A DNA stretch of 64,000 nt from Candidatus Chloroploca sp. Khr17. GTDB lineage: Bacteria; Chloroflexota; Chloroflexia; Chloroflexales; Chloroflexaceae. The stretch lies in assembly GCF_004138165.1 (NCBI RefSeq), contig NZ_RYFF01000002.1, forward strand, positions 186,001-250,000. Direction: 5' to 3'. Position numbers and translations under genes: made by a program. This document shows, one piece after another, positions 1 through 64,000 of this stretch. The stretch's first letter is position 1. Every line of letters starts with the position of its first letter. The notes under the pieces are model-generated. The model saw nothing but the letters and a program-made list of their open reading frames with translations. It had not been told where the DNA came from and did no database searches.

Positions 1-898
1 TTTCGATCTGATAATCAAATGGGCCGAGTGCGGCAGGGCGCAGGCGCTTCGCATTCCAGACGTGAAACAACTCGTGGCTGGTCAGCGCAAGGTAGCGCTC
101 GTAGCTGCGTTCTGGTTGAAACGTCCATCGATCAACCTGATTGCTCACACTATTGCGGTGTTCGAGTCCACCCCCGCGCCCGTCGGTCAGGTGAAGGATA
201 AACGTATAGCTGCTGTAGGGCAGTTGCCCAAAAAAATCACGCTGAATTTCGACAATACGGCGGGTATCTGCGATCAGGCGGGCCTCTTGTTCGTTGCCCT
301 GACCCCAGAGTGCAATCTGATGCGGAATGCCGTCTACGTCAAACGTCAAGAGACGGTGGGTGCCACACTCAATGGGACAATCAATTAATTCGTCGTAGTC
401 GTTTGCCGTATAGAGATTGATTTTGGGGCGAGGATCAGGCATCAGGGCGTCACCAACTAGGGGGCGTAGCCCTGTCGTGACGAGCCAACCACTAGGGACA
501 TCAATTAATACCCGCACATGTTCGCTGGTGCGCTCGGGGACATACATAAAGACGGTCGCCCCATTGATGTACCCGTGGCTCGTATCGAGATGACTGGTGC
601 GCACGGTGAGCTCATGCGCATATACCTGATAGCGGGCAATGACTTTTGAGGAAGCTTCGGTCGCAATGCGCCAGGTTGATTTGGTTACTTTCTGCCAGGT
701 GAGAGGCTGACCATGATCAGTAGACGCCGAAAAAGACTGGACATGGCGGGCATACTCACGGATCATATATGACCCGGGTGTCCAGACTGGTAATTTCAGA
801 TCTACATAATCATCGGTTAGATTGTCGACTTCGACTGATATATGAAACAGATGCGTATGAGGCGCGGGCATCGCAATGGTATAGGTCAACATAGGCAT
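1..898 (-). CDS. M61 family glycyl aminopeptidase-like metallopeptidase (partial)
   Basis: The reading frame is open from an ATG at 898 to the left window edge, giving 299 codons without the C-terminus. It encodes the N-terminal beta domain and the start of the catalytic domain of an M61 peptidase. The zinc motif HELFH lies at residues 275-279 in the context LTSHELFHVWNAKRLRP, and GLEHRNS lies about 30 residues before it; both are hallmarks of M61 (glycyl aminopeptidase/tricorn-associated) enzymes. A C-terminal PDZ domain is usual in the family but would lie outside the window. The ATG overlaps the stop of the upstream M19 dipeptidase by one base (TGATG), so the two are probably translationally coupled. 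The identification rests on the motifs seen and is firm; the substrate is not known. Confidence 0.9.
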   Translation of the reverse strand, partial: MPMLTYTIAMPAPHTHLFHISVEVDNLTDDYVDLKLPVWTPGSYMIREYARHVQSFSASTDHGQPLTWQKVTKSTWRIATEASSKVIARYQVYAHELTVRTSHLDTSHGYINGATVFMYVPERTSEHVRVLIDVPSGWLVTTGLRPLVGDALMPDPRPKINLYTANDYDELIDCPIECGTHRLLTFDVDGIPHQIALWGQGNEQEARLIADTRRIVEIQRDFFGQLPYSSYTFILHLTDGRGGGLEHRNSVSNQVDRWTFQPERSYERYLALTSHELFHVWNAKRLRPAALGPFDYQIE

Positions 899-1968
899 CA
901 CTCCGGGAGCGCCTGTGCCAGCATCCGCAGCCAGTTATCACCCATGATCAACTGAATATCGGCATCGGCAAAACCCGCACGATTGAGGGCTTCGGCGACA
1001 CGTGGGAGATCAGCGATGGTGTCAATTTCACGGGGGATCTGCTGACGGCCCAGTCCTCCATCGAGATCGGTTCCAAGGCCTGTATGGCGGGCATTGCCGG
1101 CGAGTTGACACACATGGTCAATATGGCGCACGACGAGATCAAGCCCATAGTTTTCTTTCGGCGCACCGCGCTGGTAGTCACGGGCAAGAAAGCCATTGAA
1201 AAAGACCGTCCCAATCACGGCACCGTGGGTGATCAACTCTTTGATCATCGCATCGCTGAGGTGACGGTCGGCGTTGAACTGAGGGGCGAGCGAGCGACAG
1301 TTGCTGTGTGATGCGATGACCGGGCCATCCCAGCGATCCATTGCCTGCCAGAAACTCTCCTCGGCCATATGGCTCACATCCAGCACCATCTGGTTGCGGG
1401 CGAGTTCAGGCAAGAGCGCCCGTCCGAGGGGGGTAAGCGGGCCTGGCTGCTTTGTCCCACCGCAATAGCGCGTGGCCTGCCAAGCCGGACCGACGAGACG
1501 CACACCCTGTTCTGCCCACCAGACACTCTCGGCGGGTTCAGTGATCGGATCGGCATTCTCCATCAACAGCACCAACCCCAGTGGACTGGAGGCCTGCTTC
1601 CAGGTGGCTTGATGGTGGGCGAGATCGGCCCTCGTACGTATAATACGCACCAGGTCACGTGCTTCGAGTTCTTGATAATACGTGAGTTGGGCCCGGGCAA
1701 GCGCGTGGGCCTCGGCAGGTGTCGCATAACTTGCTTCTTGGGCGAGGTCAGTCGCAAGCGCTGAGGCAGGCAGCGTAAAGAGCGTGGCAAAGACCAGCCC
1801 GACCCCACCTGTCCGTAATTCTGGCAACGCAACCGTTGCCTCCCCCTGAGTTTGTGAAGGCGGCTGTTCGTGGGTACGGATCGCCGCAACACCCGCCAGA
1901 AGATCACGCTCAAAAGATAGCGCGTTATAGGCGAGATCGAGATGACCATCAACCAGCATATTGTTCAC
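898..1968 (-). CDS. Membrane dipeptidase (peptidase M19, renal dipeptidase family)
   Basis: A 356-residue zinc dipeptidase that hydrolyses dipeptides, often including those with a D-residue. Family marks are the N-terminal metal motif DGHLD (residues 7-11), the central SHMAEESFW and ASHSNCRSL segments, and a GTDLDGGLG segment near residue 300. Length is normal and no signal peptide is visible, so it is probably cytoplasmic. The start is GTG, which overlaps the TGA of the upstream gene as GTGA (1965-1968). An alternative ATG three codons in would give the same protein minus MNN. It sits between an uncharacterised 612-aa protein and an M61 peptidase in one overlapping unit, which suggests peptide turnover. 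Confidence 0.9.
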   Translation of the reverse strand: MNNMLVDGHLDLAYNALSFERDLLAGVAAIRTHEQPPSQTQGEATVALPELRTGGVGLVFATLFTLPASALATDLAQEASYATPAEAHALARAQLTYYQELEARDLVRIIRTRADLAHHQATWKQASSPLGLVLLMENADPITEPAESVWWAEQGVRLVGPAWQATRYCGGTKQPGPLTPLGRALLPELARNQMVLDVSHMAEESFWQAMDRWDGPVIASHSNCRSLAPQFNADRHLSDAMIKELITHGAVIGTVFFNGFLARDYQRGAPKENYGLDLVVRHIDHVCQLAGNARHTGLGTDLDGGLGRQQIPREIDTIADLPRVAEALNRAGFADADIQLIMGDNWLRMLAQALPE

Positions 1969-3803
1969 TCGATATAAGGAAAAAAGAGCTTGGTAACCAG
2001 CACTTCGCTTCCTGGCGAGTCATCTGGAATGCGTTCATAGAGGGCAATGACCTTTGCCGCCTGGTCACGTCGTCGCCAGAGTGCCTCAGCGAAACGGGTA
2101 TCAAAGATGACGCCGCGTTCTTTGAGAAAGGCATACAATTGCTTGATCGCGGTGCAAAGCTCACGTACCTGTCGTTCTGAGGTATGCGCACTCGATTGAG
2201 GATAGTAGAAAAAGAGATACTCATCCAGGGTGGCATAATCGCCTTCGGCGAGCGTACGTCCATAGAAAGTAGCCAGAAACTCGGCATATACATAGAGCGC
2301 CCGGCTGCGCACGCGCGCTGTGGTATCGCGCTTGCCCATCTCTCGCAGGTAGTCATAGAATTGGCCAATCAGATCGCCGCTCTGATCGAGGGCCGCAAGC
2401 GTTGTCTGATCTTCAAACTCATCATCTGGATCGTCATAGAGATCCGATTCTTCGTCATCGGCTTCATCATCATCCCAGGCCTCATGCCAATCCTCATCAT
2501 CATCAAACGCGGTAACGGCGTGATCGACATAATCTACGGGTGTGATGTGATCGATGCGCGGAAAGAGCTCGGGTGCTTGTACGAGCAGCCTATTGAGGTG
2601 GCTTGCCACAATAACCTCGGCCTCTTCTGGGCGTGCCTCGCGGAGTCGTTCAACGTCACGCGGTGGGAGGATGGCAAAGAGCCGTTCCTGGATTTCTTCG
2701 AAAGTATAGGTGTGCGTATCGACCAGGCGGGCTGGATCTGGCTCATACTCTTCGCCCAGCCAGGGATCGTCCAGTTCCCACATGCCGTCATACAGCACAT
2801 CTTCGAACCCCCCAAGGAGGCCATGTTGCCCTGGTTCGGTGTGTTCGAAACGTCCGAAATGGGCCGAAGCGCGCTGGATTTGCCCACTCCAAAGTCCCGC
2901 TTCAGCATCGTGTTGACGTGCGTAGCGTAATTCTTTCTGAAGTGCGTCAATTTCGGCGAGTAAGGCGGCATCAAATGCGTGCAGTGCCTGTTCGCTTTGG
3001 GGAGGGGCTTCAAAGACCTCATCATGCCCAAAGAGCGACAATACGGGCAAATGCTGAGTTGTTAGAAAGATATCATCGACCAGTTGGAGGCGTCTGTCAT
3101 TCAGCACAAGATACTGCCACGGCGTACCAGGATACGTTGTACGCCACGAGGCCGTCGCAAAAATGGGTAGTACGATCTCATCACAAGGTACGAGCGCCAC
3201 CTGTGAGCGTCGTACGCGTTCAACGATGGCATCAATTAATTCAGCATCCTGGGCCTTCACTGCGTCATTGCGCAAGGCTGTATAGGGTTCATGCTCAAGG
3301 CTCAGGGTAACTGGTTGCGCCTTGACCACAGTGACAATGATGCTATCACCAGGGCCGAAACCGGTTCGCTCATACCACGCACGGAGATCAACGGCAGGCA
3401 AAGAGGGATGGCGAAATTCCTCTTGTTCAATCCCAAGCAATGGAAGCAACTTGCCATCCGCATCTTGAACCAGGCAATCATACGTCCGCAGACCGGCAAA
3501 TGGTTGCAGATGCACAACTGGCAGTAATCCATCGATTAGATCACAGTCGCGAGGTTGACAACGAAACGTCAGATCCTGTAAGGCAATACGGAGCGGGATC
3601 AACTGGGTACGGCTAAGCCGTACCCATCCCAACGTCAAGCCATCCCAGCGCAGGCGATCACGAATGGTTGCATATGGATTCTTGGCACTACTCGGACGTC
3701 GAGCTAGTACTTGATCAAGCAGGGTGCGTTCGTCCACAGAACCCTGGTGCTCTTCAGCGAGGAGACGTAGAATGCTCGCAATTGTAGGCTCGTGGTAGGT
3801 CAT
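1965..3803 (-). CDS. Uncharacterised 612-aa protein with wHTH-like N-terminus and acidic linker
   Basis: I do not recognise this protein as a named family. Residues 1-75 are helical and end in a strand-rich stretch, resembling a winged-helix (HARE-HTH-like) domain. The middle is mixed alpha/beta. Around residues 430-470 there is a very acidic linker (runs such as FDDDEDWHEAWDDDEADDEE). The last 130 residues are helical (FYDYLREMGKRDTTARVRSR onward) and remind me of the SAM-like core-binding domain of tyrosine recombinases, but no catalytic domain follows. It is the first gene of an overlapping unit with M19 and M61 peptidases. The start ATG at 3803 follows a non-coding gap after pyk. It is a real gene judged by length and by the GTGA junction; its function is unknown. 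Confidence 0.75.
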   Translation of the reverse strand: MTYHEPTIASILRLLAEEHQGSVDERTLLDQVLARRPSSAKNPYATIRDRLRWDGLTLGWVRLSRTQLIPLRIALQDLTFRCQPRDCDLIDGLLPVVHLQPFAGLRTYDCLVQDADGKLLPLLGIEQEEFRHPSLPAVDLRAWYERTGFGPGDSIIVTVVKAQPVTLSLEHEPYTALRNDAVKAQDAELIDAIVERVRRSQVALVPCDEIVLPIFATASWRTTYPGTPWQYLVLNDRRLQLVDDIFLTTQHLPVLSLFGHDEVFEAPPQSEQALHAFDAALLAEIDALQKELRYARQHDAEAGLWSGQIQRASAHFGRFEHTEPGQHGLLGGFEDVLYDGMWELDDPWLGEEYEPDPARLVDTHTYTFEEIQERLFAILPPRDVERLREARPEEAEVIVASHLNRLLVQAPELFPRIDHITPVDYVDHAVTAFDDDEDWHEAWDDDEADDEESDLYDDPDDEFEDQTTLAALDQSGDLIGQFYDYLREMGKRDTTARVRSRALYVYAEFLATFYGRTLAEGDYATLDEYLFFYYPQSSAHTSERQVRELCTAIKQLYAFLKERGVIFDTRFAEALWRRRDQAAKVIALYERIPDDSPGSEVLVTKLFFPYIE

Positions 3804-3825
3804 AAACCGACTCCATACGTGTGAT

Positions 3826-3865
3826 CACCCCCACGGTTACAGGGTAGCATCAGGTGGTGGGGGTG
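3826..3865. terminator. Inverted repeat after pyk
   Basis: CACCCCCAC at 3826-3834 pairs with GTGGGGGTG at 3857-3865 across a 22-base loop. It lies in the 72-base gap between the end of pyk and the start of the 612-aa gene, both on the minus strand. No U tract follows, so it is a weak candidate terminator or mRNA end stabiliser. Confidence 0.4.
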
Positions 3866-3875
3866 TCAAGCCGTT

Positions 3876-5303
3876 TTACTGTAACACCAGCACCTTCAGA
3901 AAATTGGTTGGCCCAAAGCGGTAGATTGGATGGCCGCCGGTCAAAATCAAAACATCACCGCGTTGCACCATTCCGCGCTCGTAGAGTTCTTGCTGGATCC
4001 GTTGTTCCAGTTCATCGAGGCGATCCGCCGCCTGAATAAACAGGGGCGTGACGCCCCAGTAGAGGGCTGTCCGCCGTGCGGTCTCATCACCAGGGCAAAT
4101 CGCGATAATTGGCACGTGCGGGCGATAGTGTGAGACTAGGCGTGCGCTGGAGCCTGTCTGGGTCAGGACGGCAATACCGCGCACAGGCTGATCGCGCGCA
4201 ATCGTGCATGCGGCATCGGCAATGGCGCGTGGGATCGAAGGCGCCTGCGCAATGGCCCAGCGTGGAATGGCAATGTCACTTCCCTGATAGGCGTCGCTCC
4301 CCTCGATCGAGTCGGCGATCAGCGCCATCATCTGAACAGCTTCGATTGGATAGGCCCCTGCCGCGGTTTCACCACTGAGCATCACTGCATCCGAGCCGTC
4401 AAGAATCGCATTCGCAATATCGCTGGCCTCGGCGCGGGTGGGACGTGGATTGGTAATCATTGACTCAAGCATCTGGGTCGCCGTAATGACGGGAATCAAG
4501 GCCCGATTGGCTGCATCAATGATCTGTTTCTGCACCAGGGGAACCCGTTCAGGTGGCATCTCAACACCAAGGTCGCCCCGTGCAACCATCACGCCATCGG
4601 CGACGCTCAAGATAGCTGGTAGGACATCGAGGGCTTCAGGACGCTCGATTTTCGCAATGACGGGCGTGGTTTTGCCTGCCTGCTGAATGATCTCTTTGAT
4701 CTTGACTATATCAGCAGCGTGACGTACAAAAGAGAGGGCGACATAATCAACTCCGTGAGCAAGCCCAAACTGGAGGTCGTCCAGATCCTTGGCGGTTGCG
4801 GTAGGCGCACTGACTCGAACATTGGGCAGATTGATGCCCTGTTTCTCTTTGAGGCGTCCACCATGCACAACTCGTGTAATGACCTCGGTGGTACTGTGAT
4901 CGACGACAATCAGTTCGATCAAGCCATCTGAGAGCAAGATGCGATCCCGTGGACGAACATCCTGAGGCATGAGTTCATACGTGGTTGATACACGTGCCGC
5001 ATTGCCTTCAATGAACTCGGTGGTAAGGGTGAAGGACTGACCTGCAACAAGTTCCACGGGGCGACCGCCTTCAAGCTTGCCGGTACGGATCTTGGGCCCC
5101 TGAAGATCTTGCAAAATCGCGATATGCTTCCCGGTTTGGGCTGCGGCCTGACGTACCATCGCAATGTGGGCGGCGTGTTCTTCGTGGGTTCCGTGTGAGA
5201 AGTTGAGCCGTGCAACATTCATCCCGGCGCGGATAAGCCCCGTAATTCGTTCGGGGGTACTGCTTGATGGCCCCAGTGTCGCGACAATTTTTGTCCGCCG
5301 CAT
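3876..5303 (-). CDS. pyk: Pyruvate kinase
   Basis: A 475-residue glycolytic enzyme transferring phosphate from phosphoenolpyruvate to ADP. The N-terminus MRRTKIVATLGPSSSTPE and RLNFSHGTHEEH, the catalytic-lysine segment VIAKIERPEAL, the magnesium/substrate segment MVARGDLGVEMP, TATQMLESM and the allosteric C-terminal domain are all present at normal spacing. The length is usual for a bacterial enzyme without an added phosphohistidine domain. It lies 19 bases downstream of comEA on the same strand and is likely cotranscribed with it. The start is the ATG whose product begins MRRTKIV. Confidence 0.97.
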   Translation of the reverse strand: MRRTKIVATLGPSSSTPERITGLIRAGMNVARLNFSHGTHEEHAAHIAMVRQAAAQTGKHIAILQDLQGPKIRTGKLEGGRPVELVAGQSFTLTTEFIEGNAARVSTTYELMPQDVRPRDRILLSDGLIELIVVDHSTTEVITRVVHGGRLKEKQGINLPNVRVSAPTATAKDLDDLQFGLAHGVDYVALSFVRHAADIVKIKEIIQQAGKTTPVIAKIERPEALDVLPAILSVADGVMVARGDLGVEMPPERVPLVQKQIIDAANRALIPVITATQMLESMITNPRPTRAEASDIANAILDGSDAVMLSGETAAGAYPIEAVQMMALIADSIEGSDAYQGSDIAIPRWAIAQAPSIPRAIADAACTIARDQPVRGIAVLTQTGSSARLVSHYRPHVPIIAICPGDETARRTALYWGVTPLFIQAADRLDELEQRIQQELYERGMVQRGDVLILTGGHPIYRFGPTNFLKVLVLQ

Positions 5304-5322
5304 TGACTCTCCTAATCCTCAA

Positions 5323-5976
5323 TTAGCGTCCCACTGTGACGAGTGGTTCAAGTTGCCCAAAGAGTTTGTCGCCAATCCCAGGCACATCACGCAGTTGTTC
5401 AACGGCGGTATATGGTCCCTGCTCTGTTCGGCGTCCTACGATACGTTGAGCCAGAACGGGTCCAACGCCAGACAACGTTTCGAGTTCGGCAGATGTGGCT
5501 TGATTCAGGTCAATCAGTTGTGTTCCTCCTGCCGTATGCATTGTCTCACCTGGATCTGCACGCGAAGCCTGCCCATCCTGTTGATAGGGCACGTGAATAT
5601 GCTCTGCATCGAGGATGGGTTGGGCCAGATTGATCGCTTCGGTAGCCGCATCGGGTGTAAAGCCACCAGCGGCCATCACCACATCTTTGATCCGTGCCTC
5701 GGCAGGAAGGCGGTAAACATCAGGCCTGAGCACGGCTCCTGAAATATAGATCACGAGTTCGGCAGGCTCAGTTGTTTCCAATGCTTCAATCGGTGCATCA
5801 AGCGGGACAACATCAGCGAAGAGATCGGATGGTTCACCCAAGCCAGATGTGAACCCTACCGGTTGTGGTTGTGACCAGTGACTGATAAAGCCTACTCCTG
5901 CCACAATGATTCCCAGCGCAAAGCAGACTACTGCTGCAATCAGGCGTGGTTGACGTAACCAAAATTCACGATCCAT
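5323..5976 (-). CDS. ComEA-like membrane-anchored helix-hairpin-helix protein
   Basis: A 217-residue protein with one N-terminal membrane segment (about residues 12-32, AVVCFALGIIVAGVGFI). An SLBB-type beta-grasp region follows (about 74-130, VIYISGAVLRPDVYRLP), then a C-terminal pair of helix-hairpin-helix motifs (LNQATSAELETLSGVGPVLA and LRDVPGIGDKLFGQL). This architecture is that of ComEA, the surface DNA receptor for transformation in Gram-positive bacteria. Proteins of this layout are also common in lineages where competence is unproven. No ComEC or pilus gene is in the window. It precedes pyk by 19 bases. Confidence 0.88.
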   Translation of the reverse strand: MDREFWLRQPRLIAAVVCFALGIIVAGVGFISHWSQPQPVGFTSGLGEPSDLFADVVPLDAPIEALETTEPAELVIYISGAVLRPDVYRLPAEARIKDVVMAAGGFTPDAATEAINLAQPILDAEHIHVPYQQDGQASRADPGETMHTAGGTQLIDLNQATSAELETLSGVGPVLAQRIVGRRTEQGPYTAVEQLRDVPGIGDKLFGQLEPLVTVGR

Positions 5977-6100
5977 ACGGTATTCTTCCAGTTTCAGTCG
6001 TCATTCTTTCAACGAGTCAACCTTGTGTCTGAGTTCAGGCGTGGGTTAGACTCACCTATCTATACCGTTTGTGACTGGAAAATGGTGCGTGCGTGGCTTT

Positions 6101-6106
6101 ATTATA
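6101..6106 (-). promoter_or_regulatory. Candidate -10 for comEA-pyk
   Basis: Read on the minus strand this is TATAAT, preceded by a poor -35. It would give a leader of about 118 bases before the comEA ATG. It is the best -10 in the 376-base gap between comEA and the plus-strand gene at 6352. That gap otherwise holds only the palindrome at 6219-6269 and the promoter at 6293-6320. Confidence 0.35.
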
Positions 6107-6218
6107 CCAAACCACTCGGTGGTTGTTGTTCGGGATCCTGCAACCCATGCACATTACGTTGAGGGCCTCCGCTCTAAAAACCCATGGTGCTTCTGGGAGC
6201 CGTATCGCCAAACCTCGC

Positions 6219-6269
6219 TGCTGCACTCGGCAAACTGCCAGCTACCCTGGCAGTTTGCCGAGTGCAGCA
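6219..6269. repeat. Perfect 23-bp inverted repeat with 5-base loop
   Basis: Arms 6219-6241 and 6247-6269 are exact complements around the loop CTACC. It lies between divergent genes (comEA on minus, the gene at 6352 on plus), so it cannot terminate either of them. No U tract flanks it. It may be a small dispersed palindromic element or a cruciform site. Confidence 0.85.
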
Positions 6270-6292
6270 AGGATCCGTGGGGCCGCAGGCCC

Positions 6293-6320
6293 TTGTCAGA
6301 AATGGTACAATGAGTATAGT
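6293..6320 (+). promoter_or_regulatory. Promoter for the gene at 6352
   Basis: TTGTCA (6293-6298), a 16-base spacer, then TATAGT (6315-6320). Transcription would begin near 6327. That places the in-frame ATG at 6310 upstream of the transcript and decides the start in favour of 6352. Confidence 0.55.
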
Positions 6321-6351
6321 GCTAGTAGCTACCACAGATTATGGAACAATC

Positions 6352-6768
6352 ATGCATAAACCAGACCAACCAGATCCTGATATGCAGCCATCAGACCAAC
6401 CAGATCCCACGCATGGGTCTGAGTTACCGACTCATCAGATCGATCTTGATGCCAGCCTGATTGGGGAGATGCTTGCCTCGTATAATCTCCTTGGGGTTGC
6501 CTATGGCGATGCTGATGCTCAGACCATCGCTGAAGATCGTTTTGCCGGTTATAACTTCCGGGTTGATCTTATGCACGAGCCGCCACAGTGGTTGTTGGTG
6601 GTCAAAGTTCAGCCGCTCCTTGACGCAGGGGTTTTGCTTCGCTTGCCTGATCGGATGCTGCGGGGTATGTTTGACCATGAGGGTGTCATCGTCTTTCGCG
6701 ATCTACCCGTTGAGGGCTTGAAAGAGCACGTTGAACTTACGGTTGAGTTCGAGGCGGGCTACAACTAG
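6352..6768 (+). CDS. Uncharacterised 138-aa protein
   Basis: Not recognised. The first 30 residues are low-complexity and rich in D, P and Q (MHKPDQPDPDMQPSDQPDP). The remainder (from about residue 30, SLIGEMLASYNLLGVAYGD) looks like a single compact alpha/beta domain ending FEAGYN, with no membrane segment. The start at 6352 was chosen because the likely transcription start lies near 6327. The gene converges on truB and the two stop codons share the palindrome CTAG at 6765-6768. The coding pattern is convincing, but no function can be given. Confidence 0.65.
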   Translation: MHKPDQPDPDMQPSDQPDPTHGSELPTHQIDLDASLIGEMLASYNLLGVAYGDADAQTIAEDRFAGYNFRVDLMHEPPQWLLVVKVQPLLDAGVLLRLPDRMLRGMFDHEGVIVFRDLPVEGLKEHVELTVEFEAGYN

Positions 6769-7664
6769 TCTGGGTCTGGACGAAAGACTTTGAGCGGTTG
6801 CCATACGTTGTGCTCAGCTTCCTGCCGCTTCAGCAGGGCCAACAAGCTCTGATCAGAGCAATGAGCACGTAGATAGATGCCAGTCACGGGCGGCAAGGTG
6901 ACTGGCATGCCATGAGCGATCCGTTGGGCCTGTTCATCTTCTACGATGATGACTGTCCAGTCGGCAATCGCTGTCTCTGGGGGCAGCAAGGCATCGGTCA
7001 GCAGAGCGGGGTTGTCGCGCAACTTGCTCAGCGGCAGGGCGTTGGCCAGGGTGAAATGACCGACAAACGTTCGCTCGAGGTTTGCGAGATGTGCGCCACA
7101 CCCAAGGGTCGCCCCAAGATCGCGGGCAAGCGCACGAATATAGGTGCCCTTGCCGCATGTCACCTCCAGACTGAGGGTGTCTTCACGCGAGCGATGCCAG
7201 GCCAGGTGATGAATCATCACTGGACGTGGCGGCAAGGTTACCGTTTCACCCGCTCGTGCCAGATCATAGAGGCGCCGTCCCTGATGATGAAGCGCCGAAT
7301 AGTGTGGCGGTACTTGCATAATCGCCCCGCGAAGGGGAGCGACTGCGGCCTCGATTTGTGCATCGGTGAGAGGTGGCACGGGTTGCTGGCTAAGTATTTC
7401 GCCCTCAGCATCGTCGGTGGTTGTCGTTATCCCCAGACGCACCAGCCCGCGATAGCCCTTGCGTGCGTCACTCAGGTACTCGATCAGCCGAGTTGCCTGC
7501 CCGAGGGCGATCGGCAATACACCTGTTGCTGCTGGATCGAGCGTACCTGCGTGGCCCACCTTGATGCCTCGGCCAACCATCCGGCGGACGCTAGCGACAA
7601 CATCATGGGAGGTCATGCCTGCTGGCTTATTCAGATTCAAAAAGCCATGCATTGGAATGTTCAC
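6765..7664 (-). CDS. truB: tRNA pseudouridine(55) synthase TruB
   Basis: A 299-residue enzyme that converts U55 of the tRNA T-loop to pseudouridine. The catalytic aspartate sits in GHAGTLDPAATGVL (about residue 43), preceded by the family start FLNLNKPAGMTSHDVV and followed by KGTYIRALARDLG. The annotated GTG overlaps the nrnA stop as GTGA (7661-7664). The ATG at 7652, giving MHGFLNLNKPAG, fits the usual family N-terminus equally well. It is the last gene of the nusA-infB operon. It meets the plus-strand gene at 6352 head-on with overlapping stop codons. Confidence 0.96.
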   Translation of the reverse strand: MNIPMHGFLNLNKPAGMTSHDVVASVRRMVGRGIKVGHAGTLDPAATGVLPIALGQATRLIEYLSDARKGYRGLVRLGITTTTDDAEGEILSQQPVPPLTDAQIEAAVAPLRGAIMQVPPHYSALHHQGRRLYDLARAGETVTLPPRPVMIHHLAWHRSREDTLSLEVTCGKGTYIRALARDLGATLGCGAHLANLERTFVGHFTLANALPLSKLRDNPALLTDALLPPETAIADWTVIIVEDEQAQRIAHGMPVTLPPVTGIYLRAHCSDQSLLALLKRQEAEHNVWQPLKVFRPDPD

Positions 7665-8659
7665 TCTGCATGCTCAAGGGTTGCCCGTAGCAGGGGTAAC
7701 ACTGTGGCCTGAGCCTCTTCAAGCTTCATTGGCAAGGTGGCCCCGGCAGCCTGTTTGTGTCCACCTCCACCCCAGATACGGGCAATGGCGGCTACATCAA
7801 TGCCTGGTATCGAACGAAGACTGAGCTTGACTGTGCCATCAAAGCGTTCTTTGAAGAGGGCCGCAATCTGCATGCCCTCGACGCGTTGCAACTGCCTAAT
7901 CGCATCGTCAGGGGCCTCGTCACCTGCCCGCGTGCTTGCCATCTGCTGTTGCGTCACCGTTGTCCAGATCAACCCGCCTTCACGTTGCATGGCACTGAGC
8001 GTCAGGGCACTGAGGCGCACGACACTTTCGGGGACGCTAAAGTAGATCGCCGAGATGACGGTGCGTTGATCGGCACCTGCTTCGAGCATATCTGCCGCAA
8101 TGCGCAGTGAACGCGGTGACGTACTACTCGTCTGGAAACTCTGCGTATCAGTGGTCAGGCCGAGCAGCATACTGGTGGCAGCGGCTGGTCGGATGGGCAA
8201 TTCCATCGCCTGGAGCAACTGGAAGAGCAATTCGGCAGTTGAAGCTGCGGAAGGATCGATCAAATTCACGACCCCGCCGCCGTCATTGGTGACATGGTGA
8301 TCGGTGATGATCAATGGTCGTGCAGAAAGGGCAGTTTCGTGTTCGTCAAACACCGCCCCAACCCGACTCAGCGCTGCGGTATCGAGCATCCAGATCAAAT
8401 CGACTTCGGGAAAGGCGCTGCCCCGCTGATAGATCTTCACCTCATCGATCCCTGCGAGGCACCTGGTATAGCCGGGGATCGCCGATGACGCCAGGGCCGT
8501 CACCTGTTTACCGACATCGCGCAGCGCGTGAAAAGCACCGAGCATCGAACCAATCGCATCGCCATCGGGATTGACGTGCGTGAGCAAGAGAATATGCTGC
8601 GCCTGATCGATCTGGGCGCGAAAAGCTGGCGCGGCATGGGTAGGGTCAGAATAGATCAT
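7661..8659 (-). CDS. nrnA: Bifunctional oligoribonuclease/PAP phosphatase NrnA (DHH family)
   Basis: A 332-residue DHH/DHHA1 phosphoesterase. It degrades short RNAs (nanoRNA) and usually dephosphorylates 3'-phosphoadenosine 5'-phosphate. The metal motifs are seen as THVNPDGDAIGSMLG, MLDTAALSRVG and ITDHHVTN, with PSAASTAELLF between the lobes and the substrate motif GGGHKQAAGATL near the C-terminus. Length is normal. Its ATG shares one base with the stop of the upstream methyltransferase (TAATG). The position between rbfA and truB is the classical one for nrnA in Firmicutes and Chloroflexota. Confidence 0.94.
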   Translation of the reverse strand: MIYSDPTHAAPAFRAQIDQAQHILLLTHVNPDGDAIGSMLGAFHALRDVGKQVTALASSAIPGYTRCLAGIDEVKIYQRGSAFPEVDLIWMLDTAALSRVGAVFDEHETALSARPLIITDHHVTNDGGGVVNLIDPSAASTAELLFQLLQAMELPIRPAAATSMLLGLTTDTQSFQTSSTSPRSLRIAADMLEAGADQRTVISAIYFSVPESVVRLSALTLSAMQREGGLIWTTVTQQQMASTRAGDEAPDDAIRQLQRVEGMQIAALFKERFDGTVKLSLRSIPGIDVAAIARIWGGGGHKQAAGATLPMKLEEAQATVLPLLRATLEHAE

Positions 8660-9249
8660 TATCGTGATAGTGAAGGATAGATGCGATAAACAGTATAACC
8701 AGAGCGCTTTTTCATCTCTTTCAGTCGCAACTGATGGCGTGGTCCTAGCCGAGGGATCAGGTGATTCAAGCCGCTCACCACCACAAACCAGTAGACACCA
8801 GTGGGAGCAAGGAGGGTCAGCGGTTTGAGGACAAACTCTTCTTCAATGGCCGCATCGCCGATCTTCGCGGGAATGTTCGAGACGATCAGATCGTAGGGGC
8901 CAGGTGGCACCTGTTCGAGCCCAACACTTCCGATCGCGGTCGCATTGGTCACGGCATTGAGGGTCAGATTATGACGGGCATAGCGCACCGCGAGCAGATC
9001 CTTATCGGCCATCACCACCTCGGCATCGGGGAAGCGCCGGGCCAGGGCAATCCCGATCACCCCACAACCACAGCCCAGATCGAGCATCCGAGTTGGCGAG
9101 TTAGGCAGATCAATCGTACGCAGCAGCAAATCGGTGCCATCGTCAACCTGAAACGACGAAAAGAGCGTATGGCCCACATCAAACGCAAAAGGCTGATTGT
9201 GGAGGGTATAGGTAATGCGCTTTTTATAATAAGCGTCAGGCCCGTCCAT
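8659..9249 (-). CDS. Class I SAM-dependent methyltransferase (small domain, RsmC/HemK-like)
   Basis: A Rossmann methyltransferase of about 196 residues. Motif I is [15 protein letters not shown], motif II ends VVMADKD, and the catalytic loop reads [13 protein letters not shown] where N6-adenine or N2-guanine enzymes usually have NPPY or NPPF. The N-terminal [17 protein letters not shown] matches the segment before motif I in RsmC-like enzymes. I chose the ATG at 9249 ([11 protein letters not shown]); in-frame ATGs at 9264-9270 lie deeper inside rbfA. It overlaps rbfA by 14 bases and touches nrnA, so it is an integral member of the translation operon. The target is probably rRNA or tRNA, by context only. 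Confidence 0.82.
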
Positions 9250-9637
9250 GATCCTCGGGTTCATCATCAAGTTTTGGCGGATTAGCCTTGCGTTCAGCTT
9301 CTACTTCATGGAGGACTTCTTCGATGCGCATGCTATAGGCAAGCGATGTATCGTGTACCAGACGTAATTCAGGCACAAAGCGCATATGGCTCATCTCTTC
9401 GGCGACGCGCTTGCGCAGAAAGCCACGTGCACGTTGCAAGCCTTCCATGGTTGCGGCTTGCTCATCGGGCTCGCCCATCACCGAGACACGCACAGTGGCG
9501 CGCTGCAGATCGGCGCTTACCTCGACACCCGTAACCGTGACAAAACCGACGCGTGGGTCTTTCAACTCGTACTGGATCACCTCACCGAGGATCTGTTGCA
9601 TCGTATCGGCGACCTGTTGTAAGCGTTGTTTGGACAT
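9236..9637 (-). CDS. rbfA: Ribosome-binding factor A
   Basis: A 133-residue single KH-fold protein that binds the 30S subunit during late 16S rRNA maturation. Seen are the N-terminal [20 protein letters not shown], the segment [21 protein letters not shown] and the [15 protein letters not shown]-type strand (here [25 protein letters not shown]). The C-terminus has a short charged tail. It follows infB after a 66-base gap carrying a perfect hairpin and overlaps the next gene. The start ATG at 9637 is clear. Confidence 0.93.
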
Positions 9638-9659
9638 ACATGTTCCGACTTGTCGTGCA

Positions 9660-9687
9660 GTCTGGAGTGGTTTTTACCACTCCAGAC
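9660..9687. repeat. Intercistronic 12-bp hairpin between infB and rbfA
   Basis: Arms 9660-9671 and 9676-9687 pair perfectly around a four-T loop (AAAA in the transcript). It lies in the only sizeable gap within the operon, just after the infB stop. No U tract follows. It could tune rbfA expression or protect the infB mRNA end. Confidence 0.6.
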
Positions 9688-9703
9688 CTCATCACGAACG
9701 GAT

Positions 9704-12112
9704 CTAGAGCGTTGCCTCGACCCGTTCCTCGCGATAGAACTCCATATTATCGCCGACCTGAACATCGCCGAAGCCATCAACAATCAAGCCGCACTCATAG
9801 CCTGAGGTCACCTCACGGACATCGTCCTTAAAGCGCTTGAGGCTACTAATGCGCCCATCGTGGATGACCGCGCCATTGCGTAGGACGCGCACCTTCTGGC
9901 CTGTACGCGTAATCTTGCCATCAGTCACATAGAGGCCAGCGACGACCTCACGCGAGGGCAAGCGGAAGGTATTGCGCACATCAGCGAAGCCTTCGACAAC
10001 CTCCTTAAAGGTTGGCGCAAGCATACCCACCATCGCCTTTTTGATATCATCGGTCAATTGATAGATGATATTGTAGAACCGAATATCAATGCCTTGATGT
10101 TCGGCTGCCCGGCGGGCAGCGGGGTCAGGGCGGACATTAAAACCAATAATGATTGCCTGCGACGCCATCGCGAGATTCACATCGCCCTCACTGATGGCAC
10201 CGGTAGCGCGATGGATTACCCTGATCTGCACCTCATCTTGCGACTCACTGAGTTGCTTGAACTGGTGCTCGATCGCCCCGAGCGAGCCTTGCACATCAGC
10301 TTTCAAGATCACATTCAGATCTTTGACCTGTCCCTGTTGCACTTTGCTGAAGAGATCCTCGAGAGTCGTACCTCGTGTTGATGCAATAGCCTCCATCCGG
10401 GTCTGGCGGGTGCGTTGGAGGGCCACCTCGCGGGCGATGCTGAGGTCATCAATGACCTGGAGAATATCGCCGGCCTGGGGTACGCCTTCAAGTCCAAGGA
10501 TTTCCACAGGGGTGGAAGGCTCAGCGTGACGAAGGCGTTTGCCACTATCACTAAACATCGACTTGATCTTGCCCGAGACCCCGCCGACGAGCACATTATC
10601 TTCGGGGCGGAGCGTGCCATTCTGGATCAAGACCGTTGCGACTGATCCTCGATTCTTGTCGAGTTCGGCTTCAATAATTGTCCCGACAGCAGGTGCATCA
10701 GGATTCGCTTTAAACTCTTCGATATCGGCCACGAGCAAAATCATCTCGAGGAGACCCTCGAGATTCAAGCGAGCCTTAGCTGAGACTTCTACCGAGGGCA
10801 CCTCACCGCCATAGGCCTCAACCACCACATCGTGAGCAGCGAGTTGTTGTTTGATACGATCGACATTTGCGGTTGGCAGATCAATCTTATTAATCGCGAC
10901 AATCATCGGCACGCCGGCTGCTTTCACGTGACTAATAGCTTCAAGCGTCTGGGGCATCACACCATCATCGGCTGCGACGACCAGGACAACAATATCGGTG
11001 GCTTGGGCTCCACGTGCGCGCATAGCGGTAAAGGCTTCGTGGCCGGGCGTATCGAGAAACGTGATCTTGCGATGATTGACCTCGATCTGATACGCACCGA
11101 TATGCTGGGTGATGCCGCCGGCTTCACCTTCGGCAACGCGGGCGGAGCGGATCGCATCAAGCAATTTTGTCTTGCCGTGATCGACGTGGCCCATAATGGT
11201 TACCACTGGTGGCCGTGGACGAAGTTCGCCTGGGGCCTGGGCATTGAGCACATCTTTGACATTATCCACAATGCCAATTAGTTGTTCAGGCACTTTCTCG
11301 GTGGTTTCGATGGCGAAGTCTGCCGCGATCAACGCAGCGGTCTCATAATCAATTTGCTGATTAATGGTTGCCAGCACCCCACCCTTCATCAACGCCTTCA
11401 GGATTTCAGATGCTCCGATCCCGGTGGCCTCAGAAAGCTCACGTACTGTCATCACACTGGGCAATTCAACGGGGCCGCGCGGGCGCACTGGCACGGCAGG
11501 TCCCGGACGTCCCCCAGACCCGGGGCGTCCAGACGGGCGGCCACGACCACCGCCGAAACTACCCTCACGGTCATCACTGCCAGGGCGATTGCCACCCGGT
11601 CGACCACTGCGGCTCCCGCCACTGCCGCTTCCTGGGCGACTATTGCGATTTGCATTTCCCCCGGGGCCACGATTACTGCCGCCGCCGGGGCCGCCGGGGC
11701 CACCGGGGCCACGATTACTGCCGCCGCCGGGGCCGCCGGGGCCGCGATTACTGCCGCCGCTGGGGCCGCCGGGGCCGCGGCTACTACCACCACCGGGGCC
11801 GCCGGGGCCGCGATTACTGCCGCCGCCGGGGCCGCCAGGGCCGCGGCTACTACCACCACCGGGGCCGCCAGGACCGCGGCTACTGCCGCCACCGGGGCCA
11901 CGCCCCCCAGAGCCACCAGGCCCCCCAGAGCCACCAGGCCCCCCAGAGCCACGGTTACTCGGGCCACCGGAACCACGTCCACCGGAGTCACCGGGGCCAC
12001 GCCCTCCGCCACTACCAGATCCGCGGTTGCCACCACCTGATCCACCCGAGTCACGACTGCCAGTAGCAGAAAGATCGGCATCACGGGAAGAGACGCCTGT
12101 AGTAGTTTTCAT
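9704..12112 (-). CDS. infB: Translation initiation factor IF-2
   Basis: An 802-residue GTPase that positions initiator tRNA on the ribosome. Residues 1-210 are almost entirely Gly/Pro/Ser/Arg repeats, many of the form [11 protein letters not shown]. An IF2 N-terminal helical domain follows (about 215-275, [19 protein letters not shown]). Then come the G domain with G1 GHVDHGKT (about 307-314), DTPGHEAF and NKIDLP, and the beta-barrel and C-terminal domains ending in the usual C2 fold ([13 protein letters not shown]-type tail, here [13 protein letters not shown]). The core is typical; the N-terminal repeat is unusually long and arginine-glycine rich. It lies downstream of rnpM and upstream of rbfA in the nusA operon. 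Confidence 0.97.
11660..11960 (-). repeat. GC-rich tandem repeats encoding the IF-2 N-terminal GPGG/SNR region
   Basis: Degenerate tandem units of about 33 bases encode blocks such as [11 protein letters not shown] and [11 protein letters not shown]. Unit boundaries drift and some units are shortened to GPGGSG. The stretch keeps the reading frame throughout, so it is coding and probably evolves by slippage. Confidence 0.8.
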
Positions 12113-12213
12113 TTCTTGTTATCCTTTCACTTCCCTGAGCCGTTGAGGTGGCCGAATACCACCCTGACCGACCAATGGAGTTAATCTTTGTCTGTACTTA
12201 CATTATCAGCGAT

Positions 12214-12525
12214 TCATATCTTCGTTGTTTCTAGATCGCGCACATATGCCAGTAACAGAGCACTCACGTCAGGTTCAATACTTGCCACGCGCAGGGCTCG
12301 TTCGAGGTGATGCCGCTTGAGGGCAACCTCCCAGCAGGTTATCTCAGGGCAGAGATAGGCCCCACGTCCATTGAGGCGACCCGTCGGATCAACCACTACC
12401 CGGCCCTCAGCATTACGCACCACGCGAATAAGACCTTGTTTTGCGTCGGTACGCCGACATGCAACGCAGGTACGTTGAGGGACGGGCCTAGTTTTACGTA
12501 ATCCTGACGGATGTGCCATCTTCAC
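12214..12525 (-). CDS. rnpM: YlxR/RnpM family RNA-binding protein
   Basis: A 103-residue DUF448 protein. The family is marked by RTCVACRRTDAKQGLIRVV and the strand/turn segment GRLNGRGAYLCPEITCWEVA, both present here, with RHHLERALRV following. Members bind RNA; in Bacillus the homologue is reported as an RNase P modulator (RnpM). It lies 12 bases after nusA and about 100 bases before infB, its canonical place. MKMAHPSG and MAHPSG are both possible starts. No ribosomal L7Ae-like gene (ylxQ) follows, unlike in Firmicutes. Confidence 0.9.
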   Translation of the reverse strand: MKMAHPSGLRKTRPVPQRTCVACRRTDAKQGLIRVVRNAEGRVVVDPTGRLNGRGAYLCPEITCWEVALKRHHLERALRVASIEPDVSALLLAYVRDLETTKI

Positions 12526-12537
12526 CTCACGAGCAAG

Positions 12538-13860
12538 CTATTCTTCTTCTTCGTTGTCACCCTCACCTTCAATCAGGATATAGGATGCGATCAAGCGATC
12601 ACGGTCATAGATATACAACTTCTGTGATGTTGCGCGAAGTTGTATCGTCTCACCGACCAGTTCATTGCCGAGCGGGCCATAGCGATGGTTTTGATACATC
12701 ACGGTACCATCAGGCCTCACCTTGCGATGTTCAACCCGAGCGTGTGAAAGTTCAGCCTCAGTTTGCATCTGTTCAGCCTCGGCAAAGCCGCGCGCTTCTG
12801 AGGATGCCCGTTCTTCTTCCAAGAGGGCGGTTGCGCTCTTGATATCAATGCGCCAGCCGGTTAATTTTGCGGCGAGGCGAACATTTTGGCCCTCTTTGCC
12901 AATTGCCAGGGAGAGTTGCTTATCGGGGACGATCACGAGGGCTGCGTGTTCATCTTCATTCAGATGAACCTCAACCACCTGAGCTGGTGAAAGGGCATTA
13001 GCGATGAAATCTTTGGGATCAACTGACCATTGCACCACATCAATTTTTTCGCCGTTCAGCTCATTGACAATATTCTGAATACGGATACCCCGCATTCCAA
13101 CGCACGAGCCTACGGGATCAATCCCCTCTTGACGGGCGGCCACGGCCACCTTGGTGCGTAAACCTGGCTCACGGGCGATTGACTTAATCTCCACCGTGCC
13201 ATTATAAATCTCAGGCACTTCCATCTCAAAGAGGCGCATGATCAACTGTTTGTGCGTACGTGAAGCAATCAGACGAGGGCCACGATCCTCACGTCGGATC
13301 TCCATCAAATAGACTTTCAGGCGTTGACCGTGATAATAGCGGTCGTTATCCACCTGCTCTTTGGGTGGGAGGATGGCCTCGGCTTTGCCCATTTCGAGGA
13401 TCACATTGCCTTTGGCCATACGTTGAACTGTCGCAGTGATCAGTTCACCCTCACGATCCATATATTCGCCATAAATATACTCACGCTCAACCTCTTTGAT
13501 CCCCTGGAGCACAACCTGTTTTGCCGTTTGTGCGGCGATGCGCCCGAAGTCATGCGGCGTACTCTCAACCATAATCGTTTCGCCGAGTTGTGCATCCGCC
13601 TTGACTTTCTGGGCATCGGCGATATCTATTTCAAAGCGCTCATCGAGCACATCATCAACAACCTGTTTTTCGGCATAGACCACTGCCGCCCCGGATTGTG
13701 GGTCAAGGCGAACAGTGACCTCCATAGGGGGTAGATTTGTTCCCAGGGTGCGCTTATAGGCGGTGATGAGGGCTTTTTCCATCACGTCTAAAATTGCCTC
13801 TTTGGGAATGCCCCGCTCTGCCGCAATCTGTGAAATCGCTGTATAAAAGTCGCTCTTCAT
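12538..13860 (-). CDS. nusA: Transcription termination/antitermination factor NusA
   Basis: A 440-residue RNA polymerase-binding protein. The N-terminal domain (1-130) begins [19 protein letters not shown]. The S1 domain (about 131-205) contains [23 protein letters not shown]1 and KH2 follow, with [34 protein letters not shown] and the second [23 protein letters not shown] short charged tail ends [10 protein letters not shown]. Acidic repeats like those of enteric NusA are absent. It is the first gene of the translation operon; rimP, which normally precedes it, is not there. A strong promoter near 14119-14147 would give it a leader of about 250 bases. Confidence 0.97.
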
Positions 13861-13885
13861 TGGTTTACTTCTCGCCTACAATTAA

Positions 13886-13910
13886 GAAAAGTGGGGGCTA
13901 CCCACTTTTC
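13886..13910 (-). promoter_or_regulatory. Terminator-like hairpin in the nusA leader
   Basis: Arms 13886-13895 and 13901-13910 form a perfect 10-bp stem (GAAAAGTGGG with CCCACTTTTC) with a five-base loop. On the minus strand it is followed by TTAATTGTAG and then by the nusA ATG 25 bases on. It is positioned to act as an attenuator or to mask the ribosome-binding site. Confidence 0.5.
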
Positions 13911-14118
13911 CACAACCTCACAACTCAGGCCGCAATGCTAATAGATTGGTAGGCGCAACCAGTTCTGGTTGGGCGATACCTTTGCCTGGACGCAAACTCA
14001 GCGATACTTCATCGCAGTGTTCCTGAACGGGCTAATGCGGCGTGACCGAACGGTTTTCGCAAAATAATATGCACAGCAAGGCAGCAAGATGCTGCGCACA
14101 CAACCGTGTCGCGGTGAC

Positions 14119-14147
14119 AGTATAACATCTCTAGATCGCTTTGGCAA
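14119..14147 (-). promoter_or_regulatory. nusA operon promoter
   Basis: Read on the minus strand: TTGCCA (14147-14142), 17 bases, TATACT (14124-14119), with an extended TG one base before the -10 (TGTTATACT). Transcription would start near 14112. The leader of about 250 bases down to 13861 holds the hairpin at 13886-13910 and no convincing reading frame. Confidence 0.6.
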
Positions 14148-14160
14148 ACCTGAGGTCTGG

Positions 14161-14190
14161 CAAAATTGTGAGTAAAAACTCACAATTTTG
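14161..14190. promoter_or_regulatory. 13-bp perfect palindrome between divergent promoters
   Basis: Arms 14161-14173 and 14178-14190 (CAAAATTGTGAGT and its complement) flank AAAA. The site lies exactly between the -35 of the nusA promoter (14142-14147) and the -35 of the plus-strand promoter (14194-14199). An operator for a dimeric regulator is the simplest reading; a terminator is unlikely because both flanking genes point away. Confidence 0.6.
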
Positions 14191-14193
14191 GTA

Positions 14194-14222
14194 TGGACGT
14201 GGTGCCTAATCTTAGGTATACT
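14194..14222 (+). promoter_or_regulatory. Promoter of the 46-aa membrane protein gene
   Basis: TGGACG (14194-14199), 17-base spacer, TATACT (14217-14222). Transcription would begin near 14229, about 58 bases before the ATG at 14287. Confidence 0.5.
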
Positions 14223-14286
14223 TAGAATATAGACAACCACGTCGCCTGGCGACGATGGTAGTGTCATAGTCGAAAGGATTGCTGCT

Positions 14287-14427
14287 ATGGCTCTTTTCTT
14301 CATGCTGGTTGTGATGGCCGCCGTCCTGGCGCTGGTCTTCGTTGCCTCCTTCGTGTCTTTGCAGCGTGAGCCTGTGCTGCTTCCGATTGAGCGTTCATCT
14401 CGTCATGTACGACGTCGCGATATGTAG
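14287..14427 (+). CDS. Small single-span membrane protein (46 aa)
   Basis: A short reading frame starts at an ATG preceded by the purine-rich AAAGGA. It encodes MALFFMLVVMAAVLALVFVA then a polar, arginine-rich tail (ERSSRHVRRRDM). The first 25 residues form one strong membrane helix and the C-terminus is basic, so a cytoplasmic tail is expected. It has its own promoter (14194-14222) and a terminator directly after it (14435-14500), which supports a monocistronic real gene. No family recognised. It diverges from nusA across a palindrome. Confidence 0.65.
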   Translation: MALFFMLVVMAAVLALVFVASFVSLQREPVLLPIERSSRHVRRRDM

Positions 14428-14434
14428 GTCGATC

Positions 14435-14500
14435 CTGGCAAGGTACGATGAGGTTTGACGAATACCGTCAACCTTTGAGCGTGCCTTGCCAGTTTCTTTC
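14435..14500 (+). terminator. Intrinsic terminator after the 46-aa gene
   Basis: Outer arms CTGGCAAGG (14435-14443) and CCTTGCCAG (14484-14492), with an inner pairing of AGGT-GACG against CGTC-ACCT, are followed by TTTCTTTC. It is one of the few hairpins here with a T-rich tail. Between 14501 and 14711 I see only a weak promoter-like pair, TTGCTC (14605) and TATACT (14626). Confidence 0.7.
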
Positions 14501-14711
14501 TTCAGGCCACCTTCGGCTGGTTGCCCCGTCTGCCTTTGCGACTGTTTGCCTCGTTTGCATGTGATTCTCTGCGTTGTAGCGCTTGCTATCACGCTTTTTT
14601 CAGTTTGCTCCTGGCTGTTCAGTATTATACTGTGGGCGGTAGTGGTTCTAAGGTCACTCCCGCCTTGTTGCGTTGGCACCGGTAGATTTGCTTGTCTGAA
14701 GGCACGCATCT

Positions 14712-17132
14712 ATGAAGTCGCGCTCACTGCACTGGTTGCCTGTGCTGCTCGCATTGGTGGTGCTCATTGCACCGATGCCAGCGCTTGGTGCTGCTCAAGC
14801 CGAGATGTTGTCGTTGCACGCCAGGCCGTTGTTTGGCGATGTCTTTCGCACGGCGACGTGGTTCCCTGTGGTTGTTGAGGTCGAAAATCGTGGTGCCGAT
14901 CGCACGGTGCAAGTGCAGGTTGGTACGCGTGACGGGGCACAGTATGCAGCATTGCTTGAGTTGCCTCGTGATGCACGCAAAGCGGTGACGCTCTATGCAT
15001 ATATGACTCCTTCGTCACGGCGTCTTTTTGTGCGCGTGCTGGAAGACGGGCGCGAACTGGCAACCCAGCCCCTGCAGTTGATGCCAGCGAATGCACGGGC
15101 ACATGTGATCGGTGTTGTTTCTGATCGTGATCGTTCGCTGCGCTTGCCCGAGCACTTACCTGATGGTCAACCTCTGCTGGTTATGCCGGTCATATCTGCC
15201 GATCTCCCTTCCCATCCCCTTGGCCTAACGATGTTTCATACGCTCCTCCTCGATGAGATCACGGCTACCGAGTTGCGCGACGACCAGCAGATGGCTTTGC
15301 ATGAATGGGTGATGCGGGGTGGACGTCTGATGATTGGTGGAGGCGATCAGCTTCCGGGTTTGCTTGCCAGCCTCTCCGCTTCGCTTCGTGCAGCGCACGT
15401 CGTTGAGGTGCGGCCGCTGTCGGCGGTGACACTGGTGGGTGCTTCAGGGGTTGCCGTTGCGGATGTGCCGTTTGCGCGGCTTGAGCCGGTTGCCGATCAA
15501 GCGGGTCGCTTGTCCTATCGCTTGCCACTCACATTGCCAGGCATTGATGATCCCATTGCTCTAGAACAGACGCTGGGGCAGGGTTTGCTCACTGTCCTTG
15601 CCGTGCCGCCCGGCCACCCGACCTTGCTCGCCTGGGATGGGTGGAGCTTCTTCTGGGGTGAGTTGTTGCGCTCGGCAAGTCCACTTCCTCCGGGTTTTGT
15701 ACCGGAACAGACGAGCATGGATAGTTTTCTCGAGAGCAATATGGCGGCGAGTCTGACCAGCTTGCCTGCCCTCGAGTTTCCTCCGCTTGGTTTGTTGATG
15801 GTGCTGGTTGCGACTTATATTCTGCTGGTTGGGCCGGGTACCTTTCTGCTACTGCGCCACCTCGACCGTCAAGCGCTCGGCTGGATCGTGGTGCCGCTGC
15901 TTACCCTGGTCTTTGCAGGCTTGACCTATGGCGTTGGGTTCTCGCAGCGGGGCAATGCGGTACTTTTCAATCAAGTGACCCTGATTGAACCTGTCGCAGG
16001 GAGTGGGGGTGTTGCGCGCGCCCGTTCGTTTCTGGGGATTTTTTCGCCCCGGCGTGAGCAGTACACCCTCCCTGTCCAGACAGTTGTCTCGTCGCGTTTC
16101 CGACCGTTGATGCGCCCGATTTCGATCCAGGGTCCCTGGGATCTGGCCGTGCCGGGCGGCGGGATCTACTATCAAGATGATCGTTTTAGCGCCGTACGGG
16201 ATCTGGCGATTGCGCAGTGGTCGATGCGCGCCTTGATGACCGATACGTCGATTCCGCTGGAAGGGTTGCAGTCACGGGTGATGTTGCATGGTGAGCGTCT
16301 TGAAGGCGAAGTGACGAATAATACCCCGCTGATCCTGCGCGAGGTGCATCTGATGCAGGGCAATCAGGTCTTGCGCCTTGGCGATCTGGCTCCTGGTGCG
16401 ACAGCGAGCGGCGTCTTGCAGGTGGTGCAACAGGATCAGATGTTTGGCGCGGGGTTTGTGCCGGTTAGCTATCTTATCTATGGGGAGGAATTGGAGCAGC
16501 AGGGCCTCCCCGGTGGTCAACCACTTAGCCCCGATCTCCAACAGCGGGTACGGATTCTTGATGCACGGTTTAGTTATGGGCCAGGACAGCATCAGAGCGA
16601 GCCGCTGCTGGTGGCCTGGGCTGATACGGCTGCGGTGCGTTTTGGTGACGAGCAATTGCGCGTGGATCGCCAGGAACTGGCCTTGATTACGGTAGTTCCG
16701 CGCTTAGAAGTCAGTGTCACCGAGGTAAACCTGAGCGAGCAATGGATGCAGGTTCAGTTTGAGCCGAGTGCGACGAATTTTTGCTATGGCGGCCAGGGCA
16801 ATGGCCTCGCGCTAATGCCGCAGCCGCAAGTCTTGCAGCTGCGGCTGCCGCGTGATCTGTATGGGTTGCGTGCAACGGTGTTGACGTTGTTGACCAGCAG
16901 TGATGGGGGTTGGCCTGACGGCACCAACGTAGCCCTCTATGATTGGGTGACGGGCAATTGGGTTGCCCAGCCGGTTGGTTCGAGTATGCGTGATCGCTCT
17001 TTTGGTGTGGCCCAACCTGAGCGCTTTTTAAGCAGCAATGGGATGGTACGTGTGCAGGTGAGCAATGAATTGCCCCAGGTCGCTTTTAGTTGTGTTTACC
17101 TTGGAGTCAGTGTCAGAGGAGCCTTGCCGTGA
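14712..17132 (+). CDS. Large secreted/membrane protein of an ABC module
   Basis: An 806-residue protein beginning with a signal peptide (MKSRSLHWLPVLLALVVLIA, cleavage probably after ALG). A long beta-rich extracytoplasmic region follows. Two closely spaced membrane helices lie around residues 355-415 (LLMVLVATYILLVGPGTFLL and WIVVPLLTLVFAGLTYGVGF), then a second extracytoplasmic region of about 390 residues. No catalytic motif is visible. It overlaps the following ABC ATPase by four bases (GTGA), and an ABC-2-type permease gene follows the ATPase, so it is probably an accessory component of that transporter. GAAGG lies about nine bases before the ATG. The partner role is inferred from context. 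Confidence 0.8.
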   Translation: MKSRSLHWLPVLLALVVLIAPMPALGAAQAEMLSLHARPLFGDVFRTATWFPVVVEVENRGADRTVQVQVGTRDGAQYAALLELPRDARKAVTLYAYMTPSSRRLFVRVLEDGRELATQPLQLMPANARAHVIGVVSDRDRSLRLPEHLPDGQPLLVMPVISADLPSHPLGLTMFHTLLLDEITATELRDDQQMALHEWVMRGGRLMIGGGDQLPGLLASLSASLRAAHVVEVRPLSAVTLVGASGVAVADVPFARLEPVADQAGRLSYRLPLTLPGIDDPIALEQTLGQGLLTVLAVPPGHPTLLAWDGWSFFWGELLRSASPLPPGFVPEQTSMDSFLESNMAASLTSLPALEFPPLGLLMVLVATYILLVGPGTFLLLRHLDRQALGWIVVPLLTLVFAGLTYGVGFSQRGNAVLFNQVTLIEPVAGSGGVARARSFLGIFSPRREQYTLPVQTVVSSRFRPLMRPISIQGPWDLAVPGGGIYYQDDRFSAVRDLAIAQWSMRALMTDTSIPLEGLQSRVMLHGERLEGEVTNNTPLILREVHLMQGNQVLRLGDLAPGATASGVLQVVQQDQMFGAGFVPVSYLIYGEELEQQGLPGGQPLSPDLQQRVRILDARFSYGPGQHQSEPLLVAWADTAAVRFGDEQLRVDRQELALITVVPRLEVSVTEVNLSEQWMQVQFEPSATNFCYGGQGNGLALMPQPQVLQLRLPRDLYGLRATVLTLLTSSDGGWPDGTNVALYDWVTGNWVAQPVGSSMRDRSFGVAQPERFLSSNGMVRVQVSNELPQVAFSCVYLGVSVRGALP

Positions 17133-18088
17133 ACCCTGCGATTGAGACGATCAATTTGAGCCGCCGTTATGGGCGTATGATCGCGCTTGACCAGCTCAAT
17201 TTACGGGTCGAGCGTGGCAGTATTTATGGCTTTATCGGGCCGAATGGGGCGGGTAAAACGACGACCTTGCGCTTGCTTGCCGGTCTTCTTGAGCCGTCGA
17301 GTGGAGAAATCCGGCTTTCAGGACAACGGTTAGTACCAGGAAGTGGTCAGCGTCTCGTCGGGTATATGCCTGATTTTTTTGGCGTCTATGATGATCTGCG
17401 TGTCTGGGAGTATCTCGATTTTTTTGCCCGTTGTTATGGTATTCCCTCGGATCGTCGTAGCCGTACGGTTGATGAGTTGTTGAGTCTGGTTGATCTCAGC
17501 AGCAAACGCACGGCGTATGTGCAGACGCTCTCGCGGGGGATGCAGCAGCGGCTGTGCCTGGCGCATGCGCTGGTGCATAATCCACCGGTTCTGTTGCTTG
17601 ATGAGCCAGCCAGTGGCCTTGATCCGCGGGCACGCGTCGAACTGCGTGAGTTGTTGCGTACCTTGCGTGAAATGGACAAAACCGTGGTGCTGAGTTCGCA
17701 TATTCTCAGCGAACTGGCCGAAATCTGTACCGAAATTGGCATCATCGAAAGTGGCAAAATGGTGATCAGTGGGCCTGTTGACGAAGTTCGTCGCCAGTTG
17801 CAAGGTGGTGCGCAGTTGCGGATCCGCGTGCTGCACAGTGTTGAACAGGCCGAAATTGTTTTGCGCGGACTCGTCGGCACGGCAAGTGAAACGTTGCCAC
17901 ATGTGCGGAATGTGCGGCTTGCGCCAACCGAGGAACGAACCCTGATCATCGAACTTGACGAAGCTGATGAGACGTTGCAGACGCGCCTGCTGCACTATTT
18001 GATTGGTCAGGGCCTGGCGATCAGTGAATTCCGTGCTCAGGCCGAGAATCTGGAAGAACTCTTTTTACGTCTGACTGCGGGTGAGTAG
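17129..18088 (+). CDS. ABC transporter ATP-binding protein (ABC-2 exporter type)
   Basis: A 319-residue ATPase. Walker A is GPNGAGKTT, the signature is LSRGMQQRL, Walker B is VLLLDEPASGLDP, and the H-loop is SSH. The C-terminal 90 residues are the accessory domain common in CcmA/drug-type exporters. I chose the GTG at 17129 because it follows GAGGAG at good spacing, overlaps the preceding stop as GTGA, and gives the family-like start MNPAIETINLSRRYG. A longer frame from 17090 lies inside the previous gene. It pairs with the permease at 18345, although two hairpins separate them. Confidence 0.93.
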   Translation: MNPAIETINLSRRYGRMIALDQLNLRVERGSIYGFIGPNGAGKTTTLRLLAGLLEPSSGEIRLSGQRLVPGSGQRLVGYMPDFFGVYDDLRVWEYLDFFARCYGIPSDRRSRTVDELLSLVDLSSKRTAYVQTLSRGMQQRLCLAHALVHNPPVLLLDEPASGLDPRARVELRELLRTLREMDKTVVLSSHILSELAEICTEIGIIESGKMVISGPVDEVRRQLQGGAQLRIRVLHSVEQAEIVLRGLVGTASETLPHVRNVRLAPTEERTLIIELDEADETLQTRLLHYLIGQGLAISEFRAQAENLEELFLRLTAGE

Positions 18089-18170
18089 CTGGTGCATGCC
18101 ATGTTCTGATGATTTAACGCAAAGACATGGTTTCAGGGTGTTGTACCGTTTACGTTCATCGGAGTGCCGA

Positions 18171-18208
18171 CATCAGTCGGCTTCCATTTCAGCCGACTGA
18201 TGGTTTTT
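18171..18208 (+). terminator. Terminator-like hairpin after the ABC ATPase
   Basis: Arms 18171-18182 (CATCAGTCGGCT) and 18191-18202 pair perfectly with an eight-base loop. GTTTTT follows. It would partly separate the ATPase from the permease gene downstream. Confidence 0.65.
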
Positions 18209-18242
18209 CAGTACATAATCCGGTATGCGTGACACGGGCGAA

Positions 18243-18271
18243 CCCTCACAGGTCTCGCAGACCTGTGAGGG
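18243..18271. repeat. 13-bp palindrome carrying the CTCACAGGTCT motif
   Basis: CCCTCACAGGTCT (18243-18255) pairs with its complement (18259-18271) around CGC. The core CTCACAGGTCT/AGACCTGTGAG recurs at 60574-60631, so this is a dispersed palindromic repeat. The rest of the gap to the permease gene holds nothing else I can name. Confidence 0.7.
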
Positions 18272-18344
18272 CTGGTCGAGCGGATTCATTTCTGGAAGAC
18301 CATACGTCGGCACTTCGAGGCGAGGGTAAAGAGGTGAGGCGCGG

Positions 18345-19397
18345 ATGCGAGCATGGCATGTTCAACTGAACCCGATCATTGTCAAAGAGGTGCGCACCCG
18401 GATGCGGGGCATGCGTCCGTATCTGATCTTGACGGGATTTCTGGTGTTGCTGGCGCTGACCGGGTTGGGCATCTATCAACTGATGTTGCAGCAAGCGCGT
18501 TTTGGGGGGACAGTGCTGAGTGCGCAGGTTGGACAAGCGCTCTTCCGTGGGCTCAGTTTTGTGGAATTGCTCTTGATTATTATGTTGGCTCCGGCCTTGA
18601 CGAGCGCGACGATCAGCAGTGAGCGGGAGCAACTTACCTACGATATGCTCATGGCTACCCCGCTGCGCCCGGGGCAACTCCTCTGGGGCAAGTTGCTTGC
18701 CGCCTTGAGTTACCTCTTTTTGCTCATTTTTGCTTCGCTTCCAGTCTTTAGCATTGTACTCGTCTTTGGCGGGGTGGAACCGCGGGCGTTGGTCAAGACG
18801 GTGGCGCTTTTGCTGGTAACGACGGTTACCTTTGGCGCGATCGGGCTCTTTTGTTCGAGCCTTTTTCGGCGTACGGCCCGGGCAACGACGGTTGCCTATC
18901 TGCTGGTCGTGCTCTTGATTGGTATTCCGCTGCTCATCGGTGCCGTGTGGGGCCAGTTCAGTAACCCACCGGGGCAACCACCGCCCCCAATGCTCTACTA
19001 TCTAAACCCACTCAGTGCGCTCTTTGCGGTGACAACGATTGAGCCGGGGGTGATCGAAGGTGGCTTTGATCCAGGGATGATGCCGTTTATTGCTTTTGAC
19101 TTTTCGACCGGGGGCTTGCCCTTTTTGCACCTCTTGAGCTCGGGGGTAATCTTTTACGGCCCGGCTGGCGTGGTCGTCATACCGATCTATCGGGCGACCC
19201 TGATTGGCTATAGCCTGATGACGGTGTTGCTCTGCTGGATGAGTGCGCACCTCGTCTTGCCGCATCGCCGCTGGCAACTGCGCTGGACTGATCTTGGTTT
19301 TGCTTTGCTGCTGATAGGGCTTGTGGTGATTGCGTATCTTACCTATGGATGGTGGTATCTTGTGCCGCCACCGTTGGTAATGGGGCCAGCGGGATGA
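18345..19397 (+). CDS. ABC transporter permease (ABC-2 type)
   Basis: A 350-residue integral membrane protein with about six to seven helices. The first is LILTGFLVLLALTGLGIYQL near residue 28. The cytoplasmic segment ISSEREQLTYDMLMATPLRP is typical of ABC-2 permeases of the NatB/gliding-export kind. Later helices include VALLLVTTVTFGAIGLFCSS and AYLLVVLLIGIPLLIGAVWG. GAGGTGAGG lies upstream of the ATG. It is the membrane partner of the ATPase ending at 18088. The substrate cannot be inferred. Confidence 0.88.
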   Translation: MRAWHVQLNPIIVKEVRTRMRGMRPYLILTGFLVLLALTGLGIYQLMLQQARFGGTVLSAQVGQALFRGLSFVELLLIIMLAPALTSATISSEREQLTYDMLMATPLRPGQLLWGKLLAALSYLFLLIFASLPVFSIVLVFGGVEPRALVKTVALLLVTTVTFGAIGLFCSSLFRRTARATTVAYLLVVLLIGIPLLIGAVWGQFSNPPGQPPPPMLYYLNPLSALFAVTTIEPGVIEGGFDPGMMPFIAFDFSTGGLPFLHLLSSGVIFYGPAGVVVIPIYRATLIGYSLMTVLLCWMSAHLVLPHRRWQLRWTDLGFALLLIGLVVIAYLTYGWWYLVPPPLVMGPAG

Positions 19398-19418
19398 AGA
19401 GGGATTTGAGGGAGGAAA

Positions 19419-19441
19419 GAAGGCCAGCTAAACTGGCCTTC
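19419..19441. terminator. Bidirectional terminator between the permease gene and lexA
   Basis: GAAGGCCAG (19419-19427) pairs with CTGGCCTTC (19433-19441) around CTAAA. Purine-rich and pyrimidine-rich flanks (GAGGGAGG, CCTTCCTC) extend the stem. It lies between converging genes. Confidence 0.7.
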
Positions 19442-19465
19442 CTTCCTCTCTCAAGCCGCTGTGGT

Positions 19466-20125
19466 CTATTCGACGCTACGGATCACACCGACCACGCGCC
19501 CCTGAATATGCAGATTATCAGGCGTCGTAAAGATCGGCTCCATCGTCACATTGGCTGGTTGCAAGCGGATACGTTCACCCTCGTGGTAGAACTTCTTGAG
19601 GGTGACCGCATTTTCGTCGACAAGGCGAGCGACGACGGTCTGCCCATTATCGGCGGTCTCTTGATAGCGCAAGAGCACGATATCGCCGTCGCCGATCAGC
19701 GCATCAACCATTGAATACCCACGTACCTTGAGGGCATAGACATCACGCAATTTGTCGGCTGAACCCAGTTCAGCGGGAACCTCGATTTGTTCAGCATCTT
19801 CGACATTGATCGCTTCAGGGTCGGGCAAGGGTGAACCGGCGGTAATCATCCCGAGCATTGGTACCGTAAAGCTGTGTGACGTTAGTGCAGTCTGATTAAG
19901 AACCATGCCTGGAATGCTGATGCCGCGGGAAATTTTGCCATCGCGGGAAATTTTGCCTTTCTCTTCCAGGATGCGCAGATTGTAGGCGACAACTGACGTT
20001 GAACTGATCCCGAGGTCATTCTGAATGTCACGAATTGCCGGCGGATAGTTGTTCTTTCTGACAAAGTCCTTGATGTAGTTCAGGATTTTCTCCTGGCGTA
20101 CGGAAAGCCCATTTGAAGACCGCAT
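19466..20125 (-). CDS. lexA: LexA SOS repressor
   Basis: A 219-residue repressor. The N-terminal winged helix (about 5-70) reads LSVRQEKILNYIKDFVRKNN and includes the recognition segment SSTSVVAYNL. The self-cleavage bond is A96-G97 in GMITAGSPLP. The serine nucleophile is S138 (GYSMVDALIGDGD), and the general base is K177 in AVTLKKFY. I chose the ATG at 20125 (MRSSNGLS): AAGGAC precedes it, and the longer frame has no LexA-like sequence. A consensus sigma-70 promoter and a SOS-box-like site lie upstream, so it is probably autoregulated. Confidence 0.95.
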   Translation of the reverse strand: MRSSNGLSVRQEKILNYIKDFVRKNNYPPAIRDIQNDLGISSTSVVAYNLRILEEKGKISRDGKISRGISIPGMVLNQTALTSHSFTVPMLGMITAGSPLPDPEAINVEDAEQIEVPAELGSADKLRDVYALKVRGYSMVDALIGDGDIVLLRYQETADNGQTVVARLVDENAVTLKKFYHEGERIRLQPANVTMEPIFTTPDNLHIQGRVVGVIRSVE

Positions 20126-20212
20126 ATGCCCTGTCCTTTCTTCAGACCGCAGCCCAGACAGGGGGCCAACGGCAGTATGGATGCATTGTTCAATCGTCGA
20201 CCTTAACACGAT

Positions 20213-20226
20213 AGAACGTATGTAGG
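20213..20226. promoter_or_regulatory. SOS-box-like site upstream of lexA
   Basis: AGAACGTATGTAGG matches 11 of 14 positions of the Gram-positive LexA consensus CGAACRNRYGTTYG. It overlaps the predicted lexA transcription start (about 20224), a sensible place for autorepression. Confidence 0.5.
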
Positions 20227-20230
20227 ATGT

Positions 20231-20260
20231 ATTATAGCAAGCAAACACTTGTGCTGTCAA
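20231..20260 (-). promoter_or_regulatory. lexA promoter (consensus sigma-70)
   Basis: On the minus strand TTGACA (20260-20255), 18 bases, TATAAT (20236-20231), with an extended -10 TG (TGCTATAAT). Both hexamers are perfect. The leader to the ATG at 20125 is about 100 bases. Confidence 0.8.
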
Positions 20261-20266
20261 GTGTTT
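20243..20266. promoter_or_regulatory. 9-bp palindrome over the lexA -35
   Basis: AAACACTTG (20243-20251) and CAAGTGTTT (20258-20266) flank TGCTGT. The palindrome covers the lexA -35 and lies about 27 bases before the -10 of the divergent kinase gene, so one regulator could control both. Confidence 0.55.
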
Positions 20267-20292
20267 TCTCCACAGAGAGTCAATCAGCGTGC

Positions 20293-20298
20293 TATAAT
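20293..20298 (+). promoter_or_regulatory. Extended -10 for a leaderless ROK-kinase mRNA
   Basis: TGCTATAAT (hexamer 20293-20298) has a poor -35. The kinase ATG is at 20306, where transcription should start, so the mRNA would have no leader. Confidence 0.55.
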
Positions 20299-20305
20299 CG
20301 AAGGT

Positions 20306-21238
20306 ATGGACTACGTAATTGCAGTTGATATTGGGGGAACCCAACTCCGTGCTGCGCTTGTGACGCTCACGGGTGAGATTGTTGCGTCTGAGCGTACCGC
20401 GACGCTGGTGCATGAAGGTGCCGAGGCAGTTCTGGGGCGTGTCCTGAAGCTGATTGAACTGGTGCGGGCCGTGGTTCTGCCCAATGATCGGTTGTTGGGT
20501 CTGGGCATTGGTGCACCGGGCCCGCTTGATCCTGTCACCGGGATGATCTATTCGCCGCCGAACATGCCGGGGTGGGATGCCTTCCCGTTGCGTGATCGGG
20601 TTGCCGCAGCGACGGGCTTGTCTGTCACCCTTGGCAATGATGCCAATGTGGCTGCCCTGGGCGAGTGGCGGTTTGGACGTGGCCGAGGGCTACGCCACCT
20701 GGTTTATCTGACGGTGAGTACAGGGATAGGTGGCGGCATTATCGTTGATGGTCAATTGTTGCTTGGGCGCCTAGGGGCTGCTGGGGAACCAGGTTTTTTG
20801 ATTGTGGATCAGGCGACCGGGGCGATCTGGGAAGATCTCGCTTCGGGGACAGCCCTTGGCCGTGAGGCGGCCCTGCAGATGCCCCACTATCCCGATAGTG
20901 CCCTGCACAAACTGGCGACACCGGCGACGGTCACGGCCGCCGAGGTCTCTCTGGCGGCGCAGCAAGGCGATCAGTTGGCCCGGCAGTTAATGCAGCGTGA
21001 AGCTCATCTGCTGGGCATGGGTTTTGCCTCGATGCTGCATCTCTTCAGTCCTGAAATTCTTTTGGTAGGGGGAAGCGTCATTCTGCACAATCCAGCCTTG
21101 CTGGAGACCGCTCGGGAAGTGGCGTATGCCAATGTACGGGTTCCACTCTATCGTGAGGTGCCCATTCTTGCGGCTTCCTTAGGCGATCAAGTCGGGTTGC
21201 TTGGTGCCGCTGCCCTTGCGTTGCAGTGCATAGAGTAG
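20306..21238 (+). CDS. ROK family sugar kinase (glucokinase-like)
   Basis: A 310-residue ASKHA-fold kinase. The phosphate-binding motif is AVDIGGTQLRAALV (residues 5-18), the catalytic segment is TLGNDANVAALGEWRFGRG, and TVSTGIGGGIIVDG follows. The usual ROK zinc motif (GExGH followed by CxCGxxGCxE) is replaced here by GEPGFLIVDQATGAIWEDLA, with no cysteine, so it is a zinc-free variant. Substrate is probably glucose or another hexose, by family. The start at 20306 gives MDYVIAVDIGG; a longer frame from 20249 runs into the lexA promoter. It heads a plus-strand run that continues into the FecR-like gene nine bases on. Confidence 0.9.
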   Translation: MDYVIAVDIGGTQLRAALVTLTGEIVASERTATLVHEGAEAVLGRVLKLIELVRAVVLPNDRLLGLGIGAPGPLDPVTGMIYSPPNMPGWDAFPLRDRVAAATGLSVTLGNDANVAALGEWRFGRGRGLRHLVYLTVSTGIGGGIIVDGQLLLGRLGAAGEPGFLIVDQATGAIWEDLASGTALGREAALQMPHYPDSALHKLATPATVTAAEVSLAAQQGDQLARQLMQREAHLLGMGFASMLHLFSPEILLVGGSVILHNPALLETAREVAYANVRVPLYREVPILAASLGDQVGLLGAAALALQCIE

Positions 21239-21247
21239 ATAAACATT

Positions 21248-22660
21248 ATGCAAACAGCTGATTCAGGTCTTGCCTTACGCCAGGCTGCTCAACAGCGGAC
21301 GCTGAGCATTGCCTGGGCAAGCCTGCTCTTCTTTTTTGCCCTTTTTGTCGGATTGCTGACATGGGCAGGGTTGACCATACGGAATGTGTATCAAGAGGCA
21401 ACGCTCACCGGTGAAGCGACGCTGATTGTGCGTGGTCCGGCTGAGTCGTTGAGTTGGCGCCCGGCGCAGCGTACGATCTATCAGGGTGCGCCTGATGGGT
21501 TGATGTTGGCTGAGGGCGACAGTGTGCGTACGACGGCGACGGCCGGTTATGGTCAGGTAGCGACGATCAAGCTTTTTGATGCGAGCCAGTTTGATCTGTG
21601 GACGGGAACTGAACTGACCCTTGAGACGATGGAGTTTAGTCGGTGGAGCCAGGATCATTTTCGCGTGGTGATGCGGCAGAATAGTGGCTACATCCGCTAC
21701 GATCTGGCCGAAGCTCAGCCGTATGACCATGTCCAGTTCCAGGTTCATGTTGGCGATGCGGTGATCGAGTTGACGCCGGGGGGCAGTTACAGTGTCGAGT
21801 TGCGGCCCCCGGCACGCTCGGTGTTGCGGGTTGATCCCGGTCTTGCGCAGGAAGTTGACGTTGCGGTGCGCAGTGGTTCGGCCATGGTGATCGGGGTGGA
21901 TGGCGAAGCGGTAAGCCTCGGTACTCGTGAACGAGTGACGATCGATGCGGCTGGTTACCCGGGGCTTGTGGTTCCGGCACGCTGGGATCTGGTACGGGAC
22001 GGTGGTTTTAGCCAGTTTACCGAGGTGGAATACAATAATACCACGGTGACTGATCCAACACGACCACGTTCCGAGTACTGGCACGTCTATTCAGGGCCAG
22101 ATCTGCCGCGTGAGAACCAGGGCTTCTTTCGGCTTGCGCAGACCTGTCGGCCCCCGATTGTCAATAACTTTTGTGCCCCCAACGAGCGACGGGTTGCCGC
22201 ATGGTTTTATCGTGCGGGTGGGCAGACAAGTAGTTTCACCACCGGCATCAAGCAGGAACTGGGGACGCAGGGGCTGGGTGTGGACATCTCGGAGTTTCCC
22301 AGTTTGCGCCTATCGCTCTGGGTGCGGGTGCTCTATCAATCCTTGCCCGACACGGGTGATCGCGGCGTCGAATGCCCGGTGATGGTGCGGCTCATCGCGA
22401 AGCGGACGACCCCGGCTGATCCCGAAGAGCAGCGTGACTATTGTGTCTTTGTTGATGAAGATGCGGTTGCGCCGATGGTGCGTGAGCCAGGGGTGACGTA
22501 TTATCCTGTGCCATTAGCCGAGTGGGCTTTGATCAGTTTTGATCTGCGTGAGCAAGATAAACTGCCCGATTTTCGTTATTTGCGGAGCATCCAGATCTTT
22601 GCGCAGGGCCATGACTATGATTCACGAGTTACCGAGGTTTCACTTGTTGGTGAGCAATAG
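21248..22660 (+). CDS. Membrane-anchored FecR-like protein
   Basis: A 470-residue protein with one N-terminal membrane helix (about 22-46, SIAWASLLFFFALFVGLLTW). A FecR-like beta domain follows (about 80-240): GLMLAEGDSVRTTATAGYGQ, FDASQFDLWTGTELTLE and the repeated GSAMV/GDAVIEL elements are typical of FecR-fold proteins that follow a membrane helix. The last 200 residues are a beta-rich extracytoplasmic domain with a few cysteines (CRPPIVNNFCAPNERR). No sigma-factor gene is adjacent, so a FecR signalling role is not supported. It lies between a ROK kinase and acpS. Function unknown. Confidence 0.75.
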   Translation: MQTADSGLALRQAAQQRTLSIAWASLLFFFALFVGLLTWAGLTIRNVYQEATLTGEATLIVRGPAESLSWRPAQRTIYQGAPDGLMLAEGDSVRTTATAGYGQVATIKLFDASQFDLWTGTELTLETMEFSRWSQDHFRVVMRQNSGYIRYDLAEAQPYDHVQFQVHVGDAVIELTPGGSYSVELRPPARSVLRVDPGLAQEVDVAVRSGSAMVIGVDGEAVSLGTRERVTIDAAGYPGLVVPARWDLVRDGGFSQFTEVEYNNTTVTDPTRPRSEYWHVYSGPDLPRENQGFFRLAQTCRPPIVNNFCAPNERRVAAWFYRAGGQTSSFTTGIKQELGTQGLGVDISEFPSLRLSLWVRVLYQSLPDTGDRGVECPVMVRLIAKRTTPADPEEQRDYCVFVDEDAVAPMVREPGVTYYPVPLAEWALISFDLREQDKLPDFRYLRSIQIFAQGHDYDSRVTEVSLVGEQ

Positions 22661-22663
22661 TTC

Positions 22664-23080
22664 ATGATTTATCATGGCATTGATCTCGTAGAAGTCGGGC
22701 GTGTACGTGAAGCGGTTGAACAGTGGGGCGAGCGTTTCACGCAGCGGGTCTTTACCCCAGGCGAACTCGAAGACTGTGGCCTCGCGACGCGAGCGCCACG
22801 CTTTGATTCGCTGGCGGCTCGCTGGGCGGCCAAAGAAGCTACGGTGAAAGCGCTTGGGCGTGGCTTTAGCGGCCTCGGGGCTGCCGAGGCGACGGTGCCG
22901 CTGTTGCATCTGCACGAGATCGAGGTTCGACGGGCTGATGATGGTCGGCCCCAGCTCGTGTTGCATGGCGCGGCCGCAGAGGCTGCGGCGGCTCTTGGTC
23001 TGGCCGAGTTGTCACTGAGCCTGACACATACGCGGGAGTATGCGATGGCGAGTGTGGTTGGATTGGCAGGCTTGCCGTGA
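22664..23080 (+). CDS. acpS: Holo-[acyl-carrier-protein] synthase
   Basis: A 138-residue phosphopantetheinyl transferase that loads coenzyme A's phosphopantetheine arm onto ACP. The magnesium motif GIDLVEVGRV (residues 5-14), FTPGELEDC and the catalytic RWAAKEATVKALG are present, and LSLSLTHTREYAMASVV closes the fold. It is slightly longer than the usual 120-130 residues. It starts four bases after the FecR-like gene. It overlaps nnrD/E by GTGA, an arrangement (acpS before the NAD(P)HX repair gene) common in bacteria. Confidence 0.94.
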   Translation: MIYHGIDLVEVGRVREAVEQWGERFTQRVFTPGELEDCGLATRAPRFDSLAARWAAKEATVKALGRGFSGLGAAEATVPLLHLHEIEVRRADDGRPQLVLHGAAAEAAAALGLAELSLSLTHTREYAMASVVGLAGLP

Positions 23081-24723
23081 AAATTGTTGCTACAGCAGAA
23101 ATGCGGCGGCTGGAACAGGCTGCGGTTGAGGCCGGCGGTACGTGGCAAGGCTTGATGGAGCATGCCGGCCTTGGGGTGGCCCGTGAAGCCTTGCGTTACC
23201 TTGGCGACCCCGCTGGCCGCCGGGTACTGGTGCTGGTTGGTCCTGGCAATAATGGTGGCGATGGCTTGGTGGTCGCCCGTCATTTGCACGATGCAGGTGC
23301 TGTCGTCGCGCTCTATCTCTGGCGGCGCCAGCGAGTTGAGGATGATGCCAACTGGCAGCAGTGCCGTCAAAGGGGGCTCATTGAGCACGAGGCTGCGCAC
23401 GATCCTGAGTTGCATTGGCTCACGGTCGCCCTGGATGGTACCGAGATGGTGGTTGATGCGCTGCTTGGCATGGGTGCTTCGCGGCACCTCGATCCGAGTC
23501 TGGCAGCGATTGTTACGCGAGTCAATGCCGTACGCCGTCAGGCCAGTGTGACGGCTGGCCCGCATCCACTGGTTGTTGCGGTTGATCTTCCCACGGGCGT
23601 GCAAGCGGAGAGTGGTGCTATCCTCGGAACGGCACTCTATGCCGATCTCACGGTGGCGACCGGCTTGCCCAAACCAGGGCTTTTTGCTTATCCCGGACGA
23701 ATGTATCGAGGGCACCTTGCCCTGGCCGAGCTTGAAATTCCTACGCATGATTTGGAGGCGCTTATGAGCGATCTGCTGACCGCAGCCTATGCTCGATCGT
23801 TGTTACCGGAACGCCCACTCGACGCACACAAGGGAACCTTTGGCAATGTGATGGTGGTGGCTGGTTCACTTCGGTATCCTGGGGCGGCTTTTCTCGCCTG
23901 TGCTGGAGCGGCGCGTGCGGGGGCAGGGTTGGTGACCCTTGCCGGTGCTCGTACGGTGCTGGGAATGGCGGCGCGGCTCCCTGAGGTGACGGTGTTGCCG
24001 CTGGCTGAGGGTGATTGGGGGGCGTTGGGCCCTGCTGCGCTCGAAGAGTTTGGCAAAGAGGTAACTGGCTATAAGGCTCTGGTACTTGGCCCTGGACTTG
24101 GTCAGGCTGACTCGACCCGGGCTTTTGTGGAACGGGCCTTTGGCCTGGATACACCAAAAACAAAACCACGTGTTGGTTTTCTCGCCAGTAGTGCGGAAGA
24201 ACAGCCTTCGACCGCAGTTCCTTCCCCGTCCTTACCTCTGACAGTGCTTGATGCCGATGGTCTTAATCTGCTGGCGACGATTGACGACTGGAGTGAGCGG
24301 TTGCCGAAAGAGCGTTTTGTTTTTACCCCGCACCCCGGAGAATTGCGTCGTTTGTTGAAGATAGAGAGCTTGCCCGAAGATCGGTTGGTTATCGTGCGTG
24401 AGGCTGCCGAGCATTGGGGGCAGGTCGTGGTGCTCAAGGGGGCAACCACGCTGATTGCAGCCCCGGATGGACGGGTACTTGTGCATGACGGGGCCAACCC
24501 GGCTCTCGCAACGGCGGGCACGGGCGATGTGTTGGCGGGGGTGATTGGTGGCCTGCTCGCGCAGGGGTTGGGTCTGTATGATGCCGCTGCGCTGGGTGTC
24601 TATCTGCACGGGGCCGCTGGCGCACGGGTGCGCGACGAATTGGGTGAGATGGGCACGTTGGCTGGCGATCTGTTGCCCGAGTTGCCACGGACGATCAAGG
24701 ATCTACGTTATGCGCATGGTTGA
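23077..24723 (+). CDS. nnr: Bifunctional NAD(P)HX epimerase/ADP- or ATP-dependent dehydratase
   Basis: A 548-residue repair enzyme for hydrated NADH and NADPH. The N-terminal YjeF epimerase domain (about 1-215) contains VGPGNNGGDGLVVARHL and VDALLGMG. The C-terminal dehydratase (about 245-545) contains HKGTFGNVMVVAGS, VLGPGLGQ, FTPHPGELRRLL, VVLKGATTLIA and AGTGDVLAGVIGGLLAQG. A proline- and serine-rich insertion of about 28 residues (near 360-388, GFLASSAEEQPSTAVPSPS) interrupts the dehydratase and looks lineage-specific. GTG start in a four-base overlap with acpS. Downstream it overlaps the phosphorylase start. Confidence 0.94.
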   Translation: MKIVATAEMRRLEQAAVEAGGTWQGLMEHAGLGVAREALRYLGDPAGRRVLVLVGPGNNGGDGLVVARHLHDAGAVVALYLWRRQRVEDDANWQQCRQRGLIEHEAAHDPELHWLTVALDGTEMVVDALLGMGASRHLDPSLAAIVTRVNAVRRQASVTAGPHPLVVAVDLPTGVQAESGAILGTALYADLTVATGLPKPGLFAYPGRMYRGHLALAELEIPTHDLEALMSDLLTAAYARSLLPERPLDAHKGTFGNVMVVAGSLRYPGAAFLACAGAARAGAGLVTLAGARTVLGMAARLPEVTVLPLAEGDWGALGPAALEEFGKEVTGYKALVLGPGLGQADSTRAFVERAFGLDTPKTKPRVGFLASSAEEQPSTAVPSPSLPLTVLDADGLNLLATIDDWSERLPKERFVFTPHPGELRRLLKIESLPEDRLVIVREAAEHWGQVVVLKGATTLIAAPDGRVLVHDGANPALATAGTGDVLAGVIGGLLAQGLGLYDAAALGVYLHGAAGARVRDELGEMGTLAGDLLPELPRTIKDLRYAHG

Positions 24724-26014
24724 TCTGATTGCCAGGAAGCGCGATGGCCTGGCCCTGACCCGTGAAGAGATCGACTGGCTGATCGCTGGCTACAGTGATG
24801 GAACCATCCCTGATTACCAGATGAGCGCATGGGCGATGGCTGTATTGCTGCGGGGCATGGATGATCGCGAGACAGCCGATCTTACGCTGGCAATGGCGCA
24901 GAGTGGCGATATGCTCGATCTCCACGATCTGGCCCCAATCACGGTGGACAAGCATTCGACCGGCGGTATTGGCGACAAGACGACCCTGGTACTTGGGCCA
25001 ATGGTGGCGGCCCTCGGCTTACCTGTTGCCAAGATGAGTGGACGTGGACTTGGGTTTAGTGGTGGCACGATTGACAAGCTCGAAAGCATTCCCGGTTTTC
25101 AGGCAACCCTTGATGGTGCTACCTTTCGCCGCCTGGTACGCGAGGTTGGCCTGGCGGTCGTCGCCCAAAGTGGCGACCTGGCTCCTGCCGATAAACGGCT
25201 CTATGCCTTACGCGATGTGACGGCAACCGTTGAGTCGATGCCCTTGATCGCCGCGAGTGTGATGAGCAAGAAACTGGCTGCTGGCGCAGATTGCATCGTG
25301 CTTGATGTAAAATACGGGAGCGGTGCGTTTATGCGTACCCTCGGCGAGGCCCGGCACCTGGCGCAGATCATGGTCAAAATTGGGCAACTTGCGGGTCGTC
25401 GGGTTGCCGCAGTGCTCAGTTCGATGCAACAACCGCTTGGCCAAGCAGTTGGCAATGCGTTGGAGGTACGTGAAGCGCTTGCTGTGTTGCGCGGAGGTGG
25501 GCCGTCTGATCTTGTTGAGCTTTGCCTGGTGCTGGGAAACGAACTTGTGTTGTTGGCAGGGTTGACGCATGAGCCTGATGAGGCGCGGGCCATGCTGCAA
25601 GCGACGTTAACCAACGGTTCAGCCTGGGCGAAGTTTCATGCGATGGTCAGCCATCAGGGTGGCGACGTGCGCGTGATAGAGCAACCGGATTTGTTACCGG
25701 TGGCCCCGGTGCAGCAGCCGCTCGTTGCGTCAGGTACAGGTTATATTGCCGCAATTGATGGTATGGCGCTCGGGTTGGCGGTGAATGCCCTTGGGGGCGG
25801 TCGCGCACGGAAAGAGGATCTGATTGATCCGGCGGTCGGGTTGATGATCCAGGCCCGTGTGGGGGATCTGGTTGAGGCCGGAGGCTCCTTACTGACGATC
25901 CATGCGGCCGACGAGTCCGCTGCTGCTCGGGTTGCGCCCGCTTTGTTGGCTGCCTACCGCTTCAGTGACCAGCCGGTTGCGCCTCCTGCGCTTGTTGAAG
26001 CCATCTTACGTTAA
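24710..26014 (+). CDS. Pyrimidine-nucleoside/thymidine phosphorylase
   Basis: A 434-residue enzyme that splits pyrimidine nucleosides to base and (deoxy)ribose 1-phosphate. It shows MVDLIARKRDGLALTREEID, the phosphate-binding DKHSTGGIGDKTTL, the family signature SGRGLGFSGGTIDKLESIPG, and KLAAGADCIVLDVKYGSGAFM. These support Pdp/DeoA; I cannot separate the two by eye, although the DVKYGSGAFM segment favours Pdp. The start at 24710 has AAGGA eight bases before it and overlaps the nnr stop. MVD at 24716 is an alternative. Confidence 0.93.
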   Translation: MRMVDLIARKRDGLALTREEIDWLIAGYSDGTIPDYQMSAWAMAVLLRGMDDRETADLTLAMAQSGDMLDLHDLAPITVDKHSTGGIGDKTTLVLGPMVAALGLPVAKMSGRGLGFSGGTIDKLESIPGFQATLDGATFRRLVREVGLAVVAQSGDLAPADKRLYALRDVTATVESMPLIAASVMSKKLAAGADCIVLDVKYGSGAFMRTLGEARHLAQIMVKIGQLAGRRVAAVLSSMQQPLGQAVGNALEVREALAVLRGGGPSDLVELCLVLGNELVLLAGLTHEPDEARAMLQATLTNGSAWAKFHAMVSHQGGDVRVIEQPDLLPVAPVQQPLVASGTGYIAAIDGMALGLAVNALGGGRARKEDLIDPAVGLMIQARVGDLVEAGGSLLTIHAADESAAARVAPALLAAYRFSDQPVAPPALVEAILR

Positions 26015-26041
26015 ACTTCAGAAAGGGAGATACGGCTACCT

Positions 26042-26452
26042 ATGCCAATTTACGAATATCTCTGTCCAACGTGCAACGGTACCTTTCAGAAGCTGGTACG
26101 AGGTTTTCAAGATCCCGAAGGCCTGAATTGCCCCCGTTGCGGCAATAGCGAGGTACAGCGCGCGGTTTCGCGGTTTGCTACCTTGAAATCAGAAGAGGCA
26201 CGGATGGAAGCCCTGGCCGACCCTTCGACCCTCGCTGGACTCGACGAGAGCGATCCGCGCTCGATTGCACGCTGGGCCAAACGTCTCGGCAAAGAATTGG
26301 GTGAGGAGGCTGGCGAAGATTGGGACGAGATGGTTGAGCAGATGCTTGATGAAGAGCTTGCAGGTGAGGGCAACACGGGTGAAGAAGGCGAGGGTGAAGG
26401 AAAACCCGCCCCTGCGCGGGCCAAACCACACGATCTTGGGTGGGGCGATTAA
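26042..26452 (+). CDS. FmdB family zinc-ribbon regulatory protein
   Basis: A 136-residue protein whose first 45 residues are an FmdB zinc ribbon: MPIYEYLCPTCNGTFQKLV with a second knuckle CPRCG. The remainder is a charged, acidic helical tail (LGEEAGEDWDEMVEQMLDEE) ending in a basic stretch. Small zinc-ribbon proteins of this type are annotated as putative regulators, but their role is unproven. GAAAGGGAG precedes the ATG. It follows the phosphorylase by 27 bases and precedes an aminotransferase by 74. Confidence 0.85.
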   Translation: MPIYEYLCPTCNGTFQKLVRGFQDPEGLNCPRCGNSEVQRAVSRFATLKSEEARMEALADPSTLAGLDESDPRSIARWAKRLGKELGEEAGEDWDEMVEQMLDEELAGEGNTGEEGEGEGKPAPARAKPHDLGWGD

Positions 26453-26526
26453 GTGGCCTGGTGTGCGGAAGAGCGCTATGCGCCGATGGTCATATGGTAT
26501 GCTTGCAGCGATAAAGGAGTGAAAAG

Positions 26527-27870
26527 ATGAGTACGTCACAAACAGTTGATTTGAGTGAGCGACCTGCCGAGCTACCGGGGCCAAAGGCGCGTCATTTTGT
26601 TGAGCGTGATCAGCGGGTTATGGCCCCGATGGGTCGTGTTTATCCGCTGGTCATTGATCATGCGTTGGGGTGCGAGGTCTGGGATGTTGATGGGCATCGT
26701 TACCTCGATATGACGTCGGGCATTGCGGTGCTTGCCGCAGGGCATTGCCACCCACGGTTAGTCAAGACAGTTCAGGAGCAGGTGACGCGCTTTACACATA
26801 TGGCGGGGACGGATTTTTACAATGAGCCGATGATCAAGGCTGCCGAAAAACTTGTGTCATTGATGCCAGGAGGCGCAGGCTGGCAAGTTTTTTATACCAA
26901 TAGCGGTACCGAGGCGATTGAGGCAAGCATCAAGTTGGCGCGATATGCCACGGGTCGTCAAAATATTATTGGTTTTTATGGTGCTTTTCATGGTCGTTCA
27001 TATGGAAGCCTCTCGGTGACGGCCTCGAAGCCCCGTCAACGTGAGGGATTCTTTCCGCTCTTGCCGGGCACCTTTCACACGTATTATCCCAACTGTTACC
27101 GTTGCCCGATCAATCTCACGCATCCTGCGTGTGGCATTGCCTGCCTCGATCTCATTGAAAAGACACTCTTTCGGACAACAACGCCCCCTTCGGAGGTGGC
27201 CGCGATTGTCGTTGAGCCGATCCAGGGCGAAGGAGGCTATCTGGTGCCACCAGAAGGGTCGTTGGTCAAACTGCGTGAGCTCTGTGATCGTCATGGTATT
27301 CTCTTGATCTGTGATGAAGTCCAGAGTGGGATTGGGCGCACGGGCAAGATGTGGGCGTTTGAGCATGAAGGCATTGTGCCTGATATCGTCGCGTCGGCCA
27401 AAGGGCTTGGTGGTGGCTTGCCGATCGGGGCCATGATCGCCCGCGAAGACCTGGCGCAGCGCTGGCTTCCCGGGGCGCATGGCAATACCTATGGCGGCAA
27501 CGGTCTGACCTGTGCCGTGATGCACGACGTGCTGAGCCTGGTCGAAGAGGAGTTGATGGCTAATGCGGCGACGGTTGGCGCGCATCTGCTGGCTGGGCTT
27601 CAAGCCTTGCAGGCTGAATTTCCACAGATCGGAGTCGTGCGGGGCCGTGGCTTGATGATCGGGGTTGAGTTTATCGAACCCACCTCTGGGGCGCCTGACC
27701 ACGATCTGGCCGAGGCGATTATGCAGGAAGCCTTTCTCAACAACCTGCTGGTATTAACCTGTGGAGCCTCAACCATCCGTTTCTGCCCGCCACTCGTGTT
27801 GACCCATGCCGAGGCTGACGAAGCGCTTGAACGCTTTCGCCAGGTGCTCATGATCTGTCTGGGGAGCTAA
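26527..27870 (+). CDS. Class III PLP aminotransferase (acetylornithine/4-aminobutyrate type)
   Basis: A 447-residue aminotransferase. Seen are LDMTSGIAVLAAGHCHP, the phosphate-binding YTNSGTEAIEASIKLAR, FYGAFHGRSYGSLS, the PLP ring segment LICDEVQSGIGRTGKMWAFE, and the Schiff-base lysine in SAKGLGGGLPIGAM. Four cysteines in YPNCYRCPINLTHPACGIACL form an extra loop seen in a subfamily of 4-aminobutyrate/acetylornithine-type enzymes. No argD neighbours are present, so I leave the substrate open. AAAGGAG precedes the ATG. It is followed eight bases later by a histidine kinase. Confidence 0.88.
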   Translation: MSTSQTVDLSERPAELPGPKARHFVERDQRVMAPMGRVYPLVIDHALGCEVWDVDGHRYLDMTSGIAVLAAGHCHPRLVKTVQEQVTRFTHMAGTDFYNEPMIKAAEKLVSLMPGGAGWQVFYTNSGTEAIEASIKLARYATGRQNIIGFYGAFHGRSYGSLSVTASKPRQREGFFPLLPGTFHTYYPNCYRCPINLTHPACGIACLDLIEKTLFRTTTPPSEVAAIVVEPIQGEGGYLVPPEGSLVKLRELCDRHGILLICDEVQSGIGRTGKMWAFEHEGIVPDIVASAKGLGGGLPIGAMIAREDLAQRWLPGAHGNTYGGNGLTCAVMHDVLSLVEEELMANAATVGAHLLAGLQALQAEFPQIGVVRGRGLMIGVEFIEPTSGAPDHDLAEAIMQEAFLNNLLVLTCGASTIRFCPPLVLTHAEADEALERFRQVLMICLGS

Positions 27871-27878
27871 CAGCGACG

Positions 27879-28883
27879 ATGAGTGCGTTTGTCGAACAGT
27901 ACTATGCGCTTGCCCCGCTGCACCTGCCATCGTATCGAACCTTGCGGTACGATGGCAGCGATATGAGTGTCGAACTGGCGGCGTTTCCCCCTGCCGATCA
28001 GCGGTTGCTAGGGCGTCTCTATCAGGCCTTAACCGATATCTTTGAACTGTTGCGCGTCCATCGCCATAACTCGGTCGTGGCTTTGCCCCACCTGCGCACG
28101 CTCTATCATCAGGGCGATTGGGCGGCCCTCGTGTATGACATTCGGGCCTTGGGTGACACGTTACCGGTTGAAACGACCTCGCAACGGGTTTATCAGGTGA
28201 TTCACGACCTGCGAGGCGGGGCGTTCCAGGCGCTGGCGATGCATTTGCAACTGCTCACCCTTGAGATGGAAGGGCTTGCCAACCTGCACCGCATGTTTTT
28301 TCTGGCACGCGATCAACTCAAAATGATGCGCAATGCCCTGCCCGCGATTGATCCTGTCGGGTTGGCCCGGGATCAGAACGGATCCGTGCATGCGGTTGAA
28401 CTACTGGTTGAGAAGTGGCAAGCGAGTAGCCAGTATTATGGGGGGCACGAAGCCGTGATCACGGTTGAGGCGCACTATACTGGTGCCATTGCCGAGCGTT
28501 GTTTGGAATTCTCGGCGCTTGATCGGGTGATTTACAATCTTATTAACAATGCGGTCAGGCACAGTGCGACCCAGGCGATCACGTTGACCATCCTGCCCCT
28601 CGGAGCGGAACCGGCAGACCTGCGTTTTGTGGTGACCAATCCGCTGACCGTACCGCAGCAGCGCATCCTCGAAGAACGGTTCCCTGAGGGGGTTGGCACG
28701 CTCTTTTATGGGGGCTTTACGACTGATGGGAGTGGCCTGGGGTTACGGATCTGTGCCGATTTTATCTGCAATGCCTATGGGCTGAAGGATGTTGCTCAGG
28801 GTCTGGCCGAAGGACATTTTGGCATTGTGCTTGCGCACAACCACTTTGTCGCCTGGTTTCACTGGCCGGTCGCGGCTGACTGA
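27879..28883 (+). CDS. Histidine-kinase-like ATPase with an HDLRGG box
   Basis: A 334-residue soluble protein. The C-terminal half is an HATPase_c domain with an N-box around LDRVIYNLINNAVRHS and a late glycine box GSGLGLRICADF. A possible phospho-acceptor histidine is H109 in QVIHDLRGGAFQALAM, where typical kinases have HExRxP. The N-terminal 100 residues are helical with no recognised sensor domain. No response regulator gene is adjacent. It lies eight bases after the aminotransferase, so the pair is probably cotranscribed. It could be a divergent histidine kinase or a phosphotransferase-like protein. Confidence 0.7.
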   Translation: MSAFVEQYYALAPLHLPSYRTLRYDGSDMSVELAAFPPADQRLLGRLYQALTDIFELLRVHRHNSVVALPHLRTLYHQGDWAALVYDIRALGDTLPVETTSQRVYQVIHDLRGGAFQALAMHLQLLTLEMEGLANLHRMFFLARDQLKMMRNALPAIDPVGLARDQNGSVHAVELLVEKWQASSQYYGGHEAVITVEAHYTGAIAERCLEFSALDRVIYNLINNAVRHSATQAITLTILPLGAEPADLRFVVTNPLTVPQQRILEERFPEGVGTLFYGGFTTDGSGLGLRICADFICNAYGLKDVAQGLAEGHFGIVLAHNHFVAWFHWPVAAD

Positions 28884-28896
28884 GTGGGTTGCTGCT

Positions 28897-29109
28897 TCAA
28901 GCCAGAACCGCAGGAGCATACCCTGCCTGGTTGAGCGCATCAAGAATGCGGGCCAGGCTGGCCTGTTGGTCGCGCTCAAAGCGAAGCGTACGGTCGGCAA
29001 GATTTGCGATAGGGTGATGGATGCCTGGTTGCTCGGCAACGAGGCTGAGGATCACCCGACGGTCGCGTTCGGTGCGCATCTGCTCGATCCGCAGGATTTC
29101 GAGAATCAT
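28897..29109 (-). CDS. Small HMA-fold-like protein without the metal cysteines
   Basis: A 70-residue minus-strand frame. VILSLVAEQPGIHHPIANLA, then LRFERDQQASLARILDALNQ and a final AGY, follow the beta-alpha-beta pattern of heavy-metal-associated (CopZ-like) domains, whose last helix often ends xAIxxAGY. The CxxC metal site that would sit near the N-terminus is absent. No good ribosome-binding site precedes the ATG at 29109. It could be a degenerate metallochaperone-like or ACT-like domain. Confidence is limited by its size. Confidence 0.5.
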   Translation of the reverse strand: MILEILRIEQMRTERDRRVILSLVAEQPGIHHPIANLADRTLRFERDQQASLARILDALNQAGYAPAVLA

Positions 29110-29215
29110 GGCTGGGCCTTTGTTTGTGTGAGCATGGGTTCAATTCAGTGTAGCGTAGGTTGCTCTATGGGGCAAATGCGTGCGCAATGATCTGGGCTAC
29201 GCTCGAGACCTGAGA

Positions 29216-29236
29216 AAAGCCAGCGTAGCTGGCTTT
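29216..29236. repeat. 9-bp hairpin with 3-base loop
   Basis: AAAGCCAGC (29216-29224) pairs with GCTGGCTTT (29228-29236) around GTA. It lies in the 277-base gap before fni. The gap also holds the hairpin at 29283-29311 and otherwise nothing I can name. Confidence 0.65.
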
Positions 29237-29282
29237 CCAGGGAAGCCATAAGGCCATAAGGCATCCTAGGGGCTGTTGCCTC

Positions 29283-29311
29283 CAAACCCCCTGCCGGAGG
29301 CAGGGGGTTTG
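29283..29311. repeat. 13-bp GC-rich hairpin upstream of fni
   Basis: Arms 29283-29295 and 29299-29311 (CAAACCCCCTGCC and complement) pair around GGA. It sits about 75 bases before the fni start, on the 5' side of the gene. Confidence 0.7.
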
Positions 29312-29386
29312 ACGCTCCTTCTCTTTGCTGGTATGATCCGCAGAGAGCATATTACATGCCTTGTTCGTAGCAATAAGGAGTGGGTG

Positions 29387-30430
29387 ATGCCTGATTCAGG
29401 CCAGACCGAAGGGCGGAAGGTTGACCATATCAGGATTGTGCTTGGCGAAGATGTTGCCGCCAAAGGTATTGCGACCGGGTTTGCGGCGTATCGCTTGCCT
29501 CATGCAGCTCTGCCTGAGCTCGATCTGGCCCAGATTGATACACGGACAACGTTTCTTGGCAAAACGATTCAAGCGCCTTTGCTGATCAGTTCGATGACGG
29601 GCGGGGCGAATGTGGCTGAACGGCTCAATCTGGCGCTTGCCGAGGCTGCCGAGCATCTCGGGTTGCCGATGGGTGTTGGTTCGCAACGGGCGGCTGTGCT
29701 TGATGCACGCCTTGCCTCGACCTATCAGGTGCGCCGGGTTGCCCCGCGGATTCCCCTACTGGCGAACCTGGGTGCCGTGCAGTTGAATTATGGCTTTGGG
29801 ATTGACCATTGCCAGCGAGCCGTTGATATGATTGAGGCTGATGCGCTTATTCTGCATCTCAATCCGTTGCAAGAGGCAGTGCAACCTGAGGGTGACACCA
29901 ATTTTGCCGGGTTACTGGGCAAGATCGAGCAGGTTTGTCGTGCGCTTGAGGTGCCAGTTGTGGTCAAAGAGGTTGGGAATGGCATCGGGGCCCACGATGC
30001 GCGCCGCCTCGCTGAGTGTGGTGTCCAGGTGATTGATGTGGCTGGTGCCGGTGGTACGAGTTGGAGTGAAGTCGAACGGTTTCGTCAGCCAACTGAGCAG
30101 GGCCGCCGGGTGGCCGGGGCGTTTGCCGATTGGGGGCTTGCCACGACCGAATGTATTCGCCAGGTGCGTGCTGCGCTGCCCGAGGTTGGTCTGATTGCTT
30201 CAGGGGGCATCCGGAGTGGGGTTGATGTCGCCAAGGCGCTTGCACTGGGCGCTGACCTCGCTGGGACGGCTCGGCCTGCGCTGGTTCAGGCCGTTGATGA
30301 ACGCGGTGCCGAGGCTGTCGTGGAGGGTCTCACCTCGTTCATGCGTGAATTGCGGGTGGCGATGTTCTGTGCGGGGTGTGGTGATCTCAAGGCGTTGCGC
30401 TCGGTGACGCTTACCGAGTTGCGTGGCTGA
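29387..30430 (+). CDS. fni: Type 2 isopentenyl-diphosphate delta-isomerase
   Basis: A 347-residue FMN- and NADPH-dependent enzyme interconverting isopentenyl and dimethylallyl diphosphate, feeding carotenoid, quinone and chlorophyll side-chain synthesis. Marks are [10 protein letters not shown] at the N-terminus, [20 protein letters not shown] (FMN/substrate site), [35 protein letters not shown] and the phosphate-binding [20 protein letters not shown]. The start at 29387 has AAGGAG six bases before it; the longer frame runs back into the hairpin. It is followed after six bases by recF. Confidence 0.95.
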
Positions 30431-30436
30431 TGAAGC

Positions 30437-31609
30437 ATGGAAGTTACCCGGCTGAGCCTGCGCGATTTCCGCAATTACCAACACCTCGATCTCCCGTTAT
30501 CTCCTGAGATTACGTTGCTCTATGGGCCGAATGCCGCTGGCAAAACCAGTGTGCTCGAGGCCCTTTTTTATCTTGCGACGACGCGGTCGCCCAGGGTTGG
30601 CGCTGACCGCGAACTTGTGCGTTGGGAGGCCGAAGCTGAGGCGGGCGTGCCACCGTTTGCGCGGGTGCTTGCTGAGATCCACCGGCTGACCGGGCGTATG
30701 CGGCTTGAAGTGATTGTGCAGCGGCGTACCGATGAAGAGGGTCAGTTGACGAATACGGCGAGCAAGCTCGTCCGCATTGATCGCCGCCCGGCGCGTGCGC
30801 TTGACCTCGTTGGTCAGTTGCGCGTGGTTCTTTTTACGCCCGCCGATCTTGTGCTAGTTGATGGCCCTCCTGCTGAGCGACGACGCTACCTTGATATTAC
30901 GCTTTCACAGCTTGACCCTCATTATGTGCGGACGCTCGCGCATTATCAGAAGATCGTGCAGCAACGGAATAGCCTTTTGCGGGCCTGGCGTGAGCGACGC
31001 CGTTCACCAAGGGCGGTTGACGATGAACTTGGCTATTGGGATCAAGAGATGACAGCGGCGGCGGGCTATTTGCTGGCTGAACGCCTGCGGGCTGTCGGTG
31101 AACTGAACGCGCTCGTTGGCCCGCTCTTTCAGGCGATCAGTGGTGGTACAATCCCGCTGAGCATTGACTATCTGCCGAGTTTGCGGTTGCACGAGGCGCG
31201 TGATGCGGGCAGCCTTGCCCATCGGTTGCTGCAGGAATTGCGCAACAATCGTCGTGATGAACTGGCGCGCGGCCAGACGTTGCTGGGGCCGCATCGTGAT
31301 GATCTGAGTTTTACAGTAGGGCCGGTCAACCTGGGGCGCTATGGTTCGCGTGGGCAGCAACGCAGTGTGGCGCTGACGCTCAAACTTGGGGAGGCTGCGC
31401 TGATGCGTCAGCGCGCCGGTGATGCGCCAGTGCTGTTGCTCGACGATATGCTGAGCGAACTCGATGCCCAGCATCGGGCGCATCTGCTGGAAGCTGTTAG
31501 TGTGCCTGGGCAACAAACGCTGCTCACGGCGACTGATCTCGCCGACTTTCGGCCTGAATTTCTGGCCAAGATCACCCGCCTGCGGGTCGAAGAGGGACGT
31601 ATTTATTAG
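30437..31609 (+). CDS. recF: DNA replication and repair protein RecF
   Basis: A 390-residue SMC-like ATPase that loads RecA at single-strand gaps. Walker A is GPNAAGKTS (about residues 30-38), the ABC-type signature lies in [17 protein letters not shown], and Walker B is [12 protein letters not shown]. The N-terminus [17 protein letters not shown] is typical. Length is normal. It lies six bases after fni, away from dnaA-dnaN, its usual neighbours. Its stop codon overlaps the first base of a 15-bp hairpin. Confidence 0.96.
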
Positions 31610-31641
31610 GTTCGGTGCGGGGCATCGCCCCGCACCGAACC
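31609..31641 (+). terminator. 15-bp hairpin ending recF
   Basis: GGTTCGGTGCGGGGC (31609-31623) pairs with 31627-31641 around ATC. The first base belongs to the recF stop codon. No U tract follows. Confidence 0.7.
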
Positions 31642-31660
31642 GTCGGGCCGGCTTTAAGCG

Positions 31661-31774
31661 CAATACTTTGCAAATAAGGCGGTTGGTTTGACGCAAAGAC
31701 GCAAAGGCGCAAAGGTTTTCGCGTAGGTGAGCGAACCCTTCGCGCCTTTGCGTGAGCTTATTTGCAAAGTATTG
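31661..31774. repeat. Large imperfect palindrome with CGCAAAG repeats
   Basis: CAATACTTTGCAAATAAG (31661-31678) is exactly repeated in inverse at 31757-31774. Inside, ACGCAAAGGCGCAAAGG (31699-31715) pairs with 31736-31753 at 15 of 18 positions. The inner part contains the short repeats CGCAAAGA/CGCAAAGG known from intergenic DNA of many bacteria. It lies between the converging recF and malQ. Confidence 0.8.
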
Positions 31775-31777
31775 GCG

Positions 31778-33367
31778 TTAAGCTGTGGCAGCAAGATCGA
31801 CGGGATCGTAGATCAGTTCATCTTCTGTCGCGGTATCGTCGGCTGGTTCGTCGGCTTCGAGTTGCGGCGGCAGACGTCCATACATCTCGGTAAAGAAATG
31901 GAGGCCGTGGGCCAGGCCAGCGTTGAGCACACCGTCACGGAAACGCCAGCCCCAGTTGCCCCCAAGGCGTCCAGGTGTATTGATCCGCGCCCTGGCATCG
32001 AGGCGAAGCACATCTTGCAAGGGCACGACCGCCATATCAGCGACCGACATCATCGCCAGGCGCAAGAAATCCCAGGCGATATCGTTGCCACTACGGCCAA
32101 GATAGCCACGAATAACTTCGCGCTCTTCTTCGGTCAAATCTTCAAACCATCCAACCGTGGTATTGTTATCATGGGTGCCGCTATAGATCACGCAGTTTGG
32201 CACATGATGATGGGGCAGATACACATTTGACGAACCGCCGCCGAAGGCAAACTGCAGCACCTTCATTCCGGGTAGATCAAACTGATCACGCAACTCAATC
32301 ACATCAGGTGTAATGAGACCAAGATCTTCGGCGATAATCGGCAATGCACCGAACTCCTCTTCAAGGCGTTTGAAGAGAGCGGCCCCTGGCCCTTTTACCC
32401 AGCGCCCCTTGATCGCGGTCTCTTCGCCAGCCGGTACTTCCCAGTAAGCGGCAAAGCCACGGAAATGGTCGAGGCGCAGGATATCCATCTGGGTAAAAGC
32501 CGCCCGCAAGCGCTTGATCCACCAGGCATAACCATCCTCGGCCATGCGTTGCCAATGATAGAGCGGGTTGCCCCAGAGCTGCCCCGTTGCGCTGAAGTAA
32601 TCGGGCGGAACGCCAGCAACCACGGTTGGCTTGCCTTCGGCATCGAGGAAAAAGAGCTCGGGATTGGCCCAGACATCAGCGCTATCATAGGCCACGAAGA
32701 TCGGGGCATCGCCAATAATACGGATCTGATGCTCGTTGGCATAGGCCTTAAGGGGCAGCCACTGCTGGAAAAAGAGGAACTGGAAAAACTGTTGCAGCGT
32801 GAACGCCTCGGCATACTGGGTCCGCGCCTCGGCCAGCGCTTTGGGATCACGCGTACGCAACTCGGGTTCCCACTCGTGCCATGAACGACCGTCGTGAGCC
32901 TCTTTCAGGGTCATAAAGAGGGCGTAGTCATCAAGCCAAGCGCGCTGGTCACGACAAAACTGCGTAAAAGCCGCTGCCATGTCTGGTGCCCCGCCCTCAT
33001 GGAGGCGCTCGTAACAATGGCGTAGCAGGGGCAACTTGAAGGCCAGCACCTCACCATAATGAACCTGGTCAGCATTCAAATCATAGCGACGTGAAGCCTC
33101 AACTACCTCGTCATAGCTGAGCAACCCGCGCTGGATCAATTGATCGAGGCTAATCAAGACGGGATTGCCTGCAAAGGCCGAAAAGCACTGATACGGCGAG
33201 TCACCATAGCCGGTCGGACCGAGGGGCAGAATCTGCCAGAGACTCTGCCCGGCGGCGGCAAGGAAATCAACAAACTGATAGGCGGTTGGCCCAAGATCAC
33301 CAACACCCCATGGACTCGGCAAAGCCGTTGGATGAAGTAAAAGACCACTACTTCGTGGAAAATGCAT
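31778..33367 (-). CDS. malQ: 4-alpha-glucanotransferase (amylomaltase)
   Basis: A 529-residue GH77 enzyme that disproportionates maltodextrins, releasing glucose. The N-terminus RSSGLLLHPTALPSPWGVGD, the segment QILPLGPTGYGDSPYQCFSA, IIGDAPIFVAYDSADVW, the nucleophile region LRLDHFRGFAAYWEVP, IIAEDLGLITPDV and SGTHDNNTTVGWF are all family marks. I chose the ATG at 33367 (MHFPRSSG) because the sequence GTGAGG just before it can serve as a ribosome-binding site; a GTG at 33379 is in frame. It follows the sugar transporter genes after a terminator-like hairpin and belongs to the same pathway. Confidence 0.96.
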   Translation of the reverse strand: MHFPRSSGLLLHPTALPSPWGVGDLGPTAYQFVDFLAAAGQSLWQILPLGPTGYGDSPYQCFSAFAGNPVLISLDQLIQRGLLSYDEVVEASRRYDLNADQVHYGEVLAFKLPLLRHCYERLHEGGAPDMAAAFTQFCRDQRAWLDDYALFMTLKEAHDGRSWHEWEPELRTRDPKALAEARTQYAEAFTLQQFFQFLFFQQWLPLKAYANEHQIRIIGDAPIFVAYDSADVWANPELFFLDAEGKPTVVAGVPPDYFSATGQLWGNPLYHWQRMAEDGYAWWIKRLRAAFTQMDILRLDHFRGFAAYWEVPAGEETAIKGRWVKGPGAALFKRLEEEFGALPIIAEDLGLITPDVIELRDQFDLPGMKVLQFAFGGGSSNVYLPHHHVPNCVIYSGTHDNNTTVGWFEDLTEEEREVIRGYLGRSGNDIAWDFLRLAMMSVADMAVVPLQDVLRLDARARINTPGRLGGNWGWRFRDGVLNAGLAHGLHFFTEMYGRLPPQLEADEPADDTATEDELIYDPVDLAATA

Positions 33368-33460
33368 GAAAAACCTCACGGGTACGTTTGGATACCGGGC
33401 GCTATTGTATCATGAAAAACGCACCTTCCGCCTCAGATTCATCAATCCTACGCACACAAC

Positions 33461-33487
33461 AAAGAGACCAGCGAAGCTGGTCTCTTT
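33461..33487. terminator. 12-bp hairpin after the transporter permease
   Basis: AAAGAGACCAGC (33461-33472) pairs with GCTGGTCTCTTT (33476-33487) around GAA. It lies between the stop of the second permease gene and malQ, both on the minus strand, and may lower or uncouple malQ transcription. Confidence 0.7.
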
Positions 33488-33504
33488 TGTCTGAGCCAAA
33501 CAAA

Positions 33505-34656
33505 TTATCCTTTGACGGATCCAGCGAGCAGACCGCGCACAAAGTAGCGTTGCAGCGAGAAGAAGACGATGAGCGGGATCAGCATCGAAATGAAGGCCCC
33601 TGCCGTGAGCACGTGCCAATCCTGGCCTCGTGAACCGACCATGTCGGCCAGACGCATCGTGAGCACCTGGACATTCGGCTGGCTACCGATAAAGACCAGG
33701 GCAATCAGGTAGTCATTCCAGACCCAGAGGAACTGGAAGATGGCGAATGAGGCGAGGGCGGGCACCGAAAGGGGCAGAATGAGACGCGTAAAGATCGTAA
33801 AATGTGAGGCCCCGTCAATGAAGGCTGACTCAAGGATATCGCGGGGCAACTGACTGATATAGTTATAGAGCAGGTAGGTTGCGAGCGGCAGCCCAAAGCC
33901 TGTGTGGGCCAACCAGACCGCCATATAGGTGCCATTGAGATCAAGGCTCACAAAATCGCGCAAAATCGGGATCAGCGCCACCTGGAGCGGTACGACCAGG
34001 AGGGCGACGACAATCGTAAAGAGCAGAAAACGGCCTGGAAAACGCATCCAGGCAAACCCATAGGCAGCGAAGGCGGCAATGAGGATTGGGATGACCGTTG
34101 CCGGAACAACGACCGCAATATTATTGATCAAGACACCCCAGAGATCTTCACCCGATTCAACGACTTCATTGCCATTTGCATCGACATACGTAAACTCACG
34201 CCCACCAGTCACGGCACGATAGTTATCCATCGTAAAGTTGGCATTCATTGTCCAACTCTGTTCCTGGATCGCCAGGGTTCGGGCGCGTCGATTTTCCCAG
34301 GTGACAAACTCCCCACCGGGAACGACCACCCCTGCATTGAGTTGTTCAGATGTATAGGTTCCTCCACCTAATTCGGCAGGCAAGGTAATCGGTGCCCGCA
34401 GATCGGTATCAGGAGGCAACTGCATCGTCGCAACCGTCTCGAAGGCCCGGTGGGGCAGAACTGTCCACCAGCCCGTTGTACGGATATCGTCACGGGGGCG
34501 GAACGAGGAGATGAATAACCCGACGGTTGGAATTGTCCAGAGCAAACAGATCAGGCCAAGGATGGTATTGACAATAATCTTGCCGATCAATTGCTGGCGC
34601 TTCTGGCTCACGGCGCGGCGTGAGACCGTGACAGGTTTTGCAGTAACAGCAGTCAT
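33505..34656 (-). CDS. Alpha-glucoside ABC transporter permease (AglG/MalG type)
   Basis: A 383-residue inner-membrane protein with six predicted helices. The EAA-type cytoplasmic loop is ESAFIDGASHFTIFTRLILP, which docks the ATPase. Between helix 1 and helix 2 there is a long extracytoplasmic loop of about 130 residues (from the PRDDIRTTG segment to LWGVLINNIAV), a feature of AglG-type rather than MalG-type permeases. The gene starts directly after the stop of the other permease gene. No ATPase gene is in the cluster, so a shared MsiK/UgpC-like ATPase elsewhere must energise it. Confidence 0.92.
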   Translation of the reverse strand: MTAVTAKPVTVSRRAVSQKRQQLIGKIIVNTILGLICLLWTIPTVGLFISSFRPRDDIRTTGWWTVLPHRAFETVATMQLPPDTDLRAPITLPAELGGGTYTSEQLNAGVVVPGGEFVTWENRRARTLAIQEQSWTMNANFTMDNYRAVTGGREFTYVDANGNEVVESGEDLWGVLINNIAVVVPATVIPILIAAFAAYGFAWMRFPGRFLLFTIVVALLVVPLQVALIPILRDFVSLDLNGTYMAVWLAHTGFGLPLATYLLYNYISQLPRDILESAFIDGASHFTIFTRLILPLSVPALASFAIFQFLWVWNDYLIALVFIGSQPNVQVLTMRLADMVGSRGQDWHVLTAGAFISMLIPLIVFFSLQRYFVRGLLAGSVKG

Positions 34657-35790
34657 TTAGAAGACCTCCTGCTTTCTGATCTGGCGCAGATTGTAGACCA
34701 TCACTGGAATGACCGCGATGAGCAAGACAATGGCAACAGCTGAGCCGTAGCCAAAATTACGGTTCGAGAAATACTGTCGATAAAACTCAACCGCAATCAC
34801 ATTGGTACCGTACTGTCCACCCGTCATCACGATGACAATATCAAAAATCTTGAGGGTGACAATCAGAATCGTCGTGGTCACCGTAACAATCGTACCCTGG
34901 ATCGCCGGGAGCATGATGCTCCAGAAGATCTGGATCTCGTTGGCCCCATCAACGCGTGCGGCTTCAAGTACATCGTCGGGGATACCCTTGATCGCCGCCG
35001 AGAAGATCACCATCGCGAACCCGGTCTGCATCCAGACAAGAATGATCACCAGGAAAAAGTTATTTTGAGGTTGTAAGAGCGTTGTCCAGGCTTGTGGTGG
35101 AAAGCCCATATCGGTGACAAGCGCGTTGAGCAAGCCGATCTGCGGTTGGCCAGGAGGTGAGTAGTAGTAAATAAAACGCCAGATCACGCCGGCACCGACA
35201 AATGAAATTGCCATGGGCATAAAGATCAGCGATTTGGCCAGGGTCTCGAAACTACTGCGATCGGCGAGTACCGCGATAATCAAGCCTGCGACCACACAAC
35301 CAGCGGTGCCAAAGATCATCCAGAAGAAGATATTGTTCCGAAAGGCCGTCTGCATTGAGCGTTCGGTAAAGACCGCAAGATAGTTGTCGATACCGACAAA
35401 GTTGGTTGAACTGGCGTCCAGGAAACTCAGATAGAAGGTACGGATGGTGGGAAAGAAGAGTGCCCACCCAAGAAACAGGACAGCCGGGCCAACAAAAACA
35501 TAGGGGAGCAAGGTTCGTCGCACATTGCCGGGCATCTGTTCGACGATCATGTTCAGTGTGTAAAAGGTACCGGCGGCGCCACCAACACCCCAGATGATGG
35601 CGATTGCTGCGGTCAGTAGTTTTGGCAGCGTGTCACCGCGCTGTGCATCGCGCAGAAAGACAAAGCCTCCCCAGATGAAGAGGACGAGCAGGGCGAACAG
35701 GACGAGCGCGATCACAAGCCGCCCAGGATTGAAATCCTCGCTGGACGGTGACGTGGCGCGTCCCGGTGTCATCTCAGTTGTACCTTGCAT
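34657..35790 (-). CDS. Alpha-glucoside ABC transporter permease (AglF/MalF type)
   Basis: A 377-residue membrane protein. The first two helices are LVIALVLFALLVLFIWGGFV and LLTAAIAIIWGVGGAAGTFY. The conserved loop EAARVDGANEIQIFWSIMLP marks the ATPase contact. Six further helices end with AVAIVLLIAVIPVMVYNLRQ. It is preceded by the substrate-binding protein gene after a 114-base gap that contains a 13-bp hairpin, and is followed immediately by the partner permease gene. Confidence 0.92.
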   Translation of the reverse strand: MQGTTEMTPGRATSPSSEDFNPGRLVIALVLFALLVLFIWGGFVFLRDAQRGDTLPKLLTAAIAIIWGVGGAAGTFYTLNMIVEQMPGNVRRTLLPYVFVGPAVLFLGWALFFPTIRTFYLSFLDASSTNFVGIDNYLAVFTERSMQTAFRNNIFFWMIFGTAGCVVAGLIIAVLADRSSFETLAKSLIFMPMAISFVGAGVIWRFIYYYSPPGQPQIGLLNALVTDMGFPPQAWTTLLQPQNNFFLVIILVWMQTGFAMVIFSAAIKGIPDDVLEAARVDGANEIQIFWSIMLPAIQGTIVTVTTTILIVTLKIFDIVIVMTGGQYGTNVIAVEFYRQYFSNRNFGYGSAVAIVLLIAVIPVMVYNLRQIRKQEVF

Positions 35791-35864
35791 GAGCGACGCT
35801 CCATTGCGTTACATGGGAAGGGCTGTCGCCCTCCAATCTCCTGCCGAGAGGCTGTGAACCTCAC

Positions 35865-35896
35865 CGTGGATGGCAGGGTGGTACCTGCCATCCACG
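35865..35896 (-). repeat. Intercistronic 13-bp hairpin between binding protein and permease genes
   Basis: CGTGGATGGCAGG (35865-35877) pairs with 35884-35896 around GTGGTA. It lies nine bases past the binding-protein stop codon. Placement matches the malE-malF palindromes of enteric bacteria, which stabilise the upstream mRNA and favour the binding protein. Confidence 0.7.
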
Positions 35897-35904
35897 CCAA
35901 CCTC

Positions 35905-37392
35905 TTAACGCGGCCAGGCCGCGTCGATTTCGCGCATGGCGGTGTCGAGATCAACGGTGCCAGCAACGAAGTCGGTCATGCCGGTCCAGAACGAGCCAGC
36001 CCCAACCTGACCAGGCATCAGGTCAGAGGCATCGAAGCGCAGGCTGGTCGCGTTGAGGATGATTTCACCCACACCACGCTCGATGTCGTTGGCGTACCAG
36101 CTCAGGTCTGAGTCATTGTGGGGCGAAATTGCGCCACCGCTCTGGAGCCAGTTCTGCAGCGAGGCCCCACTCGAGAAGTAGGACATCACAGCGCGAACTT
36201 CGGGGCGGTCGGTGAACATCGCCATCAGGTCACCAGCTACCAGCACTGGCTCGCCATAGGCTGGGTCAATGCCGGGCAGGTAGAAGAAGTCGAAGTCAAC
36301 GCCAGCCTCAGCCGTGCTCGGGAAGAAACTGGTGATGAAGTTGCCCTGCTTGTGCAGCCAGCATCCCGGAGGATTCTGGAACATGGGCAGCGGGGCATCA
36401 CCGAAGCCGGTGGTGACAATCGAAGCGCGGCCACCATAGACATACTCGTCGTTGAACCAGATCTCGCCCATCTTCTCGGCGGCAGCCTTGACCTCAGGCG
36501 AATCAAAGAGCAGATCACCACTAACCCAACGATCATAGTTTTCCAGCGAGGTGGTGCGGAGCATGATCTCTTCCATCCAGTCGGTGGCGGGCCAGCCGGT
36601 TGCTGTCCCCGACTCAATGCCAACACACCAGGCCGGATCGCCATCAGCCGCGATCTCGTCGGTCAGCGCCAGCAACTCGTCCCACGTCGTTGGAACCGTG
36701 TACCCGGCAGCCTCAAATTGGGCTTTTGGATACCAGACTAGGCTCTTGCCATTCACACGCTGCCAGATTCCAGCGGTAATCGGCCCGCTGGGGCTCTCCA
36801 TGGTTGCCATATCAAGCCAGCTCTGGTTGTAGTTCTGGCTCAACCAGTCAGCACTGACAAACTGACCAACGTCAATGACCTTGCCGTCACGCACAAAGTT
36901 GGCGAGCAAGCCGGGCTGCGGGAAGTCGGCGATGTCAGGTGGGTTGCCACCGTCAACGCGGATCGAGATGCTGGTCTCGAACTCTTTCGAGCCTTCGTAC
37001 TGAATATCAATCCCGGTCAGTTCCTCAAACTCGCTAATCGCATTGTTGAAGTTGACTGCGTCCTGATCGGTGAAGGGGCCGGTCATGGTGACCGATGTTC
37101 CACTGTATTCACCAGCAAATGCAGCAGCGAGTTCTTCGCTGATGCCAGCGGCGCGCTCGGCGAGCGCGGCGGTCGCCGATTCACTCGTAGCGGGCGCTTC
37201 AGTTGCGGCGGGCGCTTCAGTTGCGGCGGGCGCAGCCGTGGCCGCTTCAGTTGGCGCTGGTTGCGCTACTTCTTCGGTCGGAGCGGGTTCGGCCGGTGGG
37301 ACAGTTGGCGTAACAGCCTGTCCACCGCCACAGGCGGCGATCATTGCCGTGAACAGTGCGATGAGCACAAAAAGCGAGAATTTGCGAAGCAT
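35905..37392 (-). CDS. Alpha-glucoside/maltodextrin ABC transporter substrate-binding lipoprotein
   Basis: A 495-residue family-1 extracellular solute-binding protein. The signal peptide ends in the lipobox IAAC, with the lipid-bearing cysteine at residue 21. A Pro/Ala/Thr/Glu-rich linker (about 25-75) with APAATE repeats follows. The mature lobes include FTDQDAVNFNNAISEFEELTG and GNPPDIADFPQPGLLANFV. Sequence features resemble AglE. AAGGAAGG precedes the ATG. It is first in the transporter unit, under the control region following the lacI-type gene. Confidence 0.92.
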   Translation of the reverse strand: MLRKFSLFVLIALFTAMIAACGGGQAVTPTVPPAEPAPTEEVAQPAPTEAATAAPAATEAPAATEAPATSESATAALAERAAGISEELAAAFAGEYSGTSVTMTGPFTDQDAVNFNNAISEFEELTGIDIQYEGSKEFETSISIRVDGGNPPDIADFPQPGLLANFVRDGKVIDVGQFVSADWLSQNYNQSWLDMATMESPSGPITAGIWQRVNGKSLVWYPKAQFEAAGYTVPTTWDELLALTDEIAADGDPAWCVGIESGTATGWPATDWMEEIMLRTTSLENYDRWVSGDLLFDSPEVKAAAEKMGEIWFNDEYVYGGRASIVTTGFGDAPLPMFQNPPGCWLHKQGNFITSFFPSTAEAGVDFDFFYLPGIDPAYGEPVLVAGDLMAMFTDRPEVRAVMSYFSSGASLQNWLQSGGAISPHNDSDLSWYANDIERGVGEIILNATSLRFDASDLMPGQVGAGSFWTGMTDFVAGTVDLDTAMREIDAAWPR

Positions 37393-37570
37393 AGATTCCT
37401 TCCTTCATTGGTACGGATGGCCCACATTGCCATGACAGAGCATGCGTGATCGGTGCATCTGGTGATCGAAACCACCTCCTTTCTGAAACATTGCACATCG
37501 TGTGCGTCGCTTGTTCATCGTTTGTCCATTACTCAGGGTGAGCTATAGCACTCCTATCTGGGTTATCAAC

Positions 37571-37608
37571 AGGAGTGCCGGTTTTAGCCGGCTAAAGCCG
37601 GTACTCCT
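37571..37608. terminator. 19-bp hairpin between the lacI-type gene and the transporter
   Basis: The 38 bases fold on themselves around the centre AGCCGGCT, with two G-T pairs and otherwise full pairing. It follows the regulator gene on the minus strand, so it probably ends that transcript. The rest of the 298-base gap holds a strong AGGAGG sequence near 37474 but no confident promoter. Confidence 0.65.
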
Positions 37609-37690
37609 CAGTTACACATCGTCAAGGAGGGCTATATGTCTGGCTTGCTAATGCATCATACGAACAGCATTTCGTTGTTGCACGACGTCT

Positions 37691-38704
37691 TCATCTGGCG
37701 ATGCGTCGTGTGGTACCACGGGCAATTAATTCAATGGGCAGATACTCGCGTTCAAGCTTGGCCGACGGGTTCGCCATCCGTTTCAGCAATAACTCGACGC
37801 CGCGCTCGCCACTTTCGAAGAGCAACTGACGAATTGTCGTCAACCCCAGATACTCGGCTACATCAATGTCATCAAAGCCGATGACGGAAAGCTGGTCAGG
37901 TACCGCAAGATCGAGATCCCGCGCTGCTTCGAGCACCCCCATAGCCTGGGTATCACTGGCAGCAAAAAGAGCAGTGGGTGGTTCAGAGAGTTCCAGCAAG
38001 TCACGGGCAAGCACGCGCGCCTCGTAGCGTCCGTGCAGGCCGTGGCGTTGATAGTCGTCACGAGGTGGAATCCCTGCCGATACCAAGGCTTGCTGATAGC
38101 CCTCCAGCCGATGACGGCTACTGGTAAAGTTAAAACTCATTGCATCAGCAATCAGATCACCGATAAAACCAATGCGTCGATGGCCCAGGGCAATCAGGTA
38201 CTCGGTAGCCAGCGTTCCCCCCGCCACATCATCAATGGTTACCCCTGGCAAACTATCGGCATAGGCGTCGATCAAGACTACTGGGAGGCCCGTTTCTTGG
38301 AGGGCAAGAACCTCTTCGGGTTGGGGGGCCAGCGAGATAATCAACAACCCATCGGCGCGTTGGCTGCGTGGTACATCACGTAGGCAGTTATCACGGCGCG
38401 CTGGCGTCTCGACATTGAACACAACCAGGGCGTAGCCACCGCTTGCCAGGGCTGCCTCGATGCCACGTAAACGCTCGACCACCGAAGGGCGTGTAAAAAA
38501 TGGAGCAATGGTCGCAACCGTCAGGGTTTTGCCAAGTGCGAAGCTACGCGCAATCTGGCTGGGGTTATAGCGCAGTTCAGCAATGACATCAAGCACACGC
38601 TGGCGGGTTGCATGGCTTACGAGTGGGCTATTGTTGATCACCCGTGAAACCGTACCAAGCCCAACCCCAGCAACGCGTGCAACATCGCGAATAGTGGCAG
38701 CCAT
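37691..38704 (-). CDS. LacI family transcriptional regulator of alpha-glucoside use
   Basis: A 337-residue regulator. The DNA-binding helix-turn-helix and hinge lie at residues 1-60 (TIRDVARVAGVGLGTVSRVI, then the hinge PSQIARSFALGKT). The effector domain resembles periplasmic sugar-binding proteins (DGLLIISLAPQPEEV, GHRRIGFIGD, FAASDTQAMGVLEAA, VIGFDDIDVAEYL). I chose the ATG at 38704 (MAATIRDVARVAG). The longer frame begins inside the promoter and operator. It lies upstream of the binding protein, permeases and malQ on the same strand, and is probably autoregulated through the palindrome at 38741-38768. Confidence 0.94.
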   Translation of the reverse strand: MAATIRDVARVAGVGLGTVSRVINNSPLVSHATRQRVLDVIAELRYNPSQIARSFALGKTLTVATIAPFFTRPSVVERLRGIEAALASGGYALVVFNVETPARRDNCLRDVPRSQRADGLLIISLAPQPEEVLALQETGLPVVLIDAYADSLPGVTIDDVAGGTLATEYLIALGHRRIGFIGDLIADAMSFNFTSSRHRLEGYQQALVSAGIPPRDDYQRHGLHGRYEARVLARDLLELSEPPTALFAASDTQAMGVLEAARDLDLAVPDQLSVIGFDDIDVAEYLGLTTIRQLLFESGERGVELLLKRMANPSAKLEREYLPIELIARGTTRRIAR

Positions 38705-38740
38705 GACACCCCCGGCCAATCGTGTCATCAATGACAGAAT

Positions 38741-38768
38741 GAACCAGTTCCATAATTGGAACTGGTTC
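38741..38768. promoter_or_regulatory. LacI-type operator upstream of the regulator gene
   Basis: GAACCAGTTCCA (38741-38752) and its exact complement (38757-38768) flank TAAT. It begins one base after the -10 hexamer, covering the transcription start, so binding would block the regulator's own transcription. No second copy is seen before the binding-protein gene. Confidence 0.7.
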
Positions 38769-38769
38769 C

Positions 38770-38797
38770 AGTATAACACGCTTCTTGTGGCTGTCAA
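38770..38797 (-). promoter_or_regulatory. Promoter of the LacI-type regulator gene
   Basis: On the minus strand TTGACA (38797-38792), 16 bases, TATACT (38775-38770), extended by TG (TGTTATACT). Confidence 0.75.
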
Positions 38798-38902
38798 GCG
38801 TTGTTACCGTGCTTGCTTGTGCTCGCGCGCAGGTTCATTTTGGGAAATATAGCGCAGACAATACAATGATCATTGAGATGATCAGGAGGCTTCGCACCAG
38901 AG

Positions 38903-40213
38903 CTACGCTGCGTCTTGAAGCTCCTTGCTGATCAAGACCTTGTCGATCCGCAAGCCATCCATGTCAACCACTTCGAAGCGCCATTCGTCCCACGTGACAT
39001 AATTGCCAGTCTTTGGCAACTGACCGAGCAGGGCGATCACAAGGCCCGCCAGTGTATCGTAGCGAAACGTCGCTTCGCCAGGCAGTTCTTCGACATCGAG
39101 CAAGGTCTTGACTTCATCAATCACCAGACCGCCATCAACCAGCCACGAGCCATCTTCACGGCGGACGATCGGTTCCTCCGAAGCTTCATCGAATTCATCA
39201 TCGATTTCACCAACGATCTCTTCGAGTACATCTTCGAGGGTTACGACGCCTTCAATGCCGCCCAGTTCACTCACAACGACAGCCATATGGCGGCGATTTT
39301 TGCGAAAGGTTGCGAGCAAGACCGTGGCCAGACTATTTTCGGAGACATAGAGCGGTGGGGCGATGACTTCACGTACCTGTGATGCTTCACCCTTTCGACG
39401 ATAGAGCATCAGCAGGTCACGGACATGCACGAGACCAACGACCTGATCAGGTGTTTCTTCATACACGGGAAAGCGTGAGTAGCCACTTTCCAGCAACTCA
39501 TCCAGGACGTCACCGAGCAACGCATCGGCCTCGACCATTTCGACATCGCGTCGCGGGGTCATAATATGGCGTACTTCGCAGTCACTAAACTTGAAGATGC
39601 TCTCGATAAAGAGTTGCTCTTGCAAGGCAACTTCACCATCCTCAGCGCCTTCACGCACCAACGCTTTGATATCTTCCTCGGTGACACGTTCTTCGGGGGC
39701 ATTGCGAAGTCCAAAAATCATGAGGATAATGCGTGCGATCAGGTTGATGCCACCCACGACAGGTGTACTGACCCGCGCAAAGAAAGTAATCGGGCGTGCC
39801 ATCAACAGCGCGTAGCGCTCGGTCTTGATCTCGGCGAGCCGCTGCGGGATCAACTCCCCAAAAATGAGCGTCAAGAGCAGCGCACTTGCGACGACAAGCC
39901 CAGTCGCTACCAACGGGATGGTTGTTTCATCAAGTGGTGACCAGGGGTAGACCAGGGGTAGCGCGAGGGTTGCGATCGTGGTGGCACTGAACGCACCGAT
40001 GAGGATCCCCACGGTTGCGATGCCCACCCGTACAGCCGGAAGAAACCGTTCGGGTTCATCTTGCAACTTCAAGACAAGGTTGGCTGCCTCATCGCCATCT
40101 TCGTCGAGTTCCTCAAGGCGAACCCGACTTGCCGAGAGAATCGCCCATTCTGCACCGACCAGGAGCCCGCGAGCAAGAATGAAACCAACTAGCAATGCGA
40201 CCTCAACGGTCAT
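38903..40213 (-). CDS. CNNM/CorC (hemolysin C) family membrane protein with CBS pair
   Basis: A 436-residue protein. The DUF21 (CNNM) transmembrane region covers about residues 1-190, with GLLVGAEWAILSASRVRLEE early on. A CBS pair follows (about 215-335; VRHIMTPRRDVEMVEADALL and VVVSELGGIEGVVTLEDVLE). The CorC_HlyC C-terminal domain (about 350-430) includes DGSWLVDGGLVIDEVKTLLD. Proteins of this family are linked to magnesium or cobalt efflux and sodium-dependent transport. The start ATG lies inside GC-rich sequence upstream of a palindrome. It is followed by nothing on the same strand until lacI. Confidence 0.9.
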   Translation of the reverse strand: MTVEVALLVGFILARGLLVGAEWAILSASRVRLEELDEDGDEAANLVLKLQDEPERFLPAVRVGIATVGILIGAFSATTIATLALPLVYPWSPLDETTIPLVATGLVVASALLLTLIFGELIPQRLAEIKTERYALLMARPITFFARVSTPVVGGINLIARIILMIFGLRNAPEERVTEEDIKALVREGAEDGEVALQEQLFIESIFKFSDCEVRHIMTPRRDVEMVEADALLGDVLDELLESGYSRFPVYEETPDQVVGLVHVRDLLMLYRRKGEASQVREVIAPPLYVSENSLATVLLATFRKNRRHMAVVVSELGGIEGVVTLEDVLEEIVGEIDDEFDEASEEPIVRREDGSWLVDGGLVIDEVKTLLDVEELPGEATFRYDTLAGLVIALLGQLPKTGNYVTWDEWRFEVVDMDGLRIDKVLISKELQDAA

Positions 40214-40236
40214 ACCACCTTGCCCTCCGGGGGAAC

Positions 40237-40264
40237 GTTTGGAGAGACACCTGTCTCTCCAAAC
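40237..40264. terminator. 13-bp palindrome between tpiA and the CorC-like gene
   Basis: GTTTGGAGAGACA (40237-40249) and its complement (40252-40264) are separated by CC. It follows tpiA on the minus strand and precedes the CorC-like gene. Confidence 0.65.
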
Positions 40265-40300
40265 ACAGTCGGGTACGGTTCACGCACCCGGTTCAGGGCG

Positions 40301-41053
40301 CTACTGATACTTCACAATTCGCAGAAAACTGCTGGCGGTCAAGGCAGCCCCACCAACGAGGGCTCCATCAATATCAGCCTGGGACATCAACACATCAATA
40401 TTATCAGGCTTGACGCTTCCGCCGTACTGAATCCGTACGCCACTGGCCGTTTCACCGCCAAATTGATCCGCGAGCATCGCCCGAATCGCAGCATGCATGG
40501 CCTGGGCATCCTCGGGGGTTGCGGTATCACCGGTGCCAATCGCCCAGACGGGCTCATAGGCGACGATGCATTTTGCCATTTCAGTTGGCGTGAGCCCCGC
40601 CAGGCTGCCCTGAATCTGACTCCCGACCACAGTTTCGGCTTGCCCGGCGTCACGTTCGGTTTTGGTCTCACCGACACACACAATGGGCGTCAACCCGGCG
40701 GTCAGTGCAGCGCGCAGTTTGCGACTCACACTCGCATCAGTTTCGCCAAAATACTGACGGCGCTCGCTGTGCCCCAGGATGACATACTGACACCCCACGT
40801 CAACCAGCATACCAGGTGCAATTTCGCCGGTGTAGGCTCCCTGCGTTTCATGATAGACATTTTGTGCGCCAAGGCCGAGGCGGGTACCCACCAGCAGCGG
40901 ACGCAGCGCATAGAGTGCCGTAAAGGGCGGACAGATCACCACCTCACGACCCTCTAGGCTACTTACCTCGGCCAGCAGAGCTTTGACCAGTTCTACGGCC
41001 TCGCCCACCGTCTTGAACATCTTCCAGTTACCAGCAATGATCGGAGTACGCAT
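40301..41053 (-). CDS. tpiA: Triose-phosphate isomerase
   Basis: A 250-residue TIM-barrel enzyme of glycolysis interconverting dihydroxyacetone phosphate and glyceraldehyde 3-phosphate. The catalytic lysine is in AGNWKMFKT, the histidine in [13 protein letters not shown], the glutamate in [20 protein letters not shown], and the phosphate loop is [11 protein letters not shown]. The ATG at 41053 ([12 protein letters not shown]) fits the family; the longer frame upstream has no TIM sequence. It lies 47 bases after the M50 protease gene. Confidence 0.97.
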
Positions 41054-41100
41054 ACCAATCCTTTGTCCACTTGCTGACGACAGCCCAGTGCTGTCGCTCG

Positions 41101-41733
41101 TTAGACCCGAATCCCGAAGGTTAAGAGCAGGGCTATCCCGACGGTTACTGCAAAGACGCGCCAATCCCAGGCGAGTACTTTGGCCCCATCAAAGGGGCCA
41201 GCAGGAATCATATTGAAGAGGCCGAGCCAGGCATTGATGCCATAGCCAATGCGAGCGAGATCGAGCAGGCGCACGCCAAAAATGGCATCACCTGGGGTAG
41301 CAACCATGCTCATCAGCAAAAAACCAACGGCAAGCACGAGGTTGGTCACCGGCCCGGCGAGGGCAATCAAACCGCCCTGTCGCGGGGTCAAATAGCCGCG
41401 ATGCCAGACAGCCCCCGGTGCTGCAATGAAAATGCCGAGAAAGGCCACGCCTATCGAGATCAAGAGCCATCCATTATGCGCCACAAAATGGGCCTGGGCC
41501 CCAAAATTGCGTGCCACCACGCGATGGGCGAGTTCGTGTAGCAAAAAGCCAATGCCACAGGTGAGGGCGGCAATTGTCAGGACATAAAAAAACTGACTAT
41601 TAAAAACCTGCCCCCGCATGATATAAATCGCAAAAGCCAGCGAGGTGCCAGCCCAAGCTTTGAGCAGTTCAAGGTTGTCATTGCGCCCGTGCATACTCAT
41701 CTCATCGGGCGGCCCGGCAAAAATATCACGCAC
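41101..41733 (-). CDS. M50 (site-2 protease) family membrane metallopeptidase
   Basis: A 210-residue polytopic protein. The zinc motif HELAH lies in a membrane helix (GIGFLLHELAHRVVARNFGA), and the second site is NMIPAGPFDGAKVLAWD, giving the third ligand. No PDZ domain is present, which is normal for the short rhomboid-neighbour-type S2P proteins. The ATG at 41733 (MRDIFAGPP) or 41700 (MSMHGRNDN) is possible. It precedes tpiA; no anti-sigma substrate gene is near. Confidence 0.9.
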   Translation of the reverse strand: MRDIFAGPPDEMSMHGRNDNLELLKAWAGTSLAFAIYIMRGQVFNSQFFYVLTIAALTCGIGFLLHELAHRVVARNFGAQAHFVAHNGWLLISIGVAFLGIFIAAPGAVWHRGYLTPRQGGLIALAGPVTNLVLAVGFLLMSMVATPGDAIFGVRLLDLARIGYGINAWLGLFNMIPAGPFDGAKVLAWDWRVFAVTVGIALLLTFGIRV

Positions 41734-41796
41734 ACATCACTCCTACATTGCTAAGAACGTGCTTGCATTGTAGCATATTGTGTGTAGGATGTGCTT

Positions 41797-41843
41797 CTTC
41801 CGACGCCAAAACGCCAGCATTGCTGGCGTTTTGGCGTCGGAAG
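41797..41843. terminator. 22-bp perfect hairpin after the TolB-like gene
   Basis: Arms 41797-41818 and 41822-41843 are exact complements around ATT. It follows the stop of the minus-strand TolB-like gene by 19 bases. There is no U tract. Confidence 0.75.
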
Positions 41844-41861
41844 GCAGAACGTCTCGTGAGG

Positions 41862-43742
41862 TTATTGCGCCCAGAGCGGCCAGCGATTCTGCGCCCCATT
41901 CGCGGTGAGGCGTGCCAGGTTCTGGCCATCAACCCCGATGGTGTAGATCTCATAGTTGCCGGTGCGGTCACTTGCAAAGGCGAGGGTACGACTATCGGCC
42001 GACCAGGTTGGTGCTTCGTTGTTCCCTGGCTCGGCAAAGATGCGCGTGCGCCCAAACACAAGATCATAGAGCGCCAGTTGCCAGCGTCCCTCTTGTTTGA
42101 TCGAGTAGGCCAGGGTACGACCATCAGGTGAGAGCCGGACGTACCGATTGTCAGTACGATTGTCGGTGAGCCGTCGGGCATTCACGAGGTTGGCAAAGAC
42201 GTAATCCTGCCCATCGTTTATATAATTGAGTTCGGCTTGATAGAGGTCAAAGGTGCCGGCGCAGTTGGCCGTCCAGTAGATCCGCCGTCCATCAGGTGAC
42301 CACGAAGGTGTTTCGTTGACACATCCATCACCGGTCAGTTGCACCGGATTATTGCCACTGATTGGTGCGAGCATCAACTCTTGGCTGCCGTTGCCCATCC
42401 GATCCGAGACAAAGACCAGCTTGGTTCCATCGGGTGACGCTGCAGCGTTGTAGTCATTCGCTGTATTGTTGGGCAGATACCCTGGGAAGGGGCCGGGCAT
42501 AGGCCAGCCTTGGCCGTCGCTGTAGCTGAGCCGTCTGACCCGAGCATTCCAGGCGTTGTCGCCATCATAGACGGTCACGATATCGAATTCATAGAGTTGA
42601 CGGAACCCGGTGCCTGCACGTCGCGAGTCGCCAAGCAGGCTTTGCTGGCCGGGATCCCAGCTGCGGCGCCACGAGAAGGCCACCGTTTCGTGGTCGTTAA
42701 AAGTGATCCGCTGGCTTTGCCCATTGCCATCGTAACGATAGACTTCCCAGTGGCTACCGGTGTCAACATTCGACGCATAGACCAGGATCTCGCGTGGTTC
42801 TGGCGAGACCCAGGGCGTACCAAGGTCGGGATAGCGCCACTGGAAGTAGTGCTGGCCAACGTTGCCCATTTCGACTTTGTACCCAGCCGGGTTGGTGGGC
42901 ACATAGGTCAGCACACGCCGCTCGAAGAGTTGCACCAGGACATTTTGTTCAACGGCGCCGATCTGGGCGCGTGTCCAGTAGGCATCCGTAATCGGCAAGC
43001 CCATCGCAAAGAGCCAGTCAACCACGGGGCCGCGTACGATGCGCCCATCAATGACGATCGGACCTTGCTGGCCCATAAAATCCCAGAAGATCCGGGGAAT
43101 ATTGTGACCGGTGACGCTGTTGTACTGCACGATCTCGGTTTCGGGAAGGGCCAGGTCGGGGCGTTGGCCCAGGTTGCCCGCCCGGTCAATGGTCAGGCTG
43201 ATCCGGTCACCAATGCGCTGTGGGTCACGATAGCCATTGTCAATCGTCGCGACACCAGCAAACGAGCCATAGCCTGGCGAGGTCGGGTTGGCGTTGCGCG
43301 GATTGCCCGCAACGGGCACATCACTTGGCCCACGCATATCAACATCATACGGGTCATCGCCACGCTGCAACCGACCACTGACCAGTTCTTTGACCAGCAG
43401 GCCATTGGTGACACCCTGGGCAGGGCCGCCAAAATCACTGGGGTTGTTCAGTTCCATTCGGGCTTTGTCAAAATACTGCACGGTTCTGAGCCCGTTCGCG
43501 CCCTGGCGATAAAATTCGGCATAGTCGAACCATGGCTCTGGCCCCCAATACCATGTTCGCCCTGAACGTACCGCTTCGCTGTCCGTTCGTGTCCAAACCT
43601 GCTCGAACCGCGGATCGGCGAAGCGTGTCCTCCCGCCATCAAACGGCGCTGCCCCGATCGGCACAGCGGCGAAGAGCAACCCAACGATCAAAGGAGCCGT
43701 CAGCAGGGCCATCATACGTTGCGTCAATCGTCTCGTATTCAT
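41862..43742 (-). CDS. Secreted TolB-like beta-propeller protein
   Basis: A 626-residue exported protein. The signal peptide is MNTRRLTQRMMALLTAPLIV through GAA. The N-terminal domain (about 35-335) contains FERRVLTYVPTNPAGYKVEM and GNVGQHYFQWRY, a pattern I associate with secreted Chloroflexi proteins. The C-terminal half is a six-bladed PD40/WD40-like propeller (SPDGTKLVFVSDRMGNGSQE, SPDGRRIYWTANCAGTFDLY, SADSRTLAFASDRTGNYEIY). I chose the ATG at 43742, which has AAGGAGGAG upstream; the longer frame has no further family sequence. Function is unknown. Confidence 0.85.
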   Translation of the reverse strand: MNTRRLTQRMMALLTAPLIVGLLFAAVPIGAAPFDGGRTRFADPRFEQVWTRTDSEAVRSGRTWYWGPEPWFDYAEFYRQGANGLRTVQYFDKARMELNNPSDFGGPAQGVTNGLLVKELVSGRLQRGDDPYDVDMRGPSDVPVAGNPRNANPTSPGYGSFAGVATIDNGYRDPQRIGDRISLTIDRAGNLGQRPDLALPETEIVQYNSVTGHNIPRIFWDFMGQQGPIVIDGRIVRGPVVDWLFAMGLPITDAYWTRAQIGAVEQNVLVQLFERRVLTYVPTNPAGYKVEMGNVGQHYFQWRYPDLGTPWVSPEPREILVYASNVDTGSHWEVYRYDGNGQSQRITFNDHETVAFSWRRSWDPGQQSLLGDSRRAGTGFRQLYEFDIVTVYDGDNAWNARVRRLSYSDGQGWPMPGPFPGYLPNNTANDYNAAASPDGTKLVFVSDRMGNGSQELMLAPISGNNPVQLTGDGCVNETPSWSPDGRRIYWTANCAGTFDLYQAELNYINDGQDYVFANLVNARRLTDNRTDNRYVRLSPDGRTLAYSIKQEGRWQLALYDLVFGRTRIFAEPGNNEAPTWSADSRTLAFASDRTGNYEIYTIGVDGQNLARLTANGAQNRWPLWAQ

Positions 43743-43789
43743 GGTCTCCTCCTTGTAGCTACATGCGCACAAGCTGCGCTTGCGATCTT

Positions 43790-43920
43790 GCGATGGGGAT
43801 ACCCATCGCATCCTCACCCGAAAAGCTTCTTGTGTGTCATGCACAAGATCAGGGTTTGGGGCCTGTGTCTCCTCCGCGTATCCCCGCAGGTGCTTATCCA
43901 GGCGTCTTGTTTGTAGTATA
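43790..43920 (-). promoter_or_regulatory. Upstream region of the TolB-like gene
   Basis: A minus-strand TATACT (43920-43915) with a weak TTCAGT 17 bases before it is the likely promoter. An 8-bp hairpin (43790-43797 with 43802-43809, loop GATA) lies in the leader. The 354-base gap to the plus-strand transporter otherwise holds only the -10 at 44029. Confidence 0.4.
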
Positions 43921-44028
43921 GGGCTTGACCTGTGCAAACTGAATGAAGGTTGGTTTTACAAGGGCTTGTACAGACCTGAACATGCGCTGAAGAAGGTATC
44001 AGGTTCTAGCCAGCCATGGGAGCAATGG

Positions 44029-44034
44029 TATAAT
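44029..44034 (+). promoter_or_regulatory. Extended -10 of the AI-2E family gene
   Basis: TGGTATAAT (hexamer 44029-44034) with a weak -35. It would start transcription near 44041, 56 bases before the ATG. Confidence 0.5.
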
Positions 44035-44096
44035 ACCCATGAACTTCGTTTTCTATTGGCGTAAACTGCATAAGCGCATAGCTCAAGGATCACGGT

Positions 44097-45188
44097 ATGG
44101 CCTTCAAACTGGATCTACGTGCCTGGTTTGCCATTGTCGCGTTGGGGCCAACCATTTATGTCGCAATTCAGATTCTTCCCATTTTGCGGAATCTGCTGAC
44201 CCTTACGATTGTTGCGGCGCTGCTGACGCTCTTGATCAATCCTGTTGCTGATCGGCTTGAGCGTCGCGGCTTCTCACGAGGGTTTACGGCGGGGGCGACC
44301 CTTGGTGGGGTGATTGCCATCCTTGCGGCCCTGGTGCTGATGTTGCTGCCGATCCTGTTTGAGAGTCTGCGCCTTCTTTCAGGGGCGTTGACGCGGCTGG
44401 CCAATGATCTGCCAGCCCAACTGGAAGCCACTTTTGGTCTCTCTGAGTTTGGGGCCTTTGGTGAACGCCTGATTGGTGATGCGGCGGCGGCGATTCAGTG
44501 GGGGCTTGGGCAAATTGGGGGAACAGTGGGGCAGGTGGGCGCGTTGGGCTTTGCCGCTTTTGTGCTCTTTGTCGTTGTTTTTACGCTGGTCAGTAGCAAA
44601 ACCAGTGCCGTCTGGGTCATGCGGCTCTTTCTACCAGTACGCTATCACCAGCGGACGACCCAGTTGACGCATGCAGTCAGTCACGGGCTATCACGCTGGT
44701 TTCTGGCCCAATTGGCGATTTGTGGCTACTACACGATTGCCTATACGATTACGAATCTGATTCTTGGGGTACCTTATGGGGTGCAGATCGCAGTAGTGAG
44801 CGGGTTGCTCGAGTTTATTCCCTATCTGGGTGGCATTGTTGGGATGATCCTCGGTGCACTCGCGGCGGCAACGGTCAGTCCAACGCTCGCGGTGCTAACC
44901 TTGATCGTGAATGTGATCATCGGAGCGATCGCGGTCTATGTGGTGGCCCCCTATGCCTTCTCGAAAGCGGTGGAAGTTCCGGTCGCTTTGATTTTGCTAG
45001 GCCTCTTTATTGGCGGTCAAATCGGTGGTTTCTTTGCGGCCTTGCTGACCGTGCCAATCATTACGGCAGGTATGGTCATTTTGCGTGAATTGCGCCCCGA
45101 TCTTCGCCCGAAATCTTCCCCAACTGAGCCATCGTCCGATGTCACCGTTGTGCCGGTTGGCCAACCGCGTGATCTACCAGGTAATTAA
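44097..45188 (+). CDS. AI-2E family transporter (PerM/YhhT type)
   Basis: A 363-residue membrane protein with about eight helices. The first pair is WFAIVALGPTIYVAIQILPI and LTLTIVAALLTLLINPVADR. The family segment GVIAILAALVLMLLPILFES, a central soluble part (LSGALTRLANDLPAQLEATF) and the late VVSGLLEFIPYLGGIVGMIL are typical. Family members have been tied to autoinducer-2 export and to sodium/proton exchange, so the substrate is open. The ATG follows AAGGATCACGGT. The gap to the next gene (45189-45286) has a degenerate inverted pair (TAATACCAG and TTGGTATAA). Confidence 0.9.
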   Translation: MAFKLDLRAWFAIVALGPTIYVAIQILPILRNLLTLTIVAALLTLLINPVADRLERRGFSRGFTAGATLGGVIAILAALVLMLLPILFESLRLLSGALTRLANDLPAQLEATFGLSEFGAFGERLIGDAAAAIQWGLGQIGGTVGQVGALGFAAFVLFVVVFTLVSSKTSAVWVMRLFLPVRYHQRTTQLTHAVSHGLSRWFLAQLAICGYYTIAYTITNLILGVPYGVQIAVVSGLLEFIPYLGGIVGMILGALAAATVSPTLAVLTLIVNVIIGAIAVYVVAPYAFSKAVEVPVALILLGLFIGGQIGGFFAALLTVPIITAGMVILRELRPDLRPKSSPTEPSSDVTVVPVGQPRDLPGN

Positions 45189-45286
45189 TACCAGTTTAAC
45201 TTGCAGATTGCTGCGCATGGCTTTCCAATGCGTTTTGGCGGTACTGCCTGTGCGGATTGCTCAAATCCAATTGGTATAAAACGTGG

Positions 45287-46942
45287 CTAGCGCAGATCGC
45301 CCTGGATTTCACGGTAGCTGTCGGTATACCACCGGATCACGGTACGATAACGATCTTCGGTGCCGAAGAGTTGGCGACTGACGGCGCTATCAGGGTCGTC
45401 AAGCCCTGAGCCGCCTAACTGAGTCTCAGTGGTAAAACGATAGAGGGGTTGATAGAGCGTGATGGCCGGCACCAGTTCGATCCAGCGTTGCTGAAACGTG
45501 ACATAATCAGCAATACGGGCGGCTAGCTCTTGCTCGGTGCGTGCCCGCCGCAGGAGGATATCAATCTCGCGGTTTTCGAGCCCGGTCACATTCAGTTCAC
45601 TGCTCGAATGCCAGAGCAGATAAGGATCGGGATCAGGTCCAAGCCGTGCCCAGCTATGGAGCGCAAGCGTGAAATCGCCTGCGCGCAGTTGCCGTTGGAG
45701 GGTTGCGCTCTCTAGCTCAACCACTTCAATCGTCAATCCCAATTCGGCCCATTGACGCGCCACTTCATTGGCGGCCATAATGCGGCGCGGTTCGCTGTCA
45801 ACTAGCAGACTCGCCGTCACAGGAACATTATTATCCGTCAGCAGGCCCTGGTCATTGAGTGCATACCCGAGTTCACGGAGCATTGTTGCCGCACGTGCAG
45901 GATCGGCGTCGTACCAGGTGAGTTCGGGCGCGGCCGCCCATGATCCGTTCAAGATGGGTGTATCGAGTCGCACAACACTGCTGTTGAGGGCCTCTTCAAT
46001 CAGGAGATCTTTGTCGAGGCCATGGGCAAGCGCTTGCCGAAAGCCGATATCATTAAAGGGGTAGGTACGAAGATTAAAGCTGAGTACCGTATAATCATCG
46101 AGCGGAACGACATTGCTGCGGAGGTTGCTTGCCGACATAACGCCTGGTTGCTCAGGGTCGATCCGCTCGCCGTATGCAGTCACCGTACCGCGCGACAGCG
46201 CTGCCTGGGCTGCGGCAGGGGCGGCAAGAAAGCGCAGTTCAATCCGGTCGAGGTAGGGGCGCCCGGTAGCATAAGCCTCATTTGCCTCGAGCAAAGCGTG
46301 CTCTTCATTGAGTTCGATCAGCCGATACGGCCCGCTGCCGACGAGTTGTTCAGCAAAAGCCGAACTTGCCCACTGGTCAGGGGGTAGGCCAAAGAGCAAG
46401 TGGGCTGGGAGGATCGGCACGCGGGCAAAACTCAAAAACGAGGCGAGCGGTTCAACAAGGGTAACTCGCACCGTATAATCGTCAAGGCGATCAACCAGCA
46501 ATGAACGCCACACCTCGGCCACCCCTGGTTCACCTGGCTCTTCGAGGATCTGCAGGGTACGCAGAGTAAAGACCACATCATCAGCGGTGACTGGCTGCCC
46601 ATCGTGCCAGGTGGCATTGCGTTGGAGCCTGAAGAGATAGGTTGTTCCCGTGGGATCAAGCTCATAGGACGCGAGGCCTGGTTCGAGCAGACCATCGGCC
46701 CCAATCCGTACCAGACTATCAAAAATCAGCGCAATGAGGTCACGGCCTACGGGATCAGTCAGTGGATTGTTGAGCAGCGGAATGGGCAGTTGGGGGCTGC
46801 CTACTACTGCCTCGATATGCGCCCCTCCCTCGAGGGGACTTGCCACCGAGGTGGTCGTGAGGGCAAGCCGCCCGAGGAGGCCCGTCACAAGCAGAATGCT
46901 CAGGGTCGCAATAACGAGTTGCCAGCGAATGCGACGCGCCAT
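45287..46942 (-). CDS. Peptide/nickel-type ABC transporter substrate-binding protein
   Basis: A 551-residue family-5 solute-binding protein. It has an N-terminal membrane anchor or uncleaved signal (LVIATLSILLVTGLLGRLAL) and no lipobox cysteine. Seen are the family elements GLEPGLASYELDPTGTTYLF-type (here LLEPGLASYELDP), LQRNATWHDGQPVTADDVVF, GSGPYRLIEL and FNLRTYPFNDIGFRQALAHG. No permease or ATPase gene is near. It lies only four bases after secG, so the two are cotranscribed; the ligand is unknown. Confidence 0.88.
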   Translation of the reverse strand: MARRIRWQLVIATLSILLVTGLLGRLALTTTSVASPLEGGAHIEAVVGSPQLPIPLLNNPLTDPVGRDLIALIFDSLVRIGADGLLEPGLASYELDPTGTTYLFRLQRNATWHDGQPVTADDVVFTLRTLQILEEPGEPGVAEVWRSLLVDRLDDYTVRVTLVEPLASFLSFARVPILPAHLLFGLPPDQWASSAFAEQLVGSGPYRLIELNEEHALLEANEAYATGRPYLDRIELRFLAAPAAAQAALSRGTVTAYGERIDPEQPGVMSASNLRSNVVPLDDYTVLSFNLRTYPFNDIGFRQALAHGLDKDLLIEEALNSSVVRLDTPILNGSWAAAPELTWYDADPARAATMLRELGYALNDQGLLTDNNVPVTASLLVDSEPRRIMAANEVARQWAELGLTIEVVELESATLQRQLRAGDFTLALHSWARLGPDPDPYLLWHSSSELNVTGLENREIDILLRRARTEQELAARIADYVTFQQRWIELVPAITLYQPLYRFTTETQLGGSGLDDPDSAVSRQLFGTEDRYRTVIRWYTDSYREIQGDLR

Positions 46943-46946
46943 AGCT

Positions 46947-47177
46947 TTAGAAGATCGGTAGGCTGGTGATCAGCGCGAGCATCAAAAAGACGACACTCAA
47001 CACAATCGTAGCCTGATGCATGGTCTTCTCTAGCCCGCGACGGGTGCGATAGATCGAACTCGTATCGCGATTGGCCATCCCAAGCGAGCGTGCCTGCAAC
47101 ACAACCAGCGTAATAAGCACGGCGCTGACGATAATCATGGAAAAATAGAGCGCAAGCTCCACGTTTCTTTTCTCCAT
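46947..47177 (-). CDS. secG: Preprotein translocase subunit SecG
   Basis: A 76-residue membrane protein of the SecYEG channel. Two helices are visible: ALYFSMIIVSAVLITLVVLQ and ATIVLSVVFLMLALITSLPI. A short loop with YRTRRGLEKTMH lies between them, in keeping with SecG. A minus-strand extended -10, TGGTATACT (hexamer 47209-47204), precedes it. It is followed after four bases by a substrate-binding protein gene. Confidence 0.9.
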   Translation of the reverse strand: MEKRNVELALYFSMIIVSAVLITLVVLQARSLGMANRDTSSIYRTRRGLEKTMHQATIVLSVVFLMLALITSLPIF

Positions 47178-47203
47178 ACTAGACGACGAAGCAAACTTTT
47201 CTT

Positions 47204-47229
47204 AGTATACCACATGCACCGTGTATAAT
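47204..47229. promoter_or_regulatory. Back-to-back -10 elements of secG and the FAD oxidoreductase gene
   Basis: TATACT on the minus strand (47209-47204, extended by TG) serves secG; TATAAT on the plus strand (47224-47229) serves the gene at 47284. Their -35 regions overlap each other and are poor, so the two promoters may compete. Confidence 0.45.
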
Positions 47230-47283
47230 ATTTCAGCGGGTGAGTCCTGCATATGTGTCCTGGGAAAGGCGGGGTGTGACACC

Positions 47284-48441
47284 ATGGCAAGAGGTGCGCA
47301 GGTTGTAATCATTGGTGCCGGGGTGATCGGGTCGAGCATTGCCTATCATCTGGCAATACGGGGCTGTACTGATGTGTTGATCCTGGAGAAAGAGGAAGCG
47401 GAAATTAGTGGCAGTACTGCCCGTTCGGCGGCGGGGGTGCGGCATCAGTTTTCGAATACGACCAATATTTTGCTCTCGCGCCATAGTATTGAGAAGTTAC
47501 GCGTTTTTGATGAAGAGGTGGGCGGCCATGCCGAGTTGCATCAGGTTGGGTATCTCTTCCTCGTCAATGATCCGGTTACCTGGCAAGAGTATCAACGCAA
47601 TGTTGCCCTGCAGCGTGAGCTTGGTGTCCGCGTTGAGCTTCTGACCCCTGATGAGGCAGCCCGGTTTGTGCCACGGATGCGTACTGACGATCTGCTCGGG
47701 GCGACGTTTGGCCTTGATGATGGCTATTGCGATCCATACGGGATTGCTCTCGGCTACTTGCGGGCGGCCCAGCGCCTGGGGGTACGGTTGCAACGTGCGA
47801 CTCAGGTGACGGGTTTTGACTGCGTCGCCGGGCGCGTTGCTGCGGTACAGACGAATCAAGGCCCGGTTGCCTGTGATACTGTCGTCAATGCGGCTGGTCC
47901 CTGGGCCGGTGAGGTAGCGGCACGCGCTGGCCTCGATGTACCGGTGCGCCCCTATCGACGCAATATCTATATGACGACGCCCTTCCCGCAGATTCCTGGG
48001 CCTATTCCGCTGACCATTGACGTTGGCTCTGGTTTCTATATGCGCCACGAGGGTGCCGGGATCTTGATGGGCAAATCGAATCTCGATGAGCCGAGTAGCT
48101 TTAATCAGACCGTTGACTGGGACTGGCTTGATCATGTGCTCGAAGTCGGTCTGGCTCGCTTCCCCCTTCTTGAAGAGGCTGGCCTGGCTGAAAGCCAGTG
48201 CTGGGCGGGCCTCTATGAAATTACCCCTGATCATAATCCGATCCTCGGCTATCATCCCGATCTGCAAGGCTATCTTGATGCCAGTGGCTTTAGCGGGCAT
48301 GGCATTATGCATGCGCCGGCTACCGGGATGCTGATTGCTGAGGAGATTCTTGATGGACGAGCACAGACGATCAACATTGATGAGTTGCGGATTAATCGTT
48401 TTCGCGATGGTGCAGCACAGATTGAACGCAATGTGATTTGA
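47284..48441 (+). CDS. FAD-dependent oxidoreductase (DAO/sarcosine oxidase beta-like)
   Basis: A 385-residue DAO-fold amine or amino acid oxidase-like enzyme. The FAD site is VVIIGAGVIGSSIAYHLAIR (residues 7-26). SGSTARSAAGVRHQFS is typical of sarcosine oxidase/glycine oxidase relatives, and the C-terminal YLDASGFSGHGIMHAPATG gives the second FAD contact. The start at 47284 (MARGAQVVIIGAG) was chosen over upstream in-frame ATGs because GGCGGGG precedes it and family proteins begin here. Substrate (sarcosine, dimethylglycine or another amine) cannot be told. Confidence 0.9.
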   Translation: MARGAQVVIIGAGVIGSSIAYHLAIRGCTDVLILEKEEAEISGSTARSAAGVRHQFSNTTNILLSRHSIEKLRVFDEEVGGHAELHQVGYLFLVNDPVTWQEYQRNVALQRELGVRVELLTPDEAARFVPRMRTDDLLGATFGLDDGYCDPYGIALGYLRAAQRLGVRLQRATQVTGFDCVAGRVAAVQTNQGPVACDTVVNAAGPWAGEVAARAGLDVPVRPYRRNIYMTTPFPQIPGPIPLTIDVGSGFYMRHEGAGILMGKSNLDEPSSFNQTVDWDWLDHVLEVGLARFPLLEEAGLAESQCWAGLYEITPDHNPILGYHPDLQGYLDASGFSGHGIMHAPATGMLIAEEILDGRAQTINIDELRINRFRDGAAQIERNVI

Positions 48442-48450
48442 CGTTGTTAT

Positions 48451-48485
48451 CAGGCTGTATGGGGGCACTGCCCCCATACAGCCTG
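48451..48485 (+). terminator. 16-bp hairpin after the FAD oxidoreductase gene
   Basis: Arms 48451-48466 and 48470-48485 are exact complements around ACT. It begins ten bases past the stop codon. Confidence 0.75.
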
Positions 48486-48581
48486 AATGTTAGGGTGCCA
48501 GCATACGTGCAATTCCTGGTGGCCGCAGGCCCCCAAACCCCCAGCCAGAGGCGTACGTTCGGTTGGCGAGGAGTAGCCTGG

Positions 48582-50768
48582 ATGCGCGTGGTCTATACTA
48601 TTACGATTTTTGTTAGCGCGTTGCTGCTGTTTCTGCTTCAGCCGATGTTCGCCCGGATGATTTTGCCTCTGCTTGGCGGTACGCCAGCCGTCTGGAATAC
48701 CGCGATGGTCTTTTATCAGAGCATGTTGCTTGTCGGCTATGCCTATGCGCATGTGACGATCCGTTGGCTCGGGGCACGCCGTCAGGCAATGGTGCATTTG
48801 GTGGTGATGTTGTTGCCTCTGGTGACACTGCCGATTACCGTTCCTGCCGGTTGGTTGCCGCCCACCGAGGCAAATCCAGCGTTCTGGGTGCTGGCGCTGC
48901 TGACGGTTGCGGTTGGCTTGCCCTATTTTGTTGTGTCGACGAGCAGCCCCCTTGTGCAGGCCTGGTTTGCCGCCGCTGGCCCTCGGGTGGGCAATCCTTA
49001 TACCCTCTATGCTGCCAGCAACCTCGGCAGTATGCTGGCTTTGCTCGGTTACCCCGTGCTGCTTGAGCCATATGTCCGCCTCGATCAACAGAGTTTGCTC
49101 TGGTCGCTTGGGTATGGCCTGCTCGTCTTGCTTGCCCTCGCCTGTGCTCTGGTGCTCTGGCGGTTACCGATTGTTGCGCCCTTGTCGGGTGATCTTGCCA
49201 CGCCCCCGGTTGAGCAGGCGCCAACCTGGCGGCAACGTGGACGCTGGGTCTTGCTTGCAACTGTGCCTTCGAGTCTGCTCTTGAGTCTGACGACCTATGT
49301 GACGACCGATCTGGCGGCGATCCCGTTGCTTTGGGTCTGGCCGTTAGCGCTCTATCTCTTGACCTTTACCCTGGTGTTTGCCGCTCGCCCACCTCTTCCG
49401 CACTGGCTGATGGTGCGGGCGATGCCAATTCTTGTCGTGCCCCTTTTTGTGACGATTATTGCGCAGGCGACGCAGCCTTTTGGTCTCTTGCTGGCGCTGC
49501 ACCTCGGGGTCTTTTTTGTGGTTGCGATGGTCTGCCATGGCGAACTAGCCGCAGATCGCCCGGCCCCGCGTTACCTGACTGAATTTTATCTTCTGATGTC
49601 GGTTGGTGGGGCGCTTGGGGGCATCTTCAATGCACTCATCGCACCGACGATTTTTGTGACCATTCTAGAGTACCCGCTGGCGCTGATCCTGGCGGCCCTG
49701 TTGTTGCCGGTGATCACGGGTGAGACTACGGCGATGATTCCGCGCCAGCAACGTCTCAACGATGTAGCGATACCGCTTGGCCTTGGGCTGCTTACGGCTA
49801 TCTTGATCATCGCTGGTCAGCGGGTTGGCATCGTTGGTTCAACCGGATTGATGGTAATGCTTGGTCTTCCCGCGTTGATTGGTTTCAGTTTCTCGCGGCG
49901 TCCCCTCCGCTTTGGGCTTGGGTTGCTTGCCCTGCTTGTGGCAGGCGCTCTCTTCAATCCTGGCAACGGCGACCAGATCTATGCCCAGCGTACCTTCTTT
50001 GGGGTTCACCGGGTGCTGTTAGAGCCAGGGGGGGGCTACCGTGTGCTGGTGCATGGCAATACCAAACATGGGTTGCAAAGTCTCGATCCAGCACGTCAGA
50101 CCGAGCCATTGAGCTACTATACAACGAGTGGCCCGCTTGGGCAGATTTTTGCGGAACGGCAGGATCGGTCTGATCTGCGGGTTGGCGGGGTAGGCATGGG
50201 AACCGCCTCGATGGCCTGTTATGCGCGGCCCGGGCAGACCTGGACTTTTTACGAGATCGATCCAGAAGTGATTGCCATTGCCCGTGACACCGATCTTTTC
50301 ACCTTTCTCAGCAGATGTTTGCCCGATGCTCTGATTGTCCCTGGTGACGCTCGGCTCTCGCTCCAGCAGACCGACCGCATCTATGATCTGCTGGTACTTG
50401 ATGCCTATTCATCTGATGCGATTCCGATCCATTTGATCACCCGTGAAGCCCTGCAACTCTACCGTGACCGGCTTGCGGACGGTGGCTTGCTGGCGTTTCA
50501 CATCTCGAATCGCTTCTTTGATCTCGAACCGGTGCTCGCCAGGCTTGCCGATGATGCCGGGATGATTGCCATGATACGCCACGATCTAGCGGTGACGCCC
50601 GAGCAGGATGCAGCGGGATACTGGACATCGAGTTGGGCCGTGCTAGCCGACTCCGAGGCTGACCTTGGTCACCTGCGCGATGATCCGCGTTGGCGGCGTG
50701 CGGTTTTCTCGCCGCAGACCCCTCTTTGGACCGACGATTTTGCCAGTGTGCTCAGTGTGCTGAAGTAG
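48582..50768 (+). CDS. Membrane-bound spermidine-synthase-like protein
   Basis: A 728-residue two-part protein. Residues 1-430 carry about ten to eleven membrane helices (SALLLFLLQPMFARMILPLL first). Residues 500-728 form a Rossmann domain like spermidine synthase: VGGVGMGTASMACYARPGQT as motif I, then FYEIDPEVIAIARD, and YDLLVLDAYSSDAIPIHLIT where polyamine synthases have YDVIIxDxxDP. The usual aspartates for putrescine binding are therefore not conserved. The start at 48582 (MRVVYTITIF) was chosen because the upstream part of the longer frame covers the terminator. Fused proteins of this kind are widespread, but their reaction is not known. Confidence 0.85.
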   Translation: MRVVYTITIFVSALLLFLLQPMFARMILPLLGGTPAVWNTAMVFYQSMLLVGYAYAHVTIRWLGARRQAMVHLVVMLLPLVTLPITVPAGWLPPTEANPAFWVLALLTVAVGLPYFVVSTSSPLVQAWFAAAGPRVGNPYTLYAASNLGSMLALLGYPVLLEPYVRLDQQSLLWSLGYGLLVLLALACALVLWRLPIVAPLSGDLATPPVEQAPTWRQRGRWVLLATVPSSLLLSLTTYVTTDLAAIPLLWVWPLALYLLTFTLVFAARPPLPHWLMVRAMPILVVPLFVTIIAQATQPFGLLLALHLGVFFVVAMVCHGELAADRPAPRYLTEFYLLMSVGGALGGIFNALIAPTIFVTILEYPLALILAALLLPVITGETTAMIPRQQRLNDVAIPLGLGLLTAILIIAGQRVGIVGSTGLMVMLGLPALIGFSFSRRPLRFGLGLLALLVAGALFNPGNGDQIYAQRTFFGVHRVLLEPGGGYRVLVHGNTKHGLQSLDPARQTEPLSYYTTSGPLGQIFAERQDRSDLRVGGVGMGTASMACYARPGQTWTFYEIDPEVIAIARDTDLFTFLSRCLPDALIVPGDARLSLQQTDRIYDLLVLDAYSSDAIPIHLITREALQLYRDRLADGGLLAFHISNRFFDLEPVLARLADDAGMIAMIRHDLAVTPEQDAAGYWTSSWAVLADSEADLGHLRDDPRWRRAVFSPQTPLWTDDFASVLSVLK

Positions 50769-50771
50769 CCT

Positions 50772-52739
50772 TCAAGGTTGATACGGCAGCAGAACAGTAA
50801 AACAACTGCCCTGATTAACTACACTCTCAACTGTAACGGTGCCGCCATGCAATTCAGCCAGACGGCGCACGAGGGTGAGCCCGAGGCCGGTGCCATCGTA
50901 TTGCCGCGTCAGTCCGCCATCGAGTTGGGTAAATGGTTGGAAGAGCCGTGCCATATCTTCAGACTGGATGCCTATGCCGGTATCGCGTACGGCAAAATAG
51001 AAGCTGGTCTGGTCTGCGGAGACACCCGCTTCGAGGGTGACCAGGCCACCGCTGGGCGTGAATTTCACTGCATTCGAGAGCAGGTTGACGAGAACCTGTT
51101 TGAGGCGCTTGGGATCAGCGGCCAATTGAACTTTGCCGTCCTCTTCACGTATCTCAATATGCAACGTCAGTTCCTTCTTGCGGGCCATCTCTTTGACAAA
51201 CTGCATGCTCGCCTGGCACAATTCGATGACCGGGAAAGGGCTGATCTGCAAATCGAGTCGCCCGGCCTCAACCTTCGACAGATCGAGGATATCATTGATC
51301 AACGTGAGCAGATGCTTGCCACTGGCTTCAATATGGTGGATCGCCTCTTGTTGGCGGTCATTGAGCGACCCTCGTAGTCCTTCGAGCATGCTTTCACTCA
51401 GGGCCAGGATGGCGTTCAACGGCGTGCGCAATTCGTGACTCATGGTGGCGAGAAACTCATCTTTGGTACGCAGCGCGCGCGCCATTTCGGCGTTGGCAAG
51501 CAACTGAATTTTCTCGGCCTTCTTGCGATCAGTATTATCGAAAATCGTTGTCCGGCTCATCACAAAATAACCGGCCTCGTCTCGAATCGCAATGGCACTA
51601 ATAAGTACGGGAAAAGTGGTTCCATTTTTACGAAGGAAATCAAGTTCGATATCTTTAATCCATCCCTGGGCTATAAAGATCGGAAACGCCTGTTGGAAGG
51701 TAGGTAAGCTGTGTGGGGCAATAATTTTGCTCACATGTTGCCCAAGCAGTTCTTCGTGGGTATAGCCGAGCCAGGCCAGTTCCGTCTGATTGATCATCAG
51801 AATGTTACCCTCGGCATCAAGGGAATGGTAGCCATTCGGGGCGCGATCATACAGATCTTGCACCTCGGCAGTGCGTTTTCGTACCAGCGCTTCGAGATTT
51901 TGATTCAGATTGCGAAGCTCTTCCTCGCTTGCGCGCAGGGCGAACTCAGCCACTTTGCGTTCGGTAATATCCTCAAAGGTCGCATAGACCTGGTAGAGGG
52001 TGTTTTGCCCAGGTTTGAAGAGTGGGATGGCATTGATCCTGATCCAGTTGGTTTTGTCAATGAGTGGATTATAGACGCCCATTACAGTATTGTAGACGGG
52101 TTGGCCGGTACGGAGGGCCATGCTCACTGGATGAGCCTCGCCCGGAAAGGTTGTCCCGTCTTCATAGATCGCCTTCCAGCGAGGATCACGCGAGGTGCGA
52201 CCACGCATCTGGTCGAGGGTCAGGCCAAGGATGCGCTGCGCGGCTGGATTAGCGTCAATAATGTAGCCATCGAGATCGAGGTAGATCACCCCTTGTACCA
52301 TGGTCGCAAAGAGCAAGCGATAGCGTTCTTCACTCTCACGTAACGAGAGTTCTGACTGCTTCCGTGCCGTAAGGTCAACTAGTTGTAAAACCAGGAAGCG
52401 CTCATGCTTCAAGACCAGGTACTCGCCAGAGATCAGGGCATGACACTGTCCGCCTCCTTTTTGGCGTAGCGTTGCCTCAAAACCATCAATTCTTCCGCGT
52501 GCATCGAGGTGATCCAACAAGCGCTGGCGATCGTGTGGTTCTTCCCAAAGGCCGAGTTCCATGGCAGTTCGCCCAAGCGCCTCTTCGCGGGTATACCCAA
52601 TGAGTTTCATCCAGGCAGCATTCACTTCGACAATCACACTATCCTGGATGCGAGTCATGACAATGCCAATTGGGCTATGATAAAATATAGCTGCAAAGCG
52701 GGTCTCGGCATCAGCGTCAGCGTTTTGTTGCTCATTCAT
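50772..52739 (-). CDS. Multi-PAS sensor histidine kinase
   Basis: A 655-residue soluble kinase. Three PAS domains are visible at about 10-130 (IGIVMTRIQDSVIVEVNAAW), 140-265 (VQGVIYLDLDGYIIDANPAA) and 300-420 (GYHSLDAEGNILMINQTELA). The HisKA box is ATMSHELRTPLNAILALSES (His near residue 435). The HATPase domain has VLVNLLSNAVKFTPSGG, FAVRDTGIGIQSEDMARLFQ and GTGLGLTLVRRL. No membrane helix and no receiver domain. It converges on the spermidine-synthase-like gene with a three-base gap and has no response regulator partner in the window. Confidence 0.93.
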   Translation of the reverse strand: MNEQQNADADAETRFAAIFYHSPIGIVMTRIQDSVIVEVNAAWMKLIGYTREEALGRTAMELGLWEEPHDRQRLLDHLDARGRIDGFEATLRQKGGGQCHALISGEYLVLKHERFLVLQLVDLTARKQSELSLRESEERYRLLFATMVQGVIYLDLDGYIIDANPAAQRILGLTLDQMRGRTSRDPRWKAIYEDGTTFPGEAHPVSMALRTGQPVYNTVMGVYNPLIDKTNWIRINAIPLFKPGQNTLYQVYATFEDITERKVAEFALRASEEELRNLNQNLEALVRKRTAEVQDLYDRAPNGYHSLDAEGNILMINQTELAWLGYTHEELLGQHVSKIIAPHSLPTFQQAFPIFIAQGWIKDIELDFLRKNGTTFPVLISAIAIRDEAGYFVMSRTTIFDNTDRKKAEKIQLLANAEMARALRTKDEFLATMSHELRTPLNAILALSESMLEGLRGSLNDRQQEAIHHIEASGKHLLTLINDILDLSKVEAGRLDLQISPFPVIELCQASMQFVKEMARKKELTLHIEIREEDGKVQLAADPKRLKQVLVNLLSNAVKFTPSGGLVTLEAGVSADQTSFYFAVRDTGIGIQSEDMARLFQPFTQLDGGLTRQYDGTGLGLTLVRRLAELHGGTVTVESVVNQGSCFTVLLPYQP

Positions 52740-52955
52740 AGGCTCTGCTCTTCTCTTCTTTGCCTGGAAAGTTGCTTAATGATAACACTACCTTAATGCT
52801 TCTTATCACCGAAATGGCCGATACCGGTCTACGATATTCAGTAGACCTAGAGTGATCATGAAGATATGCGAACAAGAGGCGGAGACTTCGCGTTTGATTC
52901 TGTTCGGACGGTGATATCTGTAGCGTTGTGCCCGCTGCCAGAAAGGAACGAGACC

Positions 52956-53348
52956 ATGTTGGTCCGCGATCGTATGAGTGCCCATCCCGTTACGATTGAG
53001 CCCGAGTCGAGCGCATTGTCAGCGCTTGGCATTTTGCAGTACCATCACCTTCGCCATTTGCCTGTTGTCGACGCGACCGGACGTCTGGTTGGCATCCTGG
53101 CCGAGCGTGACCTGCTGCTTGCGGCATCACGCCATCTGCACGCCGGAATGGAAGTCTCAGAAGTGATGTCACGCGATGTTGTTGTTGTTCATCCCGAGAC
53201 ACCGCTGGCCGAGGCTGCTTTGTTGATGGCCAATCATCACTTTGGGAGTTTGCCCGTCACAGATGCTGAGCATACCATTGTCGGTATTTTAACCGAGAGT
53301 GACATTTTCCGGGCCTTTGCTGATCTTGATGCTCGCGTTAAAGCATAA
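52956..53348 (+). CDS. CBS-domain pair protein
   Basis: A 130-residue protein composed of two CBS domains (about 1-65 and 70-130). VRDRMSAHPVTIEPESSALS and HLPVVDATGRLVGILAERDL form the first; VSEVMSRDVVVVHPETPLAE and LPVTDAEHTIVGILTESDIF form the second. Such stand-alone modules bind adenine nucleotides. The ATG at 52956 follows AAAGGAACGAGACC. It is divergent from the PAS kinase, with 216 bases between them that hold no other feature I can name. Confidence 0.9.
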   Translation: MLVRDRMSAHPVTIEPESSALSALGILQYHHLRHLPVVDATGRLVGILAERDLLLAASRHLHAGMEVSEVMSRDVVVVHPETPLAEAALLMANHHFGSLPVTDAEHTIVGILTESDIFRAFADLDARVKA

Positions 53349-53552
53349 CTTTGTTGGGAAACAATAAGATGGGGTAAGCGGGTAGGTGCGAGTGCCAATT
53401 CGTTTGGTGCTTCGCAGTATCTTGCTTGCCCTATCTTCTTGTGCTGCGGTGCGAGAAACGCCTTGCCCTTCCCCGCTGGTGGTAGAGATTGTGGTATGCT
53501 ATGACTCTCCTGGCGATGATAATCGTCAACAGCAGATCGCAGCGAGGTTCGG

Positions 53553-54605
53553 ATGGAGCAGCAAGATCGACTCGTTAGCCCCAGGTCTGAGGGGGACGAT
53601 CAGCAGGTTGAAAAGAGTCTGCGCCCGCGTAGCCTGACCGAATTTATTGGTCAGGAGAAGGTTGTGGCGCAACTGCGGATTGCGATTGCTGCGGCGCGTG
53701 CGCGTGGCGAGCCCCTGGATCACACCCTCTTTTATGGGCCTCCTGGCCTTGGCAAGACGTCGCTCTCGAATGTGATTGCGCACGAGATGGGCGTCAAGAT
53801 CAAGGTGACGAGTGGCCCGGCGATCGAACGGGCCGGTGATCTCGCCGCGTTGCTCACCAATCTCCAGAAAAATGACATCCTCTTCATTGATGAGGTACAC
53901 CGCCTCAATCGGGTGGTTGAAGAGGTGCTCTATCCGGCGATGGAAGATTTTGCCCTCGATCTGATCGTCGGTAAAGGGCCGAGTGCGCGTAGTTTGCGGC
54001 TCAAGTTGCCTCGTTTCACCGTTATTGGGGCTACAACGCGCCTCGCTTTGCTGACTTCGCCGCTCCGCGATCGTTTTGTTGCGCCCCATCGCCTTGAGTT
54101 TTATGCCGATGCGGCGATGTGCGAGATCGTCGTTCGTTCGGCGCACATTCTTGAGGTTCCGATCACGGCTGAGGCTGCGCTGGAAGTGGGCCGTCGAGCA
54201 CGTGGCACGCCCCGTATTGCCAATCGCCTGTTGCGTCGCCTACGCGACTATGCCCAGGTTGTCGCCGAGGGGCAGATCGATCTCGAGGTTGCGCGAGCGG
54301 CTCTTGCTCAGCTTGAAGTCGATGATCTTGGCCTTGATGAAAATGATCGCCGCTTGCTGCGGGCGATTATTGAACTCTTCAACGGTGGTCCTGTCGGGCT
54401 CTCGACGCTCGCTGCTGCCCTTGCCGAAGAAATTGATGCCATTGAGGATGTCTACGAGCCTTTTTTGCTTCAGCTTGGTTTCCTCCAGCGCACGCCCCGT
54501 GGCCGCATTGCGACGCGCCGTGCCTTTGAACACCTCGGTTTGCCGTTCTCCGAAAAGACACCTTCGTCGCCTGATGACAATGATTTGCAGCCCCGCCTCT
54601 GGTGA
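53553..54605 (+). CDS. ruvB: Holliday junction branch-migration ATPase RuvB
   Basis: A 350-residue AAA+ motor that works with RuvA and Ruv[21 protein letters not shown] opens the ATPase domain; Walker A is [14 protein letters not shown] and Walker B is [10 protein letters not shown]. The sensor segment includes [18 protein letters not shown], and the C-terminal winged helix contains [20 protein letters not shown]. Length is usual. ruvA and ruvC are not adjacent. A possible extended -10 TGGTATGCT (hexamer 53495-53500) lies upstream; I see no LexA-box-like sequence there. Confidence 0.97.
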
Positions 54606-54680
54606 AAGCCCCCTGAGGGGGTGCCGGTGAGCTTTGCCTGAGGTTTCTAATCAGAGGCCAGCAGCGATGAGGATGAGACG

Positions 54681-55508
54681 ATGCGATCGGGCTTTGTACG
54701 TCATTGGATGGTTGATCTCTTGGCTCTGGCGGTATTGTGTGGGTATGGAGCGTTGGTCTGGCTCGTGGCTGGGGGCACGCAGGGAACTGCGTCGGTTGCG
54801 CTTGACCCTGTCATGGCGGCAGCCCGTGAACGTGGGACGCTCCGCATTGCGGTAGATATCGGGGTGTTACCCTTTGCCGATCAGCAGGGCGAGCGTCTGG
54901 TTGGCTATGATATTGAACTCGTCGAGATCGTCGCTGCGCGGATGGGGCTTGCCGCCGAGTTTGTGCCGACGGGCTTTGATGGCCTCTATGATGCGCTGAC
55001 GAGTGGTCGCGCCGATCTGATTGCCTCGGCGCTTGTCTATGCGCCTGAACAGGGTTTTCGGGCACGCTTTTCCACCTTCTATTTTGACGCTGGGCAGATG
55101 CTCCTTGTCCCCGAGGCGGCGCCGGTGAGCAAGCGACGCGATCTTGCCGGGCGCACGGTGGGGGTTGCGCTGGGGAGCGATGCCGATGCCCTCGCTCGGC
55201 GTCTTGTGCGTGATGGGCTGCCGATGCACCTTGTTTCGGCGTATGACGAGCCAGCCGATGCGGTCGCAGCGTTGCAGGCAGGCCATCTTGATGCCGTGAT
55301 GGTTGATCATATGACAGCGCTTGCGGCCATCCACGCGTATCCTGATCTTCGCCTTGCCGAAGCATTGAGTTTTGAGCCACTGGTGTTGGCGATGCCGCGT
55401 TCGGCGTTTCAGCTTGAAGCCGACATCAACCGCATCCTCGCCGATCTTCGCCGGGAAGGTGTTTTGACGACTCTTGAGCAACGTTGGTTTGGGTCGGCTC
55501 GTCCGTAG
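54681..55508 (+). CDS. Polar amino-acid-type substrate-binding protein (family 3)
   Basis: A 275-residue extracytoplasmic binding protein with an N-terminal membrane anchor (MVDLLALAVLCGYGALVWLV). The SBP_bac_3 fold reads RGTLRIAVDIGVLPFADQQG, LVGYDIELVEIVAARMGLAA, FDGLYDALTSGRADLIASAL, LAGRTVGVALGSDADALARR and a C-terminal DINRILADLRREGVLTTLEQ. No permease or ATPase is adjacent. The ATG at 54681 was chosen; a frame from 54634 in another phase is a shadow. A 7-bp stem (CGTAGGG with CCCTACG, 55504-55530) follows its stop. Confidence 0.88.
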   Translation: MRSGFVRHWMVDLLALAVLCGYGALVWLVAGGTQGTASVALDPVMAAARERGTLRIAVDIGVLPFADQQGERLVGYDIELVEIVAARMGLAAEFVPTGFDGLYDALTSGRADLIASALVYAPEQGFRARFSTFYFDAGQMLLVPEAAPVSKRRDLAGRTVGVALGSDADALARRLVRDGLPMHLVSAYDEPADAVAALQAGHLDAVMVDHMTALAAIHAYPDLRLAEALSFEPLVLAMPRSAFQLEADINRILADLRREGVLTTLEQRWFGSARP

Positions 55509-55584
55509 GGACGGGTGCTTTGCCCCTACGTTGCTGCTCTGTGCTACAATAGAAAAAGGGGATCTATAGGCATAGTGTAGATGC

Positions 55585-58500
55585 ATGGATAGCAATTCGC
55601 AATCAGGTGGTCGACATGGTGGGGGCGATCTTGTTACCGCCCTGCAACAGATTGCCCGCCAACGCACGCGCAACGAATCCCCGTTGCTTACGGTGCAAAC
55701 CTTTGCGAAACGTGCAGGGGTGCGCATTTCCCACTTGCCTATTCACCAGCATCTGGAACAGGCATGGATTCGTGTTGTTGGTGAACCGTTTCATCAGCAT
55801 CAGGCGCTGGCGCTCGCGTCTCTACGTCGTGGTGAACCGCTGGCTCTTATGGGCGGTGCTTCTGCCCAGCAAACGCTCTCGCTGCTGCTGGCAGAGTATG
55901 TGCGCGACTCTGCTCCTTCGACTGCGCTGGTGCTGGTTCCCGATGATCTGAGTGCAACTCATTACGCTGCCGATCTCGTCCGATTGACCGCAGCGCTACC
56001 CGAGCCATTGCGTGTGGGTATCGCTGCGGGATCTGGTGTGCGCACCGCTATGGCGGCTCAGGTGATCGTGGCGACTCCTGCCATGCTGCATCAGCGCCTC
56101 TTGCGTCACCATGATCGCGCCTGGACGGCCTTCTGGTTGCGGTTACGCACGGTGGTGTTACTCAGCGCTCATGCCTATACCGGTGTTGCTGCCGCTCACC
56201 TTGAGGCTCTGTTGCTCCGTGTGCGCCGTTTGAGCCCCGCACGTGCCAGCCTTCAGTATATGGCAACGATCGCTCCTGTTACCGGGGCAGAAGAGGCGCT
56301 TGCTACGATGAGTCGGGTCGCCTGGCGTGTTATTTCCGCCCACGATACCCTCTCCCCAGAGGTGACGCTCGCGGTCTGGCGCACGGGTGCCGAACGGATT
56401 CGCGATCTCGTGGCGCTCACCCTTGGTCTCGCGCGTACTGCAACCTCGCTTCATGTGACGTGCCCTCCGTTTGAATTGGCGCTGGTGCAGTCTGTTGTCG
56501 GTCAGGATGAACCAGCGGTGAGTATCGGCTTGCATGCTGTCCCTGCCGAGGTGCAGATCTTTCCTAGTCTGAGTGGTGTTGCGGCCTCACTCCGAGCAGC
56601 GCTGGATCGTACGCGGTTGATTGTTTTGATGCTCGGTGATGATCCTGTGGAACATATGCTCGTACGTATGGCAATGCAGGATCAGTTTCCTTTGCTTGAT
56701 GGTCAGCCTCCTGTATGGATTGTTGCCCCTGGCAATAGCTATGTCGAGGCCCAGCATCTGTTGTGTGCCGCCAGCGAACAGCCGTTGCAAGCCGCTGAAG
56801 TGGCGGAAGAGTGGCAGTCAATGCCGATGGTGCAGCATTTGCAACAGCAGGGTCGGCTCCGTGTATTGCCAGGCTCTGCTCAGATGTGGCAACCTGCTGC
56901 TGGGCCGCAAGATCCCTATGCTGCCTTCACTGTGCAGAGCGTTGAGGGTGAAGTCGCTCGTCTTGTGAGCCCCCAGGGTGCGGATCTCGGTTCGGTCACG
57001 ATGGCGCTGTTTGATCGCTGGGGTGCGGTCAATGCGGTCTTGCCCCCCTTTGGCCGTGGCTATCGTGTGCTCGAGCGCGATGAAGTGAAGCTTGTGCTGA
57101 CGCTGAGTACGGCCTATGAGTCGCGCCGTACGATGCCGCTGCGCCGGTGTAGTGTGCATGTGCGCGAGCGCCGTGAACAGCGTGCGATCCGTGGCCTCGA
57201 CGTTGCCTGGGGGCGGGTGACTTTTGATGAGGAGATCTATGCCCTGCGCGAAGTCAATGCCAGCAATGTGATCACGCAGGTGCCGCTGGACGAGCCAATC
57301 ATGGGGAAGTGGACCGCCCCGGCGCTCTGGATTGATCTGGTAAACGGGATCAAGGCCGAGGGCCAGGTGATGGGTTGGTCGCTCGTGATGGCGCTGCCGC
57401 TTGCTACCCTTGCCTCGATCTACGATCTTGTGCCTGCGTATGATGAAGAAGCCCGCAGGCTCTATTTTGTTGATACCGAAGCAGGTGGCAATGGGGTCGC
57501 CTACTGGCTCTATCAGGCGCTTGAAACACTCTTGCCGCTTGCCTATGATATTGTGAATCAACGCGGCCTTGATCCGCTCTTCGAGACGGTGGCGCGTGCG
57601 GATAAGGATTGGTTGCTTGCCCTGCTTGCCGGCGGCCAGACAGTTGCGCCGCCCCAGCCACGTTCCGGCGTGCGTCCTCAGCCGGTGCCACCTCCTCAGT
57701 CTTCGCCTCCTGCTCGTTTGTCGCAGCGACCGACAGCGATCCCTCCGACCGATGCGCGGCGCACTGCCGCTTCATCCGTGCCTCCCTCGGGTGGAGCGGC
57801 GTCGGGGCGCGGGGCGTCCGGCGAACCGCCCGCGCCGGTGCGCCAGGAGTTGACTGGCCCGCCGGGTGGGGGGGCGTTCGGCGAACCGCCCGCGCCGGTG
57901 CGTGAGCCGGTGACGGGCTCGCCGGGTGGAGCGGCGTCGGGGTGCGGGGCGTCCGGCGAGCCGCCCGCGCCGGTGCGCCAGGAGCTGACTGGCCCGCCGG
58001 GTGGGGGGGCGTCCGGCGAACCGCCCGCGCCGGTGCGTGAGCCGGTGACGGGCTCGCCGGGTGGAGCGGCGTCGGGGTGCGGGGCGTCCGGCGAGCCGCC
58101 CGCGCCGGTGCGCCAGGAGTTGACTGGCCCGCCGGGTGGGGGGGCGTCCGGCGAACCGCCCGCGCCGGTGCGCCAGGAGTTGACTGGGCCGCCGGGTGGG
58201 GGGGCGTCCGGCGAACCACCCGTGCCAGTGCGTGAGGAAGTGACAGGTGCGCCGGGTGGCGTGGCGTCGGGGCGCGGGGCGTCCGAGGTGCCACCCGTGC
58301 CAGTGCGTGAGGAAGTGACAGGTGCGCCGGGTGGCGTACGTGGGTCGGGTAGCGAAACGCCGGTTCTCATCTCACCGCAAACACCTGCTGACGAACCGGA
58401 TCAGGAACGTGAAGCGCCTCCGCCTCCCCGTACACGTTCATCAGGCAAAGCCCGGACGCCTTCGTCTTCATCATCATCGTCTGCACGCAAGCCGCCAAAG

Positions 58501-58992
58501 TCAGATGCGAATGCGGCTACGCCAGACGAAAAAGGCACAACTCCGAGTATGCCACGTAGTCGCCGTGCCGATCAAGCTTCGCGTCCACCTGCGCAGGCTG
58601 GAGCGCCTTCCAAAGCTGCTCCTCCAACGAGCCCGCCTCCGCGGTCTGCGCCACCCCAAGAACCGCCTGCGCCACCACTGCCCGAACCACCGCCCGTTAT
58701 GCCTGACGCCGCCGCGATGGTGGAACGGTTACGGCGCATGCGTCAGCAGCAGGAAGCCCAGAAGCAGCACCAGACGACACCATCGCGGCCAGTTTCGTCG
58801 AGGTTCGAGCCGATTGAACCGCGTTTTCTCCCTGGCGACCAGGTGCTCTGCAATCCTTATGGGGAAGGCGAGGTTCTTGCCAGCCGGATCGAGGATAACC
58901 GTGAAATCCTTATTGTCGCCTTTCCCATCTATGGACATCTCACGATTGACGCCATTGTAAGTGCGGTACGTCTTGTTCAGGCACGCAGCTAG
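55585..58992 (+). CDS. ATPase-dead MrfA/Hrq1-like helicase with C-terminal Tudor-like domain
   Basis: An 1135-residue protein. The N-terminal core follows the order of MrfA/Hrq1 (DUF1998) superfamily 2 helicases: FHQHQALALASLRRGEPLAL (about 69), ATPAMLHQRLLRHHDRAW (about 163), VVLLSAHAYTGVAAAHLEAL (about 190), and the motif III-like QYMATIAPV (about 224). But Walker A reads MGGASAQQT without GKT, and the DExH box reads LLSAHAY, without Asp-Glu. Residues 530-680 match the DUF1998 region (YFVDTEAGGNGVAYWLYQAL) without its zinc cysteines. Residues 746-918 are eight proline/glycine repeats; a basic, proline-rich stretch follows. The last 60 residues (FLPGDQVLCNPYGEGEVLAS) resemble the Tudor domain of PcrA/UvrD. 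ATP hydrolysis is unlikely; a structural or RNA-polymerase-linked repair role is inferred. Confidence 0.75.
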   Translation: MDSNSQSGGRHGGGDLVTALQQIARQRTRNESPLLTVQTFAKRAGVRISHLPIHQHLEQAWIRVVGEPFHQHQALALASLRRGEPLALMGGASAQQTLSLLLAEYVRDSAPSTALVLVPDDLSATHYAADLVRLTAALPEPLRVGIAAGSGVRTAMAAQVIVATPAMLHQRLLRHHDRAWTAFWLRLRTVVLLSAHAYTGVAAAHLEALLLRVRRLSPARASLQYMATIAPVTGAEEALATMSRVAWRVISAHDTLSPEVTLAVWRTGAERIRDLVALTLGLARTATSLHVTCPPFELALVQSVVGQDEPAVSIGLHAVPAEVQIFPSLSGVAASLRAALDRTRLIVLMLGDDPVEHMLVRMAMQDQFPLLDGQPPVWIVAPGNSYVEAQHLLCAASEQPLQAAEVAEEWQSMPMVQHLQQQGRLRVLPGSAQMWQPAAGPQDPYAAFTVQSVEGEVARLVSPQGADLGSVTMALFDRWGAVNAVLPPFGRGYRVLERDEVKLVLTLSTAYESRRTMPLRRCSVHVRERREQRAIRGLDVAWGRVTFDEEIYALREVNASNVITQVPLDEPIMGKWTAPALWIDLVNGIKAEGQVMGWSLVMALPLATLASIYDLVPAYDEEARRLYFVDTEAGGNGVAYWLYQALETLLPLAYDIVNQRGLDPLFETVARADKDWLLALLAGGQTVAPPQPRSGVRPQPVPPPQSSPPARLSQRPTAIPPTDARRTAASSVPPSGGAASGRGASGEPPAPVRQELTGPPGGGAFGEPPAPVREPVTGSPGGAASGCGASGEPPAPVRQELTGPPGGGASGEPPAPVREPVTGSPGGAASGCGASGEPPAPVRQELTGPPGGGASGEPPAPVRQELTGPPGGGASGEPPVPVREEVTGAPGGVASGRGASEVPPVPVREEVTGAPGGVRGSGSETPVLISPQTPADEPDQEREAPPPPRTRSSGKARTPSSSSSSSARKPPKSDANAATPDEKGTTPSMPRSRRADQASRPPAQAGAPSKAAPPTSPPPRSAPPQEPPAPPLPEPPPVMPDAAAMVERLRRMRQQQEAQKQHQTTPSRPVSSRFEPIEPRFLPGDQVLCNPYGEGEVLASRIEDNREILIVAFPIYGHLTIDAIVSAVRLVQARS
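57820..58340 (+). repeat. Tandem 60/75-base coding repeats
   Basis: Eight units encode variants of GEPPAPVRQELTGPPGGGAS. Basic units are 60 bases; longer ones add AASGCG or AASGRG. Several units are identical over most of their length, so recent duplication is likely. The array is in frame within the helicase-like gene. Confidence 0.85.
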
Positions 58993-58996
58993 TGGG

Positions 58997-59470
58997 TCAT
59001 AGCTTGTGATCGCTGACAATGACCCCATCGGCATCAGCATAGAGATACACACCTGGCTTGAGGGTAAGACCGGCGAGGTGCAGTGTTCCACCGCGGGTGC
59101 CCTGCCCTCGTTTGATGCTGCGTCGTGGATGTGGAGCGAGGGCCAGGATGCCCAGGGGCAAGTGTGCAAGGTCTTCGGTATCACGGACACAACCGTGAAT
59201 CACCACACCGGCCCAGCCATTTTGTATGCCCAGGGCCGCTAACTGGTCACCGAGCAACGCACAACGTAGTGACCCGCCGCCATCAACAACGAGCACATGC
59301 CCTTCGCCGGGTTCTTCGAGGATCGTCCGTACCAGCGCATTATCTTCAAAGACCTGCAGGGTTGCGATTGGTCCGCTAAAGACGGTTACGCCACCAAAAT
59401 GACGCCACATTGGTTCACCGACCTGCACCTCGGGATTGGCGTCGGAAAGATCAGTCGTCTTGAACGTCAT
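58997..59470 (-). CDS. RraA family protein
   Basis: A 157-residue RraA-fold protein. Segments seen are [40 protein letters not shown] and the family motif [20 protein letters not shown]. Members are either RNase E inhibitors or 4-hydroxy-4-methyl-2-oxoglutarate/oxaloacetate-type aldolases. The ATG at 59470 lies inside the 3' end of the upstream acetyltransferase gene, overlapping it by 20 bases. It converges on the helicase-like gene with four bases between stop codons. Confidence 0.9.
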
Positions 59471-60371
59471 TGACTCCTCCTTCTTGCATATCTATTTCTC
59501 TCTCCCCGCCTCTGCGCCTCTGCGCCTCTGCGTTAAAACCGTCTCTCTCGTCAATCCGCAACCGTTCCATCCAGGCTATCGCATAATCAACGAGGGGCCG
59601 CTGTGGTACCAGGATCGCCGTCCCTACGCCCACGGTACCGCGTCGTTCGAGGCCAGTCGCCTCGGCAAAATCAGCCCCGATCTGGGCAAAATCGCGGTCA
59701 TTCCAATCAAGATCAGTCCATGTCACCCATTGTCGTTGCCCATCCAGCATCACCGGCGCTCCCGTCATAATCGTTTGTTTCTGCGGAAAATTGGCGCGGT
59801 ACTCGGCCAGGTGGAGCGACGTATTGTTGGCGTGGCCGACACCGAGCAGCAACACAAAACCAGCGCGATCATAGAGGCGAGCGAGTGGCGAGCCTTCGCC
59901 GAGATTGACGTGATACGTATGATCGGCCACAATCCACTCGGCGTGGTACCCCCATGCAGCAAATGAGACCTGCGGATGCTGACTTCGCACGACCCCTGGT
60001 TGCCGGCGAAAGGTTTCGGCGATGATCCCCATCCGGCGTGACGGAGTGAGTGCCGGATCATAGGCGGGCATATGGTCACGGATCACAGGCCACCAGGGTT
60101 CGGGGACGGGTGGAGCGACCCAGGCCGCAGGATCGGAAAGGTCGGCGCTATGAGTTGGCATCACCAGGGTGCCAGCGCTTCCCAGAACCTCTTCGAGGGC
60201 CAGGATGACCGCAACCGGCCCCCCACAGACCCACCCCAAGCGACTCAAACTCGCATGCACCAGCACAGTCATACCTGCTTGCAGGCCGAGTCTACGGAGA
60301 TCATCACACAGCGTGGCAACCGTAACAGGCATACCAACTGATTGGCGTATTGCTTCTTCCTCATTCATCAT
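59451..60371 (-). CDS. AAC(3)-family N-acetyltransferase
   Basis: A 306-residue acetyltransferase of the aminoglycoside 3-N-acetyltransferase fold. Seen are [37 protein letters not shown], the active-site region [16 protein letters not shown], and [20 protein letters not shown]. Such proteins are common on chromosomes and often act on substrates other than antibiotics, so resistance is not implied. The last 30 residues ([20 protein letters not shown] onward) are encoded by the dispersed repeat at 59507-59530 and its flank, and look like an added tail that carries the frame into the rraA start. Confidence 0.88.
59507..59530. repeat. Three tandem CGCCTCTG units
   Basis: Three perfect 8-base units, followed by CGTTAA, form the dispersed sequence that many bacterial genomes carry between genes. 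Here it lies inside the acetyltransferase frame and encodes NAEAQRRR on the minus strand. Confidence 0.85.
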
Positions 60372-60428
60372 GTGTGCGCTATCCTATGTTGAGGGTTATT
60401 AGTCTGTCAACAAAGTTTTCCGATGGTT

Positions 60429-60500
60429 TGTCACCCTGAGCGCAGCGAAGGGTCTCAGGCATTCAGATGGCAGAGATGCTTCGCTGCGTTCAGCCTGACA
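60429..60500. repeat. Dispersed imperfect palindrome (CCTGAGCGCAGCGAAGG type)
   Basis: TGTCACCCTGAGCGCAGCGA (60429 onward) is matched in inverse by the sequence at 60473-60500 with few mismatches. This CCTGAGCgcAGCGAAGGGTCTC element is a familiar intergenic repeat in many bacterial genomes. The 280-base gap between the acetyltransferase and amidase genes holds this and the next repeat only. Confidence 0.75.
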
Positions 60501-60545
60501 CGGCTGCAGGAATACCAGGAAGCTTTGCTTACAAACTAGTTAGGC

Positions 60546-60650
60546 CAATTCCTGTGCAAAGAAGGCCTCGAAGAGACCTCACAGGTCTTGATGATGGCGT
60601 CCCAATGCAGATGAGCAGACCTGTGAGGTCTTCTTTGCAAGGTATTGGGC
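60546..60650. repeat. Large palindrome with CTCACAGGTCT arms
   Basis: AGACCTCACAGGTCT (60574-60588) is exactly inverted at 60617-60631. Outer parts, CCAATTCCTGTGCAAAGAAG and TTCTTTGCAAGGTATTGG, also pair with small gaps. The core is the same as in the palindrome at 18243-18271. It ends at the amidase stop codon. Confidence 0.8.
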
Positions 60651-62075
60651 TTAGACCATAGTTGGCTGCTGACGATAGTAGCCTGTTGCCTGTTCGAACG
60701 CATACCCGAGCCGTAGCACGAGGCGTTCATCGCGGGGACGCCCAACAATTTGCAGGCCTACAGGCAAGCCGGTGGAAGTAAAGCCACCGGGGATTGCCAG
60801 GGCGGGTTGCCCGGTCACGCTGATCCAGTAGCACGAGCGCATCCACTCGATATAGTTTTGCATTGGCACCCCATTGATCTCAGTCACATAGGGTTGTTCG
60901 ATCGGAAATGGCGGCACCTGGCTCACCGGCAAGACCATCGCATCATAGCGGTTGAAGAAAGCCCGCATGTGGGCGAGCAGTTGACTATGCTTGCGCAGGG
61001 CTTGCCCGATCGCGGGACCCCGCAGCTGCTGACCAGCCTCGATATTCCAGATCACCGTGTCTTTCATCTGGGCACGATGCTCTTCAAGCAAATTACCCAG
61101 GCTCAACTCAAAGTGCATGGCACGGAGCGTGAGAAAGATCTCATCGGCATCGCTCAGGTCAGGATGCGCATCTTCAACCAAGCATCCGAGGCTTTCGAAG
61201 ATCGGTCGCTGGGCTGCAAAGATCGTGGCGACCTCGGGCTCCACCGGCAACCCACCGAGATCCGGTGCCCATGCGATGCGCAGACCGTGAAGATCGCTTG
61301 CCAGCGGTTCGCGGAAGGATGCGCCGGGTTCATCGAGCGACAGCGGTGCCCGTGGATCTGGCCCTGCGATCGCCGAGAGCATCAGGGCGACATCGCTGAC
61401 GGTGCGTGCCATCGGCCCAACCACCGACAGGGGCATATATGGAGCTAGGTCAGGCCACACGGGGACTCGTCCTGGGGTTGTACGAAACCCGACAATATTG
61501 CAAAAACTCGCCGGATTGCGCAGGCTTCCCCCCATATCTGAGCCATCGGCCAGGGGTAACATTCTGCAAGCTAAAGCGACGGCAGAACCCCCACTGCTCC
61601 CGCCACATGTTTTATCCAGATCATAAGGGTTACGCGTGGCACCAAAGACGGCATTGAACGTCTGGGAACCAGCCCCAAACTCGGGGGTATTGGTTTTGCC
61701 AACCGTGATCGCACCGGCCCGCTTGAGGCGTTCAACAATCAAGGCATCAAAAGCCGGGACATAATCGGCAAAGATGGGGGAACCGTAGGTTGTGCGTAGT
61801 CCTCGCGTTTCTGTCAGATCCTTGTGCGCCACAGGAAGGCCGTACAAGGGTGCCTCTTGTGACGAGGGCGCTGTCTCGTGAGCGAGGGCTTCATCGTACG
61901 AGCGGGCAATGCTCAACGCACGTTCAGGGATACATGTCACGAGCGCATTGACCTGGGCATTCAGCCGCTCAATGCGTTCGATGTGCGCTTGCATGACTTC
62001 AGTGCAACTCAGACGTCGTGCGCGTATATGCGTTGCGAGTTCGGTTGCCGTCATCAAGCAGAGTTCTTCTGACAT
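60651..62075 (-). CDS. Amidase (amidase signature family)
   Basis: A 474-residue amidase. The Ser-cisSer-Lys triad is K85 (VAHKDLTET), the cis-serine near S160 in TCGGSSGGSAVAL, and the nucleophile S184 in DMGGSLRNPASF. Length and N-terminus MSEELCLMTATELATHIRAR resemble GatA-like and aliphatic/indole amidases. The lack of gatB or gatC nearby and the C-terminal YWISVTGQPALAIPGGFTST make a general amidase more likely than GatA. It has its own promoter region shared divergently with the gene at 62152. Confidence 0.92.
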   Translation of the reverse strand: MSEELCLMTATELATHIRARRLSCTEVMQAHIERIERLNAQVNALVTCIPERALSIARSYDEALAHETAPSSQEAPLYGLPVAHKDLTETRGLRTTYGSPIFADYVPAFDALIVERLKRAGAITVGKTNTPEFGAGSQTFNAVFGATRNPYDLDKTCGGSSGGSAVALACRMLPLADGSDMGGSLRNPASFCNIVGFRTTPGRVPVWPDLAPYMPLSVVGPMARTVSDVALMLSAIAGPDPRAPLSLDEPGASFREPLASDLHGLRIAWAPDLGGLPVEPEVATIFAAQRPIFESLGCLVEDAHPDLSDADEIFLTLRAMHFELSLGNLLEEHRAQMKDTVIWNIEAGQQLRGPAIGQALRKHSQLLAHMRAFFNRYDAMVLPVSQVPPFPIEQPYVTEINGVPMQNYIEWMRSCYWISVTGQPALAIPGGFTSTGLPVGLQIVGRPRDERLVLRLGYAFEQATGYYRQQPTMV

Positions 62076-62093
62076 AGAGTCTTCCTACAGTGT

Positions 62094-62099
62094 TATACT
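62094..62099 (+). promoter_or_regulatory. Extended -10 for the DinB/SCP2 gene
   Basis: TGTTATACT (hexamer 62094-62099) lies 53 bases before the ATG at 62152. An inverted copy (minus-strand TATACT near 62112) could serve the amidase gene, and the two form the inverted pair TATACTA/TAGTATA. Confidence 0.5.
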
Positions 62100-62151
62100 A
62101 CCCAGGTTATAGTATACAATCTGTAGAGACAGACGAAACACGATAGAACCT

Positions 62152-63141
62152 ATGCGCAAGCCAGAACAAAACATTCCTTCTCCACCTCATACCCTTGAAC
62201 CAGTTGCCACACCAGAGCTATCAGAGCCAGAACTTACCCCCGAGCAAATTGAAGCAGCGGCTGCCATGGCCCGCCTAGAAGATCGGAGCGGTGCCTTTAC
62301 CTCGGTGACGCTCGCCGCTGATCTGCTCGAGTTACGTGATATTTATCATGGAACCTTCGAGCGTACGCGTGACGAGGATTGGCTGCGGCGGTTGGGACGA
62401 AACGCAGAGGGTTGGACACGTCGTGAAGCCCTGGCATATGTCGAGGCGATGACGCATACGTATCATCTGGCGATCCTTGCGACCCTTGGTGGCGCCCCGT
62501 TGATTATCCCAGGCCTCAACGACATTGACGAATTGTCAACATTTGCCCGCCAACAGATCGAGGCGCGGGCTGAGGCTACCGAAGCCGAACTGATCGCTTC
62601 ACTTGAGACAGCCTTCAGCGAGATCGCACGGATTGTTGGTCAACTTGGCCCTGAAGAGCTAGGACGTACGCAAGCTGTTCCATGGATGACGTCAGTTCCG
62701 ACGGTAGCCGAACTCGCTGGGGCTGTGCTGGCGAACGCGGGAGTATTATATGGGTTGCATCTGGCGCTGGCCCGCTCACGCCCAACCTGGCTCTATTTTT
62801 CACCTGGCATGATGCGCCGGCAGATGACGCGTCTGATCCATCTGATAGGACTGAGTTACCGCAGCAATCAGGGGGGCGAGTTATATGCCACGATTGGGCT
62901 CAATATTGCTGGTCAGGGTGGTGGAAGCTGGTTCGTCCGTATCAGTCCAGAAGGTGGTATGGGCAAAATTGGGCTTGCACGTACGACCGATGTGACACTC
63001 GAGATCGCGAGTGCGGATCTCTTTTGCCGTCTCGTGCTGGGTCAGGCTTCGTCGTGGCAGCATTGGTTGCGCCGCACGTTGCGGATAAAAGGCAACCTGC
63101 GCCTGGCCCGCAGGTTGCCTGCTTTGCTTATCCCTGGATGA
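62152..63141 (+). CDS. DinB-like/SCP2 sterol-carrier-like protein
   Basis: A 329-residue protein. After a proline- and glutamate-rich start, residues 55-215 form a helical bundle like DinB/maleylpyruvate isomerase N-terminal domains (YHGTFERTRDEDWLRRLGRN, AYVEAMTHTYHLAILATLGG). Residues 235-325 look like an SCP2 lipid-binding domain (ELYATIGLNIAGQGGGSWFV, TTDVTLEIASADLFCRLVLG). The DinB metal histidines are not clearly conserved. The last 12 residues are encoded by one arm and the loop of a hairpin (63091-63119). Function unknown; lipid binding is inferred from the fold only. Confidence 0.65.
   Translation: MRKPEQNIPSPPHTLEPVATPELSEPELTPEQIEAAAAMARLEDRSGAFTSVTLAADLLELRDIYHGTFERTRDEDWLRRLGRNAEGWTRREALAYVEAMTHTYHLAILATLGGAPLIIPGLNDIDELSTFARQQIEARAEATEAELIASLETAFSEIARIVGQLGPEELGRTQAVPWMTSVPTVAELAGAVLANAGVLYGLHLALARSRPTWLYFSPGMMRRQMTRLIHLIGLSYRSNQGGELYATIGLNIAGQGGGSWFVRISPEGGMGKIGLARTTDVTLEIASADLFCRLVLGQASSWQHWLRRTLRIKGNLRLARRLPALLIPG
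63091..63119 (+). terminator. 11-bp hairpin overlapping the end of the DinB/SCP2 gene
   Basis: GGCAACCTGCG (63091-63101) pairs with CGCAGGTTGCC (63109-63119) around a seven-base loop and is followed by TGCTTTGCTT. It lies within the coding sequence, so its stem also encodes GNLR and RRLP. Confidence 0.6.
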
Positions 63142-63155
63142 GTCATGTCTGAGTG

Positions 63156-63680
63156 CTAACGGCCTCCTTGCTGCTGGAGCAGGTGTTGCCGCTCTTCAGC
63201 AGTGAGTAGCGTGAAGCTTTGTTCACGGTTGACATAGACCATCTCTTCATTCTTGATCCGTACAATCAAATCATTGACACCGTCACCATTGATATCGGCC
63301 AGGCGCATGGTGACTGGTGTCAGGTCTTCGCCTGCTCCGAACAGGTATGGCCCAGGCATGGTGCGTACCTGGTTGACGTCTCCACCAGGAATCTCGATAA
63401 TCATCACTTGCCGATCAAGATTCAGGGCGATCAGGTGCGTGGGTGCCCCGGTCTCCTCGGGTCGTCCAACATGTGCTGTCAGATGATAGGTGCGTGGACG
63501 CCCATACTGGACGTCGTCTATGGCAATGCGTACCCGGCTGACGATGCTGCTCAGCAAGACATAGCTTGCAAGCAGAACGAGAATGCCTGTAATTAGATAG
63601 GCAAGATTGCCCGCATACCCGCTAGGCATGCTGAGCGGCCAGCGCCGCTCAGGGCGTAATTCACGACTCTGGACAGCCAT
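63156..63680 (-). CDS. Membrane-anchored FG-GAP-like protein
   Basis: A 174-residue protein with one N-terminal membrane helix (about 25-48, NLAYLITGILVLLASYVLLS). A beta-rich extracytoplasmic part contains RLADINGDGVNDLIVRI, the calcium-binding DxNGDGxxD motif of FG-GAP/VCBS repeats. Only one such repeat is visible. GGAGGG precedes the ATG at 63680, and a good promoter lies at 63752-63780. It converges on the DinB/SCP2 gene. Confidence 0.75.
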   Translation of the reverse strand: MAVQSRELRPERRWPLSMPSGYAGNLAYLITGILVLLASYVLLSSIVSRVRIAIDDVQYGRPRTYHLTAHVGRPEETGAPTHLIALNLDRQVMIIEIPGGDVNQVRTMPGPYLFGAGEDLTPVTMRLADINGDGVNDLIVRIKNEEMVYVNREQSFTLLTAEERQHLLQQQGGR

Positions 63681-63751
63681 CGTAGACCCCCTCCAGGAAT
63701 TGACACGGCACGATAACGGTCGTGTTTGGCTTTTGCGCTCTTCTGTGCTAA

Positions 63752-63780
63752 AGTATAGCAGAGGAAGGGGATTGCGTCAA
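63752..63780 (-). promoter_or_regulatory. Promoter of the FG-GAP-like gene
   Basis: On the minus strand TTGACG (63780-63775), 17 bases, TATACT (63757-63752), extended by TG (TGCTATACT). Confidence 0.7.
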
Positions 63781-63805
63781 GAACGGATTTTCTGATTTTA
63801 TGAAC

Positions 63806-64000
63806 TTATTGAGGACGAAAGGTGCAGGTTTTACGATCAACCGGGGTCTTCAACCCTTTGAGAAAGCCCTGCGCAAAGGCGATAGCGCGATTGAAGACCG
63901 GGGGCCGTTGGAAACGCCTGAGTGAACTCAGGGTTGGCCCGATGATGACGCGCCACAGTTCACATCCGCAGACGAGCAGCATCGCGGGGTGCCCACATTT
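63806..64000 (-). CDS. Partial unidentified protein (C-terminal 64 aa)
   Basis: A minus-strand frame is open from the right edge to a TAA at 63806-63808. It encodes 64 residues including MLLVCGCELWRVIIGPTLSS, then a basic stretch (LRRFQRPPVFNRAIAFAQGF) and the end DRKTCTFRPQ. The mix of a hydrophobic stretch and an arginine-rich tail would fit the end of a membrane-associated enzyme such as a glycosyltransferase, but that is a guess. It has no start in the window. Confidence 0.45.
   Translation of the reverse strand, partial: KCGHPAMLLVCGCELWRVIIGPTLSSLRRFQRPPVFNRAIAFAQGFLKGLKTPVDRKTCTFRPQ

Follow-up and report, generated by a model that had tools for sequence, protein, structure and literature searches.

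Background

In Bacillus subtilis, a NusA-stimulated intrinsic terminator in the 5′ leader is reported to limit read-through into nusA (Mondal et al. 2016, as described in PMC12288461), and interruptions of the distal U-tract are given as a feature of NusA- and NusG-dependent terminators of this species (PMC8060035). The rimP-leader of Naville and Gautheret (2010), called there the most ubiquitous predicted transcription attenuator, is presented as a short terminator-like hairpin in the leader of the nusA-infB operon, with a conserved GGG...CCC stem and a T-stretch, placed 4-130 nt before the first operon gene, which is rimP (PMC2965389). That account reports no visible antiterminator and proposes a protein reader, favouring NusA and leaving the choice between RimP and NusA open. 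The main text of the paper makes no mention of Chloroflexi, the open-licence papers searched contained no description of the hairpin studied here for Chloroflexota, and the passages on rimP and Chloroflexi do not state a loss of RimP.

Here, we analyzed the leader of nusA in Candidatus Chloroploca sp. Khr17, within a stretch of 64,000 nucleotides (the window), together with the corresponding regions of its family, its phylum and Bacillota. The comparison indicates that the site is probably a NusA-responsive transcription attenuator of the rimP-leader kind, standing without rimP. An attenuator of this kind is already known; what is new is its retention at nusA without rimP and, in one genome (G159), without infB.

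The hairpin in the nusA leader

An earlier note on this DNA had described a perfect 10-bp stem at 13886-13910, 25 bases ahead of the nusA start codon and followed by a weak U-rich tail. The coordinates were exact, with a loop of 5 nt, and the ATG at 13860 leaves a spacer of 25 nt (13885..13861). The tail, TTTTCTTAATTG, is indeed rich in U yet interrupted, TTAATTG stands directly 3′ of the stem on the minus strand, and the domains of the downstream gene bear out its identity as nusA (Table 1).

Table 1. The leader hairpin, the genes of the operon and the predicted promoter in the window
Feature	Position	Strand	Remarks
Hairpin GAAAAGTGGG-TAGCC-CCCACTTTTC	13886..13910	-	nusA leader; read 13910..13886; 10 perfect pairs, loop 5
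Interrupted U-tract TTTTCTTAATTG	13879..13890	-	Overlaps the 3′ arm of the hairpin
nusA	12538..13860	-	Pfam NusA_N, S1 and KH_5 above cut-offs
ylxR	12214..12525	-	Downstream of nusA
infB (translation initiation factor IF-2)	9704..12112	-	Downstream of ylxR
Predicted operon promoter TTGCCA-17-TATACT	14119..14147	-	TG before second hexamer; consensus match only, 10/12

Folded as RNA, the hairpin reaches -15.5 kcal/mol (z = -4.44; 1 of 200 shuffles was equally or more stable), and one extra G-U pair extends the stem to 11 bp (13911..13885). We searched both strands of 446 kb, comprising the window and 20 other stretches of the same genome, and found 13 hairpins whose stem reaches 10 bp and whose adjoining 8-base window contains 6 T or more, the nusA-leader hairpin among them; this window was allowed to overlap the 3′ arm, and both strands of three palindromes were counted separately. 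On its opposite strand the nusA-leader palindrome has 4 T in 8, and the terminator-like tail is thus directed at nusA. A simple terminator scan did not list this hairpin, probably because the longest stem absorbs the first U's.

We further compared the site with the described systems. The conserved GGG...CCC and the T-stretch of the rimP-leader recur in the window as GTGGG-TAGCC-CCCAC followed by the interrupted tract, and the distance of 25 nt lies within the range given for the rimP-leader, while some Chloroflexota hairpins stand farther away, up to 267 nt from motif start. The lower-case c...g printed beside GGG/CCC in that description is replaced by T and C in the window, and the first loop base varies among 101 non-redundant Chloroflexota sequences (T 59, C 23, G 12, A 7); we take these two letters as non-defining because the authors print them in lower case. 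Whereas the rimP-leader is described with rimP as the first gene, the window hairpin stands directly before nusA in a genome without detectable rimP, so we regard it as the same kind of attenuator but not strictly a rimP-leader. With the attenuation reported for B. subtilis it shares a terminator-like element in the leader of the nusA operon; NusA dependence, reported for that species, is here proposed by comparison.

RF01770 (rimP, 102 positions), an Rfam family that takes its name from this operon's leader, had no match in the window genome at E ≤ 10, nor in the leader at E ≤ 5. We take this family to be a model of the longer gammaproteobacterial form.

Conservation in the family, the phylum and Bacillota

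We found the pattern AGTGGG-N3-6-CCCACTTTTC once per genome, upstream of nusA, in 37 of the 41 genomes of the family, while the reversed pattern had no match in the 41 genomes. Among the four misses, G010, G035 and G036 also had no nusA match, and G038 has nusA but lacks the strict pattern. Across 30 family loci, the stem core and tail were near-identical letter for letter, and the preceding bases varied between genera; within the genus, three species share 97% identity over the entire leader, which is hence little informative.

A first set of 110 nusA loci (108 with at least 60 bases of leader) over-represented close relatives and contained some redundancy, the leaders of L031, L033, L035 and L059 being identical to family loci. 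In this set, GTGGG-N3-9-CCCRC was found upstream of nusA in 101 of 108 loci, with 103 matches in 138,549 upstream bases versus 2 in 499,286 bases elsewhere, whereas the match counts for five permuted control stems (two nested) were 1 to 7 upstream and 8 to 46 in the rest of the loci. The phylum was then sampled evenly with 121 genomes, of which 117 gave a nusA match; we analyzed 110 of these regions, and the other 7 genomes with nusA are family members, all of which carry the hairpin (7/7). The strict pattern was detected in 75 of the 110 regions, and a loose pattern, which in its final form allowed loops up to 12 nt and required two outer pairs, in 84 regions and 37 of 44 families, compared with 4 of 1100 dinucleotide-shuffled regions. 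Locus L168 matches the strict pattern and fails the loose one, which demands two outer pairs. Earlier shuffle controls gave 16/550 for the first loose form and 45/2200 for the strict pattern. Two further controls of the loose motif, reversed letters (7/110) and the other strand (46/110), were dropped as unclean because reversing a palindrome, or reading its opposite strand, leaves a stem that the loose pattern accepts.

The 26 misses among the 110 regions consisted of 14 genomes with rimP and 12 of the 96 without it, 8 of these 12 making up the entire family f12. Misses during the pattern searches were followed up in 20 longer regions (f10, 6/6; f12, 6/8; rimP-bearing genomes, 7/14; and the L250 genome). 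Four of the six f10 members have the motif, with 12 nt in the loop; near the gene in the remaining regions, no stem resembling GTGGG was followed by a T-rich tail. In these f10 loci (L286, L289, L290 and L291), the stem lies 60-68 nt before nusA, and within the 12-nt loop, of which TCGGTTCGCCAT is an example, a short GG-TTCG-CC hairpin could fold. Across the phylum, the motif starts 49 to 267 nt upstream of nusA.

The same leader hairpin was found in Bacillota, where GTGGG...CCCRC occurred upstream in 39 of 43 labelled loci (B. subtilis itself is outside this set and known here by description) and the stem GAGTGGG/CCC(A/G)CTC in 23 of 24 non-redundant sequences. In all five Bacillota genomes tested, a RimP_N match lies between hairpin and nusA, with the motif starting 102-145 nt before the match, in contrast to the window, which has no rimP. 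Conservation in relatives had been proposed as a check of the hairpin, and the stem is kept before nusA across the family and much of Chloroflexota. The nusA-leader hairpin is not a chance palindrome.

Base pairing, tail and leader structure

Pairing was counted in the strict-pattern hits of 99 non-redundant Chloroflexota, with no pair demanded outside the core and uncorrected for shared ancestry. Outer pair 1 was A-T in 88, C-G in 7, G-T in 3 and unpaired in 1 (98 paired versus 84.2 expected from column make-up), and outer pair 3 showed pairing in 97 sequences versus 84.8 expected, with G-T accounting for 25. Pairs of G-T also occurred at outer pairs 4 and 5 (16/99 and 18/99, respectively), and outer pair 6 was at chance level (45 paired versus 43.8 expected). 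Core letters were altered in 5 of the 84 loose hits, four with paired changes (GCGGG/CCCGC, GTGGC/GCCAC and, twice in one family, CTGGG/CCCAG) and one with a G-U pair; these variants are examples and not a test, because the loose search itself demanded pairing. A core U-G pair (CCCGC opposite GTGGG) was present in 6 of 24 Bacillota sequences. As comparative evidence, the G-U and compensatory pairs show that the hairpin works as RNA. Moreover, the core letters are nearly fixed beyond what pairing needs, which suggests a sequence-specific reader.

The 84 tails of the phylum sample had T at position 2 in 84, at position 4 in 80, at position 6 in 72 and at position 9 in 71, while position 5 was divided between C (42) and T (40). 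In 56 tails no T-run exceeded 4; the other 28 had an uninterrupted run of at least 5, so interruption is not universal. In 16 family leaders, a 6-mer complementary to the 5′ arm was found upstream in one (1.36 expected) and a 7-mer in none, and a second terminator-like hairpin occurred in two (L010 and L024) and was not conserved. Like the rimP-leader as described, the hairpin thus has no visible antiterminator, which points to a protein as the likely switch, in place of an alternative fold.

Absence of rimP and candidate readers

Neither RimP_N nor DUF150_C, the second RimP domain, had a match in the window genome, and RimP_N was absent from 40 of 41 family genomes. The only family match, of 102 bases (G023, C333:8090-8191; L141, the same match as L147), lies on a contig other than that of nusA and is possibly from a contaminating contig. 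Among the Chloroflexota-labelled genomes of the named loci, 29 of 30 had no RimP_N match, the exception being this G023 fragment, whereas the five Bacillota genomes were all positive. In the phylum sample, 107 of 121 genomes had no RimP_N match, and DUF150_C matched in 9 of 121, all within the 14 RimP_N-positive genomes; a RimP too diverged for both profile models would be missed in these counts. The hairpin was found at nusA in 84 of the 96 regions without rimP, or 91 of 103 when the 7 family genomes are added. Since the hairpin stays at nusA without detectable rimP, RimP is excluded as an obligatory reader.

In the 14 Chloroflexota genomes with rimP (f6, f16, f19 and f43; L252-L265), rimP adjoins nusA in all, and the motif was found in none within 600 bases (1093 in L252) before rimP. 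Hairpin and rimP are therefore mutually exclusive in the Chloroflexota sample but coexist in Bacillota; lineage is the sole explanation that we offer for the exclusion.

Separation from infB was seen in G159, a single-contig genome in which infB lies about 857 kb from nusA (loci L306 and L307); this rests on one genome and one event. Here the hairpin stands before nusA and ylxR (ylxR by eye), and the 7.5 kb around infB contain no such motif. By eye, the distant infB is accompanied by rbfA. G166, considered as a second genome with infB split off, was not counted, as its nusA and infB are on two contigs and a contig break would explain the separation. We thus consider NusA the best candidate for the reader, while YlxR is possible, still a candidate because its gene adjoins nusA in the window and in G159.

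Mechanism and alternatives

A search of the region for promoters gave 10 sites versus 5.5 expected by shuffling; the predicted operon promoter is identical in three congeners and would give a leader of about 250 nt, with the start of transcription predicted near 14112. Polymerase would start at this distance upstream and transcribe the leader, the GUGGG/CCCAC hairpin would form over the interrupted U-tract, and a fraction of polymerases would stop shortly before nusA. NusA on the polymerase would promote this hairpin-driven termination; when it is plentiful, fewer polymerases would enter nusA-ylxR-infB, and when it is scarce, more. Feedback by NusA through termination in the leader, as the earlier note had suggested, appears to be the best-supported reading on comparative grounds, namely the conserved RNA stem, the rimP-leader precedent and the attenuation reported for B. 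subtilis. Also in its favour are the mostly interrupted tail, comparable to the distal U-tract interruptions reported for NusA- and NusG-dependent terminators, the lack of a visible antiterminator, and the retention of the hairpin without rimP and, in G159, without infB.

The other readings differ in what the hairpin would respond to, or in whether it would act on transcription in this way at all. NusG too is described as stimulating B. subtilis terminators with distal U-tract interruptions (PMC8060035), and the proximity of ylxR to nusA, in the window and by eye in G159, would likewise suit a leader terminator that answers to NusG or YlxR instead of NusA, or one that imposes a fixed damping on operon output. 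We consider this unlikely, given that the near-fixed core letters suggest a specific reader and that the B. subtilis case, as reported, names NusA. Lying 25 nt before the start codon, near the presumed ribosome site, the window hairpin might also act after transcription, by protecting, processing or shielding the nusA message or by forming the 3′ end of a small leader RNA, with read-through unaffected. However, the T-rich tail persists even though the distance to nusA varies widely across the phylum (49 to 267 nt), and it persists in Bacillota, where the hairpin precedes rimP instead; we accordingly give a post-transcriptional role little credence.

An operator in the DNA, bound by a repressor or activator, would account for the near-perfect palindrome and for a core that is highly conserved in the family, but the G-T combinations at outer pairs 3-5 in Chloroflexota and CCCGC/GTGGG in Bacillota keep the RNA pair and break the DNA palindrome, and conservation extends beyond the stem solely into the T-tract, on the nusA side. 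We regard such an operator as highly improbable.

Building on the attenuator reading, we put forward a wider proposal with some reserve, as one that may well hold but could equally fail: the GUGGG/CCCAC hairpin would be an old, sequence-specific element of nusA itself, common to Bacillota and Chloroflexota, whose stem letters are read directly by the RNA-binding surface of NusA (or YlxR), and the frequent interruption of its U-tract would make termination depend on that reader. Because the element persists after rimP is lost and infB has moved away, the name 'rimP-leader' would be a misnomer. Chloroflexota may be viewed as natural deletion strains, with rimP missing in most sampled genomes and the hairpin kept at nusA; with RimP removed as a necessary reader, they offer clean systems for probing sequence-specific feedback by NusA.

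Other features around the operon

No Rfam family reached its gathering score in the whole window, and the tRNA search found none. FsrA, the sole Rfam match in 13840..14300 at E ≤ 5, was rejected, as it lies on the other strand and scores 19 bits versus a gathering score of 80 (E = 0.14). At the predicted start of the nusA leader (~14104-14061, minus strand), we noted a strong hairpin followed by ATTATTTT that is conserved within the genus; a scan of 16 family leaders, limited to loops of at most 8 nt, gave no counterpart. At 14161-14190, the minus strand reads CAAAATTGTGAGT-TTTT-ACTCACAATTTTG, an inverted repeat of 13 perfect base pairs around four loop bases, near-invariant in three congeners. 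The predicted nusA promoter lies on one side of it and a plus-strand promoter-like site on the other; the repeat may serve as an operator or as a terminator for both directions. Divergent from nusA, an open reading frame of 46 codons (14287-14427, plus strand) possibly encodes a small hydrophobic protein, as read by eye. In Pfam, the C-terminal extension of NusA (12538-12740, minus strand; residues 374-432) scores 26.4 bits against Mu-transpos_C_2, below the cut-off of 27, and the N-terminal part of IF-2 (~11460-12110, minus strand) contains a long Gly/Pro/Arg/Ser-rich repeat.

Follow-up and report, generated by a model that had tools for sequence, protein, structure and literature searches.

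The gene at positions 55585 to 58992 of the window, by which we mean the whole stretch of 64,000 nucleotides analysed here, encodes a protein that is almost certainly a conserved non-enzymatic factor. Because it combines the build of the DNA helicase MrfA, with every ATP motif erased, and a docking domain, and because it occurs in nearly the whole order Chloroflexales, this protein, called pseudo-MrfA below, is most likely a non-enzymatic scaffold. There are good grounds to regard it as an ancient, order-specific dead branch of the MrfA/YprA family, probably docked by a Tudor domain and serving in transcription or repair. The source genome belongs to Chloroflexales; among named organisms, it is closest to Candidatus Chloroploca asiatica and C. 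mongolica (95% identity). The features of the gene are as follows.

55585..58992, + strand: whole pseudo-MrfA gene, 1135 aa, open frame, orthologues in Chloroflexales
55729..56394, + strand: RecA1-like domain (aa ~49-270, boundaries approximate), from the AlphaFold2 model and the MrfA alignment, catalytic motifs erased
55852..55875, + strand: former Walker A, GGASAQQT (aa 90-97), TATASGKT in active relatives
56164..56175, + strand: former DExH box, SAHA (aa 194-197), first Asp in 0/65 orthologues and 19/19 active proteins
56260..56277, + strand: former motif III, MATIAP (aa 226-231), SAT in active relatives
56395..56709, + strand: RecA2-like domain (aa ~271-375, approximate), shortened, no recognisable motif IV or V, arginines of motif VI deleted
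56722..56949, + strand: winged-helix domain (aa ~380-455, approximate), PF22982, invariant N384, A395, A396, E398 and P400
56950..57633, + strand: canopy and DUF1998/MZB-like module (aa ~456-683, approximate), PF09369, GGNG kept, zinc cysteines lost
57640..58704, + strand: low-complexity Pro/Gly-rich linker of variable length, pLDDT <50 from aa 685
57788..58334, + strand: in-frame tandem repeats within the linker, units of 60, 75, 135 and 195 bp
58708..58770, + strand: charged helix (DAAAMVERLRRMRQQQEAQKQ region) preceding the Tudor domain, conserved in most orthologues
58822..58989, + strand: predicted Tudor domain of the PcrA/UvrD type at the C-terminus (aa 1080-1135), from profiles and model

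MrfA-type fold of the core

The preliminary description of this DNA had proposed a full-length MrfA/Hrq1-type protein in an intact frame; the motifs that it quoted (ATPAMLHQRLLRHH, SAQQT, HAYTGVAAAHLEALLLRVRR, SAHA, MATIAP, GGNGVAYWLY, and GDQVLCNPYGEGEVLASRIE) were all verified, and the frame is indeed open across all 1135 aa. In single-sequence searches, pseudo-MrfA matched TIGR03817 at 4.7e-27 and the MrfA chain 6znp at 2.7e-9, and a profile of 66 orthologous cores matched 6znp at 1.5e-47 with both halves of the chain covered. The best solved structures for an AlphaFold2 model built from the orthologue alignment (pLDDT 90.2, pTM 0.90) were MrfA with and without DNA (Foldseek 8e-39), and the alignment of model residues 11-681 with MrfA residues 4-749 gave a VIA Z of 31.6 over 563 residues. 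A chance likeness to MrfA is ruled out by the TIGR03817 match, the profile match and this Z. The orthologue profile, the model, and the structural alignment all agree on a full-length MrfA architecture, with the core predicted to be a RecA-like pair. Among the 66 orthologues, Pfam recognised the HRQ1 winged helix (PF22982) in 61 and MZB (PF09369) in 50, but DEAD in just 8.

Over its whole length, the core thus shares the fold of MrfA/YprA, the DUF1998 SF2 DNA helicase of B. subtilis (6znp/6znq/6zns), with two RecA-like domains, a winged helix, a canopy, and an MZB-like module. It differs from MrfA in being without Walker A, DExH, motifs III, IV, V, and VI, and the zinc cysteines, and in having the linker, the charged helix, and the Tudor domain as additional parts. 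By membership, pseudo-MrfA has the MrfA fold, yet it is no MrfA helicase. The flexible linker is 43-804 aa long in relatives, and the length of the whole protein varies among Chloroploca species (993, 1101, and 1135 aa).

Loss of the ATPase motifs

For the comparison of motifs, the orthologues were aligned with 19 motif-bearing MrfA-like paralogues, and columns were counted in the 65 near-full orthologues. All 19 paralogues have GK[ST] and a full DExH at the expected places, no orthologue has either, and the Walker lysine is found in 0/65 orthologues vs 19/19 active proteins. The motif VI arginines are deleted in 64/65 orthologues, and in the other motif columns, motifs III, V, and VI (SAT, TNALELGVDIG, and QQAGRxGR in MrfA) are mostly replaced; at the MrfA zinc site, none of the nine conserved columns is kept in half of the orthologues. 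The loss of both ATPase motifs, noticed in the preliminary description, is therefore borne out and proves to be wider, since it extends to motifs III-VI and to the cysteines of the zinc site, and the alignment of Chloroflexales orthologues holds none with GKT and DEAH. Of the 36 motif I-VI columns that are conserved in active proteins, only three are kept in most orthologues, whereas 68 of the 194 other columns are (Fisher p = 8e-4); the loss is therefore selective. The orthologues have kept motif Ib (TP..LH) and the helix that follows the DExH box, and farther on also the winged helix and the GGNG region. From these sequences, ATPase and 3'-5' unwinding activity are predicted to be absent from pseudo-MrfA.

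Distribution and selection in Chloroflexales

Counting fragments at contig edges, pseudo-MrfA was found in 77/82 Chloroflexales genomes; its homologues, which match along most of the core, represent all four families. The genomes lacking it are four that are 60-86% complete (G011, G018, G061, and G080) and one that is 7% contaminated (G030); because these five are incomplete or contaminated, the protein is missing from no genome that combines a completeness of at least 90% with a contamination of at most 5%. Outside the order, no pseudo-MrfA was found in 400 genomes drawn from the phylum, where matches reached at most 149 bits. The best three of these matches outside the order are frames with MrfA motifs, DExH and QQAGRVGR being present in all three and Walker GKT in two, while the frame without GKT is incomplete. 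The orthologues form one clade (support 100), whose branching follows the families and which joins the tree of active MrfA through a long branch.

In twelve close pairs, dN/dS was 0.03-0.21 for the core, 0.06-0.31 for the C-terminal module, and 0.07-0.55 for the linker, which mostly had the highest value. Judged by these ratios, pseudo-MrfA is under purifying selection. A local pseudogene, a frameshift, or an assembly error would be another way to read the missing motifs, and one relative only (G032) has a stop within the match, but order-wide conservation, intact frames, and dN/dS well below 1 led us to reject this reading, whose probability we regard as negligible. The preliminary description had left it between tolerance and selection that the motifs are lost; the order-wide absence of the motifs, the single clade, and the purifying selection point to a loss that was selected and not accidental. 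In the one relative with a stop (L043, G032 C1:171601-173289), whose genome is 98% complete, a TAG interrupts the orthologue frame and leaves a frame of 599 aa, possibly a single loss.

Other helicases and genome context

An active MrfA in the same genome had been suggested as something to look for. TIGR03817 above its cut-off was found nowhere in the source genome, and the genome has no separate active MrfA; apart from pseudo-MrfA, the DUF1998 proteins encoded there comprise a DISARM DrmB-like protein and giants similar to Druantia DruE, which measure 1665-1816 aa and keep their motifs intact. A weak second match in the source genome (L002) was discarded as a cation-transport ATPase-like frame and no MrfA. 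The five loci concerned (L164, L165, L166, L167, and L168, on C93, C24, C35, C158, and C32) comprise four DruE-like giants and one DrmB-like protein, so that the genome is rich in YprA-type defence genes. The YprA-family defence helicases (DISARM DrmA, Druantia DruE, and ARMADA) belong to the same superfamily as pseudo-MrfA, but the DruE-like proteins are much larger and their motor motifs are intact, and pseudo-MrfA, unlike the defence helicases, belongs to the core genes of the order and is inherited vertically.

Across the order, an active MrfA-like helicase occurs in just 18/82 genomes. A division of labour between pseudo-MrfA and an active MrfA in the same cell is for this reason not general, and since the source genome has no active MrfA either, pseudo-MrfA is independent of it; it is retained in nearly all members of the order although most of them are without an active MrfA. 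A role as a substitute for missing Mfd was also rejected: Mfd is present in 55/56 good Chloroflexales genomes, including the source genome, and because it is nearly always there, pseudo-MrfA is no stand-in for it. A further YprA-type paralogue of 911-949 aa (TIGR03817 455-479 bits) was seen in three Chloroflexales genomes, at G041 C1:93519-95777, G046 C1:2780636-2782831, and G049 C13:139337-141487.

Gene neighbourhoods compared across families revealed no common neighbour and indicated no pathway. Within single groups, 19 f1 loci have an alpha/beta hydrolase gene as an upstream neighbour on the opposite strand, and an SSB gene lies directly downstream on the same strand in seven f4-g21 loci (L066-L069, L077, L084, and L085); ffh is found near these SSB-linked loci, upstream and on the other strand. 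In the window, a RuvB-like Holliday-junction helicase is encoded at 53553-54605, upstream of pseudo-MrfA and on its strand; a single solute-binding-protein-like gene separates the two, and this link was not seen in other families. Promoter and terminator scans near the start of the gene gave nothing useful, and the literature searched held no description of a pseudo-MrfA from Chloroflexales.

The C-terminal Tudor domain

A Tudor domain, which in pseudo-MrfA carries an invariant Cys at aa 1089 and an invariant Tyr at aa 1092, was found in all 53 complete tails. Its profile, compared with the PDB, had the RNAP-interaction domains of CarD, UvrD, and PcrA on top (E 0.008-0.2), and in the host genome its sole match besides itself was the C-terminus of the host PcrA/UvrD (6e-5). 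In the other direction, PF21196 gave 12.4 bits (E 0.15) against the domain of pseudo-MrfA, the curated cut-off being 23.9, and matched 12/53 tails at E up to 1, the best at 3.2e-6. The model of the domain (pLDDT mostly >93) has as its nearest fold the PcrA Tudor 5dma (TM 0.81 on target, rmsd 1.9 A), followed by UvrD tails, of which one was solved with an RNAP lobe (7egs) and one with UvrB (7egt); CarD is matched by both the profile and the model, and Mfd by the model. The single HMM matches are borderline, and it is their agreement together with the model that argues for a Tudor domain of the PcrA/UvrD type. The fold proposed for this tail in the preliminary description is therefore upheld by the profile matches, the match to the host PcrA tail, and the model.

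That the domain was gained is a different matter. The Tudor domain is present, but its gain is uncertain because a motor-intact MrfA relative also carries a PcrA/UvrD-like Tudor tail. This helicase of 926 aa (L154:1182-3959, G489 C93) comes from another Chloroflexota lineage, and its C-terminal domain matched PF21196 at 4.6e-4, below the curated cut-off. Three further MrfA-motif helicases (L149, L150, and L151) bear other short C-terminal extensions, that of L149 ending in GDTVELLGHGPATVLQIEG, and the Tudor models had no match on the C-termini of these three proteins.

The domains of PcrA/UvrD (PF21196; 5dma, 7egs, and 7egt) and of pseudo-MrfA share the fold and the C-terminal position after a disordered linker, but the former sit on an SF1 motor and the latter on a dead SF2 core, and across the order His681 of PcrA is replaced by Cys and Lys712 mostly by Leu. 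The RNAP-interaction domains of CarD/CdnL and Mfd, which bind RNAP beta1, likewise have a Tudor-like fold but stand in other domain architectures.

Candidate partners of pseudo-MrfA

The Tudor domain probably binds a protein partner, and we put the chance that this partner is RNAP at somewhat short of even. The preliminary description had envisaged a DNA-binding pseudo-helicase tethered to RNA polymerase. In such an arrangement, the Tudor domain would sit on RNAP beta, and where complexes stall, the dead core would clamp DNA or RNA. In its favour are the best matches of the Tudor domain by fold and profile, which are the RNAP-interaction domains of PcrA, UvrD, CarD, and Mfd, and the UvrD C-terminal domain solved with an RNAP lobe (7egs). 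However, alanine at any of H681, W684, K712, and L714 severely cuts RNAP binding by PcrA (PMC5397179), and while the W684 position has kept an aromatic residue (Y/W/F in 50/53 tails) and the L714 position is mostly Ile or Val, the H681 position is Cys in 53/53 tails and the K712 position is Leu, mostly, Ile, or Val in 51/53. In addition, the published helicase-interaction motif (PMC8318588) was looked for in the host RpoB and is absent. Tethering to RNAP in particular is thus not supported. As for the putative DNA binding of the core, the median lysine count is 3 and the net charge -10 in orthologues, compared with 11 and -2 in active relatives, and neither motif IV nor motif V is left. Because the core is net acidic and poor in lysine, strong DNA binding is not favoured. 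Taken together, RNAP tethering with clamping by the core is conceivable at roughly one chance in three.

An excision-repair scaffold is improbable in our estimate. In this reading, the Tudor domain would bind UvrB, or some other protein that has the hairpin motif, and the lesion complex would be organised by the dead core. The reading could draw on the T. thermophilus UvrD C-terminal domain solved with UvrB (7egt) and on the host UvrB, whose FDPLTGEVI is one letter off the published helicase-interaction motif (PMC8318588) that RpoB is without; moreover, MrfA itself works in nucleotide excision repair, and a role of MrfAB in excision repair is on record (PMC12458937). Nevertheless, changes at K712 and L714 of PcrA lowered UvrB too in pull-downs (PMC5397179), and pseudo-MrfA has no gene linkage to uvr genes.

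Whether the core touches nucleic acid at all is evenly balanced in our view. One of the best-kept elements is motif Ib, a motif situated at the nucleic acid in SF2 helicases, and this counts against a purely structural scaffold that would act through its core surface in some complex. The loss of motifs IV and V, the net negative core, and the many retained residues in winged helix and canopy are in keeping with such a scaffold, which we hold to be unlikely, if less so than a repair scaffold built on UvrB. In the reading that we prefer, the partner on which the Tudor domain docks pseudo-MrfA would belong to the machinery of transcription or excision repair, and there the dead MrfA core, instead of working as a motor, may act as a static scaffold that holds protein or nucleic acid.

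Significance

MrfA-type helicases have been studied as ATP-driven machines of repair and defence. A known counterpart of a dead member is the pseudohelicase PriA of Deinococcus radiodurans, which no longer hydrolyses ATP or unwinds but still binds DNA and its partner (PMC4504706). As in pseudo-MrfA, the helicase motifs were lost across a lineage and the protein was kept; the differences are that the Deinococcus protein is of the PriA family, with DNA binding and the DnaB partner measured, whereas pseudo-MrfA is of the MrfA family and described here from sequence and model. By this analogy, pseudo-MrfA most likely works like such a pseudohelicase. A recent survey of the YprA family mentions no Tudor domain and, in its relevant passages, no dead branch (PMC12458937).

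We tentatively propose, with a little less than even confidence, that pseudo-MrfA may be an order-specific, ATP-independent coupling factor of transcription or repair, derived from MrfA, fixed in the RNAP or excision-repair apparatus of Chloroflexales and docked there by its own variant of the Tudor domain. A dead enzyme retained order-wide points to functions of the fold besides the motor. If confirmed, pseudo-MrfA would reveal what the canopy and the RecA pair of MrfA do when there is no translocation. It would then also be a natural example of a docking domain common to SF1 and SF2 proteins and, in a group with phototrophs among its members, a lineage-specific addition to the transcription or repair of bacteria.
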